In this document: positions 1 through 64,000 of the stretch, piece after piece
Layout: each line of letters begins with the position of its first letter
Position numbering within the stretch: the first letter of the stretch is position 1
Assembly (NCBI GenBank): GCA_017415185.1
Contig: JAFQHZ010000017.1
Span: 1-64,000, forward strand
Origin: Candidatus Gastranaerophilales bacterium
GTDB lineage: Bacteria > Cyanobacteriota > Vampirovibrionia > Gastranaerophilales > Gastranaerophilaceae
Length of the DNA stretch: 64,000 bases
Reading direction: 5' to 3'
Made by a program: the position numbers and the translations under genes
Notes under the pieces: generated by a model
Databases searched by the model: none
Told to the model about the DNA's origin: nothing
The model's input: the letters and a program-made list of their open reading frames with translations, nothing else

Positions 1-288
1 ACTGCTGCAGCACTCAGGGCTTCTGAAATTGGAGCGCAAGCTATGTTGATGGCAAAAAATGGTGTAGATGGTGTATATGATGATGATCCAAAAACTAACC
101 CAAATGCTAAAAAATATGATAAAATAACTTATGACGATATTATCGTAAACGGGCTTAAAGTAATGGATTTAACATCTTGCGCTTTATGCAAACAAAACTC
201 AATTCCAATAACTGTTTTTGATTTTAATTTGGAAAATAGCTTGGTTAAAATTTTAAATAATGAACATGTTGGAACAATCGTAGAATAA
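1..288 (+). CDS. pyrH: UMP kinase, C-terminal part
   Basis: Partial gene: the frame is open from base 1, so the start lies upstream of the window. UMP kinase phosphorylates UMP to UDP in pyrimidine nucleotide synthesis. The visible 95 residues carry the family's C-terminal part: the G-V-D-G-V-Y-D-x-D-P segment, the K-x-x-x-I-T-Y segment, the M-D-L-T-x-x-A-L-C region and a closing beta strand ending G-T-I-V-E. It is followed 18 bases later by frr, the usual pyrH-frr pairing in bacteria. The catalytic amino-acid kinase core is outside the window and cannot be assessed. Confidence 0.95.
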   Translation, partial: TAAALRASEIGAQAMLMAKNGVDGVYDDDPKTNPNAKKYDKITYDDIIVNGLKVMDLTSCALCKQNSIPITVFDFNLENSLVKILNNEHVGTIVE

Positions 289-306
289 TAATTTAGGAGA
301 AATAAT

Positions 307-867
307 ATGTCAGTTGAAGAAATTAAAAAGCAAGCAGAAGAAAAAATGGAAAAATGCATTAACCAATTGCATAAAGACCTTTCAACAGTTAGAACAGGTC
401 GTGCTAATCCATTAATTTTAGACAAAGTTGTTGTTGATTATTATGGAGCGCCAACTGGTTTAAGACAATTAGCGCAAGTATCTGTTGCAGAAGGCACAAC
501 GCTTGTTATTACTCCATTTGATAAAACAATCATCAAAGATATTGAAAAAGCAATTGTTAAAGCAGAAATCGGAATCACACCAAACTCTGATGGCATGGTT
601 ATTCGTCTTTCTTTCCCTCCTCTAACTCAAGATAGACGTAAAGAATTGGCTAAAGAAGTTAAAGCGATGGGCGAAGACGCTAAAGTTGCAATTAGAAACG
701 TAAGACGTGATGCAACAGATGCTGTTAAAAAGCTTGAAAAATCAGAAAATTTACCAGAAGACGCTGTTAAAGACGGTCAAGATCAAGTTCAAAAAGTAAC
801 AGATAAATATACAAAAATTGTTGATGAAACTGTGAACGCTAAAGAAAAAGAAGTAATGGAGATATAA
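307..867 (+). CDS. frr: Ribosome recycling factor
   Basis: 186 residues, the standard RRF length. RRF acts with EF-G to split the post-termination ribosome. The N-terminal helix carries the conserved V-R-T-G-R-A-N-P motif at residues 28-35. The C-terminal three-helix bundle has the A-I-R-N-V-R-R-D-A stretch near residue 130. An AGGAG-type ribosome binding site (TTTAGGAGAA) precedes the ATG at 307. It sits between pyrH and cdsA in the widespread pyrH-frr-cdsA order, with two bases between its stop codon and the cdsA start, so the three are probably co-transcribed. Confidence 0.97.
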   Translation: MSVEEIKKQAEEKMEKCINQLHKDLSTVRTGRANPLILDKVVVDYYGAPTGLRQLAQVSVAEGTTLVITPFDKTIIKDIEKAIVKAEIGITPNSDGMVIRLSFPPLTQDRRKELAKEVKAMGEDAKVAIRNVRRDATDAVKKLEKSENLPEDAVKDGQDQVQKVTDKYTKIVDETVNAKEKEVMEI

Positions 868-869
868 AA

Positions 870-1790
870 TTGTCTAATTCGATGGAAGAAGAAGTGGTAG
901 TTAAAAAGAACAAAACTCTTCGAGTAATAACTGGGCTTATAATTTCCATTATTGCTTTAGGAGCAATAATTCTTGGTTCAATTCCACTTTATATTATGAT
1001 GGGTGTCATTATAATTCTTTGTTCAAAAGAATTTGTGAAAATCCTTAATCATAAAGGTTTTTATCCAAGTTTTACAGTTATGCTTTTCGCAAACATTGCT
1101 TTTTTAACCCTTACCTTCTTCCATAGATTTGACCTTGTTCCTTCAATGCTTACTGTTGCGATAATGGCTTCATTTTTGTCTGTTTTATTTAAAGGCAGGC
1201 AGCCTTATATTGTTAATGTTGCAACAACAATGCTAGGAACTTTATATACCGCATGGCTACCTTGTCATATTCTTTTGATTAGACAAATTGGACAAAATAG
1301 AGTTGGGGCTTTCCAATTTTCGCCCTCTGAAGGCTTATGGCTATTGCTTTTTGTATTTTTAGCGGTTGCAATAACTGATATTGGCGCATATTATTTTGGC
1401 GTTAATTTTGGAAAACACAAACTTGCAGAAGTAGTCAGTCCTAAAAAAACAGTTGAAGGCGCAATTGGGGGCGGAATTTGCGCAATTGTAATTTCGGCTT
1501 TGGGCGTTCTTTATGCTGATTTGAGTCTATGCCAAGCGCTGATTGGCGGTTTAATAGTAACTTTATCAGCTCAATTAGGCGATTTATCAGAATCATTAAT
1601 AAAACGTGATGCTGGAGTAAAAGATTCAAGCAATATTCTTCCAGGACATGGCGGAATGCTTGACAGGTTTGATGGATATTTGTTTGCGATTCCTGTTGCA
1701 TATTATTATTTTATGCATTTTACTCATGGAAAAAATGTTTTAATTGAATTTGTTGAATACCTTGGAAAGGTTATCCATGTCTATTTCTAA
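870..1790 (+). CDS. cdsA: Phosphatidate cytidylyltransferase (CDP-diacylglycerol synthase)
   Basis: Converts phosphatidic acid and CTP to CDP-diacylglycerol, the precursor of all phospholipids, in the inner membrane. The protein is 306 residues and mostly hydrophobic helices. The CdsA signature lies at residues 242-269, with S-L-I-K-R-D, the K-D-S-S-N-I-L-P-G-H-G-G segment and L-D-R-F-D-G. I chose the TTG at 870 because GGAGAT lies eight bases upstream. The in-frame ATG at 882 would be 20 bases from it. The 3' end overlaps the start of rnc by 14 bases. Confidence 0.94.
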   Translation: MSNSMEEEVVVKKNKTLRVITGLIISIIALGAIILGSIPLYIMMGVIIILCSKEFVKILNHKGFYPSFTVMLFANIAFLTLTFFHRFDLVPSMLTVAIMASFLSVLFKGRQPYIVNVATTMLGTLYTAWLPCHILLIRQIGQNRVGAFQFSPSEGLWLLLFVFLAVAITDIGAYYFGVNFGKHKLAEVVSPKKTVEGAIGGGICAIVISALGVLYADLSLCQALIGGLIVTLSAQLGDLSESLIKRDAGVKDSSNILPGHGGMLDRFDGYLFAIPVAYYYFMHFTHGKNVLIEFVEYLGKVIHVYF

Positions 1791-2505
1791 GGAAAGAAAA
1801 AAACAATTACGCAAATTTCAAAAAAAATATAGTCTCAGATTTAAAGACCTTGAGCTTTTGAATCAAGCTTTTGTTCATACTTCTTATACAAATGAAAATG
1901 CGCTTGATGAAAAGTTATCTTATGAAAAGCTAGAGTTTTATGGAGACGCTGTTTTAAAGCTTTCAATCAGCGATTTTTTGTATAACCATTTTGTTGATTA
2001 TTCTGAAGGCGAATTAACAAAATTAAGAGCAGAGCTTGTTTCTGACAAAAATATTTTTGAATATGCGAAAATATTGGGCTTTGAAGAATTAATTCTTTTG
2101 GGAAGAAATGAAAAAAAACAAGGCGGAGCAAAGAAAGAGTCAATTCTTGCATGTGCTTTTGAAGCGCTATTGGGTGCAATTTTCATAAATTATGGAAACA
2201 AGGGCTATAAAAAAGTTAAAGCATTTCTTGAGCAGAATTTTATGGATGACATTTTATCAATTGATAAAAAAATAAAATTTTTAAATCCGAAAGCAATTTT
2301 GCAAGAATATACTCAAGGAATTAACCATAAGTTGCCTGAATATGTTTTAGTGGATGAAGTTGGAAAGGCGCACAATAAAGAGTTTTTTGTTGAAGTGAAA
2401 TTCAATGATGAAGTTATTGGAAAAGGTTGCGCAAAAAGCATTAAAAAAGCACAAAGCGAGGCTGCATTTGATGCGCTTAAAAATTTAAATTTAATTGAGG
2501 AATAA
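1777..2505 (+). CDS. rnc: Ribonuclease III
   Basis: Double-strand RNA endonuclease for rRNA and mRNA processing, 242 residues. The RNase III signature (Y-E-K-L-E-F-Y-G-D-A-V-L) is at about residues 49-60. A double-stranded RNA binding domain occupies about residues 170-235 and ends in A-Q-S-E-A-A-F-D-A-L. The ATG at 1777 is preferred because GGAAAGG sits six bases upstream. An upstream in-frame TTG at 1744 would add 11 residues inside cdsA and lacks a site. This organism also has a Mini-RNase III (53891-54253), so it carries two enzymes of the fold. Confidence 0.95.
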   Translation: MSISKERKKQLRKFQKKYSLRFKDLELLNQAFVHTSYTNENALDEKLSYEKLEFYGDAVLKLSISDFLYNHFVDYSEGELTKLRAELVSDKNIFEYAKILGFEELILLGRNEKKQGGAKKESILACAFEALLGAIFINYGNKGYKKVKAFLEQNFMDDILSIDKKIKFLNPKAILQEYTQGINHKLPEYVLVDEVGKAHNKEFFVEVKFNDEVIGKGCAKSIKKAQSEAAFDALKNLNLIEE

Positions 2506-2507
2506 AA

Positions 2508-3140
2508 ATGGAAACAATTATTTCACCATCTATTTTATCTGCTGATTTTGCAAATTTAGAGGCCGATATCAAAAGGGTTGAGCCTTATGTTCCTTGGCTT
2601 CATATTGATGTTATGGATGGGCATTTCGTTCCGAATATTTCAATTGGCGTTCCTGTGGTAAAATCAATTAGAAAAATCACAAATCTTTTTTTAGATACCC
2701 ATTTGATGATTGAAAATCCAATTAAATATGTTGATGCATTTGTTGATGCCGGAAGTGACTTAATTACATTTCATTTTGAAGCAACTTTGGATAAAACCAT
2801 TGAAACAATTGAAAAGATTAAGTCTCGTGGGGTTAAGGTTGGTCTTTCTATAAAACCAAAAACTCAAGTGGAAGAAATTAAAGAGTATATTTCTCTTGTT
2901 GACATGATTCTTGTAATGACGGTTGAGCCTGGTTTTGGCGGACAAAAATTCATGGAAGATTGCGCTAAAAAAATTGAACAAATTAAAAAAATAAACAATA
3001 AAGTTTTGGTTCAAGTTGATGGTGGAATTAATGACAAAACCGCAATTATTTGCAAAAATTTTGGGGTTGATTCGCTTGTTGCAGGAAATTATATTTATAG
3101 CGCACAAGACATCAAAAAGGCAATAGAAAGTATTAAATAA
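2508..3140 (+). CDS. rpe: Ribulose-phosphate 3-epimerase
   Basis: Interconverts ribulose-5-phosphate and xylulose-5-phosphate in the pentose phosphate pathway. The 210-residue TIM barrel shows H-I-D-V-M-D-G-H-F-V-P near residues 32-42 with metal-binding His and Asp, the V-E-P-G-F-G-G-Q loop near residue 140, and V-D-G-G-I near residue 175, all diagnostic of Rpe. It starts two bases after rnc ends. Its stop codon shares a base with the start of the downstream helicase (TAATG), which suggests translational coupling. Confidence 0.96.
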   Translation: METIISPSILSADFANLEADIKRVEPYVPWLHIDVMDGHFVPNISIGVPVVKSIRKITNLFLDTHLMIENPIKYVDAFVDAGSDLITFHFEATLDKTIETIEKIKSRGVKVGLSIKPKTQVEEIKEYISLVDMILVMTVEPGFGGQKFMEDCAKKIEQIKKINNKVLVQVDGGINDKTAIICKNFGVDSLVAGNYIYSAQDIKKAIESIK

Positions 3141-5113
3141 TGCCTGATAATATCACAGTTAGAAAAAAATTTACGCTAAAAAAGAGAACATCGGCGACAA
3201 ATTATAAAATTGATTATGAAAACGAATTGAATTCTGCTCAATTGGAAGCCGTTAAAACTCATGATGGAGCGATTTTGGTTATTGCAGGAGCAGGAAGTGG
3301 AAAAACCAAAACTTTGACATACAGATGTGCAAGATTGATTGAAGACGGGGTTAATCCAGAAAATATCTTGCTTCTGACTTTTACTAAAAAAGCAAGCAAA
3401 GAAATGCTTACAAGAGCAAGTTTAATCTTGGATGAAAGATGTGATAAAGTTGCAGGAGGAACATTTCACAGCTTTGCAAACTTAATTCTTCGAAAATATA
3501 GTGCGCTTTTGGGATTAAAAAATAATTTTACAATTATGGATAGCGCCGATGCGCAAGATGTTGTTGCGCATATTACAAATACTCTTTTTTTAAAAAAAGA
3601 AAAAAGATTTCCTAAAAAATCAACAATACTTGAAATTTATTCAAAATCTGTTAATAAAGAGACTCCTGTTAAGGAAATAATTGAAAAAGAATTTTGGAAT
3701 TTTAAAGATGTTGAAGATAAAATCATTGAAATTCATAAAGGATATGTTAATTATAAACGTGAAAATTCGATTTTGGATTATGATGATTTGCTTCTATATT
3801 TGAAATTTTTATTGAATGACCATGAAAACATTAGAAAAAAACTTTCTAATCAATATAAATACATTATGGTTGACGAATTTCAAGACACAAACACTCTTCA
3901 AGCAGATATTATCAAGCTTCTTGCGTCTGAGCATAATAATGTTATGGCAGTTGGGGATGATTCTCAAAGCATTTATGCTTTTCGAGGCGCAAACTATAAA
4001 AATATTTTAGAATTTCCAAAATTATTTAATGATGTGAAAGTTATTAAACTAGAGCAAAATTATAGAAGCAGTCAAAATATTTTAAATTTAACAAATAAAA
4101 TTATTTCAAGCGCTACGCAAGGATACAAGAAAGAACTGTTTTCAGATATTCAAAACCCAATTAAACCAGCTTTAATTAGGGCGATAAATTCTCAAATGGA
4201 AGCAGAATTTATATGTCAACAAGTTTTGGAATTATTGGATGAAGATATTGAACTTGGCGATATTTGCGTTTTGGCTAGAAATGCTCGAATGAGCTATAAT
4301 CTTGAAATTGAACTAGCTAAATACAATATTCCTTTTCAAAAATTTGGCGGTCCAAAATTTATGGAAGCGGCACATATTAAGGACATTATTGCTCATTTAA
4401 GAGTTATTTTAAATCCTAATGATACAATTAGCTTGAATCGAATTTTAATGCTCTTAAAAGGCATTGGAGCTAAGGCAACGGCTCAAATTATTCCATACAT
4501 GCAACAAAAAAATTATAATCAAAAGCTATTGCCTTCAAAATATTCAACTTCATTGTCACCATTATTTAAATTGTTGGTTAAAAACGACGAAAGTAATTGG
4601 TCGCTTCAAGATTTGGTGGATGAAATAATTAAATATTATAAGCCAATTTTGAAAGATAAATATGACGATTGGCAAAAGCGCGAAAAAGATCTTGAACATT
4701 TTCAATATCTTTCAACTCAATATAAAAAACTCGACAATTTTTTATCCGATTTAGCTCTAGAACCTCCCGAAGCAAGTGTTGAAGGGATGTATAAGAATAA
4801 TGTTAAGGATGATTGTTTAACAATTTCAACAATTCATAGCGCAAAAGGTCTTGAATGGGATAGTGTTTTTATTATCGGCGCAGTAGATGGACGCTTCCCT
4901 TCAGCATATTCCTTTAATTCGATTGATGAAATGGAAGAAGAATTAAGGCTTATGTATGTTGCAACAACTCGTGCTAAATCAAGATTATTTATAAGCTACC
5001 CTGTTGATATGTATGATTATGCAACGCAAATGGTTTTAACAAAACCTTCAAGATTTTTGGATAATTTGGACGAAGAACTTTTAGAGCCTTGGGATATTGA
5101 ACAAGAAGATTGA
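3140..5113 (+). CDS. UvrD/Rep/PcrA-family ATP-dependent DNA helicase
   Basis: Superfamily 1A 3'-5' DNA helicase, 657 residues, somewhat shorter than typical PcrA/UvrD (about 720). Visible motifs: Q-motif region (N-S-A-Q-L-E-A-V), Walker A A-G-A-G-S-G-K-T at residues 49-56, motif II V-D-E-F-Q-D-T at 244-250, motif III G-D-D-S-Q-S-I-Y-A-F-R-G, motif IV Q-N-Y-R-S-S-Q, motif V T-I-H-S-A-K-G-L-E-W and motif VI V-A-T-T-R-A-K. Expected roles are repair, removal of bound proteins and fork clearance. The start overlaps the rpe stop (TAATG). I do not separate PcrA, UvrD and Rep subfamilies. Confidence 0.93.
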   Translation: MPDNITVRKKFTLKKRTSATNYKIDYENELNSAQLEAVKTHDGAILVIAGAGSGKTKTLTYRCARLIEDGVNPENILLLTFTKKASKEMLTRASLILDERCDKVAGGTFHSFANLILRKYSALLGLKNNFTIMDSADAQDVVAHITNTLFLKKEKRFPKKSTILEIYSKSVNKETPVKEIIEKEFWNFKDVEDKIIEIHKGYVNYKRENSILDYDDLLLYLKFLLNDHENIRKKLSNQYKYIMVDEFQDTNTLQADIIKLLASEHNNVMAVGDDSQSIYAFRGANYKNILEFPKLFNDVKVIKLEQNYRSSQNILNLTNKIISSATQGYKKELFSDIQNPIKPALIRAINSQMEAEFICQQVLELLDEDIELGDICVLARNARMSYNLEIELAKYNIPFQKFGGPKFMEAAHIKDIIAHLRVILNPNDTISLNRILMLLKGIGAKATAQIIPYMQQKNYNQKLLPSKYSTSLSPLFKLLVKNDESNWSLQDLVDEIIKYYKPILKDKYDDWQKREKDLEHFQYLSTQYKKLDNFLSDLALEPPEASVEGMYKNNVKDDCLTISTIHSAKGLEWDSVFIIGAVDGRFPSAYSFNSIDEMEEELRLMYVATTRAKSRLFISYPVDMYDYATQMVLTKPSRFLDNLDEELLEPWDIEQED

Positions 5114-5117
5114 TATT

Positions 5118-5151
5118 AAAAATGCCATTCTGGATTCAGAATGGCATTTTT
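5118..5151. terminator. Bidirectional intrinsic terminator
   Basis: Perfect inverted repeat with 15-base arms (5118-5132 and 5137-5151) around the loop GATT, with A-runs and T-runs at the outer ends. It lies between the convergent helicase and speD genes and can serve both strands. Confidence 0.92.
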
Positions 5152-5166
5152 AATGTTTATTTTTAA

Positions 5167-5616
5167 TTAAAAGTTTTCAGATATTAAGAATGATTTGTGT
5201 TCAACTTGGTCAGCGTCCATTAAACCACGGTTTAATTGAGTATATTTTGCGTCTCTTGAGTTGAATTTTCTTTTTAAGAATTCATAAGAAACTTTTGGAT
5301 CGCATTGTTCGCCACAAGTGAATAAATCTACTGCGGCATAGCCAAATTCAGGCCAAGTATGAATAGCTAAATGACTTTCAGAAATAATTACAACCCCAGA
5401 AACACCGTGTGGAGCAAATAAATGAAAACATTTATTAACAATTGTAGCGCCACATTCAAGAGCTGCGTCTAACATATATTTTTCTACTAAAGCTGGGTTA
5501 TTTAAAACATTAGGGTCACAATCAAAAAATTCTGCTAAAATGTGACGTCCTAGGTATCCTTGTTGTTGTGTTTCGGTAGTTACTTCTTGTATTCCGATAG
5601 GTGTCATTACTGCCAA
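5167..5616 (-). CDS. speD: S-adenosylmethionine decarboxylase proenzyme
   Basis: Pyruvoyl enzyme that makes decarboxylated AdoMet, the aminopropyl donor for spermidine. The processing site is visible as S-E-S-H-L-x-I-H-T-W-P-E: cleavage before the second Ser would generate the pyruvoyl group. The catalytic Cys region (D-L-F-T-C-G) follows. I chose the TTG at 5616 (M-A-V-M-T-P-I-G) because AGGGGG lies eight bases upstream. A longer reading frame to 5673 includes that ribosome binding site and looks like leader sequence. The partner speE is at 47597-48448, not adjacent. Confidence 0.93.
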   Translation of the reverse strand: MAVMTPIGIQEVTTETQQQGYLGRHILAEFFDCDPNVLNNPALVEKYMLDAALECGATIVNKCFHLFAPHGVSGVVIISESHLAIHTWPEFGYAAVDLFTCGEQCDPKVSYEFLKRKFNSRDAKYTQLNRGLMDADQVEHKSFLISENF

Positions 5617-5664
5617 TTCATATTCCCCCTTATGGTAAACTATTACTTTTTTGTTGCAAAAACA

Positions 5665-5693
5665 AATATACACTATATCAAAAAAACATGCAA
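5665..5693 (-). promoter_or_regulatory. Promoter of speD
   Basis: On the minus strand TTGCAT (5688-5693), a 17-base spacer and TATATT (5665-5670) form a good sigma-70-type promoter. It predicts a leader of roughly 45 bases carrying the AGGGGG ribosome binding site. Confidence 0.6.
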
Positions 5694-5784
5694 TATCAGT
5701 TTTTGACTATTTTTACATAAAATTTTAACATTTTTTAATATGTATTTCGAACACTAATTACAATCGTAGTTTTAGCTATTTTCC

Positions 5785-5814
5785 TTGACTATGTTTTGTT
5801 AATAAATTTATAAT
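5785..5814 (+). promoter_or_regulatory. Promoter of the LD-carboxypeptidase gene (leaderless layout)
   Basis: TTGACT (5785-5790), 18-base spacer, consensus TATAAT (5809-5814), then six bases and the ATG at 5821. Transcription starting about seven bases after the -10 would begin at the start codon. Confidence 0.75.
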
Positions 5815-5820
5815 AATTTT

Positions 5821-6630
5821 ATGAAAAAAATTACAACAATTGGTTTAGTTGCTCCATCGGGTGTTTTAAAAAATTTAAATGAAATCAACAAAAAGATTTC
5901 TATTTTAGAAAAGAAATTTGTTGTCAAAAAGTTTTATGATGAAAATATTTCAAATGGATATTTGTCAGATATGGATGAATATAGAGCGAAATATTTTGAG
6001 TCTGCTTTTTTGGATGAAGAAGTGGATTTGGTTTTGTCTGTTCGAGGAGGATATGGTGCAATAAGAATAGTTGATAAAATTAATTATGATTTAATTAAAA
6101 ATTCGGATAAATATTATGCAGGAAGCTCCGATGCAACAATTTTATTGGCGGCATTAAATAAAAAAACAAATATTAAATGTTTCCATAGTTTAATGATGAC
6201 AAATGGTTTTGTGGAAAATTTGAGTCGAAATATTGAAATAATTGAAAATGATATTTTTGAGTTAATTTTGAAACCAATCAAAAAAGGACAAGCACAAGGA
6301 ATTCTTTGGGGCGGTAATTTATCAAGCATTGTGTCGATGTTTTCTGGCGAGCAATATCTTCCTGATAATGAAATTGTTTTATTTTTGGAAGATTTAAATG
6401 AACCCATTTATAAAATTGATAAAATGCTTTATGAAATTTATCGAAATTTTGCTTTGAAAAGTAAAATTAAAGGAATAATTTTTGGCGATTTTTATTTGAA
6501 AGATTCTGAAATTATGCCAATTTTAGAAGAATACAGCGAAAAATTCAACATTCCAACTTGGTTAAATAAAGATATTACTCACAAAACAAACAACGTAACT
6601 TTGCCTTTTGGGAAATTTGTGAATTTATAG
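5821..6630 (+). CDS. ldcA: LD-carboxypeptidase (muramoyltetrapeptide carboxypeptidase, S66 family)
   Basis: Cytoplasmic serine peptidase of peptidoglycan recycling that removes the terminal D-Ala from tetrapeptides. The 269 residues show the S66 pattern: V-A-P-S-G at the N-terminus, R-G-G-Y-G-A-I-R, the nucleophile-serine region G-S-S-D-A-T, the W-G-G-N-L-S segment, E-D-L-N-E-P near residue 195 and a C-terminal H-K-T-N-N-V-T-L-P-F-G. No signal peptide. The gene has a strong promoter directly before its ATG and no ribosome binding site. The related microcin-resistance protein MccF is an alternative; the housekeeping setting favours LdcA. Confidence 0.85.
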   Translation: MKKITTIGLVAPSGVLKNLNEINKKISILEKKFVVKKFYDENISNGYLSDMDEYRAKYFESAFLDEEVDLVLSVRGGYGAIRIVDKINYDLIKNSDKYYAGSSDATILLAALNKKTNIKCFHSLMMTNGFVENLSRNIEIIENDIFELILKPIKKGQAQGILWGGNLSSIVSMFSGEQYLPDNEIVLFLEDLNEPIYKIDKMLYEIYRNFALKSKIKGIIFGDFYLKDSEIMPILEEYSEKFNIPTWLNKDITHKTNNVTLPFGKFVNL

Positions 6631-6661
6631 TAAAATTATTCTTAAAGGGGATTATAGACAA

Positions 6662-9271
6662 ATGGCGGAAGATAAAAAAACGTTAATTTTGATAGATGGT
6701 CATGCGCTTGCTTTTAGAATGTTTTTTGCGCTTGAGCGTACAAATATGCAAACAACGGACCATATTCCAACTTGGGCTGTTTGGGGCTTTTTTAAAGCTA
6801 TATTTGATCTTCTTGCTGATAAAAAATTAAATATAAAACCAAATTCAATCGCTGTTGCGTTTGATGTTTCTAAAGCAACTTTTCGTCTTGAAAAATTCCC
6901 TGAATATAAAGCAAATCGTTTAACAATGCCTGATAGTTTAAGAACGCAATTGGCATTGATTCAAGAAGGATTGCGTGCGTTTGATATTCCAATTTATACC
7001 TATGAAGGCTATGAAGGTGACGATGTTATTGGAACAATTGCAAAACAGGCTCGTCTTAATGGTCATAAAACATATATTTTAACAGGGGATAGAGATAGCT
7101 TCCAGCTTGTTGATGACGAGGGCTTAACGACAATTTTAATTCCATCAAAAGGCGAAATTGTAAAATATAATAAACAAGAAGTTTTTGAAAAAATGGAGGT
7201 TTATCCTTCTCAAATTGTTGATTATAAAGCATTATGCGGAGATACTTCTGACAATATTCCAGGCATTCGAGGAATTGGTCCGAAAAGCGCTAGTTCATTA
7301 TTGGCAGAATTTAAAACTCTTGATGGCGTTTATGAAAATATTGAAACCATTACAAAAAAAGCTTTAAAAGAAAAATTAATTAATGGCAAAGAAGATGCTT
7401 ATTTATCTCAATATTTAGCTAAAATTGTGGATGATGTTGATATCAAATTTGATTTTGAAGGCGCTTGTTTAAATATTCCAAACAAAGAAACAGCAGTTGC
7501 GTTTTTGCAAAAAATGCAATTTTATTCTTTTGTAAAAAACATTGATAACTTATTAGCGCCGTTTAATAGTGAAATGGCTTGCGAAAATATCGTTTCTTTT
7601 GCCCCAATTGCCGAAGGAGAACAACTTGGGCTTTTTGCAACAATTCAAGAAAAAGAAGCAAAACATATTGAATTAAAAGACAAAAGCCAATTGTCTAGTC
7701 TTAAAAATGGCGATAAGATTGGTTTTTTGTTGGATTTTATAGACAACGAATTTTGCTATATTGCATTTAGCGATTGGGTGGTTAAAGCTTCAACACTAGA
7801 AGTAAAGGAATTAATTGAAAATCCTGAAATTAAAAAAGTTACTTATGATGTTAAAAATATCGAAATGGATATTAAAGGCGTTGTTTCAGATGTTCAATTG
7901 TCAAGCTATATCAAAGATTCTTCAAGAAAACATGATTTAATTATTCAAATTAATGAATGTCTTGAAATTATGCCAAACGAGCAAGATTATGGCGCATTGT
8001 GTTCTTATTTGTTGGATTTGGATGATTATTATAATAAAAATCTGTCCGAAAAAGAATTGAAGCTTTTGAACGAAGTTGAATTGCCTTTGGCTTTTGTTTT
8101 AAAAGATATGGAACATAAAGGCGTTAAACTTGATGTTGATTATCTTAAAACATTGGGTGAAGAGATTGATTCAAAAGTCAAAAATTATGAAAAACTAATT
8201 TATGACGAAGCAGGTTGCATTTTTAATATTAATTCTCCAAAACAAGTGGCAGAAGTTTTGTTTGAAAAAATGGAAATCAAGCCAAAGAAAAAAGGAAAAT
8301 CTGGAAATTATTCAACAAACGCAAAAATTTTGGATGAATTGGCGCTTGAATATGCAATTGCAGCGAATATTTTAGAGCATCGTCAATTGATGAAATTAAA
8401 AACAACATATATTGACGCTCTTCCAAAATTAGTTAAAACAGATGGGAAAATTCATACTCATTTTAATCAAATTGTGACGGCGACTGGTCGCTTGTCTTCT
8501 TCTGAACCAAATTTGCAAAATATTCCAATTAAAACAGAATTTTCTTCAAGAATTAGAGCAGGCTTTATTCCTGAAAACGAAAACAATATTATTTTAAGTG
8601 CTGATTATTCGCAAGTTGAACTTCGTCTTTTGGCGCATTATTCTGGCGATGAAGGGCTAATCGAAGCTTTTTGTTCTGATGTTGATGTTCATAAAGTTAC
8701 TGCAAGCAAAATTTTCAACGTTCCAATGGAATCAGTTACAAAAGAAATGAGAAGAAAAGCAAAAACAGTTAATTTTGGAATAATTTATGGGCAAACAAGA
8801 TATGGGCTTGCAACAACTCTTGGAATCGAGCCTTATGAAGCGCAAGATTTAATTAACAAATATTTTGCAACTTATCCAAAAATTTCTCAATATATTAATG
8901 AGACCCTAGAATGTGCTCAAACAAATGGTTGGGTTGAAACATTGTATGGAAGAAAAAGATACTTAGGAGCAGAGCTTAATTCAAGAAACGCAAATATAAG
9001 AGAATTTGCTGCTCGTGCTGCAATTAATGCGCCATTGCAAGGAAGTAGCGCTGATATTATTAAAATGGCGATGGTTGATTTGCACGAAAAATTGAAAGAT
9101 TATAAATCGAAAATGATTCTTCAAATCCACGATGAATTGGTTTTGGAGGTTTATAATGATGAGCTTGAAATAATTAAACCAATGGTTATTTCTTCGATGG
9201 AGTTAAATCAGCCCTTGAAAGTGCCTTTGAAGGTTGATGTTGGATATGGCAAAACTTGGATGGAGAAATAA
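6662..9271 (+). CDS. polA: DNA polymerase I
   Basis: 869 residues. The N-terminal 5' nuclease domain (about 1-300) has the G-D-R-D acidic motif and C-G-D-T-S-D-N-I-P-G. The polymerase domain has motif A (A-D-Y-S-Q-V-E-L-R, Asp 651), motif B (R-R-K-A-K-T-V-N-F-G near 700) and motif C (I-H-D-E-L, Asp 824). The middle region (about 340-460) is where a 3'-5' exonuclease would be, but I see neither the D-x-E pair nor the later aspartates, so proofreading is probably lost, as in Bacillus and Thermus enzymes. It fills gaps in repair and removes Okazaki primers. Confidence 0.96.
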   Translation: MAEDKKTLILIDGHALAFRMFFALERTNMQTTDHIPTWAVWGFFKAIFDLLADKKLNIKPNSIAVAFDVSKATFRLEKFPEYKANRLTMPDSLRTQLALIQEGLRAFDIPIYTYEGYEGDDVIGTIAKQARLNGHKTYILTGDRDSFQLVDDEGLTTILIPSKGEIVKYNKQEVFEKMEVYPSQIVDYKALCGDTSDNIPGIRGIGPKSASSLLAEFKTLDGVYENIETITKKALKEKLINGKEDAYLSQYLAKIVDDVDIKFDFEGACLNIPNKETAVAFLQKMQFYSFVKNIDNLLAPFNSEMACENIVSFAPIAEGEQLGLFATIQEKEAKHIELKDKSQLSSLKNGDKIGFLLDFIDNEFCYIAFSDWVVKASTLEVKELIENPEIKKVTYDVKNIEMDIKGVVSDVQLSSYIKDSSRKHDLIIQINECLEIMPNEQDYGALCSYLLDLDDYYNKNLSEKELKLLNEVELPLAFVLKDMEHKGVKLDVDYLKTLGEEIDSKVKNYEKLIYDEAGCIFNINSPKQVAEVLFEKMEIKPKKKGKSGNYSTNAKILDELALEYAIAANILEHRQLMKLKTTYIDALPKLVKTDGKIHTHFNQIVTATGRLSSSEPNLQNIPIKTEFSSRIRAGFIPENENNIILSADYSQVELRLLAHYSGDEGLIEAFCSDVDVHKVTASKIFNVPMESVTKEMRRKAKTVNFGIIYGQTRYGLATTLGIEPYEAQDLINKYFATYPKISQYINETLECAQTNGWVETLYGRKRYLGAELNSRNANIREFAARAAINAPLQGSSADIIKMAMVDLHEKLKDYKSKMILQIHDELVLEVYNDELEIIKPMVISSMELNQPLKVPLKVDVGYGKTWMEK

Positions 9272-9272
9272 T

Positions 9273-9632
9273 ATGAAAAAAATATTTCTTTCTATATGTT
9301 TGCTTTCAACAATGGCTTTTGCAGGAATTTTTGAAGATAGTTTTAAAATTTTTTCAAATGATGCAGATGTTGTTTTTATGAGTGCGCTAAATGCAATTAA
9401 TTCAAGCAATCAATATGAAATTGCAGAAATGCAAACAAAAAACGGATATATTTTATTTTTGTATGGTTCAAGATATTATCTTTTGACGGTTACAAGACGC
9501 TATCAAAATCAGTCTGAAGTTAAAATAATGCCTCAAAATAGCGATTTTTCACAAGGCAATGTTGTGGCGAAAGAAATTTTTGCTTTGATTGATTCTCAAT
9601 TAAAAAATAAGCCCATGGAGCAAATTAAATAA
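9273..9632 (+). CDS. Small secreted protein of unknown function
   Basis: 119 residues, not recognised. An N-terminal signal peptide is clear: M-K-K, a hydrophobic core, then A-F-A before the predicted cleavage. The mature part is about 100 residues with an amphipathic N-terminal segment and a beta-rich middle with several Tyr. The ATG at 9273 has GGAG eight bases upstream and gives the signal peptide directly; a longer frame from 9234 lies inside polA. One base separates it from polA and none from priA, so all three are probably on one transcript, although a secreted product fits neither neighbour. Confidence 0.75.
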   Translation: MKKIFLSICLLSTMAFAGIFEDSFKIFSNDADVVFMSALNAINSSNQYEIAEMQTKNGYILFLYGSRYYLLTVTRRYQNQSEVKIMPQNSDFSQGNVVAKEIFALIDSQLKNKPMEQIK

Positions 9633-11657
9633 ATGACTCCAAAATATGCTCAAGTATTGGTTGATATTAATAAATTGGGAACAAAAACATTCAGCTATTT
9701 GATTCCTGAATCTTTGAAAGACGATATTAAAGTTGGCGTTGCAGTTGCTATTCCTTTTGGGAATCGAAAAGAGCCTCTTAAGGCTTATGTTGTTGGCTTT
9801 TCGAATTATCTTGAAGCCGGAATTAAAGCAAAAGAAATAACCGAAATTTTGGATAGCGAGCCATTATTTTCTCTTGAATATCTTCAGCTTTTAGAATGGG
9901 TCGCAAGTTATTATTTTTGCGATATTCAAACGGTTTTGAATACGGCTTTACCTCAAAAGTTTTTTGAAAAAAACGTTAAAAAATATAGAACTCCAAAAAT
10001 TAAATCAAAATTGTTTGATGTTGAAAAAATTAGCTTAGATAAAGAATTATCACCGCTTCAACAAAAAGTATTGGATGAAATCAGGCATGTTGATTCTAAA
10101 ACATCGCTTTTATATGGGATAACAGGGTCTGGCAAAACTGAAATATATTTCAAATTAATCGAAGACACAATAAAAAAAGGCAAAAACGTTATCTTTTTAG
10201 CACCGGAAATTGCCCTTGTTTCACAATTGACCATGCGAACAATTGAACATTTTGGCTCTGAAGTTGTAGCTATTTGGCATAGCTCAATAACAGAAGCTGA
10301 AAAATATGAAACTTGGAAAAAACTAAGAAGTAATGAAATCAAGATTCTTTTTGGAGCTAGAAGCGCTGTTTTTGCGCCAATTAAGGATTTAGGCTTAATT
10401 ATAATTGATGAAGAACATGATTCAAGTTATAAGCAAACAATGCCAAATCCAAGATATAATGCAAAAGATGTTGCCAAAAAGCTTTGTGAACTTTACGGTG
10501 CAAAATTGGTTTTGGGTTCTGCAACGCCATCAATTGAAAGTTATTATGAAGCGATTAATACAAATTCTTTGTTTAAATTAAAAGAAAGATTCAACAATGC
10601 AAAGCTTCCAAAAGTTGTTTTGATTGATATGAAAGTTGAACGTGCTGAAAGAAATTATACTTTGTTTTCAAAAACTCTTCAAAAAAATGTCAAAGAAACG
10701 ATTGAAAGAGGCGAACAAGTTATCTTTTTGATTAATCGTCGTGGTTTTTCAAGCTATACGCAATGCATGGAATGCGGAGAAGTTGTAAATTGTAAAAAAT
10801 GTGCAATTCCGATGATTTATCATTCTCAAACAAATTCATACAAATGTCATTATTGTAATTCGACTGTTGTTGAACCTAAATGCGAAAAATGCGGTTCAAG
10901 CGCACTTGAACATTTTGGTGTAGGTTCTCAAAAGGTTGAAACTGTGGCTCGTGCTTTTTTCCCTGATTATCGAATTGAAAGGCTTGATTCAGATAGTTTG
11001 ACCAAGAAAAATGAGCATATTGAAATTTTAAAACGTTTTCAAAACAAAGAAATTGATATTTTAATCGGAACTCAAATGATAGCAAAGGGCTTGGATAATA
11101 AAAATGTTACTTTGGTTGGGGTAATTAATGCGGATTTGAGCTTTAATTTACCTGATTATAGGAGTTCAGAGCGTGGCTTTTCGATATTGACACAAGTTGC
11201 AGGACGCTCAGGCCGTGGGGAAAACGAAGGAAAGGTTATTTTTCAAACGTATAATTCAAATAATCTTTATCTTCAAAATGCTCAGGAACAAAATTTTGAA
11301 AATTTTTATGAAAACGAAATTGAACTTCGTGAAATGCTCGATTATCCGCCTTTTTCTAAAATGATTAGAATAGTTTTATCTTCAAAAAATGAATACAGAG
11401 CTGAAAAATCAGCGTTAGAAATTGAATTGGCATTATCTGATTATATTAAAAAGCTATCTTTGGATGAAACTCTTTTGGTTCTTGGTCCTACACCTTGCGT
11501 GATTAATAAAATCAAAGACGAATATCGTTTTAATATAATTGTTAAAAATAAATTGGGAGAAAATGGACATAAAACAATTTTGAGGTTTTTAAGGTCGATA
11601 AAATTACCGTCTGATATTAAAATGATTGTAGATATAGATCCTGCGGATATATTATAA
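9633..11657 (+). CDS. priA: Primosomal protein N' (replication restart helicase PriA)
   Basis: 674 residues. An N-terminal 3'-end DNA binding domain comes first (about 1-105). Next are SF2 helicase lobes with Walker A G-I-T-G-S-G-K-T (Lys 168), D-E-E-H (259-262), G-S-A-T-P-S and the C-terminal helicase motif with A-G-R-S-G-R-G. Between the lobes, about 375-430, are paired cysteines (C-M-E-C, C-K-K-C, C-H-Y-C, C-E-K-C) that bind two zinc ions in PriA. It reloads the replicative helicase at stalled forks. The stop overlaps the next gene's start (TAATG), coupling it to the AddAB-like helicase. Confidence 0.96.
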   Translation: MTPKYAQVLVDINKLGTKTFSYLIPESLKDDIKVGVAVAIPFGNRKEPLKAYVVGFSNYLEAGIKAKEITEILDSEPLFSLEYLQLLEWVASYYFCDIQTVLNTALPQKFFEKNVKKYRTPKIKSKLFDVEKISLDKELSPLQQKVLDEIRHVDSKTSLLYGITGSGKTEIYFKLIEDTIKKGKNVIFLAPEIALVSQLTMRTIEHFGSEVVAIWHSSITEAEKYETWKKLRSNEIKILFGARSAVFAPIKDLGLIIIDEEHDSSYKQTMPNPRYNAKDVAKKLCELYGAKLVLGSATPSIESYYEAINTNSLFKLKERFNNAKLPKVVLIDMKVERAERNYTLFSKTLQKNVKETIERGEQVIFLINRRGFSSYTQCMECGEVVNCKKCAIPMIYHSQTNSYKCHYCNSTVVEPKCEKCGSSALEHFGVGSQKVETVARAFFPDYRIERLDSDSLTKKNEHIEILKRFQNKEIDILIGTQMIAKGLDNKNVTLVGVINADLSFNLPDYRSSERGFSILTQVAGRSGRGENEGKVIFQTYNSNNLYLQNAQEQNFENFYENEIELREMLDYPPFSKMIRIVLSSKNEYRAEKSALEIELALSDYIKKLSLDETLLVLGPTPCVINKIKDEYRFNIIVKNKLGENGHKTILRFLRSIKLPSDIKMIVDIDPADIL

Positions 11658-14600
11658 TGCTCATAAATGCGCCATCAATTACAAATAGAACTAAAATTTT
11701 AGAAGAAGAATATTTTAAGCTACTTCAAAATGGTGTGGAAGCTGAAAAAATTTTGGTTTTGGTTCAAAATTCGTGCAAGAAAAAAGAATTTATTAATAAT
11801 TTAAAAACCCGCTTTCCTTTAGGTTCAATTGGAAATATTAAGGTTTATAGTTTTTCCGGGTTAATTTATAACTATATCTTGGAAAATTGGGCAATAATTG
11901 AAAATTCAATTAAAAATGGTAAAAGAAAAATCATTCCTAATATGTGTGGACTTGAAGTTTCACAAAAAATATTAAAAGATTCAATATTAGAGGTTGATTT
12001 TAGCGGTTACAATTCTAAAACAAGCTTGCTACATCAGCTTTTTAGAAGAAATTCTTTGATTAATTTTAATAATTTATCAAGAGAGGAAGTAGAAAAAAGG
12101 ACTCAAATTTTAGAAGAGAGTTATTCTATTGAAGCGCAGCTCGCCCTTGATAAATATAAGCTTAAATCGATTGAATTAAGGGCTTTTGATTATGTTCGTC
12201 AGGTTAATTTGTTTGAGTTTTTATATAAAAAATTAGAAAACAAATTTGAATATGTATTTTTAGACGATGGCGATGAAATAACGCCTGCGCTTTTTGCATA
12301 TTTAGAACATATTAAACCCTCAGTTAAAGAATTTTTCATCGGCTATGATTTGCTAGGCTCTTCTCGTTTAGGATATTTAGGCGCTATTAATATCGATTTT
12401 GAAAAGTTCTTAAATATTAAAGCTCATTCGCCTTTTGAAGATAATTTAAAAACGATTAATGCAAAAAAAATTCTTGAAAATGTTAGGAAAGATATTGAAA
12501 TTGAATTTGATGATATTGCTTCAAAATCGTTTTTAAAGAGAAACGAAATGATTGAAGATGTTTTATTGCAGATTAAAACATTGATAAACAATGGCATAAA
12601 ACCAAGTGAAATTGCCATAATAACGCCGAATTCTGATGATTTTTTAAAAACTGCGCTTGAGAAATCGGGCTTTAATTTTAATTTTTTAACTAAAAACGAA
12701 AAGCTGAATCAAAACAAGCTGATTGGCTATATTTTGGAGCTTTTGAAAATCATAAACGACAAAAATAACCAAGATGTTTCGCCTTACGTTTTAAAGGGAA
12801 TATTTATCGAGCTTTTAAATTTAGAAAAAAAAGAAACAATTAAAATAATCCAAGAATACAAGCTCGAGCGAGATTTTAAAAATATCAATATTTTTGATAT
12901 GGCAAAGAATAAGGATATTCCTGCGTTTCAAAGGCTCGTTGAAATATATGAAAAAATTCGTTTTGAAAAATTATCAACTCAACTTTTTGAAATAGTGACA
13001 AAATTTGTTGAATTAAAACTGGAAATTTCAAAAGATATTATTAAAATTAATCAGCTTTTGAAACAAATTTATGATTTTGAAGAAGTTTTTGAAAATGTTT
13101 CAAATATGGAACTTCTGATTCAGCTTGAAAATACGATTATTTCCGAGAATCCCTTGTCGGATGACGAAATGGACGAAAATTCGATTGTTGTTTCAACTGC
13201 GCAAAAAATAATCGATTATTCTTACAAAACAAAATACCAAATTTTATTAGACGTTAATTCAGAAAACTGGCTAAAACAAGATATAGGACCGCTATATAAT
13301 GCTTGGGTAATGCAAAAAAGCTGGAATAAAGAAACTTTTGAACTTGAAGACAATATTAATTTAACAAAAGATAGAACCGCAAGAATTCTTTATAAACTTT
13401 ATCTTTTAGGCGAAAATATTACGCTGTATAAAAGCGTTTATGACAGTTTAGGGCAAGAAAACCTTGGTGGAATAGATAAATATTTTAAAAATAAAGTTGA
13501 AATTATTCCAACATTGCAAAATCCAATCACTCCAAGACCCGATCAACAGGCGGTTTTAGATTATAAAGGCGGTTTGATGTCTGTTAGCGCAACAGCAGGC
13601 TCAGGCAAAACAACAATTATGCTTTTGCTTGTGGATAAAATATTAAATGGCGAAATATTAGATGGAATTGAATCAAAAAATATTTTTGTTTTAACTTTTA
13701 TGGAGTCTGCCGCTCGTAATTTCAGAGAAAGAATCAAGGCAAAATATCCAGATTTAAACGAGCTTCCTAATATTTCAACAATCCACGGGCTTGCGCTTAG
13801 GATTATAAAAGACAACAATAATTATTCAAGAGTTGGACTTGATTATGATTTTGAAATTGTTGATGAAATTAAACGTAGCGCAATTTTAAACGAAATATTA
13901 TACGTTTTGGGTGTTGGTCCTGATAAGGCGGATTTGTACGATAGTGCAATTTCTGCTTATAAAAATGAATTAGCGCAAGATTCAAATTATATTTGCGAAA
14001 ATCGTTTATTTTTAAGCGTTTATCAGGCTTATCAAAAAAAATTAAAAGAACAAAATTTGATTGATTATGATGACCTTTTGCTTTTGAGCTTGCAACTTTT
14101 AAGGCAAAACAAGGATATTTTGGAATATTATCAAGATATTGTTAAAATTATAATTGAAGACGAAGCGCAAGATTCTAGCTATACGCAACAAAGCCTTATT
14201 ATGCTTTTGGGCGGAAAATATAAAAACATTATTCGTTGCGGAGATATTAACCAAGCAATTACTTCGACTTTTTCAAATTCTGATGTTAAAGGGTTTAGGG
14301 AATTTATCAAAAATTCAACAAATGTTGAAATGGATAGATGTCAAAGATGTGCAACAGGGGTTTTGGACTGTGCTAATGGGCTTGTTGATTATGCGATGGA
14401 AAATAAAATTGAAGCATTTTCTTCTTTGATTATGAAGCCTGTTGAAGGGAAAAATATTGTTGATGGCAATGCTGTTACAAGCGTTGTTTTTGAAGCAGAA
14501 CAAGAAGAAAGTTTAGCAATAATTAACGAAATAAAAAATATATTTAAAAAAGAACCAAATGCAACAATAGCTGTGCTTTTAAGGAGTAATTTTGCAATTA

Positions 14601-15430
14601 ATAAATGGGCAAAATTATTGGAAGAAAATTCTATTAAAACTTATAAAAATTCAGATAGCTTGATTAACAATCCAATTTATCGAATTGCTTTATTAATAAT
14701 GGAATTTATTGCTAATCCTTTTGAAACAAAAATTGTAAAAGAAATTGCAAGGGAACTTTTTGAGCTTGGTTATTATGATTTTAGCGCAGTTAAATACGCT
14801 AATAGTCTTAATGAGCCTATATTTTTAAGGGATGATTTTGAAGAACAATTTTATTGGGATATGAATTATTTTTTGTTTAAAAATCATTATTCTATTTATG
14901 ATTTGGTTTGGGAAATTGGAGAGTTTTATTTTTCAAGACACCCTCAAAAAGACAATATATCTTTAGTTGCGACAATTGCGATAAAAGTTTTCAATACTCA
15001 AAAAACTTTTGAAAATACCGTTTTAAGGCTTCGAGAAATTCAATTTAAAACCAATTTTTCCAATATAAAATTTTTCAGCAATGACGATTCTTCACAAAAG
15101 CAATCAAAAGTTCAAATAATGACCCTTCACAAATCAAAAGGCGATGAGTTTGATTATGTTTTCATCCCTGAATTAACGCAAGACAATTTGTGTTTGGATG
15201 TTAATCAGTATAAATTGAAAGAAAATTCCAAATTTGTTCAAAAGGTTAAAAAACAACCAAAAACTGATATTGAATTAAAAACCGATATCGTAGAAGAAAA
15301 TTATAGATTGGCTTATGTTGGAATTACTAGAGCGAAAAAGAAATTGCAACTGTCGAGTGCAAAAAGTTATAAATTCTTTGCTAGAGTTCAACAAAAAGAA
15401 ATTAGCGAAATTTTTAAGGGGGTGAAATAA
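11657..15430 (+). CDS. Tandem UvrD-like helicase resembling a fused AddB/AddA core
   Basis: 1257 residues. The C-terminal half is an active-looking SF1A helicase: Walker A A-T-A-G-S-G-K-T (Lys 651), motif II E-D-E-A-Q-D (Asp 835), T-L-H-K-S-K-G-D-E-F and Y-V-G-I-T-R-A-K. The N-terminal half (about 1-620) looks like a second, decayed helicase: the P-loop position reads N-A-P-S-I-T-N-R-T-K and motif II reads V-F-L-D-D-G-D-E. AddB of AddAB has such an inactivated helicase, so I infer a single-chain AddB-like plus AddA-like motor. The nuclease is encoded separately just downstream. Likely role: double-strand break end resection. It is coupled by TAATG to genes on both sides. Confidence 0.8.
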   Translation: MLINAPSITNRTKILEEEYFKLLQNGVEAEKILVLVQNSCKKKEFINNLKTRFPLGSIGNIKVYSFSGLIYNYILENWAIIENSIKNGKRKIIPNMCGLEVSQKILKDSILEVDFSGYNSKTSLLHQLFRRNSLINFNNLSREEVEKRTQILEESYSIEAQLALDKYKLKSIELRAFDYVRQVNLFEFLYKKLENKFEYVFLDDGDEITPALFAYLEHIKPSVKEFFIGYDLLGSSRLGYLGAINIDFEKFLNIKAHSPFEDNLKTINAKKILENVRKDIEIEFDDIASKSFLKRNEMIEDVLLQIKTLINNGIKPSEIAIITPNSDDFLKTALEKSGFNFNFLTKNEKLNQNKLIGYILELLKIINDKNNQDVSPYVLKGIFIELLNLEKKETIKIIQEYKLERDFKNINIFDMAKNKDIPAFQRLVEIYEKIRFEKLSTQLFEIVTKFVELKLEISKDIIKINQLLKQIYDFEEVFENVSNMELLIQLENTIISENPLSDDEMDENSIVVSTAQKIIDYSYKTKYQILLDVNSENWLKQDIGPLYNAWVMQKSWNKETFELEDNINLTKDRTARILYKLYLLGENITLYKSVYDSLGQENLGGIDKYFKNKVEIIPTLQNPITPRPDQQAVLDYKGGLMSVSATAGSGKTTIMLLLVDKILNGEILDGIESKNIFVLTFMESAARNFRERIKAKYPDLNELPNISTIHGLALRIIKDNNNYSRVGLDYDFEIVDEIKRSAILNEILYVLGVGPDKADLYDSAISAYKNELAQDSNYICENRLFLSVYQAYQKKLKEQNLIDYDDLLLLSLQLLRQNKDILEYYQDIVKIIIEDEAQDSSYTQQSLIMLLGGKYKNIIRCGDINQAITSTFSNSDVKGFREFIKNSTNVEMDRCQRCATGVLDCANGLVDYAMENKIEAFSSLIMKPVEGKNIVDGNAVTSVVFEAEQEESLAIINEIKNIFKKEPNATIAVLLRSNFAINKWAKLLEENSIKTYKNSDSLINNPIYRIALLIMEFIANPFETKIVKEIARELFELGYYDFSAVKYANSLNEPIFLRDDFEEQFYWDMNYFLFKNHYSIYDLVWEIGEFYFSRHPQKDNISLVATIAIKVFNTQKTFENTVLRLREIQFKTNFSNIKFFSNDDSSQKQSKVQIMTLHKSKGDEFDYVFIPELTQDNLCLDVNQYKLKENSKFVQKVKKQPKTDIELKTDIVEENYRLAYVGITRAKKKLQLSSAKSYKFFARVQQKEISEIFKGVK

Positions 15431-16014
15431 TGACAATTGACACATTTAGTGCACATTCTTTAAAAATTTTAGATAAAAGCATTGAAGAATTTAAAAACAA
15501 ATTTATATATAATCTTTCTTTGTTTAAAAAAGACCCCCGTGCAACTTTAGGGCAAAAATTTCATGCTTTAATTTGTTATTATATCAATAATTTTGATGTC
15601 TCAAAACTTGTTGAAGATTTAAATGAACAAGAACAAATTATTTGGAAAAATCTTGAAAATATATTGCAAGAAAAGAAAAAAGGCTTTGTTAAAACTGAAT
15701 ATCCTTTTTTGATTAAGAACGAATTAAAAGGAAAAAATTATTATTTAACAGGGCGCTATGATGCAATTTATCGGGAAAATAATCAATACATAATCTATGA
15801 TTGGAAAACTTTGAATCTTCCTAAAAATCCTAAAGAGGATTTGCAAAGCATAGTTTATTTATATTGCGCAAGTAAGATTTTCAAAACGCAAAATATTAAA
15901 ATGAGATATTTATCAATTGAAAAATTGGATTTCGTTGATGTTGAATTTGAAAGTTGTGAAAAATATAAAAATAAAATTGATTCAATTATTTTAAAATTAA
16001 AAGATTGCGACTAA
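15430..16014 (+). CDS. PD-(D/E)XK nuclease-domain protein (AddB/RecB-type)
   Basis: 194 residues. Core motifs fit the RecB-like nuclease fold: His in L-G-Q-K-F-H-A-L near residue 40, Asp 111 in G-R-Y-D-A-I, D-W-K at 124-126 and Q-S-I-V-Y (Q-x-x-x-Y) at 139-143. In AddAB and RecBCD this domain is fused to a helicase chain; here it is a free-standing polypeptide whose ATG overlaps the helicase stop codon (TAATG). I infer that the two products form one helicase-nuclease. The 3' end overlaps the convergent rsmG gene by 29 bases. Confidence 0.82.
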   Translation: MTIDTFSAHSLKILDKSIEEFKNKFIYNLSLFKKDPRATLGQKFHALICYYINNFDVSKLVEDLNEQEQIIWKNLENILQEKKKGFVKTEYPFLIKNELKGKNYYLTGRYDAIYRENNQYIIYDWKTLNLPKNPKEDLQSIVYLYCASKIFKTQNIKMRYLSIEKLDFVDVEFESCEKYKNKIDSIILKLKDCD

Positions 16015-16612
16015 AATTTTCTTTTAATGGCAGTTCGTAAGGAATAATTTCAAAATCGGCTTTTTTGTATTTTTTCTTGAAGTTTTCAATTTCTTCTTCT
16101 AATAATTTTGCTTTATAAATTAAAAAATTGCCGTTTTTTGTTAGATGTTTTTTGGATAATTCCCAAACATCAATCATTTTTCCAACAGCTCTTGAAACAA
16201 TTAAATCAACATTCAAGGCTTCAACTTCTTCAATTCTTGAATAACAAATTTCAAGATTATCGAGATTTAGCTTTTCTTTGATTTCTTTTATAAAATTAAT
16301 TTTTTTAATTCTTGAATCGTTAGCAATAATTTTGATTTCTGGAAAACAAATTGCTAAAATTACGCTTGGAAATCCGCCTCCGCAACCAACATCAAGGATT
16401 TTTTTATGATTTAAAAATTTGTCCCATTTTGTAATTGCAAGCGAATCAAAGACATGTTTTTCAAACAAAACCTCAACATCTCCTTTGCTCATAAGGTTTG
16501 TATGGGAGTTGTATTCGATGAAATATTTTTCCCAAAGTGACAATTTTTTTATTGTTTCGTCATTTGGGAAAAAATTTAATTTTTCATTTAAAATTTTGGT
16601 TTTAGTTTTCAT
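15986..16612 (-). CDS. rsmG: 16S rRNA (guanine-527 N7) methyltransferase
   Basis: About 208 residues, the usual RsmG (GidB) length. It transfers methyl from AdoMet to G527 of 16S rRNA. The AdoMet-binding loop D-V-G-C-G-G-G-F-P-S is near residue 72, an upstream N-L-M-S motif is present and V-S-R-A-V-G follows near residue 140, all family hallmarks. I prefer the ATG at 16612; a TTG at 16624 is also possible. Either start overlaps the 3' end of the upstream NTPase gene, so the two are co-transcribed. Confidence 0.92.
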   Translation of the reverse strand: MKTKTKILNEKLNFFPNDETIKKLSLWEKYFIEYNSHTNLMSKGDVEVLFEKHVFDSLAITKWDKFLNHKKILDVGCGGGFPSVILAICFPEIKIIANDSRIKKINFIKEIKEKLNLDNLEICYSRIEEVEALNVDLIVSRAVGKMIDVWELSKKHLTKNGNFLIYKAKLLEEEIENFKKKYKKADFEIIPYELPLKENFSRNLLILK

Positions 16613-18923
16613 ATTTTTGCGCAATTAAACTGAATGCAATATCATCCAATCTTATTTTAATATCTTTGATTCGTGATTCAACTCTTAAAATATTCTCATT
16701 ATCTTGTACTTTTTTCAAGATAGTTTTTGCATTAAAGAAATTAACCAAAGCTTTTTCGTCTTCTCCTTTGTCATAGAAAAATTCGCCCATTTCAAAGTGG
16801 ACAAGCGCTTCTTTGAAAACGTCTTCCATTTTTTTTGCGCTATCAAGGGCTTGTTTGTAATAGCCAATTGCGCTTGTTTCGTCGAGACGAGAATAAATTT
16901 TTGCTAATTCTTTTTGAGAAAAATACATATTTTCCCAATCGTCAATTTCGCTGTCGTAAATTAATGCTAATTTTAAATAGTCAGAAGCGTCTTTGTATCT
17001 TCCTTGTTCATTATAAATTAAAGCAAGGTTTGTTAGCGAAACTGAATAATATTTGTTTTCGTGACGTTCTGAGCTTGTGACGTAATTTTTTTGATAATTT
17101 AAAATAGCGTTTTCATAATCTTGATGTTCGTCATATAAAATCGCAAGTTTGTAATAGCTTTTGCAGACAAGGGCTTTGTCTTTTCCTAAAGATAAATCAA
17201 GAGCATTTTTATAACATTTGATTGCTTCTTGTGGATTAGAATTTGCTTCTTCGATTTCTCCAAGTTCAATTGAAGCTTTTGCGATATAGCTTTTTGGATA
17301 TGTTGGATTTTCGATGATTTTTTTGAGTTTTTCTTTTGCTTCGTCGATTTTGTATGTTCCTTTTTCTAATAAAGCAATTAAAAATTCGATTTCGCAAATT
17401 CTTGAATCATTGGCTTCTTTTGCAAGCTCAAGCGCTTTTTGATAATATTCCATAGCTAAAGCACTTCGATTAAGTGCTTCGTTATTTTTTGCAATAAGAA
17501 TTAGAATTTCAATTTGAAATTCGTTTTCAAAATCTGCTTCTTGAGCTCGTTTAAGCTCGCTCAGAGCGTCGTGATATTGAAATTTTTTAACGTAATCTCT
17601 TGAAGAATTGATTAAATCAATGATGAATCTTTTGTTTTTTTCTCTTTCTTCTTTGTTTTGTCTCAGTTGAGTTTTGTCGAATTCTTCAATTTTGCTTTGT
17701 TCTTTGATTAAGAAATTTTTTCTTTCTTTGATTTTGTTTAATTTTTCGCTTAGTTTTGTTTTTTGAATTGTTTTTTCGTCATTCCAAGCAGAAGTTGCAA
17801 TTCCAAGATAAGAGAATTTTTGCCCTTTTTCGTTCGCATTGATTGAAGGCGTTTTGATTTTGAAATATTCAATTTCTTTTCTGATGGATTCTCTTGAAAG
17901 CCTTAAAAGCCTGTCTTTGGGGCTTTTTGTTAATTCGTTTTCATAAATTTCAACAAGATTTTTATAATATGTCACTTTTTCTTGAATTGAAAAAGATTTT
18001 GTAATGTATTGTCTAAAATAATCTTTAACATAGTATTCATTTTTAAAACGATTTACAAGAAAATTTTTAACTAAATATTCAATATATGAAACATTTCCAA
18101 GCTTATATCTATCAAGGAAATCGATATTGACTGGGTGTGAAATTGCAGACAAAATTTTTAATAAATTTTTATAAATTGCAGGAACCAAAGAAACAAATTT
18201 GTTTACTAAAAATTCTTCATAAGGAACATAGGTGCTTATATTTTTTCTTTCAAATTCATTGATTAAGTCTGCAATGGTTGTGTTTGTCGTTGTGCAATAT
18301 TTAACGCTCATTTTAAGATAAAGCTCAAGACCTTCTGTTATTTCATAAAATTTTTCTTTAACATCAATGCTCATTGGCTCTGTTAAAATTGAAAGTTTGG
18401 ATTTAAAATCGTCTTTTTCAATTCCGCCAATTTCAAGATTTTTTGTTCTTATTTTTTTAAATCTGAAAAGATTTTTTTCGTTATTTCTTGCAACAATAAT
18501 GATTTTAACATTTGGATAGCTTGCAAGGTGTGATAGGAAATCGACTATTTCAACGTTTGCATTTACTTTTTCAAAATTTTCAACAAGAATAATGCAATTT
18601 GAATCAATCGTGTTGAAATAATGGCTTACTTTTTCTTTGAAGTTATCTGTTGCAAATTTTTTAAGAGAAATTTTTTGCAAAATTGAAAAATTTCTTAACG
18701 CATCGTAAAAGTTCAAAAGGAAATCGTCAATAACTGTGTTTTCAAAACAAAAATGCTGGAAAACTAGGTTATTTTCCTCTAATTCAGGAATCATTTTTTC
18801 AATTGTTTCGCTTTTTGCGCTTCCTCTTGGACCGCTCATGAAGAGTAGGTCGAAAGAAGATATGGCAAAATTTCTTATTTCGTTTATAATGGAATTATTA
18901 AATTGAAAAAAGCCTTGGGTCAT
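16602..18923 (-). CDS. P-loop NTPase with C-terminal TPR repeats (STAND-like)
   Basis: 773 residues, no family recognised with certainty. Residues 31-38 form a Walker A variant (G-P-R-G-S-A-K-S, Ala replacing the last Gly). A Walker B-like strand I-I-L-V-E-N-F-E lies at 111-118 and I-I-I-V-A-R-N-N resembles a sensor strand. A helical region follows, then a charged coiled stretch (about 385-440) and at least seven TPR-like helix pairs to the C-terminus. This order is that of STAND ATPases, signal-sensing switches that oligomerise. No effector domain is visible at either end. A regulator or scaffold role is as likely as defence. Confidence 0.72.
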   Translation of the reverse strand: MTQGFFQFNNSIINEIRNFAISSFDLLFMSGPRGSAKSETIEKMIPELEENNLVFQHFCFENTVIDDFLLNFYDALRNFSILQKISLKKFATDNFKEKVSHYFNTIDSNCIILVENFEKVNANVEIVDFLSHLASYPNVKIIIVARNNEKNLFRFKKIRTKNLEIGGIEKDDFKSKLSILTEPMSIDVKEKFYEITEGLELYLKMSVKYCTTTNTTIADLINEFERKNISTYVPYEEFLVNKFVSLVPAIYKNLLKILSAISHPVNIDFLDRYKLGNVSYIEYLVKNFLVNRFKNEYYVKDYFRQYITKSFSIQEKVTYYKNLVEIYENELTKSPKDRLLRLSRESIRKEIEYFKIKTPSINANEKGQKFSYLGIATSAWNDEKTIQKTKLSEKLNKIKERKNFLIKEQSKIEEFDKTQLRQNKEEREKNKRFIIDLINSSRDYVKKFQYHDALSELKRAQEADFENEFQIEILILIAKNNEALNRSALAMEYYQKALELAKEANDSRICEIEFLIALLEKGTYKIDEAKEKLKKIIENPTYPKSYIAKASIELGEIEEANSNPQEAIKCYKNALDLSLGKDKALVCKSYYKLAILYDEHQDYENAILNYQKNYVTSSERHENKYYSVSLTNLALIYNEQGRYKDASDYLKLALIYDSEIDDWENMYFSQKELAKIYSRLDETSAIGYYKQALDSAKKMEDVFKEALVHFEMGEFFYDKGEDEKALVNFFNAKTILKKVQDNENILRVESRIKDIKIRLDDIAFSLIAQKYEN

Positions 18924-18929
18924 AATAAT

Positions 18930-18959
18930 ATTCTACAAAATTTTAGGTATTGTTTGCAA
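18930..18959 (-). promoter_or_regulatory. Promoter of the NTPase/TPR gene (leaderless layout)
   Basis: Minus strand: TTGCAA (18954-18959), 18-base spacer, TAGAAT (18930-18935), then six bases (ATTATT) and the ATG at 18923. No ribosome binding site lies between. Confidence 0.7.
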
Positions 18960-19097
18960 CAGGTAAATATTCGTTAATGGTGTTGAAGTTAATAATTTTT
19001 ATTGCCTCAAAATCAGAATAGGTGTATATTTTACGTTATTAATTATTGTTAAGAATATTTTCTAAAAAAGGCAAAATTTCAAATTTAGTGTTGTTTA

Positions 19098-19103
19098 TAT
19101 AAT
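19098..19103 (+). promoter_or_regulatory. -10 element upstream of the GH13 operon
   Basis: A consensus TATAAT lies 24 bases before the ATG at 19128, leaving room for a short leader with the GGGG ribosome binding site. No convincing -35 was found. This is the only candidate promoter seen for the four-gene operon. Confidence 0.45.
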
Positions 19104-19127
19104 TGTGTTTATTTGTTTGGGGTCACT

Positions 19128-20174
19128 ATGCAGAAAGTAACAAGTCCAAGTGTTGAAAACCTTCCAAAAATAGGATACCTCGTTAATAATGAGGAAAAGA
19201 AGGAAAAGTTTTATAAAAATGAATCACACATTCCGCAACAAACTCTTTTAACTGGAATTAAAGCAGACGCACACAAGCTTTATAATGATGTTTTCACATA
19301 TTTTCCAAAAGGTTTTGCAGGTTCAAAAAACAGTGATTTTTATGAATATTTATCATTAGGAATGGTTCCTAATTTAATCGGTAGCGCAATGCTTATTGCT
19401 CTATATGGTTTAACAAACAGCAAATATAGCAAAATTGATGCTAAATTTGCTGATTTTGGCGCAAAACAAGTTGGAGCAGGAGTTGTTCTTTATGCTGCTG
19501 GAAAATGGGCTTATCAAAGATTAGCTAGAGCTGGAATTAAGGCTTCAACTGGCGTTGATTTGGAAATGCGCTATACAAAAAAAGTAAATGAATTGCCTGA
19601 AGTAGGGCAAGAAAAAGGACTTGTTAGAACACAATATCCTGGTGTTTATGATTCAGTTCAATTCTATCGTTCTGATTTATTGACAAAAGACGCTGAATTA
19701 AACTACGGAAATGCATATTATCACGATGACAAAATAACACAAAAAGCTGGCTTCAAAAATAAACTTCACGCACCAAACCAAACTGCGAGTGACAAAATAA
19801 GAAAAGTTAAAGCAAGAACCACTGCGCTAGAAAATATTGGCAAATATATTGTTGCTGGAACTGGCGTTGCTTATGGTTTCCAAAAAGCTTTTGGCGATAT
19901 AAACTTCAAAAATCCTTCAACTTTTGTAAGGTCAACCGCCAAAGCTTTAAAAGACGGCGCTGTTCAATTGTGGAAGGGTGCTGAAAAATTTGATTCAACA
20001 AAATCTTTGGGCAAAGTTTTAAATTTTGGCTCAAAACATTTAGGAAAAGCGATGATTATTGCTTCCGGAGCGGCTACACTTTTGACTTGGTTGATTCCTA
20101 CAATTGGATTTAAACATAATTCAAATACAATTAAAACCAAAGTTGATACAAACAAAGAATACGAGGTGTGCTAA
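19128..20174 (+). CDS. Multi-pass membrane protein of unknown function
   Basis: 348 residues, not recognised. Four hydrophobic, Gly/Ala-rich segments are visible at about 79-96, 113-133, 226-245 and 305-327, separated by a polar loop (about 135-225) rich in Tyr and Lys. No signal peptide and no catalytic motif seen. The ATG at 19128 is chosen because GGGG lies five bases upstream; an in-frame TTG at 19113 has no site. Its stop overlaps the next start (TAATG), and the whole run to 28384 looks like one operon with two GH13 proteins. Confidence 0.75.
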   Translation: MQKVTSPSVENLPKIGYLVNNEEKKEKFYKNESHIPQQTLLTGIKADAHKLYNDVFTYFPKGFAGSKNSDFYEYLSLGMVPNLIGSAMLIALYGLTNSKYSKIDAKFADFGAKQVGAGVVLYAAGKWAYQRLARAGIKASTGVDLEMRYTKKVNELPEVGQEKGLVRTQYPGVYDSVQFYRSDLLTKDAELNYGNAYYHDDKITQKAGFKNKLHAPNQTASDKIRKVKARTTALENIGKYIVAGTGVAYGFQKAFGDINFKNPSTFVRSTAKALKDGAVQLWKGAEKFDSTKSLGKVLNFGSKHLGKAMIIASGAATLLTWLIPTIGFKHNSNTIKTKVDTNKEYEVC

Positions 20175-22486
20175 TGACTTATGTAAGCCCACTTTTACAA
20201 AATAGACTGAATATGAATACAACTAAAGGACAAACTGCTCCTAATAATCGTCATGAAAAAGTTTATTTAGATTTACAAAAAAGAGCTCATGAAGCAAAGC
20301 CAAATGAAGCTAAAGCAAAAATGGTTAAAGAAGGAATTCTTGGAAATCCAATTAGCGCAACTGTTGATACTATTAAAGACGGTGCTAATTTCTTCAAAGC
20401 CGTTGTTAAAGGCGACATGGGTGATAATAATCTTGGTCGAATTAATGATTTAGGTTTAAAAATTGGTGCTGGATTAATTGCAACATTTTTAGCACTTCAT
20501 TCAAAAACTAAAACAGAATCAATTATGAGATTTATTGGTGGCGGAACATTTATCGCTGCAATGTCTTTATGGCCAAAATTATTCATTAATCTTCCTGCAA
20601 GATTGGTTCATGGCTTTAGAATTGATAGAAAATATATTTCTGCTCAAGGTGACAAAAAAGACTTCTTCTTGGATAACCAATTCCTTGTTTGGGACGCTTA
20701 TCCTGAAGAACAATTAAGAAAAGATGCTTCAAAAGCAGGAATTGATTATGATTCTGAAAACGGCAAAGAAAAAATTCAAAGAAAAATGCAAAAAACAGCA
20801 TTGCAAAACAGAACTCTTTGGATGGCAACTGCTGGTTTTGCAACACCTTTGATGACCGCTATGATTGGCAATTTTGTTGAGCCTGAAGTTGAAAAAGCGG
20901 TTATTAAACATGGCGTTAAGAAAACAAAAACAATCGTAGAAGGCGGTTTGGCTGAATATATTAAAAATGCGAAAGCAAATGTTCAAAATGCTGATGCTAT
21001 TGGCAAAATGGCTAAAACAACCGAAGTATTAGACGATGAATTCTTTGTTCAATTGGCTGATTTATTGTCTCCTGTTGATTTCTTAGATAAATTTAAAAAC
21101 GCTGATGATTCTAAAGTGTTAAAAGAAATCAAAATAGATGGCGTAGCAGAAGAATTAAAAGCGATTTATTCTAAATTAGCAACATGTGATGAAACAAGCT
21201 TAAGAAGACAATTGCAAACTGCTCAAAAAGCTTCTATTTCTAAAAAAATGCTGAGTGCTGATGATATAAATGCGATTGTTGCTGAATTAAATGGTGATTT
21301 TAGACCTGAAAAAATTGCTTCAGTTCTTCAAACTAAAAAAGTTGCTCCTGAAAGCATTAAAAAGGTTCTTGCAAATACCAAAGTTAATAATGCTAATTTC
21401 TTTGAATTTATTGAAAATTATAATAAAGGTCCTGTTGCTCAATTAAGAGCAAGATTAAGAACTTTTGCCGACGTTGTTAATCCAATTGTAGGTTCAAAAT
21501 CTGAATCTGCTTCAACATTGGAATACGGCAAAACAATGAAGAAAATGTTTAAAGGACTTGGCTTCAAAACAGCTGATTTAAAACGAATTAAAGATTCTGA
21601 CGATTTGGGCGCAATAAAAATCTTATCAGACGCAATTTCAAAAGCTGTTGCAGGAAAATCTGATGCTGAATATAAAGCATTCCTTGAATCAATTACAATG
21701 GGACAAATGGATGACGATATACTTGCTATTATCGAAACATTGCAAGCTGAAGACACTTTAAAAACAATTTCAATTGATAGCGAACTTATCAAAATTGGAA
21801 AAGACGCAACTGAGCAAGAAATTGATATTAAAGGCTTGAATAAAGCTCTTCTTGGTGGCGGTGGTCAAGGCGTTCGTGGAATTCTTTCAGATGTTATTGA
21901 AGCGAAGAAAATTGACTTAGACGCTGTTAGATTAAGAACAGTTCTTAGCGCAAATTTTGAAAGAAGATTGGCAGCAGGCGAATTTGGTACATTGAGCGAT
22001 AAACAATTAGCAGCAGCAAGAAGAATGGTTTACGATGGAAATCTTTCTACAATGAAAAATATTGCTTATGCTGATAATCAAGGCGAAGCTAAACGTTTAG
22101 CAAAAATGATATTCAAAAAAGAAGCGTTTAGCGATTGCGAAAAAGAGCTTGTTTCTTCAATGAAAATTTTCACAGATGCATTTGAAAACGAAGAAACAAA
22201 AGAAGTTTTATCAGGCTTTGAAAACTATATTAGAAAAATTGGTTTAATTTTCGAAAAAGGCGAATCACAAAGCCGTGTTAAACAAATTATGGACTACACT
22301 GGTTGTTCTTCGCTTGTTGATAATATGAGAACTTTTGCAAGAAAATTAAATAACAATAAATCTTGGATGAAAGTTTTTGCTCCAATGGCAATTGTATTGG
22401 TTGCGGTGACTTTATTAGTTCAACCATTCTTTGGAAAAATCGACAAAGAATTTCCGCAAGAAGGAAAAAACGGAGGTGCTAAATAA
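20174..22486 (+). CDS. Large membrane-anchored protein of unknown function
   Basis: 770 residues, not recognised. Hydrophobic segments lie at about 93-110, 117-140 and 205-223, with a final one at about 735-755 followed by a short charged tail. The stretch between (about 230-730) is soluble, strongly helical and rich in Lys, Asp and Ala, with no motif I can name. The layout suggests a protein held to the membrane at both ends. The start at 20174 has GAGGTG six bases upstream. It overlaps both neighbours by one base (TAATG at each end), so it should be made together with the upstream membrane protein and the GH13 enzyme. Confidence 0.75.
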   Translation: MTYVSPLLQNRLNMNTTKGQTAPNNRHEKVYLDLQKRAHEAKPNEAKAKMVKEGILGNPISATVDTIKDGANFFKAVVKGDMGDNNLGRINDLGLKIGAGLIATFLALHSKTKTESIMRFIGGGTFIAAMSLWPKLFINLPARLVHGFRIDRKYISAQGDKKDFFLDNQFLVWDAYPEEQLRKDASKAGIDYDSENGKEKIQRKMQKTALQNRTLWMATAGFATPLMTAMIGNFVEPEVEKAVIKHGVKKTKTIVEGGLAEYIKNAKANVQNADAIGKMAKTTEVLDDEFFVQLADLLSPVDFLDKFKNADDSKVLKEIKIDGVAEELKAIYSKLATCDETSLRRQLQTAQKASISKKMLSADDINAIVAELNGDFRPEKIASVLQTKKVAPESIKKVLANTKVNNANFFEFIENYNKGPVAQLRARLRTFADVVNPIVGSKSESASTLEYGKTMKKMFKGLGFKTADLKRIKDSDDLGAIKILSDAISKAVAGKSDAEYKAFLESITMGQMDDDILAIIETLQAEDTLKTISIDSELIKIGKDATEQEIDIKGLNKALLGGGGQGVRGILSDVIEAKKIDLDAVRLRTVLSANFERRLAAGEFGTLSDKQLAAARRMVYDGNLSTMKNIAYADNQGEAKRLAKMIFKKEAFSDCEKELVSSMKIFTDAFENEETKEVLSGFENYIRKIGLIFEKGESQSRVKQIMDYTGCSSLVDNMRTFARKLNNNKSWMKVFAPMAIVLVAVTLLVQPFFGKIDKEFPQEGKNGGAK

Positions 22487-24390
22487 TGAGTAATATTCAG
22501 GCAATAAGTCCAATCTTATTAAAAAAAGCACAAATTCAACAACCAACAACAAATTCTGCGCCAAAAGCACAAGAACAAGTGCAAAGCCAAAGCGTTGTTG
22601 CTTTTTCTCCGCTTTTAGCACAAACTCTTTTAGCTCAAAATAAGCAAATTTTAGCTCCGAAAGCAACTGTTGCTGTGGAAACTTCTGAAGCCCATAAGAG
22701 CGTTGCGGGTTATAAGAATGATTTAAAAGATATGCTAACTCACAACAGAGCAAATATCATTGCAGTTATTCCAAGAATTATGAATTCTCAAGATAAAGAT
22801 GGCAACGAATTAATTCAAGGCGATGAAAAAGTTGGAACATTTGTTAATGCGGTTGAGCGCTTAGACGAATTTTCAAATCTTGGCTTCAATACGCAACATG
22901 TTTTGCCAATTCATCCTCCTGGAAAAACTCATGCTATGGGTACAGCAGGCTCTTTATATGCTCCAGCTTTGTTTGTTGAACAAGATGGAACTTTAGCAAT
23001 TGATCCAGAGCTTGTTGATGAAAATCCTCCGGCAGCTGCTAGAAAAAGAATTGAAGAAATTTATGAAAAAAGAGCAGGCAAAAAGCTTACAAAAATGGAC
23101 AAAAATGATGTAAATGTTCGTTTTGCGCAATTTGCTTATTATATCGAAGAATGTCACAAACGTGGTCAAAAGGTTATGTTAGACTTGCCTTCTTGCGCTT
23201 CTGTTGATTTTGCAAAAGCACATCCTGAAATGATGGCGTTTGGTTCTGATGGTAAAGAAAAAACACCTCAAGGGTGGCAAGACATTAGAATGTTCCAAGT
23301 TTTTGCTAATGAGCAAACTCGTGAATTAAACAAGCCAGTTCTTGATATGCATAGACAATATGTTGATGCTTGTATTGAACTTGGAATTGATGGCATTAGA
23401 GCAGACGTTGGCAGAGCAAAACCTGTTGAATTTTGGAATGTAATTATTAATTATTCTAGAGAACGTGACCCTCAATTTGGTTGGTTGGCTGAAACATACA
23501 CCCACGAGGACGCTTCTCCTCAATTGAATATGCCTTACGATAGACCTCAAGAACTTCTTGAAGTTGGTTTTGATTCGTACTATGGACAATATCATATTTA
23601 TTCTGATTGGTTAAAAGCTCAAGATTTATATGATTATGTTAAAGAAAATATTATGATGGGCAACGAAATTGGAAAACCAAAATCGTTAATTGGTTCTTTT
23701 GCAACTCACGATGACCGCTCGCCAATGCTTTATGGTGGTGCGCCTTGGGTAATGTTTACAACAACTCTTCAATCAATGTTGCCTCAAGTTAATCCATATA
23801 TGACAGATGGCGTTCAAACAGGCGATTATTATATTTTCCCTTATGACCATGCGCAAGTGAAAGATACATTAACTGATAATCATGAATGCACAGTTCATAC
23901 AGGAAGAATGGATATTTTCAACAATTCAAGAAAGCCTGGCGGACAATTCCCAGAAATTTCAAGCGTTGTTAAATCTGCTTTTGCTTTAAGAAACAATAAA
24001 TATAACGAAGTTGCAGCAGGTAAAACAAAGCTTCAAATGACAAATGCACAAGATGTTATTACAAAAGGTTCATTTATAATTCTACCAACAAACAATCCTG
24101 AAATCGTTGCGTTTGCAAGACACAAAGATGGCAAAACATTATTGTTTATTGGAAACAGAAATGTGAACCAAAAAATCGGCGGAAAGGTTGAAATTCCTGG
24201 ATTAAAACCTGAACAAAGATTTAATAATTTAATGCCAAGTTATGGCGAGGAATGCAAATTCCAAAATAACAAAAATGGCACGGTAACTGTTGAATTGGGT
24301 GCAAGCAGAGCTTGTGTGTTTGAAATTGACAATACTCAAATTCAAGAATTATCAAATCCTGAAAATGTTCTTCAACAACTTCATCTGTAA
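22486..24390 (+). CDS. GH13 alpha-amylase-family enzyme
   Basis: 634 residues. A low-complexity Gln/Ala/Pro-rich head (about 1-75) precedes the catalytic barrel. The GH13 triad is present: nucleophile Asp 307 in I-R-A-D-V-G, acid/base Glu 336 in W-L-A-E-T, and Asp 409 in A-T-H-D-D. The early strand L-P-I-H-P-P-G recalls the GlgE/maltosyltransferase branch, but I cannot assign the reaction. A beta-sandwich follows (about 530-615). There is no signal peptide, so it should act inside the cell on alpha-glucans, unless the head is a targeting signal. It is coupled by TAATG to the unknown membrane protein upstream. Confidence 0.85.
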   Translation: MSNIQAISPILLKKAQIQQPTTNSAPKAQEQVQSQSVVAFSPLLAQTLLAQNKQILAPKATVAVETSEAHKSVAGYKNDLKDMLTHNRANIIAVIPRIMNSQDKDGNELIQGDEKVGTFVNAVERLDEFSNLGFNTQHVLPIHPPGKTHAMGTAGSLYAPALFVEQDGTLAIDPELVDENPPAAARKRIEEIYEKRAGKKLTKMDKNDVNVRFAQFAYYIEECHKRGQKVMLDLPSCASVDFAKAHPEMMAFGSDGKEKTPQGWQDIRMFQVFANEQTRELNKPVLDMHRQYVDACIELGIDGIRADVGRAKPVEFWNVIINYSRERDPQFGWLAETYTHEDASPQLNMPYDRPQELLEVGFDSYYGQYHIYSDWLKAQDLYDYVKENIMMGNEIGKPKSLIGSFATHDDRSPMLYGGAPWVMFTTTLQSMLPQVNPYMTDGVQTGDYYIFPYDHAQVKDTLTDNHECTVHTGRMDIFNNSRKPGGQFPEISSVVKSAFALRNNKYNEVAAGKTKLQMTNAQDVITKGSFIILPTNNPEIVAFARHKDGKTLLFIGNRNVNQKIGGKVEIPGLKPEQRFNNLMPSYGEECKFQNNKNGTVTVELGASRACVFEIDNTQIQELSNPENVLQQLHL

Positions 24391-24442
24391 AAGTTAAAAA
24401 AGAGCAAAAATAGGGAAAAATAATAATATAAAAGGAAGAGCT

Positions 24443-27400
24443 ATGGATTTATCTATCAATAATATCAACTTGAATAAAAAAAATATTGCGTTTAAGGGCA
24501 TGGAAGGTGCGTTTAGCGCAAAATCTGTTCCAGTGTTTAAATTTTACGCTCCTGCGCATAATAAAGACGAAAAAGTTGCGTTAGAAATTGCTGTTTTATA
24601 TAAAAATAATGAAACAGCTCAATATAATGCTCCTGATAAGTATGATATTGAAGAATTTGAATTTCAAAATGATGTTTTAGAAATCCCTCAAAGCGACGTG
24701 AGAGAGCTTTCTTCCGGTTTTGCATATAGATATAAAATTACAAATACAAAAACAAACGAAACAAGATATCAAATTGACCCATTTAGATCAATTGATGTTG
24801 ATGAAAATGGCAAAATGAACGTTATTGAGCAAGGAAGAAGTTATGGAATTTCTCCTAAAGCTGGAACAATGCGCCATAGTTTCCTTGATAGCGATGTAAG
24901 ATTTGATGAAGCAACAGGAAAAAGAGCTGCCCTAAATAAAGAATTCGCAAGAAACCACTTTAATAAACTTGGCGGAAGCATTAAAGGTTTGAATTGGTTA
25001 TTAACTAAAACCGATGAACTAGACCCATATAGATACTTCATGACAACGCCTGATATCGGTGCAGACAAAGTTTCAAGCCATAGATATTGGCCTGCAAACC
25101 AATACCAATGTTCTGACCTTGATGTGTTTAAAGAATTCAATTTTGAATTGTTTCAAAGAGGCAAAGGCTATGTTGCAGACGGTGCTTTCACTTCGCAAGG
25201 TATTCAATCTCCGCTAGTGCAACATGTATTAAAATGGGGCGAAAAATCGCCATTTTATGAAATGTTAAAAATTGATGGCAAAATTACTCTTGGAATTTTA
25301 CCTGATATTGATGAACACGGTGATATCGACCCTTATGAACATATTGGTGTTCGTTTGGTTAATCCTAAAGGCGAAGGATATGATAAAAATAAACCAACTT
25401 ACATCCAATTTTATGATGATAGATTATTAAAACCTGCCTCACAAATTGATGGAAAACTTCATTTTGATTATGATAATTCTCCAAAAGATATTTATGAAAT
25501 AACATCACATCAAGATTCAGTTCAACCTTATGCTTTTGAAATTGACCCTAATGACAAGAAAATAAAAGCTTTTGGTGGCAGAAGGGCGATTTTGTTGAGC
25601 GAAATTTCAAAAAAACAAGGCGGAGTTGAAGATTTTCTTTCGTTCTCTAATTTCAATATTGGCAGCAAAAACAAAGTTGCAGGGGTAACTTGTTGGGATG
25701 GTAATGTTGATATTATTAAAATGAATCTTTCAAATCCAAGCAATGCTCCTGAAAACAGAGCTGGGTTCTTTGCTGCTCGTGAATATTTGTTTGGCGTTGC
25801 TTCATATTGGACCGAAACTGTTCAATCGCATTTAATTTTGCAAACAGCTAAACTTGCAGGAAACAAAAAAGAAATTGAAAAAATTGCAACTGCAAATGAA
25901 ATTTCGCAAGATCAATTGAAAGCTGTTCTTGATTCAGTTGATGATGGAAGTTTTGAATCTCCAGTTTTATCTAAAAATTATTCAACTTCTGATTTAGTTG
26001 AAGCTTTTCCTTTGCAAACTCTTGAAACAAGCGACGAGCTTAGTGCAATTTTTGCTCAACCTCAATTTGCAAAAGAATTCTTCAAACCTGAAATTGTAGA
26101 TAAAATTTCAACTATTTTTGATAAAACAATCTCAAATATTATTGCTTCTGATAATTTAACGGATGATTATAAAGCTTATGTTGAAAAGGTTTATAAAAAT
26201 GAAATTTTAACATATATTTATGTTTCAGCACTAAAACCTGAAGCAATTAAAGAAGATGGAACAATTGACAAAGCAAAACTTAAAGAAGTTACTTTGAAAT
26301 CTTTGGAAACATTCTCTTCTTTATCTCCTGAAGAAGAAAGAAAACAAGTCATTGGAAAAATCAAAAAAGGTTTAAGCCAAGTTAATTTGTCTTCTTTTGA
26401 AAAGAGAGCAAAAAAAGAACTAAAATCAATTTCTCTTGAAGATTTCAAAAAGGCAGAGGCACTTGTTCTTCAAGGAAAAGGTGGTTTGAATTGGCGTTTT
26501 GACGCTGCAAAAGACATTGGCGATTTAGACGCAGTTAGAAACCAAACAAAAACATTTGACCAAGTTTGGAATGGAGACGCTAGAACTCCTGGGGTTCAAA
26601 AATTCTGGACCGATTTTGTTTCAAGGATTAAAGAATACAATCCTTCTGCATATATTATTAACGAAGTAACATCACTTGGCGATTTTTGTGATGATAAAAA
26701 TGACAATTCAATGTTGAACTTCGATAGACAGCTGTATAATGCTTGGGTTGCTAAAGGAAAACCAAATTCTTACGAAGATAAACCAATTTATGCAAAACAA
26801 GTGCAATTCTTAAATGAAACAAGCTCAACAACAACTTCTGAATATTCAAAAGGCTTCAATTCGTTCTCTATGTTTGCAGGGGTTAATCCTGAAAAATCTT
26901 ATGGCATATTAGAATATGATGACGCAAGAATCAAATCTGGCGATTTGAGCGAATTGAAAGGTCACATGGAAAGATTAATGCAGTTCAATCAACCAAATTC
27001 TGCAATTTATTCTCACATGTTTGTTTCAAACCACGATAAACCTTCTGTGTTGCATACAATGCCATTAAATATGTCTTTGTATATGGGTAAAAACCTATCA
27101 GATCCTGAAACATTAAAACAAGTTTTTGATAGTTTTGATACTCAAGATAAAGGAATTTTGAAATTTTTATTGGGCGAAAAGCACAATATGACTGGCGTTA
27201 GCGAAAAAGCTCTTGCAGTTGCAATGGCAATGACTAAGGCCATAAGAAAGCTTCCTAGTGACAAATTTGATAATGATTCTAAAAAGAAAATGCTTTTAGA
27301 ACTTAAAAATCTTGTTTATGGTAAAGCAAATGAAAATTCTGCTCCAAGCTTTAAACGTTCAGAAGCTTTTGGTGTTAAACCTTTTGAAATCACAATTAAA

Positions 27401-28384
27401 GATTTAATTGAAAAAGCGAAAATTGTAGAATTGCCTGAAAATCCATCTGAAAAAGATATTGAAAAATATAATGAACAAGTATTAGATAAAACAAGAGAAT
27501 TTCATCATACAATGATGAAAGATTCAATGGGCTTCTATGAATCACTTTGGGAAGTTATGAACGCTTGCGTTGGTACTCCAACATTGTTTGGTGGTAATGA
27601 ATTTGTTCAAACAGGTTATGAAACTCCATCTAAAAACGTATATCTTGGAATTAGAAACGAAGTGTTGCATGATCTTAAAGAAGATTCAAGATATAGCAAT
27701 TATTATGATAGAATGCATAAAATTTCAAATATGTATCGACTTCCAGGCTTGAGCGTTTTAAGAGATGGTACGCCAATTTCGCTAAAACTTACTTCTGATA
27801 GAATTGCCTATGATACAACTTTCGAAAATGAACATATGGAAGAATTCTATCAAGCTGCTGAGGCTCGTGGTGTTCATCGTGGCGCTATGCAATATTATGT
27901 TAAACAAATTAAAAATAGCGGAAAAAAATATGGCTTAAAACCTGATGCGTACAAAATTAATAACGACCATAATAATCATGCGAATTATGAAAAGGTTAAA
28001 GATTTATTGCCTGCGGCTGTTGATGAGGCAAAAACTAAAAATGCTGAGTTAAGAAAAGCTGACCAGTTCAATGAAATATGGCCAATTTATCGTAAAAATG
28101 CAAAAGGCGAAGAAGCGGTTAGCATCATAACAAATATTGGTTTGCCTCGTGGTGTAGCTTCTTGGGAAGGTCCTGCAAAAGAAACTTCAAGAGAAGTGCC
28201 AAGTATTTTGATTGTTGATGACAACAATAGATGTCCTTTTGAAGATGGTACTCAGCTTGTTAAAGTTGATTATGAAAATAACAAAGAAGCTGGCTATATT
28301 GTTCAAGATGGCAAAATTGTTAAAATGGACAAATCGAATATAGAATTGAAAGATACAGTATCTGTATTTATTCCAAAAAAATAA
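24443..28384 (+). CDS. Giant GH13-type protein with N-terminal CBM48-like domain
   Basis: 1313 residues, about twice a normal GH13 enzyme. After a short head with N-I-A-F-K-G (14-19), a beta-rich segment (about 30-125) resembles the CBM48/isoamylase N-domain. Barrel motif I (Y-V-A-D-G-A-F-T) is near 245. The triad is Asp 687 (R-F-D-A-A-K), Glu 741 (I-N-E-V-T) and Asp 865 (N-H-D-K-P). About 440 residues separate motifs I and II, where other family members have roughly 100 or fewer. A C-terminal beta domain follows. Branching, debranching or transfer activity cannot be told apart. AGGAAGAG precedes the ATG. No signal peptide. Confidence 0.82.
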   Translation: MDLSINNINLNKKNIAFKGMEGAFSAKSVPVFKFYAPAHNKDEKVALEIAVLYKNNETAQYNAPDKYDIEEFEFQNDVLEIPQSDVRELSSGFAYRYKITNTKTNETRYQIDPFRSIDVDENGKMNVIEQGRSYGISPKAGTMRHSFLDSDVRFDEATGKRAALNKEFARNHFNKLGGSIKGLNWLLTKTDELDPYRYFMTTPDIGADKVSSHRYWPANQYQCSDLDVFKEFNFELFQRGKGYVADGAFTSQGIQSPLVQHVLKWGEKSPFYEMLKIDGKITLGILPDIDEHGDIDPYEHIGVRLVNPKGEGYDKNKPTYIQFYDDRLLKPASQIDGKLHFDYDNSPKDIYEITSHQDSVQPYAFEIDPNDKKIKAFGGRRAILLSEISKKQGGVEDFLSFSNFNIGSKNKVAGVTCWDGNVDIIKMNLSNPSNAPENRAGFFAAREYLFGVASYWTETVQSHLILQTAKLAGNKKEIEKIATANEISQDQLKAVLDSVDDGSFESPVLSKNYSTSDLVEAFPLQTLETSDELSAIFAQPQFAKEFFKPEIVDKISTIFDKTISNIIASDNLTDDYKAYVEKVYKNEILTYIYVSALKPEAIKEDGTIDKAKLKEVTLKSLETFSSLSPEEERKQVIGKIKKGLSQVNLSSFEKRAKKELKSISLEDFKKAEALVLQGKGGLNWRFDAAKDIGDLDAVRNQTKTFDQVWNGDARTPGVQKFWTDFVSRIKEYNPSAYIINEVTSLGDFCDDKNDNSMLNFDRQLYNAWVAKGKPNSYEDKPIYAKQVQFLNETSSTTTSEYSKGFNSFSMFAGVNPEKSYGILEYDDARIKSGDLSELKGHMERLMQFNQPNSAIYSHMFVSNHDKPSVLHTMPLNMSLYMGKNLSDPETLKQVFDSFDTQDKGILKFLLGEKHNMTGVSEKALAVAMAMTKAIRKLPSDKFDNDSKKKMLLELKNLVYGKANENSAPSFKRSEAFGVKPFEITIKDLIEKAKIVELPENPSEKDIEKYNEQVLDKTREFHHTMMKDSMGFYESLWEVMNACVGTPTLFGGNEFVQTGYETPSKNVYLGIRNEVLHDLKEDSRYSNYYDRMHKISNMYRLPGLSVLRDGTPISLKLTSDRIAYDTTFENEHMEEFYQAAEARGVHRGAMQYYVKQIKNSGKKYGLKPDAYKINNDHNNHANYEKVKDLLPAAVDEAKTKNAELRKADQFNEIWPIYRKNAKGEEAVSIITNIGLPRGVASWEGPAKETSREVPSILIVDDNNRCPFEDGTQLVKVDYENNKEAGYIVQDGKIVKMDKSNIELKDTVSVFIPKK

Positions 28385-28386
28385 TA

Positions 28387-28410
28387 AAAAGCCCCAAAAA
28401 AGGGGCTTTT
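28387..28410. terminator. Bidirectional intrinsic terminator
   Basis: Arms AAAAGCCCC (28387-28395) and GGGGCTTTT (28402-28410) around an A-rich loop, between the convergent giant GH13 gene and the Hcp-like gene. Confidence 0.9.
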
Positions 28411-29878
28411 AAATTATTTTAACTTTAAAATCTTCTTTTAATGATTCAATAACATGCGGATTAATAAGTGCATGTGGACAATTTGTAATATTTAAATCAA
28501 CTTGTTGATTTAAAAGCATAAGCAATAAATTTAAATTTATTAAATTGCATTGTGCAAGAAAAATTGTTATCTTAATATTTTTTTCTTTTAATTTGGAGAT
28601 TGAATCAAGCAAAATATCTCCTTCAAGAGGGGAGCTCAGAGTGATGACTTTTTTGTCGTTGTAGTCGCTGATTTCTTGTTCTGAATCTAATAAACCTGAA
28701 ATAACAATAATTTCTTCAACATTTGCTTCTTCTATAAATTTTTCAATTTTTTTCCTATTATAGTTAATTTTAATGCTTGTTGATTCTTTTGCTTCTTTGC
28801 ATTTTTCAAGCCCTAAAGCACATTCGATTACAGGCATGTAATTTTGATTTTTTATGTCTGAGACTTTTGAAAAAGAAATTAATTTGTTTGAAAAAATTTC
28901 TCCTCGATATAAGCTATCAATTTTTTGGATAAAATTTTGAGTAATTAAAATTGCGCCATCGAATCTTGAAAAGTCATATTCTGCGCTGTCGCTGCCAAAA
29001 TGTCCTTTTAAATATTTGTTTTTCTTAAAATATGGATAAAAATGCGCTAAAAACAAAGAGCCATGCGTATAAACATTTATTGTTTCTTTAATGTCGCAAT
29101 TTTCAATTGTTTTTAATAGTTTTTCAAGCTCGTCTAAATCGTCGCCTGAGGCTAAAATGCAATGTCCGTTTAAAAGGGAAGATTTTGTTGAAGCGTTTTC
29201 TTTTGCGCCATATCTTTTTTGATATATTTCAGAAAGTTTTATTGCAATTTTGAGTGAAAAATCTGAAAATTCATAAATTCTTCGAATAATTTTTTCGTTT
29301 CTGATTGAATATGAATTTGTTAAAGCGAAAAATCTTAAAATTTCAAAATTAAAATCGTCATATTTTTCTTCAAGCTTTTTAATTTTTGTGACTTCTATTG
29401 CGCAAAGGCGTGAAAAAAGCGTTATTAATTCATAAAGTCGAAGTTTTGTTTTGTCTGTGTTTTTTTGGATATTTATAAAATTATTTTGCGCATATTCAAT
29501 TAATTCTGAAATTGTTTGTTTTTCTTGAAATTCAAACGAATTTTTTATAAGCTCGCAAGGAAGGGAATTTTTTTCGCAATAATCGATATATTTTTCCTTT
29601 ACTCTTTTTTTGTTGAGATATAAATTTTTAACAAAATCAAGATAGTTGTTTTGATTGTAGCTCGTGTTAATAAGGAAAATTGAAAGCCCGTCAAGCGCAA
29701 TATTGCTCGCTTCTTGGTCTTTTATTTTAAATTCTTTTAATTTGACAAGATAGGAAGAAATTTCTCTAATTTCATTTAGAATTATTTGATATAAAGCGTT
29801 TACGCTTGGATGTATTGAACAAGCGCCCATCAGGGTGCAGGAATTTTTTTCTGCTATATTTTTAAAAAAATCATACAT
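28409..29878 (-). CDS. Hybrid-cluster-protein homologue lacking the cluster ligands
   Basis: 489 residues. The fold of Hcp (hydroxylamine/NO reductase) is recognisable along its length: C-T-x-x-G-x-C and S-V-N-A-L at the N-terminus, S-G-D-D-L-D-E-L, Y-T-H-G-S-L-F-L-A-H-F-Y-P, F-D-G-A-I-L-I-T-Q-N and a C-terminal N-P-H-V-I-E-S-L. Yet the ligands are gone: S-G-H-D-L became S-G-D-D-L (His lost), T-H-G-E became T-H-G-S (Glu lost), T-x-N-C became T-Q-N-F (Cys lost), and G-G-C-D reads S-G-L-L. Hydroxylamine reductase chemistry is therefore unlikely. It diverges from the cysteine-motif protein at 30024. Six bases before the ATG is TAAACT, a possible leaderless -10. Confidence 0.78.
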   Translation of the reverse strand: MYDFFKNIAEKNSCTLMGACSIHPSVNALYQIILNEIREISSYLVKLKEFKIKDQEASNIALDGLSIFLINTSYNQNNYLDFVKNLYLNKKRVKEKYIDYCEKNSLPCELIKNSFEFQEKQTISELIEYAQNNFINIQKNTDKTKLRLYELITLFSRLCAIEVTKIKKLEEKYDDFNFEILRFFALTNSYSIRNEKIIRRIYEFSDFSLKIAIKLSEIYQKRYGAKENASTKSSLLNGHCILASGDDLDELEKLLKTIENCDIKETINVYTHGSLFLAHFYPYFKKNKYLKGHFGSDSAEYDFSRFDGAILITQNFIQKIDSLYRGEIFSNKLISFSKVSDIKNQNYMPVIECALGLEKCKEAKESTSIKINYNRKKIEKFIEEANVEEIIVISGLLDSEQEISDYNDKKVITLSSPLEGDILLDSISKLKEKNIKITIFLAQCNLINLNLLLMLLNQQVDLNITNCPHALINPHVIESLKEDFKVKII

Positions 29879-29955
29879 AATGAAAGTTTAGTTTATTTTT
29901 TTGAAAAAATAATTGCCGATGAGAATAATATTTCTACTATATTTGTAGGATTAAT

Positions 29956-29984
29956 TTGAAAAAAAATAAAAAAGGGGGCATAAT
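29956..29984 (+). promoter_or_regulatory. Promoter of the small cysteine-motif gene
   Basis: TTGAAA (29956-29961), 17-base spacer, CATAAT (29979-29984). It predicts a leader of about 33 bases ending in the GGGGA ribosome binding site of the TTG-started gene at 30024. Confidence 0.5.
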
Positions 29985-30023
29985 GTAACTATATAAAGAT
30001 TTACTACGATTTGGGGATATATT

Positions 30024-30305
30024 TTGCTAAGAAGCTACGGAAATAGTTTTAAAGAGGAATTTTTTGAATGCCAAACTAATGGCGTAATTTCGGATTCAAT
30101 TGTGCAAAATTGGACTTTGCAAGCGTATGAATGTTATAAATTGAATTCAAAATGTGAAAATTGTCCAATAACAAAAGCAAAATACTCTTTTAAATGTCAA
30201 ATGAAACATATAGTTGAAATTTTGCTTAAAACAAAAGGGCTTCCAAACGAAAAAGAAATTCTTGGAAATGCGCTCGTGCCTGTTGAAAACGATATTGTGG
30301 CATAA
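30024..30305 (+). CDS. Small cysteine-motif protein of unknown function
   Basis: 93 residues, not recognised. Cys residues cluster at Y-E-C-Y, S-K-C-E-N-C-P-I and F-K-C-Q-M (about residues 38-65), a C-x-x-C-P pair with flanking Cys that could bind zinc or an iron-sulfur cluster. No membrane segment. The only usable start is the TTG at 30024, with GGGGA six bases upstream and a promoter at 29956-29984. It is transcribed away from the Hcp-like gene and toward the Nudix-type regulator, so a shared redox theme is possible but unproven. Confidence 0.65.
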   Translation: MLRSYGNSFKEEFFECQTNGVISDSIVQNWTLQAYECYKLNSKCENCPITKAKYSFKCQMKHIVEILLKTKGLPNEKEILGNALVPVENDIVA

Positions 30306-30323
30306 AAATATTAAGTGTACTTC

Positions 30324-30352
30324 TTGCCATTAATCGATATTTGTTATATTAT
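30324..30352 (+). promoter_or_regulatory. Promoter of the Nudix-type regulator gene (leaderless layout)
   Basis: TTGCCA (30324-30329), 17-base spacer, TATTAT (30347-30352), then AGCCTT and the ATG at 30359. No ribosome binding site. Confidence 0.7.
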
Positions 30353-30358
30353 AGCCTT

Positions 30359-31045
30359 ATGAGAACATTTGCTGAAACAAAAACCCATGAGGTCACAGTC
30401 GACGTTGTAATTTTAACAATTCACGACAATAAATTAAAAGTTTTATTAATTAAGCGTGCTAATGAACCTTTCAGGGGCAAATGGTCTATTCCTGGTGGAT
30501 TTATTAGATTGTCTGAAAATATTGACGATGCGGCGCTTCGTGTCTTAAAAGAAAAGACAACCGTTTCAAATATTTATCTTGAACAATTATACACATTTGG
30601 CGACCCTCTTCGTTATCCAAATGCTCGTGTAATCACTTGTGCATATTTTGCTCTTTTAAGAGCAGAAGATATTAAACTTGATGTTAAAGGCGCAGAAGGT
30701 GTTTCTGATATTCAATGGCACGAGGTTGAAAATCTTCCTCCTTTGGCGTTTGACCACAAAGAAATCATTGAATATTCCCTTAAAAGAACTCGTGAAAGAT
30801 TGGAATTATGCCCAATTGCTTTCCAATTATTGCCTAAAAAATTCACTTTGACAGAGCTTCAAAAATCTTATGAATTAATTTTGAAAAAGACTTTAGACAA
30901 GCGTAATTTCAGAAAGAAAATGCTTTCTTCAAATATATTGGTCGAAACAAATGAATATACAAAATCTGTTTCTAAACGTCCAGCAGCGCTATATTCGTTC
31001 GACAATATCACGTTGAATTCTAAACGTGGGCATTTCTTTTCATAA
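30359..31045 (+). CDS. Nudix-fold transcriptional regulator (NrtR-like)
   Basis: 228 residues: an N-terminal Nudix domain (about 1-140) followed by a winged-helix region (about 145-225) with F-T-L-T-E-L-Q-K-S-Y-E and K-R-N-F-R-K-K-M, the arrangement of NrtR regulators of NAD metabolism and related sugar regulators. The Nudix box is decayed: the expected R-E-x-x-E-E reads R-V-L-K-E-K, so it probably binds a nucleotide-type effector rather than hydrolysing it. The ATG at 30359 is preferred over a TTG at 30341, which falls inside the promoter. The target operon is not identifiable; nadK at 32786-33577 is a nearby candidate. Confidence 0.82.
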   Translation: MRTFAETKTHEVTVDVVILTIHDNKLKVLLIKRANEPFRGKWSIPGGFIRLSENIDDAALRVLKEKTTVSNIYLEQLYTFGDPLRYPNARVITCAYFALLRAEDIKLDVKGAEGVSDIQWHEVENLPPLAFDHKEIIEYSLKRTRERLELCPIAFQLLPKKFTLTELQKSYELILKKTLDKRNFRKKMLSSNILVETNEYTKSVSKRPAALYSFDNITLNSKRGHFFS

Positions 31046-31052
31046 CGAGAAT

Positions 31053-31093
31053 CTAAAAAATCCAAAAAATGACGATTTTTTGAGATTTTTTAA
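31053..31093 (+). terminator. Intrinsic terminator after the Nudix-type regulator
   Basis: Long AT-rich inverted repeat: AAAAAATC plus AAAAAAT on the left, GACG loop (31071-31074), ATTTTTT plus GATTTTTT on the right, eight bases after the stop codon. Confidence 0.75.
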
Positions 31094-31100
31094 ATTCGAG

Positions 31101-31163
31101 CCAAGGTGTGTGAAAACAAGGGCGGGCGCGAGATAGCGCGCGACCTTTGTTTGAAACCGTACC
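31101..31163. repeat. GC-rich structured dispersed element, copy 1
   Basis: A 63-base GC-rich island in AT-rich surroundings. It opens with CCAAGGTGTGTGAA and closes with ACCGTACC; both ends recur at 58634-58695 with a different interior. The interior is self-complementary (AACAAGGG against CCTTTGTT; GCGCG against GCGCGC), and the outer ends GGTGTG and CGTACC can pair with two G-U wobbles. Confidence 0.65.
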
Positions 31164-31187
31164 CCATGTAAAGTTACTAATAAATAA

Positions 31188-32783
31188 TTATTTAACTAAC
31201 GTTTTTGCAAAATCAATTGTTTGTTGGCTAACCTCTCCTGAAGCAAGTTGCGCTAGTGCTTCAAGACGTCTGTTTTCGTCTAAGATTTCGATTTTGATAT
31301 TTGTATCGTTTTCGTGCGTTTTGGTTATCCAAATAAAATTGTCTGCTTTAGCACAAATTATTGGTTGATGAGTTATGCAAATAATTTGTGATAATTTTGC
31401 AAGTTCAAGCATCGACAAAGCAACAGAATTTGATGTTATTCCTGAAATTCCTGTGTCGATTTCATCAAAAACAACCGTTTGAACTTTATCAACAAGCGCA
31501 AAAATTGTTTTAAGCGCAAGCATTACCCTTGAAATTTCGCCACCTGAAGCAACTTTAGACAAAGGCGCAAGATTTTGATTTTTGTTTGTTGAAATCATAA
31601 ATTCAACATTATCTATGCCAAGCTCATTTTTTGAAATTTGCTTAATGGAAATTTCAAATTGAGCTTCTTTTAGTTCAAGATTTTTTAATTTTTCAACAAT
31701 TAAATTAGACAATTCAAGTGAATATTTTTTTCTATATTCGCTTATGCTTTCGCTTAGAATTTCTAAAGCTGACAAAAGAGTGTTATAGTTTTCTTCTAAG
31801 GCTTCAATGTTGTTGTCTGAGCCTGTTAATTCTTCTAATTTTGTTGCGATTTTTTCTCTTTCTTCGTCTAAATTTGCGCCATATTTTCTTTTTAATTTTT
31901 GAATTAATGAAATTCTTTCGTTTAATTCATCCAGCCTCATAGGGTTTAATTCAAGTCCTGATGAATAATCTCGAAGGAAATTTGCGCTTTCTTTTAAATT
32001 TTCAAAAGCATCATAAAGTGAAGAATTAACTTCTGACAAATTTTTGTCTAATTCAGCTAAGCTTGAAATAGTATATTTTATTTTGCCTAATGCTTCAACA
32101 ATGCTTTGATTGTCGCCATAAAGAGCGTAATAAGAGGAATATGCGCCTTCTTTTAGTTCTTGAACATTTGAAAGAATATCAAGTTCTTCTTTTAATTCTT
32201 CTTCCTCATTTTCTTTAATTGCAGCATCATCAAGCTCGCGCAATTGAAATTGCAGAAATTCAATTTCTCTTTCGTTATTTTGAAGATTTTCTTTTAATGC
32301 GTTTAATTTTTTTTCAATGTTTTTAAAATCAAAATAGTTTTCTTTATAATTTTTTAGAAGTTCATTAAATTCAGGGCTTTTTTTGATGATATAGTTGTCT
32401 AAAAGAAAAATATGGCTTTTTGGTTGAATATATGAATATGTTTGATGTTGAGAATGTATATCAACCAATGTTTCTCTTATTTCTTTTATTTCATCAATTG
32501 AAGAAAGCATTCCGTTTAGTCTAAATTTGGATTGGTTTGCAATTTCTCTTGAAATTACTGTTTCGATTCCGTCGTTTTCAAAAACCGCTTCAATATAACA
32601 AGGCAAATCTTTATTCAAAACGACTTCTTTGCTGATTTTTGCTCCTAAAACGCTATCAAGAGCTTTTATGATAATACTTTTACCTGCTCCGGTCTCTCCG
32701 CATAACACATTGAAGCCATTTGAAAAATTCAGTGTTGCTTCTTTTAAGAGTATAAAATTTTTAATTGTTAGCGTTTTTAACAT
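31188..32783 (-). CDS. recN: DNA repair protein RecN
   Basis: SMC-like ATPase that organises double-strand breaks for recombinational repair. 531 residues, slightly shorter than E. coli RecN (553). Walker A G-E-T-G-A-G-K-S is at about 29-36, a central coiled coil with Glu/Lys/Leu runs spans about 150-370, an S-G-G-E ABC signature (V-A-S-G-G-E-I-S-R) is near 425, and Walker B V-V-F-D-E-I-D-T-G-I-S-G follows. Two bases separate it from the upstream nadK, the common nadK-recN pair, which suggests one transcript. Confidence 0.95.
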   Translation of the reverse strand: MLKTLTIKNFILLKEATLNFSNGFNVLCGETGAGKSIIIKALDSVLGAKISKEVVLNKDLPCYIEAVFENDGIETVISREIANQSKFRLNGMLSSIDEIKEIRETLVDIHSQHQTYSYIQPKSHIFLLDNYIIKKSPEFNELLKNYKENYFDFKNIEKKLNALKENLQNNEREIEFLQFQLRELDDAAIKENEEEELKEELDILSNVQELKEGAYSSYYALYGDNQSIVEALGKIKYTISSLAELDKNLSEVNSSLYDAFENLKESANFLRDYSSGLELNPMRLDELNERISLIQKLKRKYGANLDEEREKIATKLEELTGSDNNIEALEENYNTLLSALEILSESISEYRKKYSLELSNLIVEKLKNLELKEAQFEISIKQISKNELGIDNVEFMISTNKNQNLAPLSKVASGGEISRVMLALKTIFALVDKVQTVVFDEIDTGISGITSNSVALSMLELAKLSQIICITHQPIICAKADNFIWITKTHENDTNIKIEILDENRRLEALAQLASGEVSQQTIDFAKTLVK

Positions 32784-32785
32784 AG

Positions 32786-33577
32786 TTATTTTCTTGGCGA
32801 TAAAGACCAGTGCAATTTTTCTTTTAAGATGTCATAAAATTTGTCTTTTTGGTGGCTCAGCGCTAAAAGTTTTGCGCTGAATTCGCTTTTTTCGATTGTA
32901 ATTTCATTATCAATGATTAAATCAACTTGTCCATCAAACGAAACGTTTAATTTTTCGTCTGCGTTTTTGATTGTAATTTTTTCTGTTGTTGGAATAACAA
33001 TAGGACGCATATTGAGAGTATGCGGGCAAATTGGAATTATTAAAAAACAATCCAATAAAGGAGAAACAACTGGACCTCCTGCGGATAATGAATAGGCGGT
33101 TGAGCCTGTTGGAGTTGAAATTATTAAACCGTCTGCAACATAAGAACAAAGCTTTTTGTCGTTAATATATAGCTCCATTGTTGAGCTTCTTGCGCAATTT
33201 ACACCTTTTATAACAACATCATTTAGTGCGGTTTTTCCTTGCGCTTTTAGCATTAAGCGGTTTTCGATAGTAAAATCGTTATTTGTTAATTTATTAATTA
33301 CGTTATCGATTTCATCGGGACGAGCTTGGGTAAGATAGCCCAATCTGCCAACGTTAAAGCCTAAAATGGGAATTGAGTGTGGCGCATAAAACCTTGAAGC
33401 TTTTAAAAATGTGCCGTCTCCTCCAATTACGATTGCCAAATCTATATTTTTTTGCATATCTGCTGCGCAGAAAAGAGTTGAGTTTTCAAGCTTTTCTTGA
33501 AGTTTTTTTGCAAGAGAAGTTGATTCTTCGACATCGCAATTGTAAATTATTCCAATTTTTTTAAAATTTTCCTGCAT
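32786..33577 (-). CDS. nadK: NAD kinase
   Basis: Phosphorylates NAD to NADP. 263 residues with the family hallmarks G-G-D-G-T-F-L-K near residue 53, G-F-N-V-G-R-L-G-Y-L near 75, the N-D-V-V-I segment and T-P-T-G-S-T-A-Y-S-L-S-A-G-G-P near 155. Preceded by TAAAAT, six bases and ATG, which predicts a leaderless transcript; AAAGG within those six bases is too close to serve as a ribosome binding site. Followed two bases later by recN. Confidence 0.95.
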   Translation of the reverse strand: MQENFKKIGIIYNCDVEESTSLAKKLQEKLENSTLFCAADMQKNIDLAIVIGGDGTFLKASRFYAPHSIPILGFNVGRLGYLTQARPDEIDNVINKLTNNDFTIENRLMLKAQGKTALNDVVIKGVNCARSSTMELYINDKKLCSYVADGLIISTPTGSTAYSLSAGGPVVSPLLDCFLIIPICPHTLNMRPIVIPTTEKITIKNADEKLNVSFDGQVDLIIDNEITIEKSEFSAKLLALSHQKDKFYDILKEKLHWSLSPRK

Positions 33578-33583
33578 GCCTTT

Positions 33584-33589
33584 ATTTTA
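33584..33589 (-). promoter_or_regulatory. -10 element of nadK (leaderless layout)
   Basis: Minus strand TAAAAT, then AAAGGC, then the ATG at 33577. No good -35 recognised, so the call rests on the hexamer and the six-base spacing shared with other genes here. Confidence 0.5.
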
Positions 33590-33661
33590 GCGCAAAAAAA
33601 TATTTTTTAGGAGTTTTGTAAATATATAGCTATTTATGTATTTTTGTGGTAAAAAAGGTGT

Positions 33662-35632
33662 ATGAGATTAGAAAATGTTGTTAGGTTCACCAGCGGTAAC
33701 ATGGGTCGAAATGTTGCTTTTGGTCGCGCACCTAAAAAGGGTTATGAAGAAAAAGAATACACGCATGCAATTCAAGATGCGTTGGATTATTTGGGAGTGC
33801 AAAATCGTGCTTTAATCATTCAAGGCACAAGTTTTCCTGCTCGACAAGGGGAGTATGATATCGAAACAGGAACTCCTTTTAATGCAGACGAATTGGTTGA
33901 ATTTGCAAAATTGCATGGCTTTAATGCAATTCAATTAGGTCCAAATGGAAAATTAAACAAAGGCGATACTTCTCCATATACATCGTCTGTTTTTGAAAAA
34001 AATCCATTGTTTATCGATTTTAACAAATTAATGACGCCTAATTATGCTTCAATTTTGTCTGAAAAAGATTTAGCATCTGTTGCTAAAAAAACAAAAGCAA
34101 ATAGCAAAAATTACGACAGAACTGATTTTAAAGATGCGCAAAAAAACACAGATAAATTAATTGATATTGCCTATGCTAATTTCCGTTCTAAAGTTCAACA
34201 AGGAGACAGAAGCGCAATTGCTTTAGCTCAAGAGTTTGATAATTTTGAAAATAGAAATAGCATTTGGATTGACCATTATGCAGTATTAAATGTTTTATCT
34301 GAAAAACATGGAACTGATTATTATCCAAATTGGCCACAAGCAGACCAAGAATTAATCCAAGACGTTAAAAAAGGCGATAGACTTGCTGTTGATAGATATA
34401 TTCAAATTCAACGTGATAATGCGGATAAAATCGAAAAATACAAATTCTCGCAATTCATAATCGACAAGCAAACAAAAGCAGATAGAATGGCAAGAGGCGG
34501 CTTTGCATATATTTCAGATTTGGAAGTTGGCACAAGTTCGCTAGACGAAATTGTTTTTAAAGACGTATTTTTGCAAGGTTACAAAATTGGTTGTCCTAAT
34601 GGCGGACCTTTGGATTCTCCGCAGCTTTGGGGTATGGCTGTTTTAGACCCTAATAAATTATTTAATCCTGATGGTTCTTTAGGTCCTGCCGGTGAATTTT
34701 TGAAAGCAAAATTAGTAAACGGCATGGCAGGTGCTCAAGGCGTTAGAGTTGATCATGCTATTGGGCTTGTAAATCCTTATATATACAAAGAAAATAGTGT
34801 TCATAAAATTAAGAAAAATGGCGTTGAAATTCCAGATGTTTCAAAACTTCAAGCTGGTCGCATGAATAATATTGGCTTAGATAAAAATCAAAGTTTTGAA
34901 AGAATTTTGTCCGATATTGTTTTGCCTACGATGAAAGAAATGGGCGTAAATCCAAAAGAAGTTATTTGGGAAGATTTAGGAAAAGACGAAACAGGGACAT
35001 TCAACCGAGTTTTCAGACAAAGACTTGGCTTGCCTGGCATTTCTTGCACAACTTGGACAAAAGGGGTTGATGCTCAAAGAAAAAGAGATAATTGGGCGTA
35101 TGTTGGCTGTCATGATAACAAACCTGGTAGAAAGTTAATTGAAGATGGCGATGTTGACAGAAGCAAAGGCTGGAGACCTGCTTGGGAGCCAAATTATCTT
35201 GCTGAAGCTTTAAGACCTGACCCTTGGAAAGAAGCGGAAAGACAAGCATTAAGACAAAAAATTGAATCAAGCCCAAAAGAAAGATGGAAAGCAAAAGTTG
35301 CTGAGTTGTTTAATTCTACAAAACACATCCAAATTTCTTTCATGGACTTCTTTGGAATCAATAAAACATATAACACTCCAGGAACGACAGGGGGCGATAA
35401 TTGGACTTTAAGATTGAATCCTAATTTTAAAGACACATATTATAAATCACTGGAAAATGACGAATGGGCAATAAGCATGCCAGAAGTATTGGCTACTGCG
35501 GTTCAAGCGAAATTTGATGAAGAAGTTTCAAGAAACGGCAAGCCATATTGGGAAACAAAAGCACAAATTGACCCGCTTCTTGGTCGTTTGAACCATTGGA
35601 GTCACGTTTTAAGAGAAAAAGAGAGCAAATAA
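33662..35632 (+). CDS. malQ: 4-alpha-glucanotransferase (GH77, amylomaltase type)
   Basis: 656 residues, within the GH77 range. It transfers alpha-1,4-glucan segments between chains and releases glucose, feeding glycogen/maltodextrin use. The triad is visible: Asp 364 in V-R-V-D-H, Glu 437 in I-W-E-D-L-G and Asp 485 in G-C-H-D-N. L-W-G and the preceding G-G-P-L-D-S-P-Q match the GH77 substrate loop region. The N-terminus has a head with N-V-A-F-G-R (18-23), similar in style to the F-K-G heads of two other proteins here. It stands alone but complements the GH13 operon and pgi. AAGGTG lies close before the ATG. Confidence 0.9.
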   Translation: MRLENVVRFTSGNMGRNVAFGRAPKKGYEEKEYTHAIQDALDYLGVQNRALIIQGTSFPARQGEYDIETGTPFNADELVEFAKLHGFNAIQLGPNGKLNKGDTSPYTSSVFEKNPLFIDFNKLMTPNYASILSEKDLASVAKKTKANSKNYDRTDFKDAQKNTDKLIDIAYANFRSKVQQGDRSAIALAQEFDNFENRNSIWIDHYAVLNVLSEKHGTDYYPNWPQADQELIQDVKKGDRLAVDRYIQIQRDNADKIEKYKFSQFIIDKQTKADRMARGGFAYISDLEVGTSSLDEIVFKDVFLQGYKIGCPNGGPLDSPQLWGMAVLDPNKLFNPDGSLGPAGEFLKAKLVNGMAGAQGVRVDHAIGLVNPYIYKENSVHKIKKNGVEIPDVSKLQAGRMNNIGLDKNQSFERILSDIVLPTMKEMGVNPKEVIWEDLGKDETGTFNRVFRQRLGLPGISCTTWTKGVDAQRKRDNWAYVGCHDNKPGRKLIEDGDVDRSKGWRPAWEPNYLAEALRPDPWKEAERQALRQKIESSPKERWKAKVAELFNSTKHIQISFMDFFGINKTYNTPGTTGGDNWTLRLNPNFKDTYYKSLENDEWAISMPEVLATAVQAKFDEEVSRNGKPYWETKAQIDPLLGRLNHWSHVLREKESK

Positions 35633-35643
35633 GCTCTCTTTTT
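35616..35643. terminator. Intrinsic terminator after malQ
   Basis: Arms AAAAAGAGAGC (35616-35626) and GCTCTCTTTTT (35633-35643); the left arm includes the last codons of malQ. It can also serve the convergent pilin-like gene. Confidence 0.88.
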
Positions 35644-36102
35644 TTATTTATTTTCTTTGTCAAATTTTGAATAAACAACAAAAGAAGGCGGTTTGATTAC
35701 CGTTCTTAAAATTAATTCGTTTTTCTTGTTAAATGTTGTAAGGACAATCATTTGAGCGTTATCGTCATAGCTTACGCAAGTGCAGCCTTTGCATTCGCTT
35801 TCGAAAGTGTATGCTGGAGCTTTTTTGTCATAAGGATTTTTTGCTATTTGGTTTAATTTTTCTGAAACTTTTTTTGCAACAGTGGAAGCTTTTTCGTTTT
35901 TGTTTTTGGCAAATTCTTCCAATACTCTTGCGGTATAAATAGCGTTGTCGGATTTAATTTTTGCAGCTTTTAAAACATCTTGTTTTGTTATAAAATGTGG
36001 CGAATAATAGATTCCTATTGCAATGAATAAAAGCGATAGGACGATTATTTCAATTAATGTTATTTTTTTAATTTTGCAAAAATCAATATTTCCTAATTTC
36101 AT
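35644..36102 (-). CDS. Pilin-like (pseudopilin) membrane protein
   Basis: 152 residues. Near the N-terminus K-K-I-T-L-I-E-I-I-V-L-S-L-L-F-I-A resembles the type IV pilin/pseudopilin signature, including the Glu at +5 and the long hydrophobic helix, but the residue before the cleavage position is Lys, not Gly. An ordinary N-anchored protein is therefore possible. The remainder (about 40-152) is a soluble domain with C-K-G-C-T-C. GAAAGG lies a few bases before the ATG. It is the last gene of the lptB-lptFG-glycosidase operon; no pilus assembly gene lies in the window. Confidence 0.6.
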   Translation of the reverse strand: MKLGNIDFCKIKKITLIEIIVLSLLFIAIGIYYSPHFITKQDVLKAAKIKSDNAIYTARVLEEFAKNKNEKASTVAKKVSEKLNQIAKNPYDKKAPAYTFESECKGCTCVSYDDNAQMIVLTTFNKKNELILRTVIKPPSFVVYSKFDKENK

Positions 36103-36104
36103 AT

Positions 36105-36908
36105 TTACCTTTCAACAATTAAGAATGATTTAACTCTTCTTTGATATTTTCCAAGAGAACCGATTGAAATATTTTTGTAATTAACCGCTGTGGATAAACC
36201 GCCATCGAAAGCCATAGATTTTTTAACTTTTAGTGTTTCTTCCATATAGTTTTTCATTTCGTAAGCGTCAACTTTGTGGTCTTTTGTGAATAAAACAATA
36301 TAAAGATATTTGCCCTTTAATCCGATTGCGGTTCTTTCTCTTCTTTTTAAAATATCTACACTTTGAGATTTTATAACATCATTTTCTTTTATTACAAACC
36401 CCTCTTGAACTAAGTCCATTGTAGGCAAAAGCATTGGACCTGCTTGAAGAGCATGTTTTATTTTGTAACCTTTTTTAATTGGGTCATTGTGCATTGCAAT
36501 ATCGAATTTTAATTTGTGTCTTTTGTTTTCAAGAATTCTCAATTCGGCACGAGAAAGAACGTTTTCGTGTCTTTTTTGTTTTTTTAATTCTTTCATTAGT
36601 TTCACATTGTCTTCAACATCTGCAACCATTTCATTATCAATGGTTACATAAGAAACGCTTTTTCCGTTTTTAACATCAAAAAAACCGCCATTTACAACGA
36701 AATCAAAACAATTATCATCATACACAACTTGAGGAGTTGTGAGTTTTTTTGTCATATATGGTTTTATTTTTTTGCCATATTTTTTTGTGTTGATTTTAAA
36801 AACGTGAATTCCTGCTGTATCGTTAATTACTTCAAATTTTTCTTTTGCTTGCAAGGGCAAAAAGCTTAATAACACAGACAATATTAAAAAAAGAATTCTT
36901 TTTTTCAT
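36105..36908 (-). CDS. Secreted phosphodiester glycosidase-family protein (NAGPA/DUF2233)
   Basis: 267 residues with a signal peptide (M-K-K-R, hydrophobic core, Q-A-K). Family motifs: V-N-G-G-F-F-D near 75, A-L-Q-A-G-P-M-L near 155, R-E-R-T-A-I-G near 195 and a C-terminal A-F-D-G-G-L-S-T-A. Characterised members hydrolyse GlcNAc-phosphodiester bonds and bacterial ones are often tied to exopolysaccharide. Substrate unknown here. The start overlaps the LptF/G stop (TAATG), which links it to LPS export; it would act outside the inner membrane. Confidence 0.82.
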   Translation of the reverse strand: MKKRILFLILSVLLSFLPLQAKEKFEVINDTAGIHVFKINTKKYGKKIKPYMTKKLTTPQVVYDDNCFDFVVNGGFFDVKNGKSVSYVTIDNEMVADVEDNVKLMKELKKQKRHENVLSRAELRILENKRHKLKFDIAMHNDPIKKGYKIKHALQAGPMLLPTMDLVQEGFVIKENDVIKSQSVDILKRRERTAIGLKGKYLYIVLFTKDHKVDAYEMKNYMEETLKVKKSMAFDGGLSTAVNYKNISIGSLGKYQRRVKSFLIVER

Positions 36909-38050
36909 TATAAATCCTTTACTTTCTTAATGATAAAAATTGAAATAATAAATAAAATTATTGGGAAACTTGCTGCAATAAATGGAGGCAAAACTCCTTT
37001 TTGCGCTAATAAATCAAAAAACGGCAATGTGATATAATATCCAAAAATCATACCAACTGCAATTGTAAAGCCAATAAGTCTTTGCGAGCGAGGAGGGGCG
37101 AAACCAAGTAAACATCCAATTATTGCAAATAATATACAAGTTAGTGGATGAAGATATCTTTGGTATAATTTTGCTTTGAAATATCTATATTCGTCTGAAA
37201 AATTCGCTCTTTTAAGGAGTTTTGTGTAGCTTTTGATTTGATGATTTGTGAAAACTCGCTCTTTTCTTGTGTTGTTGAGCATTAAATCAAAAACTTCTTG
37301 AGCCTGTTTGCCTTGGGTTAAAATTGGATAATTTTTTTGGTGTAAAACTTTTTTATATATTCCATCATCGTCAATTTCATAAATTAATGCGTCTTCTAAA
37401 ACCCAAGCGTTATCTGTTTTTTTGGCAAGTGGAGCAAACACAATGCTTTTAAACATTGTAGCATCGCTGTATTTTTCTTGCGAAAAGTTCATTACGGTTA
37501 TGTTATAAATTTCTTTTGGGGTAAAGTTTGATACAATTATGTTTTGTTTTGGAGTTTTATCAGGGTTTTCAACAATATAAACAAAATGGCTTCCGCCCCC
37601 TCTTGATTCTCCAAGCTTTTGGCTTGCACTTGGCACAAGTTTATCGTTTACCATATAACAAAAGAAAGACAAAACCACTCCAAGAACAATAACAGGCGCC
37701 ATGATTCTATTAAAAGAAAGTCCTATTCCTCTTAAAATTGAAAGTTCAGAATTTTTAGATAATCTATCAAATGTGAAAATTGAGCCTAATAAAATTCCGA
37801 CAGGAATGGCTTTTGCTAATACTTTTGGGATTTCAAGAATTAAAACTTTAAGCCCGTATATTGGAGTATATGTGTCTCTTAGAATTTTTTTGATAATTTT
37901 GAACAATGTTTCAGGAGCAATCCAAACAATGATAAAAAGAACTAAACAAACCAATGTTGCGCCCAAAACTTGCGACAAAACAAATTTATCCAAAAGAGTT
38001 ATTTTGGGGTCAAATTTGAAATTTTTAATTTTAGAAATAGCGTTTTGCAT
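36908..38050 (-). CDS. LPS export permease, LptF/LptG family (YjgP/YjgQ)
   Basis: 380 residues. Transmembrane helices lie at about 25-45, 65-90 and 110-130, with three more at about 300-380, enclosing a periplasmic beta-jellyroll region (about 135-290), the LptF/G layout. Proteobacteria use two paralogues, LptF and LptG; only one is visible here, so it may be a homodimer as reported or proposed for some lineages, or the partner is elsewhere. It works with LptB (next gene upstream) to lift LPS from the inner membrane. The start overlaps the lptB stop by TAATG, giving strong coupling. Confidence 0.92.
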   Translation of the reverse strand: MQNAISKIKNFKFDPKITLLDKFVLSQVLGATLVCLVLFIIVWIAPETLFKIIKKILRDTYTPIYGLKVLILEIPKVLAKAIPVGILLGSIFTFDRLSKNSELSILRGIGLSFNRIMAPVIVLGVVLSFFCYMVNDKLVPSASQKLGESRGGGSHFVYIVENPDKTPKQNIIVSNFTPKEIYNITVMNFSQEKYSDATMFKSIVFAPLAKKTDNAWVLEDALIYEIDDDGIYKKVLHQKNYPILTQGKQAQEVFDLMLNNTRKERVFTNHQIKSYTKLLKRANFSDEYRYFKAKLYQRYLHPLTCILFAIIGCLLGFAPPRSQRLIGFTIAVGMIFGYYITLPFFDLLAQKGVLPPFIAASFPIILFIISIFIIKKVKDL

Positions 38051-38790
38051 TATAATACGAAATCTTTTCCTAAATAAAATTCTTTAGCAACAGGGTCAAC
38101 TGCAACATCTGTGCTTTTTCCTGAAATTTTAATGCGACCATCAAAAATGACATTTGCTCTGTCTGTGATTGACAAAGTTGCTTTTGGGTTGTGATCGGTG
38201 ATTAGAATTCCAATATTTTTTTCTTTTGCAAGCTTGTGAATGTTGTCTTTGATTTCGCCAATTGCGATAGGGTCAATCCCTGTGAATGGTTCATCAAGAA
38301 GAATGAAAGAAGGAGTTGCAGCTAATGCTCTTGCAATTTCTACTCTTCTTCTTTCTCCTCCAGAAAGAGCAACAGAAGGCGCTGTTCTTAATTTTGCAAC
38401 GCCAAATTCGGTTAATAAATTTTCTAGTAAGTCTTTTTTTTCTTGTTCATTTAATTTTTCATTCATTTCAAGAACAAGTTTTAAATTATCTTCAACATTT
38501 AATTTTCTGAAAATCGATGTTTCTTGAGGAAGATAGCCAATTCCGAGTTTGGCTCTTTCGTTCATTGGAAGAGTGGTAACATCGATGATATTTCCATTAT
38601 CTTCTTCAATTAAAACTTGACCTTTGTTTGCTTTAACAAGCCCAACAACCATATAAAAAGTTGTGGTTTTTCCTGCGCCATTTGGTCCTAAAAGACCAAC
38701 AACTTCGCCTTTATTAACGTCAAAAGAAACATCATTAACAACCGAGCGGTCGCCATATATTTTAACAAGATTTTTAGCTATAATTCTCAT
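38050..38790 (-). CDS. lptB: LPS export ABC transporter ATPase LptB
   Basis: 246 residues, one ABC nucleotide-binding domain. Walker A G-P-N-G-A-G-K-T-T near 36-44, Q-loop with L-P-Q-E-T-S-I-F-R-K-L (the typical LptB sequence), signature L-S-G-G-E-R-R-R near 145, Walker B L-L-D-E-P-F near 162 and the H-loop I-T-D-H-N. It powers LPS extraction by LptF/G. An AGAGAG ribosome binding site precedes the ATG, and a TATTAT/TATAAT region at about 38811-38818 is its likely -10, separate from the formyltransferase gene upstream. Confidence 0.95.
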   Translation of the reverse strand: MRIIAKNLVKIYGDRSVVNDVSFDVNKGEVVGLLGPNGAGKTTTFYMVVGLVKANKGQVLIEEDNGNIIDVTTLPMNERAKLGIGYLPQETSIFRKLNVEDNLKLVLEMNEKLNEQEKKDLLENLLTEFGVAKLRTAPSVALSGGERRRVEIARALAATPSFILLDEPFTGIDPIAIGEIKDNIHKLAKEKNIGILITDHNPKATLSITDRANVIFDGRIKISGKSTDVAVDPVAKEFYLGKDFVL

Positions 38791-38828
38791 AAGTTCTCTC
38801 TTTTTTATGATTATAATACAAAAACGGA

Positions 38829-39698
38829 TTATTTTTGGACTTTAATTAAAAAATCGTTTCCTTTTAAAATGAAATATTTTGAATTATTTTCAATTATTGT
38901 ATATGGTTTTAAATTTGCGGTTTTTTCGTTGTTTTCTAAAAATTTATAATTTGGAATTTTGACATATCTTCGAGCAATTTTTACATAAGCATCCGCCCAA
39001 GGGTGAAGTGCTCTTAAATGGCGATAAACTTCTTCTTTTGTTTTTGTTAAATTGACAATCACTTCTTTTTGGGAAATTTGAGGTTCATAGCTTGCAAATT
39101 CTTCATTTTGCTTGATTGGTTGGATTTGGTTTTTATCATACAAGTTTAAAAAATCTTTAACCATACCTCTTGCAAGGCGAGTTGTCTTGTCTTTCAAGCT
39201 TTTTCCTGTTTCGTTTTCATCGATAGTTATTGCTTCTTGAAGGATTATGTCCCCTTTGTCAAATTTTTCGTTCATAAAATGAATCGTCAAGCCTGTGAGT
39301 TTTTGGTCCAAATAAATTGACCAAAAATATGGATTTGCTCCTCGATTTTTGGGTAAAAGCGCTGGATGGAAATTTATGCAGGGAAGATGTCTTAAAATAT
39401 TATGACCAAATTTTTCTGCCCAAGAGCCGCATATTATCATATCAGGCTTTAGTTTTTCCATTTCTTCAAAAAATTTTTCGCTATTAACGCTATTGCCTTT
39501 AATATCGTATAGGTTTTTTGTTTTTATTATTGTGTAATCTTTGCTTGGGTTGAAAATATCTTTAAAAAATAATTCAAAATTTGAATATTTAAGTCTGTCG
39601 TTTCGAAAAACGCCCAAAATTTCGTGGTTTGTTTCCTTTATTCCTTCGATTAAGGAATAAAGCATTTGCCCATATCCTACTAAAACAACTTTTGCCAT
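38829..39698 (-). CDS. Formyltransferase-family protein (Fmt/sugar formyltransferase type)
   Basis: 289 residues from the ATG at 39698 (M-A-K-V-V-L-V-G-Y-G-Q). Formyltransferase core: N-F-H-P-A-L-L-P-K-N-R-G-A-N-P contains the catalytic His and is followed by T-G-L-T-I-H-F-M-N-E and F-D-K-G-D-I-I, matching N10-formyl-THF-dependent enzymes. The C-terminal part (about 190-289) has L-R-A-L-H-P-W-A-D-A-Y, like the Fmt C-domain. Candidates are methionyl-tRNA formyltransferase or an amino-sugar N-formyltransferase for surface glycans; the lpt neighbours slightly favour the latter. A TTG at 39740 would lengthen it but lies before the promoter. Confidence 0.78.
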   Translation of the reverse strand: MAKVVLVGYGQMLYSLIEGIKETNHEILGVFRNDRLKYSNFELFFKDIFNPSKDYTIIKTKNLYDIKGNSVNSEKFFEEMEKLKPDMIICGSWAEKFGHNILRHLPCINFHPALLPKNRGANPYFWSIYLDQKLTGLTIHFMNEKFDKGDIILQEAITIDENETGKSLKDKTTRLARGMVKDFLNLYDKNQIQPIKQNEEFASYEPQISQKEVIVNLTKTKEEVYRHLRALHPWADAYVKIARRYVKIPNYKFLENNEKTANLKPYTIIENNSKYFILKGNDFLIKVQK

Positions 39699-39704
39699 AA
39701 AAAT

Positions 39705-39710
39705 ATTATA
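39705..39710 (-). promoter_or_regulatory. -10 element of the formyltransferase gene (leaderless layout)
   Basis: Minus strand consensus TATAAT, then ATTTTT, then the ATG at 39698. The -35 is weak. Confidence 0.6.
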
Positions 39711-39758
39711 CAATGAATTGATTTTCTTGTGATATTGCATTATAGTTTAAGTGTAGAT

Positions 39759-39831
39759 GGGTTCGTAGCTCAGTTGGTAGAGCAGGAGACTCTTAATCTC
39801 TTGGTCGTGGGTTCGAGTCCCACCGGGCCTA
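39759..39831 (+). tRNA. tRNA-Lys (anticodon CTT)
   Basis: Full cloverleaf by eye: acceptor 39759-39765 with 39824-39830 (several G-U pairs), D arm GCTC/GAGC, anticodon stem 39785-39789 with 39797-39801, loop CTCTTAA giving anticodon CTT (reads AAG), T arm GTGGG/CCCAC with TTCGAGT loop, discriminator A. CCA is not encoded. The 3' end is duplicated 120 bases downstream. Confidence 0.95.
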
Positions 39832-39842
39832 AACTTTATAAG

Positions 39843-39867
39843 CAGGGTATCTTAACCCTGTTTTTTT
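39843..39867 (+). terminator. Intrinsic terminator after tRNA-Lys
   Basis: CAGGGT (39843-39848), loop ATCTTA, ACCCTG (39855-39860), then seven T. A near-identical copy is at 40080-40103. Confidence 0.88.
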
Positions 39868-39963
39868 ATGCCCATGGTGGGAACGACCTCAAGGGTCGCC
39901 CTCTCCTCGAAAGACATTTAGTCTTTCTCGTCGGCAGAGTCACCGGGCCTAAAACTTAACGTA

Positions 39964-40001
39964 AAAAATCCCTAGAAAATTTGTTTTTTCTTGGGATTTT
40001 T
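39964..40001. terminator. Strong hairpin, possible intrinsic terminator
   Basis: Sixteen-base arms with one mismatch (39964-39979 and 39986-40001) around a six-base loop, with A and T runs on the outer ends. Confidence 0.6.
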
Positions 40002-40238
40002 AAGTGTGCCTTAGGATGTTAGAGCGTGACGCTCAAGCATTGAGCTTTAGCGGACAGCTCGTAACTGGACTTTATAGATAGGGTATCTTAACCCTGTTTT
40101 TTTATGCCCATGGTGGGAGCGACCTCAACCTCTTAAAGAAAATGTAAACTTTTGTAAATAAAACTTTTGATTTCGAGCAAGATTTTCAAGAAAAAAAACT
40201 TGATTATTATAACAGTTTAATTTAGGGGATAGGAAAAT

Positions 40239-40898
40239 ATGGAAGCAAATTTTGGAGGAGTATATTCATTACATAGCAGTCCTTATATTGGGCGAAGCAA
40301 TCCAATGCCAACGAGGCAAACTTATGTCGCTCCTAATGTTGCTTATAATGATGCAGAAAAAATTGCCAATAGCCTAGTTGCTCTTGCAAATTATACACTT
40401 GCTTCTGTTAATCCTAGGGATGTGCAACAAAATCCAACTTATGGCGAAACGGATACCGAAATTACAAGCGAGTTGTCTCGTTTGCAAAAACATCCTAAAT
40501 TAACTACTTTTGAAGGCTTAAAAAGAAATTCTAAATATGCGATAACTGTTAATAATTCTGGAAGATTGATGGTTGATGGAAATCTTTATGATGGAGTTAT
40601 TAAAACAATTGGAAAAGACGAAACAAAATATGTTGAATATAAACTTGGAAATCCTGTAACGATTGTGTCTCAATATCTTGATAGTGAAACAGGTGAAATT
40701 AGCGACAAAATGGTCATGAAATTAACAAAATATGAATACTGTAAAATGTCGCCTTATGTTACAAAAACAGAAAAAAGTTTAATTTTTGAAGAAAATTGGG
40801 ACAATCCAGGAAGTGAATCATATTTGGCTGTTCCGCCAGAAGTTCAAGCGCATGCTGGAATCACGCAAAAAGATAATTTAATTAAAAATTTTAGTTAA
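40239..40898 (+). CDS. Hypothetical protein with N-terminal F-G-G motif
   Basis: 219 residues, not recognised. No signal peptide or membrane helix. The N-terminus (M-E-A-N-F-G-G) and the following 35 residues are polar and Pro/Ser/Tyr-rich, then a helix (about 40-60) and a mixed alpha/beta domain with repeated short beta strands (about 95-165). Strong ribosome binding site AGGGGATAGGA before the ATG. It is monocistronic, closed by a terminator at 40900-40924. The N-terminal F-G motif recalls the F-K-G heads of other proteins in the window. Confidence 0.7.
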   Translation: MEANFGGVYSLHSSPYIGRSNPMPTRQTYVAPNVAYNDAEKIANSLVALANYTLASVNPRDVQQNPTYGETDTEITSELSRLQKHPKLTTFEGLKRNSKYAITVNNSGRLMVDGNLYDGVIKTIGKDETKYVEYKLGNPVTIVSQYLDSETGEISDKMVMKLTKYEYCKMSPYVTKTEKSLIFEENWDNPGSESYLAVPPEVQAHAGITQKDNLIKNFS

Positions 40899-40899
40899 A

Positions 40900-40924
40900 A
40901 AAAGACCCCTTTAAGGGGTCTTTT
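40900..40924. terminator. Bidirectional intrinsic terminator
   Basis: AAAAGACCCCTT (40900-40911) and AAGGGGTCTTTT (40913-40924), a nearly perfect palindrome between the hypothetical gene and the convergent zinc-ribbon gene. Confidence 0.9.
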
Positions 40925-40926
40925 AA

Positions 40927-41196
40927 TTATTCTTCTGAGCGTTTTGCAAAACATTCTTTGCAAAAAACTTCTTTGCCTTCAATTGGTTTGAATGGAACTT
41001 TTGTTGCAGCGCCACATGCGGAGCAAGTTGCGTCATAAAGTTTTCTTTTTGATTTGTGTTTTCTTGCTTTTCTGCAATCAGGGCAACGTTTTGGCACATT
41101 AACCAAGCCTTTTTGAGCGTAAAATTCTTGTTCTCCTGCGCTGAATACGAATTCCTTTCCGCAATCTTCACATACTAAATTTTGATCTTCGTACAT
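40927..41196 (-). CDS. Zinc-ribbon domain protein
   Basis: 89 residues. Four C-x-x-C pairs: C-E-D-C, C-P-D-C, C-S-A-C and C-K-E-C, forming two zinc ribbons. The first half (V-C-E-D-C-G-K-E-F-V-F-S-A-G-E-Q-E-F-Y) matches a widespread family of small probable zinc-ribbon proteins; the second resembles the C-x-x-C-G-x-x-T-x-V-P-F-K-P type. Function unknown in the family; nucleic-acid or protein binding is presumed. The ATG at 41196 has GGAG eight bases upstream; a longer frame to 41274 runs into leader sequence. Confidence 0.85.
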   Translation of the reverse strand: MYEDQNLVCEDCGKEFVFSAGEQEFYAQKGLVNVPKRCPDCRKARKHKSKRKLYDATCSACGAATKVPFKPIEGKEVFCKECFAKRSEE

Positions 41197-41321
41197 TTTT
41201 TGGTCTCCTTTTTTGTTTGTACTTATCAGACCGTAAGCGCACAAAATTTTTAAAAATAAGAATTCAACACGCAAATAGTTTGATTATGCTTATTTTATAA
41301 TTTTTTTGCCCTAATTGCAAT

Positions 41322-42695
41322 CTATTTCTTTAAAATTTCATAAATGGAATCTATTAGCGATGGCGTTGAAAGGATAAGCATTGTTTCGTTTTTTTCTAAT
41401 TCCCAATAGCAACACTGTATCGCATTTTTAATTGAGCCTTCCATGATAATTAAAGAAGGATTAACATTGGCATATTTAAGCCTTAGTGCCATATCATCAA
41501 AACGATTTCCTGTAACATAAATTTTATTTTCAAAATATGAAACAGAATTAAAATTTGCATCCCAAATCCAACTTGTGTCAATGCCGTCTTGCGTTTCGTC
41601 GTTTAAACAAAAGACGATTTTGGTGTTTTTTGTTGCATATAATTCACGCAAGGCAAGTGATAAAGAAGTTGGATTTTTAATTGTTTTGATTTTAATTTGT
41701 TTATTTTTATAGGTTAAAATATCTTCTCTGCCTTTCAAAAGCTTATAATCTTCAAAAGCGTTTGTTATGACTTTTCTTTCTATTCCAAGATTAATCGCAA
41801 TAGCAATAGCGCCAAGCGCATTATATGCGCCTTCAATTCCGCCAAAAGGCAATTTGAATACCATTTTGTTGTCGTTATAATAAGCAGTTAAAAAACAATA
41901 ATCTGCAAAAATTTTAACATCGGCACTTAAATCTAATTGCGGTCTTTTGAAACCGCAAGCACAGTTATATTGTCCAATATGGGAATAATGCCTTTTTTTG
42001 TAATCCAACATACAACCGCAATTGGGACATCTTAAAATGTCATTTTTTTGTGATAATTCAACTAAACTTTCGCCAAATTCGACATTATTAAAGCCATAAT
42101 AAAATTTGCTTCTTTTTTTGTTTAAAATTGTGTCGTTTTTGATTTCGTCAATCTTGTTAAACATTGGCTCGTCCGCATTGATTATCAAGTTAAGTTTTGA
42201 ATTAAGCGCAATTGCGTTTTGGATTCTTTCTTTTTTTTCTTCAAGGGTGATGAAATCTTTTTGGTCGAGCAACAAATTTCCAAGCAAAAGATAATCAAAT
42301 TTCATTGAATTAAAATATTGGTCTAGTTCAAATTCCCCTAATGCCATTGTGTAGTAATCTTTTTCGCATTCGGAAGCAAAAATGTCTAATCCGTGAGCCA
42401 AATCAAGAATAATTGAAGTTAAAGGAGGATATTTTTTCGAGCTTTTTGAAATATTTGAAATATAAGAATTGTCATTGCTTAATAAAATTTGGTTTATAAT
42501 GCTTGTTGTTAATGTTTTTCCGTTTGTTTGACAGATTGCAATTTTCCCTAATCTTGCATAGCTTTGAAGTTTTGACAAAATTTGCGGCAAATTATTGTCA
42601 ACAATTGAATCCAAATTAAATCTGTTTTCAAGATTTAATTTTTCAAGCATTTTATAAAGTCGTCCTGACCAGAGTATTGATGTTTTAAAATCCAT
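41322..42695 (-). CDS. murT: MurT-type Mur ligase (lipid II isoglutaminyl synthase subunit)
   Basis: 457 residues. Mur ligase core with P-loop Q-T-N-G-K-T-L-T-T near 56-64, a zinc-ribbon insert C-P-N-C-G-C ... Y-S-H-I-G-Q-Y-N-C-A-C-G-F near 220-250, and a C-terminal DUF1727-type domain (N-P-T-S-L near 330). This is the layout of MurT, which with the glutaminase GatD amidates D-Glu of lipid II. GatD is normally next door, but none is in this window: the upstream gene is divergent and the downstream one is the zinc-ribbon protein. AAGGAT precedes the ATG. Confidence 0.9.
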   Translation of the reverse strand: MDFKTSILWSGRLYKMLEKLNLENRFNLDSIVDNNLPQILSKLQSYARLGKIAICQTNGKTLTTSIINQILLSNDNSYISNISKSSKKYPPLTSIILDLAHGLDIFASECEKDYYTMALGEFELDQYFNSMKFDYLLLGNLLLDQKDFITLEEKKERIQNAIALNSKLNLIINADEPMFNKIDEIKNDTILNKKRSKFYYGFNNVEFGESLVELSQKNDILRCPNCGCMLDYKKRHYSHIGQYNCACGFKRPQLDLSADVKIFADYCFLTAYYNDNKMVFKLPFGGIEGAYNALGAIAIAINLGIERKVITNAFEDYKLLKGREDILTYKNKQIKIKTIKNPTSLSLALRELYATKNTKIVFCLNDETQDGIDTSWIWDANFNSVSYFENKIYVTGNRFDDMALRLKYANVNPSLIIMEGSIKNAIQCCYWELEKNETMLILSTPSLIDSIYEILKK

Positions 42696-42749
42696 TTTTA
42701 TCCTTAAAAATAATACAAGTTAGGTATAGAATTTCGATTTTACATATAT

Positions 42750-42755
42750 TATAAT
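42750..42755 (+). promoter_or_regulatory. -10 element of the gene at 42762 (leaderless layout)
   Basis: TATAAT, then ACATCA, then ATG at 42762. No clear -35. Confidence 0.6.
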
Positions 42756-42761
42756 ACATCA

Positions 42762-43178
42762 ATGAATGTTTTTATTTCCACATTGGCGATATTTTTGTTA
42801 ATATTTTGTGAAATTTTCCTCACAATATTTTGTATTAAAAAATTGAAAGAAATAGATGCTAAAGTTGATCAAATACATATAAAAATGCTTGAAGGTGCAA
42901 AAAAAGCGTTTGAAATTAATGATGAAATTCGAAAAACCATAAAAAAAATAAACAAAATTGTTAAACTATTAGCCAACGAAAGATTACATCAAATTAAAAG
43001 AATAATTATGATGATAGTGGATACTATACAAATAATTATTCTTCTTAGAAGCCTTGATTTAACAAAAGGCGCTAAGAAAATAGATTATAATATGCTTAAA
43101 AAGCTTGCTTTTGCAAAAATTATTCAACAAGCATTGAAAAAATTTCTCGATTTTGCGCATAATTTGTGTGCAATTTAA
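42762..43178 (+). CDS. Small N-anchored membrane protein of unknown function
   Basis: 138 residues, not recognised. One strong transmembrane helix at about 4-26 is followed by a Lys/Ile-rich, probably coiled-coil region (about 27-75) and further amphipathic helices. Very basic overall. It starts directly downstream of a TATAAT with the six-base spacing and lacks a ribosome binding site. It is divergent from murT. No partner gene is evident; the next gene has its own promoter. Confidence 0.6.
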   Translation: MNVFISTLAIFLLIFCEIFLTIFCIKKLKEIDAKVDQIHIKMLEGAKKAFEINDEIRKTIKKINKIVKLLANERLHQIKRIIMMIVDTIQIIILLRSLDLTKGAKKIDYNMLKKLAFAKIIQQALKKFLDFAHNLCAI

Positions 43179-43222
43179 TGTAACATATTTTTAATTTTTG
43201 CTCTTTATTTTTTTAAAAATGA

Positions 43223-43228
43223 TAGAAT
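43223..43228 (+). promoter_or_regulatory. -10 element of the gene at 43235 (leaderless layout)
   Basis: TAGAAT, then TAATTT, then ATG at 43235. TTGCTC at 43198-43203 (19-base spacer) is a possible -35. Confidence 0.6.
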
Positions 43229-43234
43229 TAATTT

Positions 43235-43459
43235 ATGAAATCATTTTTTCAAGACGAGTTTATAAATTCAAAAGTTTTGTCACGTTTAGCAAAAGAAATT
43301 AGACGTGAACAGCTTGACTGCGCAATTTCGGAGCTTGGTTATTTGAACGAACTGCAAAGTCATATTATTTCAAAATGTGATTTGACGCCATCACAAAATC
43401 AGGAATTGGAATTTATCAAAAAAGTAAACAATGCAAAACGAAAAAATATACAAGCATAG
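43235..43459 (+). CDS. Small hypothetical protein
   Basis: 74 residues, not recognised. Mostly helical, charged, with L-A-K-E-I-R-R-E-Q-L-D and a Lys/Arg-rich C-terminus. No signal or membrane segment. Supported as a gene by the promoter directly before its ATG and by its 29-base overlap with the following DUF2344 gene, which has no ribosome binding site of its own and would rely on this gene's translation. Confidence 0.6.
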   Translation: MKSFFQDEFINSKVLSRLAKEIRREQLDCAISELGYLNELQSHIISKCDLTPSQNQELEFIKKVNNAKRKNIQA

Positions 43460-44120
43460 GCTAAAATTAACTAAAAATAAAGAATTATGTTTTATTTCGC
43501 ACCTTGATTGGCAAAATTTGGTGTTAAAAGTTTTTAGACGTTGCGAGCTTAATTTGGTTTTGTCGCAAGGTTTTAATAAAATGCCAAAAGTTTCATATTC
43601 TCCCGCTTTGCCGATTTTTTTGGAGTCTGATTGTGAATTGGTTAATTTTCAAACTTATGAACCATTATCTTCTAATTTTATTGAAGAATTTGAAAAATAT
43701 TCTCCAAATGGATTGAGAGTTGTTGAATTAAAAGAAATTGATGAAAATACGCAAGAGCCTAAATCTTTGGAAAATTTTATCCAATGGGCGGGTTATATTG
43801 CAATTTGCGATTTTGAAAAAAATCATGTTTACAACATTGAAAAAATAAGGTATATTATAGAAAAGTGTTTGTCTTCGGATGAAATTTTAATCACGAAGAA
43901 AACTAAAAAAGGTATAGAAAAAACAATTAACTATCGAAATTCCCTGAAAACATTTGAAATTAAGGATGATGGTGTCTTAAGCTTTGTGTTAAAGGCAGGA
44001 CAAAATGAGCAAATCCCGTCCCTTCGTGCGGATGAATTTCTCAAAACAATATTTGGTGAAAGTAATATTTTCAAAATAAAAAGGGTAAAATTTTTCGATA
44101 CCGACTTGAGAGTTATTTAA
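43431..44120 (+). CDS. DUF2344 / TIGR03936 family protein
   Basis: 229 residues. The N-terminus (Y-K-H-R-L-K-L-T-K, then L-C-F-I-S-H-L-D) and F-R-R-C-E-L-N-L-V-L-S-Q-G-F-N-K-M-P-K match the family usually fused to or encoded beside a radical-SAM protein and RNase G. The exact function is not established; the context in many bacteria is ribosome/RNA metabolism. Here the radical-SAM partner is absent, but RNase G follows after 18 bases, supporting the assignment. Start ATG at 43431 lies inside the upstream gene. Confidence 0.85.
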   Translation: MQNEKIYKHRLKLTKNKELCFISHLDWQNLVLKVFRRCELNLVLSQGFNKMPKVSYSPALPIFLESDCELVNFQTYEPLSSNFIEEFEKYSPNGLRVVELKEIDENTQEPKSLENFIQWAGYIAICDFEKNHVYNIEKIRYIIEKCLSSDEILITKKTKKGIEKTINYRNSLKTFEIKDDGVLSFVLKAGQNEQIPSLRADEFLKTIFGESNIFKIKRVKFFDTDLRVI

Positions 44121-44138
44121 GTTTAAAGGAATTTTACT

Positions 44139-45899
44139 ATGACAAAGAAAATTATCATTTCTGAAAAAGATAATATCGCAGCGGTTTTAGAAGACAACAA
44201 GGTTTGCGAATTTTTCGTTTCAAAAGGAGATGTTTTATTAGGCGATGTTTATTTGTCTCGTGTGGATAACGTTCTTCCTTCAATTGAAGCAGCGTTTGTT
44301 GATGTGGGAATGAGCGATAAAATGGGCTTTATTCATACCGATGATATTATGGGCAAAGGAACTTTAAAAGAAAAAGTTAAACCAAACCAAAAATTAATCG
44401 TTCAAGTTGTTAAAGAACCAACAGGACACAAAGGTCCAAGAGTGACAACTGCTTTATCTTTGCCTGGAAGATTTTTGGTTTTATTGCCTGATGAAAAAGG
44501 TGTAAATGTTTCTAAGAAAATCACTTCTCAAAAAGAAAGAGCAAGATTAAAATCAATCGTTAGTCTTTTGAAGCCTGTTGGCGTAGGCGTGATTGTAAGG
44601 ACAGAAGCAGAAGGACAATCTGACGCTGAAATTCAAGAAGATTTAGAAATTTTATTAGAAAAATGGAATTCAATTGTTAATGCTGCCGATAGCGCAAATC
44701 CTCCAACTTTATTATATCGTGACCAAGATTTGTTATATCGAGTAATTCGTGAAGCATGTGATAGCGAAGTTGAAGAAATCGTTGTTGATACTGCTTTTGC
44801 GCTTCATAGAACAACGCAACTTTTGCAACATTGGAACATGCAAGTTAGAGTTTCAATGCATAAAGGAAACGACCCATTATTAGTTTCAACAGGCGTTAAT
44901 AAAGAAATTGAAAAGGCTCTTAATACAAGAGTTAATCTTCCATTAGGCGGATATTTATTTATTCAACAAACAGAAGCATTGACAGTGGTTGATGTAAACT
45001 CTGGTAAATTTACATCTTCATCAAATCAAGCTGAAACAATATTAAAGACAAATATGCAAGCAGCGGATGAAATTGCTCGTCAATTGAAACTAAGAAATAT
45101 TGGTGGGATGGTAATAGTTGATTTTATCGATATGGCTTCTCGTATGGATAAATTGGCATTATTGGAACATTTTGAATTGACTCTTGAAAAAGACAAAGCA
45201 AAGCCTCAAATTGGTCAATTGTCTGATTTGGGATTAGTTGAATTGACTCGTCATCGTCAAGGTCAAAGTTTGTCTGAAATTTTCACAAAAAAATGTGATA
45301 AATGTAACGGACAAGGTTTCATTATAGACGATTTAAAATTTGCAACAGCGACTGCTGTTGGCGAAAATAGGGCAAAATTAAACAAAATTAAAGGTCCATT
45401 TGGTTCAAACTTTAATTCATCAGAGCAAGCGCCAAATCAAAACAATAAAAATCACAAATTTGATAAAAATAATAGACGTGACAAAAATAAAAATCGTCAT
45501 CAAAACAAAGAATTCACTCAAGAACAACAAAATGAAGAAATGAATTTAGAACAACAAAATCAACAAGTTCAAATTCAAGAGCAAGAAGTTTTGACTCCAA
45601 CAAAAGTGAATGAATTGATTGATGATTTAATCAAAGACGTTGTAATCGACGGGGCTATTGAGGCTGTTGAAGAAAGAAAAGAAGAAGTTAAAGAAGAAAC
45701 TAAAGAAGAAGTAAAATTGGAAGAAAAAGAGGAAAAACCTGCTAAAAAACTTTCAAGAAAAGCTAAGAAAACCAAGAAAAAAGAAGAAAATGAACCTTTA
45801 GCTTCTCAAACTTCAGAAGAAGAAAAACAAACTGAAGAACCGAAAGAAGAAAAACCAAAAAGAAGGACAAGAAAAACAAGTGCTAAAAAAACTTCCTAA
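44139..45899 (+). CDS. rng: Ribonuclease G/E family protein
   Basis: 586 residues. S1-type RNA binding domain at about 35-120 (S-R-V-D-N-V-L-P-S-I-E-A-A-F-V-D-V-G), catalytic DNase I-like domain with the two metal-binding Asp in V-V-D-V-N-S-G and I-V-D-F-I-D-M, and the zinc-link C-D-K-C (Cys 386 and 389). The C-terminal 190 residues are low complexity: Asn/Gln-rich, then Glu/Lys-rich, ending Arg/Lys-rich. This tail replaces the RNase E scaffold domain and could bind RNA or partners. It processes rRNA and initiates mRNA decay. AAGGA ribosome binding site; overlaps the next gene by 20 bases. Confidence 0.93.
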   Translation: MTKKIIISEKDNIAAVLEDNKVCEFFVSKGDVLLGDVYLSRVDNVLPSIEAAFVDVGMSDKMGFIHTDDIMGKGTLKEKVKPNQKLIVQVVKEPTGHKGPRVTTALSLPGRFLVLLPDEKGVNVSKKITSQKERARLKSIVSLLKPVGVGVIVRTEAEGQSDAEIQEDLEILLEKWNSIVNAADSANPPTLLYRDQDLLYRVIREACDSEVEEIVVDTAFALHRTTQLLQHWNMQVRVSMHKGNDPLLVSTGVNKEIEKALNTRVNLPLGGYLFIQQTEALTVVDVNSGKFTSSSNQAETILKTNMQAADEIARQLKLRNIGGMVIVDFIDMASRMDKLALLEHFELTLEKDKAKPQIGQLSDLGLVELTRHRQGQSLSEIFTKKCDKCNGQGFIIDDLKFATATAVGENRAKLNKIKGPFGSNFNSSEQAPNQNNKNHKFDKNNRRDKNKNRHQNKEFTQEQQNEEMNLEQQNQQVQIQEQEVLTPTKVNELIDDLIKDVVIDGAIEAVEERKEEVKEETKEEVKLEEKEEKPAKKLSRKAKKTKKKEENEPLASQTSEEEKQTEEPKEEKPKRRTRKTSAKKTS

Positions 45900-46311
45900 A
45901 ATCCTTTATATAGTTTGCATAATATCTTTTTTAAGCTTGAATCCAAGCGCTTTGGCGGACAAAAATGCTGCTGCTTTGAAAAATGTGACAGCAGAACAAA
46001 TGAATTTTGTTCAGCAAGACGTTAAGGTTAATGATTTAGATATTGAGCCTATAAACACTCAAGCAGTCAAAAAAGACGTTATTCCAGACACACAAAAGGA
46101 AGGCAAAAAAGTTGCAGCATATTTTTTAAGAGCAATGCTCGGTGTGCTTTTTTGTTCAATAATTTTATATTTGATTTTGGTATTTGTTAAAAAATATTAT
46201 AGCAGTGCTTTTGTGAATCCAGAAGAAGAGGAATATTTTGAAGCGTTTGATTTGACAACACCAAACAACAAACAAGACGCACTTAAGACTTTTTTAAACA
46301 GAACAAAATAA
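45880..46311 (+). CDS. Membrane protein with signal peptide, possibly FliO-like
   Basis: 143 residues from a GTG at 45880 inside the rng 3' end, with AGAAGG about 13 bases upstream. N-terminal signal-like helix (about 8-24) ends A-L-A. A transmembrane helix lies at about 85-107 (F-L-R-A-M-L-G-V-L-F-C-S-I), then a short acidic cytoplasmic tail with E-E-E-E-Y-F. A small periplasmic head, one helix and a cytoplasmic tail is the FliO plan, and fliN is in this window, but the sequence evidence is weak. Otherwise unknown. Confidence 0.55.
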   Translation: MLKKLPKILYIVCIISFLSLNPSALADKNAAALKNVTAEQMNFVQQDVKVNDLDIEPINTQAVKKDVIPDTQKEGKKVAAYFLRAMLGVLFCSIILYLILVFVKKYYSSAFVNPEEEEYFEAFDLTTPNNKQDALKTFLNRTK

Positions 46312-47604
46312 TTATTGTAATAAATTCATCATTTCTATAAATTCGGGGAATGATGAATTTATGCAATTAAAACCATCAATTGTCATTTCTTTTTTATTTA
46401 TTAAAGATAAAACATAATAACTCATAGCCAATCTATGGTCTAGATGGGTTTTAAGGGTTGCATTTGAATTGATTTTGTTTTTTCCTGTAATTTCAAAGCC
46501 ATCTTCAAATTCTTCTATTTTGATTCCAAGCTCTTTAAAGGATTCTGTGACTGTTTTTATTCTGTCTGATTCTTTATTTCTTAAATCTTGCGCATCTTTT
46601 ATTATTGATTTGCCGTTTGCTTGGGTTGCCAAAACTGCCAAAATTGGAATTTCATCAATTAAACGAGGAATTATATCGCCAGAAATTTCAAAAGGTTTGA
46701 TGTTTTCGCTGTATGTTACTTTGATGTCGGCAACTTTTTCATTGCAAATTGTTCTTTGGTTTAATAATTCAAAATTGATTTGTGCTTGTTCAAAAACGTC
46801 AATTATGCCTGTTCTTGTTGGATTTATTCCAACATTTTTAATGACAATTGAAGAATTTGGAACAATTGCCGCTGCAACCATAAAAAATGCTGCGCTTGAA
46901 ATATCGCCTACTATTTCAAGGTTTTTTGGAGTTAATTTCGAAGGGATAATTTCGCTATAAAAGCCATTTTCGTCTTTTCCTGTTGAAATTTGGGCTTCTA
47001 AATATTCAAGCATAATTTCTGAATGATTTCGAGACAAATTTGGTTCATAAATTTTTGTTTTGCCATTTGCGCCTAATCCTGCTAATAACAAACAGCTTTT
47101 AACTTGGGCTGAGGCAATTTGAGAATAATATGTTATTCCTTTGAGCTTATTTCCTTCAATTTTAAGTGGTAATTTGTTGTTGTTTGATTCGATTTTTGCG
47201 CCCATTTGGCTTAATGGCTCAATAACACGCTTCATTGGGCGTTTAGATAAACTTTCGTCGCCTTTTAATTCGATATTAAAGTCTTGCCAAGCAAAAAAAC
47301 CAGATAAAAGTCTTGTTGTGGTGCCTGAATTGCCGCAATATAGCGATTCTTTGGGAGAAAAGAAACCATTTGTTGAGTCAAGAATTAAATCTCTTTTTGA
47401 AATGAATTGGTGTTTTACGCCTAGTTTTTCAAAAATTTTAAGAGTATTTAGGCAATCTTCGCCTAAAGAAAGGTTCTTGATTTCAATTTTTCCTTTCGTT
47501 AATGCGCCAAAGATTATCGCTCTATGAGATATAGATTTATCGGGTGGAATAGTGATTTCACCCGATAAACCGTTGATATTTTGTTTTGTTTTTAAATTAT
47601 CCAT
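46312..47604 (-). CDS. aroA: 3-phosphoshikimate 1-carboxyvinyltransferase (EPSP synthase)
   Basis: Sixth step of the shikimate pathway: joins PEP and shikimate-3-phosphate. 430 residues. P-P-D-K-S-I-S-H-R near 17-25, C-G-N-S-G-T-T-T-R near 89-97, S-A-Q-V-K-S near 165, D-E-I-P near 310 and D-H-R-L-A-M near 390 are all in place. The ATG overlaps the speE stop by eight bases, so aroA is expressed from the speE promoter. Having G-N-S-G-T-T rather than the glyphosate-tolerant G-N-A-A-T form is consistent with a standard enzyme. Confidence 0.96.
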   Translation of the reverse strand: MDNLKTKQNINGLSGEITIPPDKSISHRAIIFGALTKGKIEIKNLSLGEDCLNTLKIFEKLGVKHQFISKRDLILDSTNGFFSPKESLYCGNSGTTTRLLSGFFAWQDFNIELKGDESLSKRPMKRVIEPLSQMGAKIESNNNKLPLKIEGNKLKGITYYSQIASAQVKSCLLLAGLGANGKTKIYEPNLSRNHSEIMLEYLEAQISTGKDENGFYSEIIPSKLTPKNLEIVGDISSAAFFMVAAAIVPNSSIVIKNVGINPTRTGIIDVFEQAQINFELLNQRTICNEKVADIKVTYSENIKPFEISGDIIPRLIDEIPILAVLATQANGKSIIKDAQDLRNKESDRIKTVTESFKELGIKIEEFEDGFEITGKNKINSNATLKTHLDHRLAMSYYVLSLINKKEMTIDGFNCINSSFPEFIEMMNLLQ

Positions 47605-48448
47605 TAGCTAATTCTTTAACAAAGTTTGGAACAGCAAAAACTGCGCTGTGAAGTTCTCTATTGTATATTTTACAAGTTTTTTGAATTGCTGCCGCTCTTT
47701 GTTCGTCGATTTTAGTGTAATCTCTTGGAATTTCAACATCGTCAGAGCAAAAGCCCCAAGACCAATATCCGCCAGGATATGTTGGCATTGGACCGCAATA
47801 TGGAGCAACATTTTTAAATACTCTTCTTAACATTTGATATGTTTTTTGCATGTTTTCGCTTTGTGCAAAGGGTCCTTCTGTTTGAGGAACAACAATTCCG
47901 CCTTTTTTAAGAGCACGCTTAACGTTGTTATAAAAATTATCATTAAACAAGCCTTCCCCAGGACCTATTGGGTCTGTTGAATCAGATAAAACAACATCAT
48001 ATTCGTTTTCTTTTCCTTTGATGAATTCAACAGCGTCTTGGATTAAAACGTTTACTCGAGGGTCGTCTAAAGCACAAGAAATTGTTGGTTGATATTTTTT
48101 ACATCCTTCAACAACATCTCCATCAATTTCAACCATATCAACCCTTTTAACTGATGGATGTTTGAGAATTTCTCTAACAGTTCCGCCATCTCCTCCGCCA
48201 ATAACTAAAACGGTTTGTGGGTTTGGATGTGTCAACATTGGAATATGAACAATCATTTCATGATAGAAAAATTCGTCTCTTTCTGTTGTCATCATTAAGC
48301 CATCAAGAGTCATGACATTTCCAAAAGCACGAGAATGAAAGAAGTCTATTTGTTGATAAGGTGATTTTATAGAAAACAAATCTTTATCTTTTTCAATTGC
48401 AATCCCAAAGCCCTCAGGCGTAATTTCATGGTAAAGATTCTCAGGCAT
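47597..48448 (-). CDS. speE: Polyamine aminopropyltransferase (spermidine synthase)
   Basis: Transfers aminopropyl from decarboxylated AdoMet (made by SpeD, 5167-5616) to putrescine. 283 residues, typical bacterial SpeE. G-G-G-D-G-G-T-V-R-E near 84-93 binds the nucleotide; V-E-I-D follows; the catalytic Asp lies in D-S-T-D-P-I-G-P. The T-L-D-G-L-M-M-T-T-E-R-D-E segment is also typical. AAGGA precedes the ATG by about nine bases. Co-transcribed with aroA. Confidence 0.96.
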   Translation of the reverse strand: MPENLYHEITPEGFGIAIEKDKDLFSIKSPYQQIDFFHSRAFGNVMTLDGLMMTTERDEFFYHEMIVHIPMLTHPNPQTVLVIGGGDGGTVREILKHPSVKRVDMVEIDGDVVEGCKKYQPTISCALDDPRVNVLIQDAVEFIKGKENEYDVVLSDSTDPIGPGEGLFNDNFYNNVKRALKKGGIVVPQTEGPFAQSENMQKTYQMLRRVFKNVAPYCGPMPTYPGGYWSWGFCSDDVEIPRDYTKIDEQRAAAIQKTCKIYNRELHSAVFAVPNFVKELANG

Positions 48449-48511
48449 TATTTTTTCCTTTATTTAACTTAAAACTTTGATTTAATTATACAAAAAAATT
48501 AGCTATTTTGT

Positions 48512-48517
48512 TATAAT
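48512..48517 (+). promoter_or_regulatory. -10 element of the gene at 48526
   Basis: TATAAT, then eight bases, then ATG at 48526: a nearly leaderless layout without ribosome binding site. Confidence 0.5.
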
Positions 48518-48525
48518 AATTTCTA

Positions 48526-48831
48526 ATGAAAAGTAAAAATAAAATCATGGATTCATTTGAAGAATTTATTGCCTTGCCATTGTCTATTTTAAAAAATAGA
48601 ATTATTCAAATTACAGGCTTTAAATCTGATTTTATTGAGTCAAAATCAATCAATGTTGAGCTTGATGATAACACAGTTAGAATAAATTGCATTAATAGCG
48701 AAAGCGCTTATAATCTTTTAAGCAGCGTGATATATAAACGTGAACAACGAAGAAAAGCTCTTTTAGAACAAAGATTGCAACAGCAAGAAGAAAAAGAAAA
48801 TCCTGCATTGCTTGCGATTGTTAAAGGCTAA
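48526..48831 (+). CDS. Small hypothetical protein
   Basis: 101 residues, not recognised. An N-terminal helical part, a short beta hairpin (V-E-L-D-D-N-T-V-R-I-N-C-I) and a long charged helix with Arg/Gln/Glu runs (about 68-95). No signal or membrane segment. The TATAAT shortly before the ATG supports expression. Its last four bases overlap the convergent HTH gene. Confidence 0.55.
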   Translation: MKSKNKIMDSFEEFIALPLSILKNRIIQITGFKSDFIESKSINVELDDNTVRINCINSESAYNLLSSVIYKREQRRKALLEQRLQQQEEKENPALLAIVKG

Positions 48832-49493
48832 GAATTTTCCCTTGTTAGCTTAATTAATTCAACAAATCTTTTTGATAATTCCACTTGTGAAATTTTCATT
48901 TCTCTTGCGATATCGGTTTGGTTATATTTTTTGATATAGCGAAGGGCAAAAATTTCATAATATCTTTTCTTTGGAAATTTAGAATCGATAATTTTTACAA
49001 TTTGAATTAATTTTTCAATTGTATATTCGGAAACTCTTTTTTGAGGGCAAAAATCTAATGGATCGATGAGCATATCTGAAGAATCATATTTTTCGCTTCT
49101 TTGAATTTCTTCTTTCAAATTGATAACGCTTTTTGTTGCTTTGTGCATTCTGAATTCTTCTTCGAGTTCTTCTTGTTCTGTTAGAGGGCTTTTTTTAAGT
49201 TGAACAATTTCTTCTTGAAGGCGAGAATTATGCTCAATTTGTCGATACACTTTTGTTTGTTCATATTTTCTTTTTTCTTTGATAATTTGTTCCATGCAAG
49301 AATCGCAAATCATCATAAGATGTCTTTTTAAACGTGCAGTATCACGAATTGCGTCCATTAATAAATATGATTTTTTATAAATGGCTTCGCAAAATAATTC
49401 GATTAATTCTTCATTTCCTCGAAATTTGGCGCTTTCTCTGATGACGGTTTCAATGAGCATTCTATGCTCTGCATTTATTTGTAATTTTTTCAT
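48828..49493 (-). CDS. HTH protein with sigma-70 region 4-like C-terminus
   Basis: 221 residues. The C-terminal 50 residues (F-A-L-R-Y-I-K-K-Y-N-Q-T-D-I-A-R-E-M-K-I-S-Q-V-E-L-S-K-R) read like the helix-turn-helix of sigma region 4. The N-terminal half is helical with Glu/Lys-rich coiled-coil stretches and does not show a clear -10-binding region 2, so it may be a divergent sigma factor or an unrelated regulator. The ATG at 49493 has AGGA seven bases upstream; a GTG at 49508 is less likely. It is monocistronic and faces away from bamA. Confidence 0.6.
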   Translation of the reverse strand: MKKLQINAEHRMLIETVIRESAKFRGNEELIELFCEAIYKKSYLLMDAIRDTARLKRHLMMICDSCMEQIIKEKRKYEQTKVYRQIEHNSRLQEEIVQLKKSPLTEQEELEEEFRMHKATKSVINLKEEIQRSEKYDSSDMLIDPLDFCPQKRVSEYTIEKLIQIVKIIDSKFPKKRYYEIFALRYIKKYNQTDIAREMKISQVELSKRFVELIKLTRENS

Positions 49494-49611
49494 TTTTAAA
49501 TCCTGCACAATAAAATATTAGTATAAATAATTACATTCTGACACTTTGTTTACATTTTTTGTAACAATTCATTTCAAAAAGTAAGCCAAATTATCGATTT
49601 TCTTAATTTAT

Positions 49612-49640
49612 TTGGACTTCATTGATTTTAGATATATAAT
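49612..49640 (+). promoter_or_regulatory. Promoter of bamA
   Basis: TTGGAC (49612-49617), 17-base spacer, TATAAT (49635-49640). It gives a leader of about 36 bases with a weak GGAATAG site before the ATG at 49683. Confidence 0.75.
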
Positions 49641-49682
49641 ATTACATAGAAAATTATCGTCTTAAATTTTGACTTGGAATAG

Positions 49683-51872
49683 ATGAGAAAAATTCATATA
49701 AAAACTTTAATTATTTTGACGTTTTTGTCTTTATATATTGGGCAAGGCGCCTTTTGCGATGAATTAAATGTTGTTAGCGATGTAAATCAACAAAAGCAAG
49801 GAATCAACGTTAGCAATTTCAAGTCATTTTTTAATAAAAAAAATAAAAAACAGCAAACTCCAAAAGAGATAAAGCTTGAAGAAACAGAGCTTGATAGGTC
49901 TACTTTTTCTATGTTTGAAGAAGAGGAAGAGTCTCTTTCGCCTTTAAATTCTGAAGTTAAAAAACCAAAAAAACAAAAGAAAAAAACAAAATTTAATCTG
50001 TTCAAAAAGAAAAATAAAAAACAAGACGATTCAAAAATTCAAAATGAAAATATTCAAGAAGAACCAATCCAAGACGAGTTTTTCGACAATTCGGTTGTTC
50101 AGGATGAAACATATATAAACGATACAGATGTCGTTTATATTCAAGAAGTTGAAATATTTGGCAATAATTTGCTTGATGTTAATTATATTAAAGAGCAAAT
50201 TAAATCAAAAGAAGGCTATCAATATATTCGTTCTGATGTTACAAACGATTTAAGGTCTTTATATAATACTGGATATTTTACTCAAAATTTAAGAGCGTTA
50301 CCAATTAAAATCGATAACAATAACGTTAAATTAAGAATTATTTTAGAAGAAAATCCTCCCGTTGTTGGTTTTGGTGTTGTTGGAAATAATAGCATTTCAA
50401 CAAGCGAAATTTTAAAGATTTTAAACCAATACAAAGGCAAACCTCAAAATATTTTAGGAATTAACAACGCAATTAATGAAATTCAAGAATTGTATTCTAC
50501 TCGTGGATATATTCTTGCTCGAGTTGCGAAAGTTGCCGATGATCCTGATGGATATGTTAATTTTTTAATTGATGAAGGCGTAATTGGGGATATTATTGTT
50601 GAAGGAAATAATAAAACAAAAGATTTCATAGTTAAAAGAAATATTTTCTTGCAACCTGGTTCTGTATATAACGAAAACACAATGCGCTCTGATATTTTGC
50701 GCTTGATGGGAACTCAAGCTTTTAGAGATGTTCAAAGGGAATTGACTCAAGACGAGCAAACTGGTCTTTATGATGTTCACATTTCCCTTGAAGAACAAAG
50801 AACGGGAAGAATATCTCTTGGGGTTGGTATTGATTCTGCTTCAGGCTTTTTCGGTTCTGTTGGTTTTGGAGAAAACAACTTTAGAGGCTTAGGACAAAAG
50901 CTTAACTTGAATTTGCTTGCCGGTACTGGCGTTTTGATGAATGACAGCTCTGTAATCGACAAAGCGAATTTCCAAGGCGAATTAAGCTTCTTGGAGCCAA
51001 TGTTTAAACGTGAAAATCAATCTTTGGCACTTCGTGGGTTTGCAAGATATTATGGCAGTTACCAAGTGCCTTTAGCAATCGAAAAAAGATTTGGTGCTGA
51101 AGCAACAATCGCAAGAAGATTTACAACTTATAAAAATTTATCTGGTTCAATTGCCTTCGGAGTTGAAAGCGTTTCTTTGGATGAAGGCGACGGAACAAAA
51201 ATGCGTGCAAAATATGCGCAACATGGCATAGATTGGGCTAATCGTGACAAAGAACTTGATGGTGGATTCTTCATCAAGGTTACTCCTGCTTTAATTTACG
51301 ACACAAGAGATTCTTCTGTTAATGCTCGTCATGGTGTATTGGCTAGAGTTATGCTTGAAGAAAATCTCGGAATTTCGGGAGAAACATTTGGTAAATTGCA
51401 CGGTATGATTAGAAGATTTGCACCATTAGGCAAAAAATCATCCATTGTTTTCACTGCTCGTGCAGGCGGAAAATTACATGGCGATATGCCTGATTTTGCT
51501 GGTTTTGCGCTCGGCGGTCCATATACGCTTAGAGGCTTCAATATTTCTGAAGTTGGTGTGGGCGATGGATATATGTTGGGAAGTGCTGAAATGCGTGTTC
51601 CTGTACCATTTATTGATAGACTTACATCAAACTCTTTCTTGAACAATTTAAGACTTGCAGCTTTTGTTGATGCAGGAACATTGTTTGGAGAAACAATCGG
51701 GTCTAAAATATATGATAAACCTGGTTATGCAATTACGGCCGGGGTTGGCTTAAGGGTATTTATTCCAGGACTTGGTCCAATCAACTTAGATTATGGTATT
51801 CCATTAACAAATACTGCTGGTGCTGATAGGGCAAATGGCTTCTTCACATTTGGAATGGGAGAAATGTATTAA
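49683..51872 (+). CDS. bamA: Outer membrane assembly protein, BamA/Omp85 family
   Basis: 729 residues. A signal peptide (about 1-25) is followed by an unusual Lys/Glu-rich low-complexity stretch (about 35-140). POTRA domains follow at about 150-370 (I-Q-E-V-E-I-F-G-N-N, V-V-G-F-G-V-V-G-N-N-S-I, G-D-I-I-V-E-G-N-N-K-T-K), then a C-terminal beta barrel with L-G-G-P-Y-T-L-R-G-F and final G-M-G-E-M-Y. It inserts barrel proteins into the outer membrane. Three POTRAs rather than five resemble the cyanobacterial form. The low-complexity linker may cross the periplasm or bind peptidoglycan. Confidence 0.92.
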   Translation: MRKIHIKTLIILTFLSLYIGQGAFCDELNVVSDVNQQKQGINVSNFKSFFNKKNKKQQTPKEIKLEETELDRSTFSMFEEEEESLSPLNSEVKKPKKQKKKTKFNLFKKKNKKQDDSKIQNENIQEEPIQDEFFDNSVVQDETYINDTDVVYIQEVEIFGNNLLDVNYIKEQIKSKEGYQYIRSDVTNDLRSLYNTGYFTQNLRALPIKIDNNNVKLRIILEENPPVVGFGVVGNNSISTSEILKILNQYKGKPQNILGINNAINEIQELYSTRGYILARVAKVADDPDGYVNFLIDEGVIGDIIVEGNNKTKDFIVKRNIFLQPGSVYNENTMRSDILRLMGTQAFRDVQRELTQDEQTGLYDVHISLEEQRTGRISLGVGIDSASGFFGSVGFGENNFRGLGQKLNLNLLAGTGVLMNDSSVIDKANFQGELSFLEPMFKRENQSLALRGFARYYGSYQVPLAIEKRFGAEATIARRFTTYKNLSGSIAFGVESVSLDEGDGTKMRAKYAQHGIDWANRDKELDGGFFIKVTPALIYDTRDSSVNARHGVLARVMLEENLGISGETFGKLHGMIRRFAPLGKKSSIVFTARAGGKLHGDMPDFAGFALGGPYTLRGFNISEVGVGDGYMLGSAEMRVPVPFIDRLTSNSFLNNLRLAAFVDAGTLFGETIGSKIYDKPGYAITAGVGLRVFIPGLGPINLDYGIPLTNTAGADRANGFFTFGMGEMY

Positions 51873-51873
51873 T

Positions 51874-51903
51874 AAAAATTCCTGAATTAATTCAGGAATT
51901 TTT
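51874..51903. terminator. Bidirectional intrinsic terminator
   Basis: Arms AAAAATTCCTGAA (51874-51886) and TTCAGGAATTTTT (51891-51903) around TTAA, between bamA and the convergent response regulator. Confidence 0.92.
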
Positions 51904-53158
51904 TTATCCAATGAAATATGTCTTCAATTTCGTATGGTTTTGGGATATATAAATCTGCGCCTGTTTTTAGAATTTCTTTTTTGTTTAAATATGATGATGA
52001 GAAAATTAGTTTTGTGTTTTCTTTGCAGACAAATTTTGCAATTTCAAGTATATTTGTTTCTTTTTTGTTGCCCCAATCTAAAATAACAACATTGGGCTTT
52101 AATTCTTTATATGTTTTTAAAAAATCTTCTTTGCTTGAGACGGTTTTGGCTATAATATTGTTTATTTCGCAAACATTTTTTAATAAATATGATAATGCGC
52201 TGTCGGGTTCAAAAATTAAAACTTTTTGTTCTTTTTGCGAAATTTCGCCTTTTAATTTAAAGCGGTCAATAATGTAACTTGAAGAATTTTTATCCACGCA
52301 TAATTCAATTAATTCATAAAGCTTATTCAAAATTGTTTTGTAATCGGAACTTTTATTTTTTTCGATTATTGAAATATTTAACCTCATCAATCCTGTGTTT
52401 GTTTCTTTGATATTGTCATCAGATTGGATTGTGAAATTGTTTTCAAATTCATCTGTTGAATAAAATTTGTTTAAAATATTATCAAAAGCAAAAGACAAAA
52501 ATGAAGCAATTTTTTCTGCTTGCAATATTCCTGTGATTAATATTAATTCGTTGTCGTTAATGTGTCCTGAATAGTCGTTTTGGGCGGTTGTTGAATTAAT
52601 CATAGCACCAAGTGTTTGCAAAACTTTTTCATAAGCAATTTCGCCGTGGGTTTTTCGATATGATTCAATGTTTTTAATTTTAATTAAAAGATATGCTGAA
52701 GTTTCTTCTGTTTCGAAGCTTTTTTTAAGGGCTTTTATTGTAATGTTTTTATCGCTTAAATGGGTAACGGGATTTAAAAAACTTTCAATATATCTTCTTA
52801 AATGTGCACGAAAACGCATTTGGAATTCTTGTTTTGTAATTTCTTCTCCGATAAAATCGTCGGCTCCTGAATCAAGAATTTCAAGTTTGTCTTCTAAATC
52901 GTTAGATTTTGAAACAGCGATTATAATTGGACGAGAATTAAAAGTTAAAACTCTAATTTTTTTAATAAAATCAGAAAGTTTTTCTTTGATTGTGTCTGAA
53001 ATTATTATGAATTCAATTTCTTGTTTTTGAAGAACAAAAAGTGCATCAGATAAATTGTTTGTGATAATAACGTCTTGATTTTCAACTTCAATTAATTTTT
53101 TATATTTAATTGATTGTTCTTTTCTTTCGCTAATTATTAAAACTCGAGTTTTATACAA
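51887..53158 (-). CDS. Response regulator: REC, degenerate GGDEF-like, REC
   Basis: 423 residues. A first receiver domain (about 1-118) has a candidate phosphoacceptor Asp 55 (I-I-I-S-D). A central domain (about 125-300) has the GGDEF-cyclase shape, starting N-P-V-T-H-L, but the signature reads H-I-N-D-N-E-L, so cyclase activity is unlikely. A second receiver (about 312-423) has the phosphoacceptor Asp 361 in V-I-L-D-W-G and a K-P-Y-E near the end. No DNA-binding domain, so output is by protein contact. It starts two bases after the histidine kinase gene ends. Confidence 0.82.
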   Translation of the reverse strand: MYKTRVLIISERKEQSIKYKKLIEVENQDVIITNNLSDALFVLQKQEIEFIIISDTIKEKLSDFIKKIRVLTFNSRPIIIAVSKSNDLEDKLEILDSGADDFIGEEITKQEFQMRFRAHLRRYIESFLNPVTHLSDKNITIKALKKSFETEETSAYLLIKIKNIESYRKTHGEIAYEKVLQTLGAMINSTTAQNDYSGHINDNELILITGILQAEKIASFLSFAFDNILNKFYSTDEFENNFTIQSDDNIKETNTGLMRLNISIIEKNKSSDYKTILNKLYELIELCVDKNSSSYIIDRFKLKGEISQKEQKVLIFEPDSALSYLLKNVCEINNIIAKTVSSKEDFLKTYKELKPNVVILDWGNKKETNILEIAKFVCKENTKLIFSSSYLNKKEILKTGADLYIPKPYEIEDIFHWIKKFLN

Positions 53159-53160
53159 AG

Positions 53161-53883
53161 CTATACTCCAATGTTTTTTGTTAGTTTTTCTACTTCATAG
53201 ATTGGTATATAAATTAAAAATTCAACGCTGTTTTCGTCTTTATATGATTTAACAGATATTTTTCCTTGCATTTTTTCAATTAAGCTTTTGGCAATGTATA
53301 AGCCAAGCCCGCTTCCTTGTGTTTGTGTTTTTATATATGAATCAATTCTATAAAATTTTTCAAAAATTTTGTCAAAATAATCTTCCTCAATATAATTTCC
53401 AAAATTTTTAATCGAAATAACATTAAAATCGGCTTCGTTTTTGGTTTTGATTTCAATTTTTTTAGAATTTATTGAATATTTAATTGCATTGTCTAAAATA
53501 TTTAAAATTATTTGTTGAGTTTTATCGTTGTCGCAAAGACAATTAAGCTCGTTTTTAGAGAGGGTATATTCAAAATTAAAATCAGGATTTGCAATTTTTA
53601 GCATATTTGCACAATTTTGAATTAATTTATTAATTTCAACTTTCGATAAAACCAAATTTGAAGAATCAGAATCGATTTTTGCAACATTTAAAACATTTTC
53701 CACAAGAGAAATTAAACGTTTTGATTGATTAAGAATTATTCCCAAAAATTCTTTCTTTTTTTCGTCGTTTAATGCATCCCAAGAATTAAGCATAGTCTGA
53801 CAAAAGCCTTTAATGCTTGTGAGGGGAGTTCTAATTTCGTGTGATAGCGTGGATATAAATTCTTCTTTAATATTTTTTTGCAT
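53161..53883 (-). CDS. Soluble sensor histidine kinase
   Basis: 240 residues: only HisKA (S-H-E-I-R-T-P-L, His 15) and HATPase_c domains (N-box L-D-N-A-I-K-Y, F-x-K-F-Y-R-I-D and G-S-G-L-G-L-Y-I-A-K). No membrane helix, PAS or other sensor domain, so it must receive its signal from a partner or through the phosphodonor domain. It pairs with the following double-receiver regulator. Leaderless-type promoter: TATAAT at 53890-53895, six bases, ATG, with the -10 lying over the mrnC stop codon. Confidence 0.9.
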   Translation of the reverse strand: MQKNIKEEFISTLSHEIRTPLTSIKGFCQTMLNSWDALNDEKKKEFLGIILNQSKRLISLVENVLNVAKIDSDSSNLVLSKVEINKLIQNCANMLKIANPDFNFEYTLSKNELNCLCDNDKTQQIILNILDNAIKYSINSKKIEIKTKNEADFNVISIKNFGNYIEEDYFDKIFEKFYRIDSYIKTQTQGSGLGLYIAKSLIEKMQGKISVKSYKDENSVEFLIYIPIYEVEKLTKNIGV

Positions 53884-53889
53884 AGTTTT

Positions 53890-53895
53890 ATTATA
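53890..53895 (-). promoter_or_regulatory. -10 element of the histidine kinase gene (leaderless layout)
   Basis: Minus strand TATAAT, then AAAACT, then the ATG at 53883. It overlaps the last bases of mrnC. Confidence 0.6.
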
Positions 53896-54253
53896 CCAAA
53901 TTTATTAAATTTTTTATTTTTTCCAAAATTTCGTTCAATCTTTCTTTATTATTTAAATGCCAATATCCAATTAAAACTTCAAAAGATGTCGCAAGGGCGT
54001 GGATTTTGGGGTTCGATTTTTTGTTTATTGTTATTTTTAAATTTCTTCCTCGTTTTTGAATTTCAAGCTCTTCTTGAGATAAATCTTCGATAATTTTTTC
54101 TAGGATATCTGCTTGAGCTTGCGCATTAACGAATTTTGTTGAATATTTGTGCATTAAATCTTGCTTTTGGGTTTTTGTGATAATAATTTCTCTGATAAAA
54201 AGTTCCCAAACGCAATCGCCGATATATGCATAATGTTTTAAATTGTAATTCAT
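53891..54253 (-). CDS. mrnC: Mini-ribonuclease III
   Basis: 120 residues, an RNase III catalytic domain without the RNA-binding domain. Y-I-G-D-C-V-W-E-L (Asp 13) supplies the metal site; the K-R-G-R-N motif and A-T-S-F-E-V-L-I-G-Y-W-H near the C-terminus are diagnostic. In Bacillus it matures 23S rRNA; the family is found in Firmicutes and Cyanobacteria, which suits the proposed lineage. TATTAT, six bases and ATG precede it. Confidence 0.9.
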   Translation of the reverse strand: MNYNLKHYAYIGDCVWELFIREIIITKTQKQDLMHKYSTKFVNAQAQADILEKIIEDLSQEELEIQKRGRNLKITINKKSNPKIHALATSFEVLIGYWHLNNKERLNEILEKIKNLINLV

Positions 54254-54259
54254 AAGTTA

Positions 54260-54265
54260 ATAATA
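54260..54265 (-). promoter_or_regulatory. -10 element of mrnC (leaderless layout)
   Basis: Minus strand TATTAT, then TAACTT, then the ATG at 54253. No good -35. Confidence 0.55.
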
Positions 54266-54343
54266 ACAAAAATTTTTAAAATTTGGCGCAATTTTTTTTG
54301 ATAAGAATACTTTATACATATACAGGGGTATTGTATTTTTACT

Positions 54344-55603
54344 ATGTCGAACGAAGTAGCAACACAACAAAAAGCAAGTTTTGGTTCAGCCGTAATGGGT
54401 TGTATGGCTTTTCCTGCAATAACAACAACAGGAAGTGCTGCAGCTGCAATTAAGACACATGGGGGCGTAAGCAAAGCAATAAAAGCTCAAAAACATGCAG
54501 ATTTTAAAAATTTAAACACTGCGATGAAAAATGCTGGCGCCGATGTTTTTACTCGTTCTCAAACAATTGCAAGAGCTTATGATGATGGTTATAAAGAAAT
54601 TGCAAAAACCGCTTCTAAGACAAGTAAAAAACTAAGTAAATTAAACAAAAAACAAGATATTTCTTTATTTGATAAATTTAAAAATTTATTTAAAAAAGAA
54701 GGCAATAAAATAACCTTTGAATCAAAACACAAAGCTGCACAAGAGGCTTTTGATTCTGCAAGTTCCAGATTAAAAACAGCAAACGAAGCTCTTGAAGGCG
54801 CAGCTAAAAAGTTTGATTCTAAAGCGCTCGATGAAGCTTTTGGATTATGCGAAAAAACAAGAGTTAAACAAGGCGAAGAAATTGTTGAACAAATTGTTGA
54901 AGGAAAAGGAATTTTTCAAAATGCTGATAATTTTGCCAAAAAAGCCACTCAAGAATTAGTTGAAGCTGGTACAAAGGCTGGCGCAAAAACCGCAGCGAAA
55001 GGCTTTGGCAATGCAGTTAAGCAAAATTTCGTTAGAGAATTGGGCTGGAAAAATGGCAAATTGAATTATTTCATGACTGCTTTGCAATTTTTCCCAAATT
55101 TAATTAATGAAGTTATACCGACATTTAAAGAAGAAGGTTTTGCTGCCGGCATGAAAGCCACAGGAAAAACTGCAATTAGAATGGCGGCGGATTTAGTTGG
55201 TTATTCAGCAGGTGGTGCAGTTGGACGTGTTATCGGCGCTGTTATTGGAGGAATAATTTGTCCTGGGGTTGGAAATAAAGTTGGCGCAGCAATTGGCGAT
55301 GCAGTTTGCACAATGGTTGTAGGAGGAGCAGTTACCAAAGGCGTTGATAAGGCTCTTGGTGTTGAACAAGAAAGTAAAGAAGCTCCAGCTCAAGAAGAAG
55401 CAATACAAACTGTTGCCCAAAACGAACCACAAGTTGCTATGCAAGAGCCAACATCTCAGCCAGTGGTTCAAAATGAAGCTCAAACTCAGCAAGATTTAAC
55501 TGCTAAATATGCAAATATGCCATCGAAAAGCGAAATAAAGCAAGCTGCTTATAAACAAGCTTTTCAAGGTAAAGGTGGCAGATTTAACACATATTACGCT
55601 TAA
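54344..55603 (+). CDS. Hypothetical protein with glycine-zipper membrane segment
   Basis: 419 residues, not recognised. An N-terminal head (A-S-F-G-S near residue 12) and a hydrophobic stretch (about 14-38) are followed by a Lys/Ala-rich helical body (about 45-250). A Gly-rich zipper region at about 288-345 (V-G-R-V-I-G-A-V-I-G-G-I-I and V-G-A-A-I-G-D-A) is typical of membrane-inserting or oligomerising helices. The tail is Gln/Glu/Pro-rich and disordered. The arrangement recalls secreted or pore-type proteins but no family is identified. No clear ribosome binding site. Confidence 0.65.
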   Translation: MSNEVATQQKASFGSAVMGCMAFPAITTTGSAAAAIKTHGGVSKAIKAQKHADFKNLNTAMKNAGADVFTRSQTIARAYDDGYKEIAKTASKTSKKLSKLNKKQDISLFDKFKNLFKKEGNKITFESKHKAAQEAFDSASSRLKTANEALEGAAKKFDSKALDEAFGLCEKTRVKQGEEIVEQIVEGKGIFQNADNFAKKATQELVEAGTKAGAKTAAKGFGNAVKQNFVRELGWKNGKLNYFMTALQFFPNLINEVIPTFKEEGFAAGMKATGKTAIRMAADLVGYSAGGAVGRVIGAVIGGIICPGVGNKVGAAIGDAVCTMVVGGAVTKGVDKALGVEQESKEAPAQEEAIQTVAQNEPQVAMQEPTSQPVVQNEAQTQQDLTAKYANMPSKSEIKQAAYKQAFQGKGGRFNTYYA

Positions 55604-55830
55604 TTTATGGCGCTTCCAAGTGCCTTAAGGTTTTCGTAAGGAACTCCTGCTTCGGAGAGCTCTTCTGCTGATAAACCAAATAAACTAATTGTATCCATCG
55701 CTAGTTTTAAATCAATTTTTTTCTTGTTTTCGCTAAACATCTTAAAAACGTTGTTTACTGCTGTTTCTCTAGTCATAAAGTATGGCGTTGCGCTTTGTCT
55801 ATGTAGAGTTCTTTTTTTACATTTTCCCAT
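55600..55830 (-). CDS. Small hypothetical protein
   Basis: 76 residues, not recognised. Basic N-terminus (M-G-K-C-K-K-R), a helical middle and a short L-S-A-E-E-L-S-E-A-G-V-P-Y-E-N-L motif near the end. It converges on the glycine-zipper gene with a four-base overlap. A weak promoter (TTTACA, 17 bases, CACAAT) lies just upstream with seven bases to the ATG. Coding status is moderately likely, based on composition and the end-to-end fit with its neighbour. Confidence 0.5.
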   Translation of the reverse strand: MGKCKKRTLHRQSATPYFMTRETAVNNVFKMFSENKKKIDLKLAMDTISLFGLSAEELSEAGVPYENLKALGSAIN

Positions 55831-55949
55831 AGCTTTTATTGTGCATTATTTTTTTGTCATTGTAAATAACATGTATCTTATTGTAAAACTTTTTTTAAAT
55901 TATTGACAATTTTTAAAATTGAGGAGTTTTGTAGACCTCGGAGAAAATT

Positions 55950-57155
55950 ATGATAAATAGTATTAGTTTTTTAAATTTCAAATCACCATTACAACAAACA
56001 AGAAAAAATGAAAAAAGCGCTCAGTTGAATAATATCACTGCGCCAAAACTAGCGCCTTTAGCTAAAGACACAATTAGCTTTAAAGGAAATGTTGAATATA
56101 GAGCTGCAATTAATAATGCTCAACTTTGCGAAGAAATTCACAAAGAAGCGTTTTTTGTTAATCAATGGTTGCAAGAAACTTTAAATAAATATTTTGCTGA
56201 TGATATATATAGCGAACAAAATCCAGAAGGAAACATTGAAACTATTCAAGCTCGTGTTAAAACAGGAAATAGTATTGAAGAAAAAATATCTGATAGAATC
56301 AGAGAAGCACTTGAATCCACTGGCGATATTAAAGAAAAGATTTTTTCTCCTTATGATGAAAAAGCAATTAAAAAGAATATAAGAGATATTTCAGGCGGAA
56401 GAATTGTTATTAAAAACGCTCATGATGGCGAAATGGATAAAGTTGTTGAAAACTTATGCAAAATGATTATTGATGAAAGATTGATTATCGACGAAATTGA
56501 ATATCATAAATCGCCTGCCAATGAAATTGATCAATATTTTACAGATAAACAACTTGGAAAAATTGCTGAAGCTGCGAATAAAATAAGAAAAGCAAATAAA
56601 CTTCCTTTAATTAAAGCAAAATCTAAAAAATCGCCATCAGGTTACATGGCTCTACATTTAAGCATTAATTCAACCAGAAAACCAAACAATGTTGATGATG
56701 TTTATCAAAATTTCTATTCAGAATTACAAGTTATTGGTTCTGACGTTGAAATGTTGAAAGATATTGAAGATTTTTGCTATAAACTTAAAAAAGGCTTAGA
56801 GATTAAATCTGGAAATGTTGCATATAAGCCTTTTGAGAAGCTTTTCTTGGATGCTTGGAACACAACAGACAAAAAATATGGCGATGTTCAAAAGAATTTC
56901 AAAGATTACACAATTGCCGCATATAAAGCTCAAAGAATGAGAAGACCTTCAAAAGATGCAGAGGACAACACAAAAGATTGGGCATATAAATTCCCAACAA
57001 TTGAAGAATGCGGCTTTGCGGGAAAAGTTCCTCCAATTTTAGACTTCAATATTTTGGCAAGAATTAAAAGAGATTGTGATGATTTATATTATGTTGAACA
57101 TCATACCGATGAAATCTTGGCTGAAATAAATGATAAGCCAAAAGTTACAGAATAA
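55950..57155 (+). CDS. RelA/SpoT synthetase-domain protein with N-terminal F-K-G head
   Basis: 401 residues. After a head with T-I-S-F-K-G (about 41-46), the (p)ppGpp synthetase fold is recognisable: A-R-V-K-T-G-N-S-I-E-E-K-I near 110, D-I-S-G-G-R-I-V-I near 150, the P-S-G-Y-M-A-L-H-L segment near 230 and S-E-L-Q-V near 260 with the Glu needed for pyrophosphate transfer. No HD hydrolase, TGS or ACT domain, so it is a single-domain synthetase-like protein with about 110 extra C-terminal residues. It may make alarmone or be a toxin-like relative. GGAGAA precedes the ATG. Confidence 0.78.
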   Translation: MINSISFLNFKSPLQQTRKNEKSAQLNNITAPKLAPLAKDTISFKGNVEYRAAINNAQLCEEIHKEAFFVNQWLQETLNKYFADDIYSEQNPEGNIETIQARVKTGNSIEEKISDRIREALESTGDIKEKIFSPYDEKAIKKNIRDISGGRIVIKNAHDGEMDKVVENLCKMIIDERLIIDEIEYHKSPANEIDQYFTDKQLGKIAEAANKIRKANKLPLIKAKSKKSPSGYMALHLSINSTRKPNNVDDVYQNFYSELQVIGSDVEMLKDIEDFCYKLKKGLEIKSGNVAYKPFEKLFLDAWNTTDKKYGDVQKNFKDYTIAAYKAQRMRRPSKDAEDNTKDWAYKFPTIEECGFAGKVPPILDFNILARIKRDCDDLYYVEHHTDEILAEINDKPKVTE

Positions 57156-57184
57156 TTTGGATTCTTGAATTTTTCTAATTTTTG

Positions 57185-57206
57185 TTACATCATGAAACTG
57201 ATGTAA
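57185..57206. promoter_or_regulatory. Perfect inverted repeat upstream of pgi (candidate operator)
   Basis: TTACATCA (57185-57192), six bases, TGATGTAA (57199-57206), ending 19 bases before the pgi ATG. A dimeric regulator site or a leader hairpin are both possible. Confidence 0.5.
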
Positions 57207-57225
57207 TAGATTTTGGAGAAAAAAT

Positions 57226-58449
57226 ATGACAAATTCTACTGTTGAAGTTGTAAAAAAATGTTGCTGTGGTCAATTTAAAGAATTGGCTTCTAAAGCTGTA
57301 AGTGATATTAAAAATCGTGCTGGTCGTGACGGCATGTTTTTAAATTGGATTGAAAAATTACCAAATATCCAATTGGCAAACCTTGATAAAATGGAACAAA
57401 TGGTTGCTAGTGCAAAAGCTAATAAATATACTGATTTAGCAATTTTGGGTATTGGCGGTTCTCGTCATACAACAGAAAACATCACAAAACTTTTAGGAAT
57501 TGATGAGCATGTTCACTTTTTCTCTTCAGTTGTTCCAACAAGCTTTGATAGATGGATTTCAAGATTAGACCTAGACAAAACTTTATTCTTGGTTGTTTCA
57601 AAATCAGGTGGTACATTGGAAACAACTGTTGGCTATGAAAAAGCTCGTGCAGCTGTTCAAGCACACACTGGTAAATCTGATACATCAGATCAATTTGTTG
57701 CAATGACTGATGCTAACAGCGAAAAATCAGCGCTTAGAAGAATTGTTGATAGTGGTGAAATTAAATTATCTGGTTTTGTTCATGATGATGTTGGCGGAAG
57801 ATTTTCAATTTTTGATGATGCTACAATTTTCACATTGTTATTCTTAGGCGTTGAAAAATCAGAGGTTAAAGCTTTAATGGAAGCTTCACTAGATGCTCAA
57901 GCTGAATTTTTAAATGAAGATATTGAAAAAAATGAAGCTTTACAATTAGCTAAATTCAACGTTAAAGCAAAAAATATGGGCAAAGATAAACATTTTGTTG
58001 AATACTTTGGTGATGAATTCTTTGGAACAACATTATGGGAAAAACAACTTAAAAATGAATCTTTAAAAGCTTCAGTTTTAACAGACACAAACGTTGGACC
58101 AGGATATCTTCACTATAACGCTGAAGCTGATTTAGACGTTAATAACATGGATTCATTCTTCACTTTTGTATATGTTAAATCAGACGACAAAGTAATGAAT
58201 GCGGTTATGGAAGGCGTAATTAGCGCATATAGTGCTCAACATCCTGTTTCAAAAATTGTTCTTGAAGATTTATCAATGAAATCTATTGCAAGATTTATCG
58301 AATTAAAACACTTTGAAACATTATACACAGGTTGGATTTTAAGAGCACAAAAAGGCAATATCACACCTGCTGAAATTGCTCTTGATGAAGTGCTTCAACC
58401 TAATGTTGAAAAATACAAAAAAGAAGTTAAAAAAGCGCTAGCCAAGTAA
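57226..58449 (+). CDS. pgi: Glucose-6-phosphate isomerase
   Basis: Interconverts glucose-6-phosphate and fructose-6-phosphate. 407 residues, shorter than the usual 450 or so. SIS-domain landmarks: I-L-G-I-G-G-S-R near 69-76, V-S-K-S-G-G-T-L-E-T near 125-134, G-G-R-F-S-I near 190 and a C-terminal helix with the lysine-rich K-K-A-L-A-K. TGGAGAA gives the ribosome binding site. The last codons and the stop (GCGCTAGCCAAGTAA) are the first copy of a repeat that recurs twice downstream. It links the alpha-glucan enzymes in the window to glycolysis. Confidence 0.92.
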   Translation: MTNSTVEVVKKCCCGQFKELASKAVSDIKNRAGRDGMFLNWIEKLPNIQLANLDKMEQMVASAKANKYTDLAILGIGGSRHTTENITKLLGIDEHVHFFSSVVPTSFDRWISRLDLDKTLFLVVSKSGGTLETTVGYEKARAAVQAHTGKSDTSDQFVAMTDANSEKSALRRIVDSGEIKLSGFVHDDVGGRFSIFDDATIFTLLFLGVEKSEVKALMEASLDAQAEFLNEDIEKNEALQLAKFNVKAKNMGKDKHFVEYFGDEFFGTTLWEKQLKNESLKASVLTDTNVGPGYLHYNAEADLDVNNMDSFFTFVYVKSDDKVMNAVMEGVISAYSAQHPVSKIVLEDLSMKSIARFIELKHFETLYTGWILRAQKGNITPAEIALDEVLQPNVEKYKKEVKKALAK

Positions 58450-58760
58450 GCCTAGTGCGACTGCACTTGGCGAACGCAGGCGAGCGCAAAAGGATGTGCC
58501 GAAAAAGCTGGAAGTGGTGAACTTTCAGCTTTTGAGTAACTGGACTACGGCGACGTGGGCGCTTGCGCCCTCGGGAGCATAACGCTAGCCAAGTAAGCCT
58601 AGTGCGACTGCACTTGGCGAACGCAGGTGAGCGCCAAGGTGTGTGAAGTGCGCTGACGGCTGCGTTGAGCAGGCGGCAAGCACGGATACCGTACCAAGGC
58701 GACGTGGAAATTTTAAATTTCCTCGGGAGCATAACGCTAGCCAAGTAATCCTAGTGCGAC
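58436..58760. repeat. Tandem structured repeat array at the 3' end of pgi
   Basis: The string CGCTAGCCAAGTAA followed by (G/T)CCTAGTGCGAC starts at 58436, 58583 and 58735, giving two units of 147 and 152 bases. The first 52 bases of the two full units differ at one position; the third copy keeps only 26 bases. Each unit has an AGTGC/GCACT hairpin near its start, a variable middle with its own hairpin, then GGCGACGTG, a variable perfect hairpin (58557-58570 or 58706-58722) and CTCGGGAGCATAA. The tract is GC-rich in an AT-rich genome and has no gene between 58450 and 58786. Confidence 0.85.
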
Positions 58761-58773
58761 AATTTTATCAACA

Positions 58774-58799
58774 AAATGGGTGCTAATTAGCACCCATTT
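58774..58799. terminator. Bidirectional intrinsic terminator overlapping the coaE stop
   Basis: Perfect 26-base palindrome: AAATGGGTGCTAA and its complement TTAGCACCCATTT. It closes the pgi repeat tract and contains the coaE stop codon. Confidence 0.85.
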
Positions 58800-59338
58800 A
58801 ATTTATCAATAACTTCTTTTGTTTTTTCTTTCAACTTGTCAAAATCTTCGTTGTTTTCAATAATAAAATCGGCAAAATTTCCTTCGTCTTGCAAATTTAA
58901 GCGCAAACGAGCTGTCTTAATATCAAGATTATTTCTTTTCATTAGCCTTTCAAGTCTAATTTCTTCTTTTGAATCAACAAAAATTGTTTTATCAAATAAC
59001 TTATAAAAGCCTGATTTAAAAAGCAAAGCTCCAGAGATAAATAATATTTTTTCATTTTTATATTTTTCAAATAAATCAAAAATGATTTTTTTTAATTCAG
59101 GAAAAAGTATTGATTCTAGGGTTGCTTTTTTGTCTTTATTGTCAAAGATTATTTTTCCAATTTCTTTTCTATCGGTTGTTTTAAATTCCTGAAGGATTTT
59201 ATCGCTTATTGTTTTTTTATCATATAGCTTGTGAACCATAAAATCCATATCAAAGACTTCATAGCCTAATGATTTAATTATTTTTTCTACTTCGCTTTTG
59301 CCTGAGGCAATTTTGCCCGATATTCCTACTTTTATCAT
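58787..59338 (-). CDS. coaE: Dephospho-CoA kinase
   Basis: Last step of coenzyme A synthesis. 183 residues. P-loop G-K-I-A-S-G-K-S at residues 8-15, D-M-D near 31 (Asp that positions the substrate), R-L-E-R-L-M-K-R-N near 148 in the lid, and a final helix, all as in CoaE. The ATG has no ribosome binding site but sits six bases from TAAAAT in a good promoter (59345-59374). The stop codon lies inside the terminator shared with pgi. Confidence 0.93.
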   Translation of the reverse strand: MIKVGISGKIASGKSEVEKIIKSLGYEVFDMDFMVHKLYDKKTISDKILQEFKTTDRKEIGKIIFDNKDKKATLESILFPELKKIIFDLFEKYKNEKILFISGALLFKSGFYKLFDKTIFVDSKEEIRLERLMKRNNLDIKTARLRLNLQDEGNFADFIIENNEDFDKLKEKTKEVIDKLNGC

Positions 59339-59344
59339 AACTTT

Positions 59345-59374
59345 ATTTTAACCAAAAATTGATGTATAATTCAA
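59345..59374 (-). promoter_or_regulatory. Promoter of coaE (leaderless layout)
   Basis: Minus strand: TTGAAT (59369-59374), 18-base spacer, TAAAAT (59345-59350), AAAGTT, ATG at 59338. Its -35 overlaps the divergent TATAAT at 59365-59370. Confidence 0.7.
59365..59370 (+). promoter_or_regulatory. -10 element of the BI-1 family gene
   Basis: TATAAT 28 bases before the ATG at 59398, giving a leader with AGGAGG. It shares bases with the -35 of the divergent coaE promoter, so the two promoters probably compete. Confidence 0.6.
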
Positions 59375-59397
59375 TTATTACTTTTAGGAGGAAAGAT

Positions 59398-60114
59398 ATG
59401 TCAGGAAATCCATTGACAAGAATTGATATAACTGAAAGAGTTGCTCTTGATGATAAAGTTATGAGTGCTTCAGGAGCTGTTAATAAAACGCTTCTTTTGT
59501 TGGCGATTGTTGTGTTGGTTGGCTATTATACTTGGTCATTATGCGCAACAGGTTTTACTGATAAAGCCGGCATATTATCAATCGGCGGTTTTGTTTGTAG
59601 TTTGATATTGGCAATTATTACAATGAGAAATCCTTCAGCTTCTCATATTACAGCACCTGCTTATGCCGCTTTTCAAGGTTTGCTTTTGGGTTCAATAAGC
59701 TTTTCTTATAGCGGATTTGTTTATAATGCAATTGGAATAACTTTATTGGTCTTGTTTTCAATGCTTTGTTTGTATAATTTTGACGTTATAAAAGCTACAA
59801 ACACTTTTAAAAAGGTTATTTTCACTGCAACACTTGCTGCTGCAATTTTTTATTTTGCAATAATCATTGCTTCTTTTTTAAATTTTCCCGTAATTTTGTT
59901 TGATGGAAGCAAAGCGGGTATAATCCTTTCTTTGGTTTTATGTGCAATTGCGGCTTTTAATTTTGTTGTTGATTTTGATTTTATTGAGCAAGGCGAAGAA
60001 CAAGCGCTACCAGCGTACTATGAATGGTATGGAGCTTTTATGCTGCTTGTAACGCTTCTTTGGTTATATCTTGAAGTATTAAGATTTTTAGCAAGTTTTT
60101 ATGGCAGAGAATAG
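59398..60114 (+). CDS. Bax inhibitor-1/YccA family membrane protein
   Basis: 238 residues with seven hydrophobic helices after a polar N-terminus (M-S-G-N-P-L). Helix boundaries and the late D-F-D-F-I-E motif (about residue 198, conserved acidic pair of the family) fit the YccA/YbhL class; bacterial members may be pH-sensitive calcium leak channels. The ATG at 59398 has AGGAGG seven bases upstream; a TTG at 59359 is in the promoter. It is monocistronic, closed by the terminator at 60119. Confidence 0.85.
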   Translation: MSGNPLTRIDITERVALDDKVMSASGAVNKTLLLLAIVVLVGYYTWSLCATGFTDKAGILSIGGFVCSLILAIITMRNPSASHITAPAYAAFQGLLLGSISFSYSGFVYNAIGITLLVLFSMLCLYNFDVIKATNTFKKVIFTATLAAAIFYFAIIIASFLNFPVILFDGSKAGIILSLVLCAIAAFNFVVDFDFIEQGEEQALPAYYEWYGAFMLLVTLLWLYLEVLRFLASFYGRE

Positions 60115-60118
60115 TTTT

Positions 60119-60142
60119 AAGGGCTAATATTAGCCCTTTTTT
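60119..60142 (+). terminator. Intrinsic terminator after the BI-1 gene
   Basis: AAGGGCTAAT and ATTAGCCCTT form a perfect palindrome (60119-60138) followed by T residues. Confidence 0.88.
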
Positions 60143-60151
60143 AATAAAATT

Positions 60152-62515
60152 ATGAAATATAGAAAAATAGCACTTAAAGAAAAACAAAATAATATTTTCC
60201 AAGCGACAAAAGATTCTCTTTTAAATGAACTTCTGTCTTTTAGGGGCTTAGAAAATGAAGCTGAAATTGAAAAATTTTTAAATCCCACAAAGAATGATTT
60301 GCTTTCTCCATATTTATTTTCAGATATGCAAAAAGCAAAAGAAAGAATATTTGAAGCAATTGAAAAGGAACAAACAATATTAATTTGGGGAGATTTCGAT
60401 TGCGATGGCGTAACTTCAAGTTCAATTTTGTATAAAGCGCTTAAAGAATTAAATGCAAAAGTTCTTTCTTTTATACCTGATAGATTGCTTCATGGTCATG
60501 GTTTAAATTCTAAAGAATTAATAAAATTAATTTCAAAAGAAAAAATAAAGCTTGTTATAACTGTCGATTGTGCTATTTCGAATGTGACAGAAGTTAATTT
60601 ATTAAAAGGTTTGGGCGTTGATACAATTATCACAGACCACCACTCAACTGACACAGAGCTTCCTAATGCTTATGCAATCATAAATCCGCAAGTTAATAGT
60701 GCAATTGTTGAAAGTGCAAGCGTTGAAGATATAACGTCTATGACATATAATTCTGGTTCCGTTGTTGCTTATAAGCTTGCAATGGCATTATTGGAAAACA
60801 ACGAAAACCAAGATTTGAAAGATGAATTGCTTGTGATTGCTTCTTGCGGAGCAGTTGCTGATGTTGTTCCTTTGCTTGGTGAAAATCGTTCTATGGTTTT
60901 TTTGACGTTGGAGCTTCTGAATAACAAAAAAGAAAAATCTTGCGCTCCAATATATGAAATATTATCAAGAAATGTTGCAGATAGACCAATAACAAGCTAC
61001 GACATAGCCTTTGTATTGGCGCCTAGAATTAATGCGGTTGGAAGATTGGCAAATGCAAAACTGTCGTTTGAATTTTTAACAACTACTCAAACAATAAAAT
61101 ATCAAATGATAATCGAACAATTAGACAATTACAACAAAATTCGTCAAGCAAAATGTGCACAAACTTACGAAGAAGTTGTTGAATATATTAATCAGCATAA
61201 GGAAGAAAAAAACAATCCTGCAATAATTTTGAAAAATCCAAATTGGCATATAGGAATTATTGGAATAGTTGCATCTAAAGTTGTTGAAGAGTTTGGAAAG
61301 CCTTGTTTTTTAATGACAGAAGACGAAAACAATAGCGCAAGATGTTCAATAAGAAGCAATGACATAATCAACGTTTACGACGTCTTAAAGGAAAATGAAG
61401 AGCTTTTCTTGGGCTTTGGCGGTCATAAGCTTGCAGGCGGATGTTCTTTTGATTTGAATAAAGTTCCTTTTGAAAAAGTAAAAGAAAATCTTTTAAAAAC
61501 AATTAAAACTCATTCTGTTGGCAAAAAAAGCGAAGATGTTTTGTATGCTGATATTGAAATAAAGCCAAATGAACTTGAATTGAATATTTTAGAAACGATT
61601 GACAGGCTTGAACCTTTCGGACAAAAAAACGAGCCCCCTATAATGGCTATGTTTGGGGTTAATTTGGATGAATTTAAATTAATCGGAAAAGAATCAAATC
61701 ATTTGAGAATGGTTTTTTCTTTTGAAGGCAGAAAAATGCAAGCGTTAAAATGGAACGAAGGCGAGCTTCAAATTCCTTTTGGAGCAAAATGCGATATTGC
61801 TTTTTATCCAAGATTAAATGATTTTAATGGCGTTAAATCAATTCAGCTTGAAATTGTTGATGTTTTTAGCGAAGAAATATCAAAACAATATAAAAACGAA
61901 TTTAAAATTTATGACCATAGAAAAAAAACAGGAATTCTTGAACAAATTGCGACTTATTTTGAGAGAGAAAGTCTTGATATTGCTGTTTTTGCAAAAACTC
62001 CTTTAACAAAAGAAAAATTATCAAAATATCAAAAAATAAAAGACAATTTTATTGAAGAATTGGATAACCATGAAGGCTTAATGTTTTTCGATTATCCATC
62101 TAACAAGGAAGAATTTGATAATATTTTGCAATCTGTTCAACCTAAAAAAATTCATTTTATGAATTGCGCAATTGATGAAAATTTGGAAAATTATATTAAA
62201 CAAATAAATGGAATGATTAAATATTGCGCAAACAAGATGGATGGAAATATTGATTTGGCAAGGTTTTCTTTTGCTTTGGGAGTTAGCGAAAATTTCATTC
62301 AAATAACTTTGGAAATTTTAGAAAATATTGGTTCTATTCATATTTTAGATATCGACAAAATGAACTATATTCAGCCCTTTAATTATGAAGAATTTAAAAA
62401 CGACACAATGTTTGAAGTTTTAAAAGAAGAGTTTGATAATATTATTAATTTCAAAAAAAATATTTTAAATTGCGATATTAAAGACATTGAAAAAATGGTT
62501 TGCGATGTTGTTTAA
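60152..62515 (+). CDS. recJ: Single-strand-specific exonuclease RecJ
   Basis: 787 residues. DHH/DHHA1 nuclease: D-F-D-C-D-G-V-T-S near 83-91 and T-D-H-H-S near 161-165 bind the two metal ions, and F-G-G-H-K-L-A-G-G near 425 is the DHHA1 motif. An OB-type DNA binding region follows, then a C-terminal extension of about 210 residues beyond the E. coli length (577), as in many Firmicutes and cyanobacterial RecJ. 5'-3' degradation of ssDNA in recombination and mismatch repair. Starts 10 bases after the upstream terminator with no evident ribosome binding site. Confidence 0.95.
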   Translation: MKYRKIALKEKQNNIFQATKDSLLNELLSFRGLENEAEIEKFLNPTKNDLLSPYLFSDMQKAKERIFEAIEKEQTILIWGDFDCDGVTSSSILYKALKELNAKVLSFIPDRLLHGHGLNSKELIKLISKEKIKLVITVDCAISNVTEVNLLKGLGVDTIITDHHSTDTELPNAYAIINPQVNSAIVESASVEDITSMTYNSGSVVAYKLAMALLENNENQDLKDELLVIASCGAVADVVPLLGENRSMVFLTLELLNNKKEKSCAPIYEILSRNVADRPITSYDIAFVLAPRINAVGRLANAKLSFEFLTTTQTIKYQMIIEQLDNYNKIRQAKCAQTYEEVVEYINQHKEEKNNPAIILKNPNWHIGIIGIVASKVVEEFGKPCFLMTEDENNSARCSIRSNDIINVYDVLKENEELFLGFGGHKLAGGCSFDLNKVPFEKVKENLLKTIKTHSVGKKSEDVLYADIEIKPNELELNILETIDRLEPFGQKNEPPIMAMFGVNLDEFKLIGKESNHLRMVFSFEGRKMQALKWNEGELQIPFGAKCDIAFYPRLNDFNGVKSIQLEIVDVFSEEISKQYKNEFKIYDHRKKTGILEQIATYFERESLDIAVFAKTPLTKEKLSKYQKIKDNFIEELDNHEGLMFFDYPSNKEEFDNILQSVQPKKIHFMNCAIDENLENYIKQINGMIKYCANKMDGNIDLARFSFALGVSENFIQITLEILENIGSIHILDIDKMNYIQPFNYEEFKNDTMFEVLKEEFDNIINFKKNILNCDIKDIEKMVCDVV

Positions 62516-62584
62516 TGTTAAAAAATGTAATAATTAGGTCAAAAGATAATTATATGCTATAAATAAAATATATAGGGGAGAATT

Positions 62585-62884
62585 ATGGCGCAAAATTCGC
62601 TGCAAGGGAATATGATAGATTCAAAAAACATTGCAAAAGTTGCAAATGTTGAGGTTAATTTGTGTGCTGAATTGGGAAGAGCGAAATTGCAATTAAAAGA
62701 CGCAATTGAATATGATACTGGCTCAATTATAACCCTTGATAAAAATAGTAACGACCCTATTGATATTTTTGTTAATGATATTTTAATTGCCAGAGGAAAA
62801 ATTGTCGCAATTGAGGATACATACGGAATTAAAATTGTAGAGATAGTTGAAAATAAAGATTTAGAAAAAAATAACCATGATTAA
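62585..62884 (+). CDS. fliN: Flagellar motor switch protein FliN (SpoA domain)
   Basis: 99 residues. SpoA/C-ring domain across about 20-90: V-E-V-N-L-C-A-E-L-G-R-A-K-L-Q-L-K-D, G-S-I-I-T-L-D-K, P-I-D-I-F-V-N-D-I-L-I-A-R-G-K-I and a closing Y-G-I-K-I-V-E-I-V match FliN well. AGGGGAG precedes the ATG. FliN, part of the flagellar C-ring, normally sits in a flagellar operon, but here it is alone with recJ upstream and a ThiF-like gene overlapping by eight bases. A non-flagellar type III secretion homologue is the alternative. Confidence 0.83.
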   Translation: MAQNSLQGNMIDSKNIAKVANVEVNLCAELGRAKLQLKDAIEYDTGSIITLDKNSNDPIDIFVNDILIARGKIVAIEDTYGIKIVEIVENKDLEKNNHD

Positions 62885-63632
62885 ATTCGACAGATATGAA
62901 AGAAATTTGGCCATCGGCGGTATATCCAAAGAACAACAAGAAAAATTGATTACATCAAAAGTTCTTGTAATGGGTGTTGGCGGTCTTGGTTCTGGCGTGG
63001 TTATGAATCTTGCAGCTATGGGTGTTGGGCAGATAAAAGTTGTTGATAGTGAAGTCATTGAAGAGACAAACTTTAATCGACAATTAATTCATAAATATAA
63101 AAATCTTGGCAGAGCAAAAGTAATGTCAGCTAAAGAATGGGTGCAAGATTTTAATCCTGACATTAAAGTTGAAATTGATAAAATTAAAATTAATGAATTA
63201 AATTATTTTAATATTGTTGAAGGTTACGATATTATTGTTGATTGTTTTGATACTTATGAATCAAAATATATGTTAAACGAAATCGCACTAAGGCACAAAA
63301 TGATTTTAATTCATGGCGGAATTCAAGGCTATTGCGGACAAGTTACAACAATTGTTCCAACAAAAACAGGTTGTTTATCTTGCGTTGTTCAAAAACCTGC
63401 TGTGTTTAATGAAGAGCCTGTATGTTCGCTTTCTCCTGTTGTGAGCGTAATTTCTGCTTTGCAAGCGCAAGAAGTTTTGAAAATTTTAACAGGTTCAGGC
63501 GAACCGCTTTTAAATAAACTTTTGATGTTTGATGGTTACAAAAGCGAATTTAAAACATTGGGATTTGCAAAAAATATTGCATGCGATGCTTGCAACAAAG
63601 AAGAAGCTATATATCAAAATATTCTTCAATAA
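62877..63632 (+). CDS. ThiF/MoeB/HesA family adenylyltransferase
   Basis: 251 residues, the length of ThiF or MoeB. ATP-binding G-V-G-G-L-G-S-G at 33-40, V-D-S-E-V-I-E near 55, F-N-R-Q-L near 63 (Arg finger region), and two zinc pairs C-L-S-C near 173 and C-D-A-C near 237. It adenylates the C-terminus of a ubiquitin-like sulfur carrier (ThiS or MoaD type). The carrier is not in the window, so thiamine and molybdopterin roles cannot be separated. Its ATG overlaps the 3' end of fliN by eight bases. Confidence 0.87.
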   Translation: MIKFDRYERNLAIGGISKEQQEKLITSKVLVMGVGGLGSGVVMNLAAMGVGQIKVVDSEVIEETNFNRQLIHKYKNLGRAKVMSAKEWVQDFNPDIKVEIDKIKINELNYFNIVEGYDIIVDCFDTYESKYMLNEIALRHKMILIHGGIQGYCGQVTTIVPTKTGCLSCVVQKPAVFNEEPVCSLSPVVSVISALQAQEVLKILTGSGEPLLNKLLMFDGYKSEFKTLGFAKNIACDACNKEEAIYQNILQ

Positions 63633-64000
63633 TTTTTTCGATATATTCGCAAGCTTTGCCATCCCCATAAGGATTTACAGCCTTAGACATTCTTTCGTAT
63701 TCGTTTTGGTTGTCTAAAAGTTCTTGAACGGTGGATGTGATTTTTTCAAATGAAGTTCCAACGAGCTTAACTCCGCCATATTGAATTGCCTCAGGGCGTT
63801 CTGTTTCATCCCTTAAAACTAAAACTGGCACGCCCAAAGTTGGGGCTTCTTCTTGAACTCCGCCTGAATCGGTTAAAATTATATGAGATTTTTTCATCAA
63901 GCTGCAAAAAGGAGCATAATCTAATGGCTCAATCAGCTTTATTCTTTCAATTCCTTCTAATATTGGTTTAACAGTGTTTCTAACATTTGGATTTAAATGA
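63607..64000 (-). CDS. wecB: UDP-N-acetylglucosamine 2-epimerase, C-terminal part
   Basis: Partial: the frame stays open to base 64000, so the start lies beyond the window. Converts UDP-GlcNAc to UDP-ManNAc for surface polysaccharides. The visible 130 residues begin H-L-N-P-N-V-R and contain E-P-L-D-Y-A-P-F, T-D-S-G-G-V-Q-E-E-A-P and R-D-E-T-E-R-P-E-A, diagnostic of the family, followed by G-D-G-K-A near the end. It converges on the ThiF-like gene with a 26-base overlap. Confidence 0.93.
   Translation of the reverse strand, partial: HLNPNVRNTVKPILEGIERIKLIEPLDYAPFCSLMKKSHIILTDSGGVQEEAPTLGVPVLVLRDETERPEAIQYGGVKLVGTSFEKITSTVQELLDNQNEYERMSKAVNPYGDGKACEYIEKIIEEYFDI

Follow-up and report, generated by a model that had tools for sequence, protein, structure and literature searches.

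The pgi–coaE junction and its repeat tract

The window, by which we mean the whole 64,000-nucleotide stretch that was analyzed, carries the gene for glucose-6-phosphate isomerase (pgi) as an ORF on the forward strand (57226–58449). Its convergent neighbor on the reverse strand (58787–59338) is an ORF that we take to be a dephospho-CoA kinase-like gene (coaE) from the P-loop start of its translation. A perfect inverted repeat at 58774–58799 lies between the two convergent genes, and from this position it is probably the terminator of both. A tract of structured repeats fills the space between the pgi stop codon and this common inverted repeat. The original prediction described three copies of a 26-base core and two unlike stems between them, and these are present as described: the cores start at 58436, 58583, and 58735, with spacings of 147 and 152 bases and one change in the third copy. 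The cores are real, but the repeat extends beyond their 26 bases. Copies one and two have 63 nt in common at 92%, since the core makes up just the left half of a hairpin of 53 nt, here called F. The complete unit is composed of three structured parts, F (~53 nt), H1 (~58 nt), and H2 (~32 nt), which follow each other in the window as F-H1-H2-F-H1-H2-F′, where F′ is truncated.

All parts of the tract are read on the forward strand. The first F hairpin (58435–58487) has a predicted folding energy of –29.2 kcal/mol (z –3.9) and spans the last codons and stop of pgi, GCG CTA GCC AAG TAA, which form its left arm. Its shape is irregular, with 5 bp, a 1×1 mismatch, 3 bp, an internal loop, 2 bp, a tandem G-A, 3 bp, a T-T mismatch, 5 bp, and a loop, and the same architecture is found at dozens of loci. 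It is followed by an H1 module of type B (AAGGATGTG ... ACTGGACTA, 58490–58547) and by the first H2 module (58549–58578), whose stem GGGCGC/GCGCCC is closed by GCGAC/GGAGC with a tandem G-A. The second F hairpin (58583–58633) is 96% identical to the first. The H1 module of the second unit (58636–58695) is of type A (AAGGTGTGTG ... ACCGTACC) and has 57% identity to that of the first, and the second H2 (58698–58730) has the stem GGAAATTT/AAATTTCC. The inner sequences of the two H2 modules are GGGCGCTTGCGCCC at 58557–58570 and GGAAATTTTAAATTTCC at 58706–58722, and the flanks GGCGACGTG and CTCGGGAGCATAA are constant. A covariance model of H1-H2, R1, matches 58488–58578 with an E-value of 1.5e-16 and 58635–58730 with an E-value of 2.1e-22, both sequences being part of its training set. 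The third F copy (58735–58760) consists of the left arm and the apical part only. Since the H1-H2 parts of the pgi array differ in type while the F copies are alike, simple tandem duplication is rejected. Elsewhere in the window the model gives one weak match, a possible extra H1 copy on the forward strand at 31102–31166 (E 0.00097, 22.8 bits).

Dispersal and compensatory change

The tract is not confined to pgi. In BLAST it matches 27 places in the 1.87-Mb genome, and many of these are gene ends at which the parts follow each other in the same order. The covariance model, built from 12 H1-H2 copies of this genome, finds about 50 copies in it (49–51; 49 at E ≤ 0.1) and 2–70 in each of 23 congeners. 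Many copies stand in arrays with a period of ~150 nt. In a 292-genome sample of the phylum, 44 genomes have a match at E ≤ 1e-4 and all but one of these belong to the same family; this search used stricter filters, so that its copy numbers are lower bounds. Copies are sparser in the other genera of the family than in congeners. Rfam 15 gives no relevant match for the window at gathering scores, for the other loci at E up to 1, or for the window tract at E up to 10. Longer patterns gave no match in viral contigs, nor did longer queries in phage, plasmid, and IMG/VR collections, and a scan of collections of genome contigs and viral contigs with a 14–15-base motif returned only chance-looking matches in unrelated organisms. 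The host is probably a gut Gastranaerophilales-type bacterium, and the literature searched under guessed host names holds no account of such repeats. An assembly artefact or chance repeat has a negligible probability. Many contigs of these draft genomes do end inside copies of the element; however, the pgi array is internal to its contig, related pgi arrays are found in two other assemblies, and the artefact is rejected because independent assemblies carry the element.

The surroundings of individual copies are varied. The RNase P RNA gene of this genome (L008 1032–1488, contig C40 of G000) gives a 457-nt match to a model of 367 positions, with element-like copies inside or adjoining it. F-H1 copies lie directly upstream of pilin-like genes with an FTLAEV start at L002, L003, L005, L007, and L009, mostly at contig ends, and some of them hold an extra 45-bp insert within H1. 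In other genera, single related copies are found at gene junctions of apparent mobile DNA. In four genomes (L497–L500) an H1-H2 copy lies between convergent genes that, from their translations, we take to be a HigA/HigB-like pair, and by the same kind of reading L503 is presumably a phage tail gene junction and L072 a serine recombinase junction. A ribosome-binding role for the GGAG of H2 was considered because the L503 copy, in the phage tail operon, puts AGGAG just before an ATG; it was rejected, as most copies read have no start codon there. Another of these copies in other genera lies beside tmRNA, at L501 (905–1600, G286); downstream of this F-H1-H2 copy the 3′ end of tmRNA and about 25 bases after it occur a second time, which resembles an integration site.

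The two unlike but self-complementary H2 stems had suggested selection for structure, and comparison of many copies bears this out. When the first 12 H1-H2 copies are aligned, 17 of the 21 predicted pairs have compensatory double changes. In an alignment of 127 distinct copies, 93.6% of cells form the pairs of the model structure, and double changes occupy 632 cells compared to 160 after shuffling. The covariation score of 0.614 compares with 0.153 for shuffled alignments and at most 0.082 for slid partners. This alignment was fitted to the structure and most of its rows are paralogues, and independent checks on F and on orthologous sites therefore matter. F lies outside the covariance model; 55 of 63 distinct F stretches fold at z < –2 (mean –4.0). 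Almost all of them take up a single irregular shape in which the tandem G-A and the T-T mismatch are conserved while the arms are unlike. At the orthologous groEL site the outer arm of F is 100% paired in eight sequences and four of its eight pairs are doubly changed, and in the F hairpin that follows tRNA-Tyr three of 14 pairs are doubly changed in three species. These comparisons strongly support the view that selection, or another process, keeps the structure rather than the sequence, both within the genome and at orthologous sites. The repeat is neither found only here, nor devoid of structural conservation in relatives, nor produced by assembly.

Gene ends, empty sites, and a possible rewriting of F

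At stop codons the units stand in the sense orientation, and the first unit of an array usually begins no more than 25 nt from the stop. Among 57 well-folded F hairpins, 23 begin within 25 nt of a stop codon on the same strand and one at a stop on the opposite strand, compared to ~11% of random intergenic positions in the window that lie as near to a stop; later units of an array are farther from the stop by construction. Since orthologous groEL sites account for some ten of the 23, about a dozen independent gene ends are left. At pgi the host codons themselves appear fitted to the hairpin. The third codon positions of the gene have a GC content of 18%, and its sole GCC codon and its sole AAG codon (one of 39 Lys codons) both sit in the F arm. 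In G017 and G006 pgi ends in ATG AAC AAG TAA instead, and the right arm of F has the matching change.

Elements come and go among relatives. Across the congeners including this genome, 26 pgi ends are readable; three of these (in this genome, G000, and in G017 and G006) carry the element and 23 are ordinary. The ends of dnaK and several other genes are likewise empty sites in relatives. The protein at L013 ends in RIPVKKG* or RIPSKK* without the element and in RIPVKAQSEN* or RIPNKAQSEN* with it, which implies that the element supplied the C-terminus and the stop codon there. At the groEL end most congeners have elements, and further units open with a repeat of that end. The leader upstream of tRNA-Leu is single and unduplicated in eight congeners; others (L445–L466) have tandem copies of the leader and tRNA 5′ end around several unlike hairpin inserts, with up to three near-identical units in G002. 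In a similar arrangement at L380 (1920–2200, G007), an F-H1 copy and one more hairpin insert lie among repeats of the 5′ end and leader of a tRNA-Thr.

The duplicated gene ends had suggested the attachment sites of a small element that restores its target gene, and part of this claim holds: the ends of pgi and groEL and the 5′ ends of tRNA genes are indeed duplicated around inserts, and units are gained and lost. The stricter form, in which a site-specific element would make a long target-site duplication and so restore the gene, is very improbable. In its favor are the tRNA-Leu leader with the tRNA 5′ end and the groEL end. A real duplication would be flush with the insert; however, the copy that trails the insert is a piece from the 5′ side of F whose length varies, and strict target-site duplication is therefore rejected. 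At L013, moreover, the F sequence is missing from the empty sites and replaces the host C-terminus, and searches of 28 congeners found no dedicated transposase or reverse transcriptase.

In arrays, F copies can be alike while the H1-H2 parts between them are unlike. The F copies of the pgi arrays are 96–98% alike within a genome and 70–72% alike between G000 and G017. For H1 the relation is the reverse: between the two arrays the identity is 93% for type A and 91% for type B, compared to 57–62% between A and B. The simplest reading of these identities is that the H1 modules were already present when every copy of the pgi F would have been rewritten. This homogenization is not universal, as the F copies of several other arrays have a similarity that does not exceed the mean of 64% between loci.

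The same evidence bears on a role for the host, in which the units would be regulatory or mRNA-protecting 3′ UTR structures, recognized by a protein or the ribosome, that stabilize mRNAs or tune termination and are kept by selection for the host. We regard this explanation as doubtful, though it deserves to be weighed. It would account for the compensatory changes at the orthologous groEL and tRNA-Tyr hairpins (4/8 and 3/14 pairs), the synonymous-site adaptation of the last pgi codons to the hairpin arm, the sense orientation, and the presence of copies at genes that are expected to be highly expressed (groEL, dnaK, tuf, nusG, and pgi). It sits poorly with the many sites that are empty in close relatives, with a copy number that varies from 2 to 70, and with copies in or beside RNase P RNA and before tRNA genes.

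Mode of action and relation to known repeats

Folded sense-strand RNA should tolerate G-U pairs and not A-C. Over all pairs of the model, G-U and A-C are found 48 and 39 times, respectively. In pairs with at least 90% Watson–Crick cells, a cut that was set after seeing the pair table and with totals added up by hand, the numbers are 34 and 11. G-U makes up about 2% of cells, which is unusual for a plain structural RNA. The evidence thus leans towards the sense strand as the folded one, i.e., towards action as RNA rather than DNA, and is not decisive.

The attC sites of integrons are hairpins conserved in structure and variable in sequence, which lie next to stop codons and where alike sites surround unlike contents. 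F shares these features. A recombinase might read F as a folded single DNA strand, as it would attC or IS200-type ends, and move H1-H2 cassettes between F sites. This DNA-level explanation is unlikely. The conservation of F in shape with fixed mismatches, some arrays in which like F copies surround unlike contents, and the narrow excess of G-U over A-C across all pairs speak for it. Against it, no Y1 transposase was found in 27 of 28 congeners; integrons carry gene cassettes and none is seen between the F copies, where homologous structured modules stand instead; the final F is incomplete; and the well-formed pairs favor G-U.

The Y1 transposase (PF01797), found in only one of 28 congeners and not in G000 (a control was detected in 5 of 14), is nearly absent and is not supported as the partner of the elements. 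Reverse transcriptase (RVT_1) was found in 12 of the 28 congeners and not in the high-copy genomes G003, G006, G007, G018, G020, and G021; these are draft genomes in which a single absence carries little weight, and it is not supported as the partner either. The window's own genome has a reverse transcriptase gene at L442 (G000 C43:22010–22675). A protein search for IscB (RRXRR) gave 0 of 28, with controls equally silent, and the HEARO model (HEARO / IscB omega RNA) had no match with cmscan against Rfam 15 at E up to 1, or up to 10 for the window tract. At the junctions and empty sites inspected, neither terminal inverted repeats nor short or precise target duplications were seen. No coding copy of the element is present among the loci read, and the search covered few enzyme families.

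Among described repeats the BOX elements of Streptococcus pneumoniae are the closest analogue, likened by their features and with no claim of common origin. These are modular interspersed non-coding repeats with internal modules of variable number, which fold as RNA, are seen as parasitic, and supply the stop codon of a gene in 36 cases (PMC3049150). Dispersal, modularity, and tandem modules of variable number are all found in the F-H1-H2 family. It differs from BOX in its architecture, in which F is repeated, in having the stop codon as its main position, and in F arms that are locus-specific, may include host codons, and co-evolve. Rickettsia palindromic elements are short palindromic mobile units that also occur inside RNase P RNA and tmRNA genes (PMC2229807); the copies inside or next to RNase P RNA, and the one next to tmRNA (L501), resemble them. 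Unlike these and MITE-like repeats, the units here are tandem and stand at gene ends rather than inside ORFs, and the terminal inverted repeats and target duplications usual for MITEs are not seen. REP sequences, the GTAG- and CGTC-tagged palindromes, are interspersed imperfect palindromes with variable stems, of which the CGTC REPs lack a dedicated transposase (PMC3733652). They are single palindromes of 20–40 bp with an unpaired tag, whereas the unit here has three different structured modules of ~150 nt in all. On the features tested the family belongs neither to MITEs nor to RAYT-associated REPs.

We therefore favor, with reasonable though far from complete confidence, a new family of modular, non-coding, mobile structured repeats of the BOX kind that spreads through the genomes of one bacterial family. 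Insertion would favor gene ends, with an overlap between the left arm of F and the final codons and stop, or other termini such as tRNA ends; by this overlap the gene would stay readable and the unit would join its sense-strand 3′ UTR, where the sense strand may work as folded RNA. The units would be essentially selfish and tolerated because of their place between stop codon and terminator. Arrays may grow, and F copies become homogenized, by recombination or conversion between F hairpins, with H1-H2 modules coming in from elsewhere, and mobilization would depend on a putative trans-acting factor. Several observations weigh against a spreading repeat family: no mobilizing enzyme, precise target duplication, or terminal inverted repeats were found in the searches above, the elements at the groEL end in most congeners could mean a host function, G-U pairs are scarce, and not all arrays have homogenized F copies.

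A bolder and more tentative proposal, which may hold but on which we would not insist, is that the element is a mobile structured RNA with stop codons as its target. It would insert at the ends of coding sequences and recruit the last host codons for one side of its first hairpin; the arm that codes and the arm that belongs to the element would then co-evolve, and the F copies of an array would be rewritten in concert by a putative hairpin-directed process.

As a repeat family that extends across the genus, F-H1-H2 appears to be undescribed; its covariation is very strong and it is anchored at stop codons. What is new compared to known repeats is this anchoring, the three-part architecture, the recruitment of host codons into one arm of a hairpin, and F arms that change in concert. 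The spread and persistence of short non-coding repeats, and RNA versus DNA action, can be put to a natural test in this family. It also bears on how repeats alter the C-termini of proteins and the 3′ ends of mRNAs, and its presence and absence over 28 related genomes makes these questions testable.
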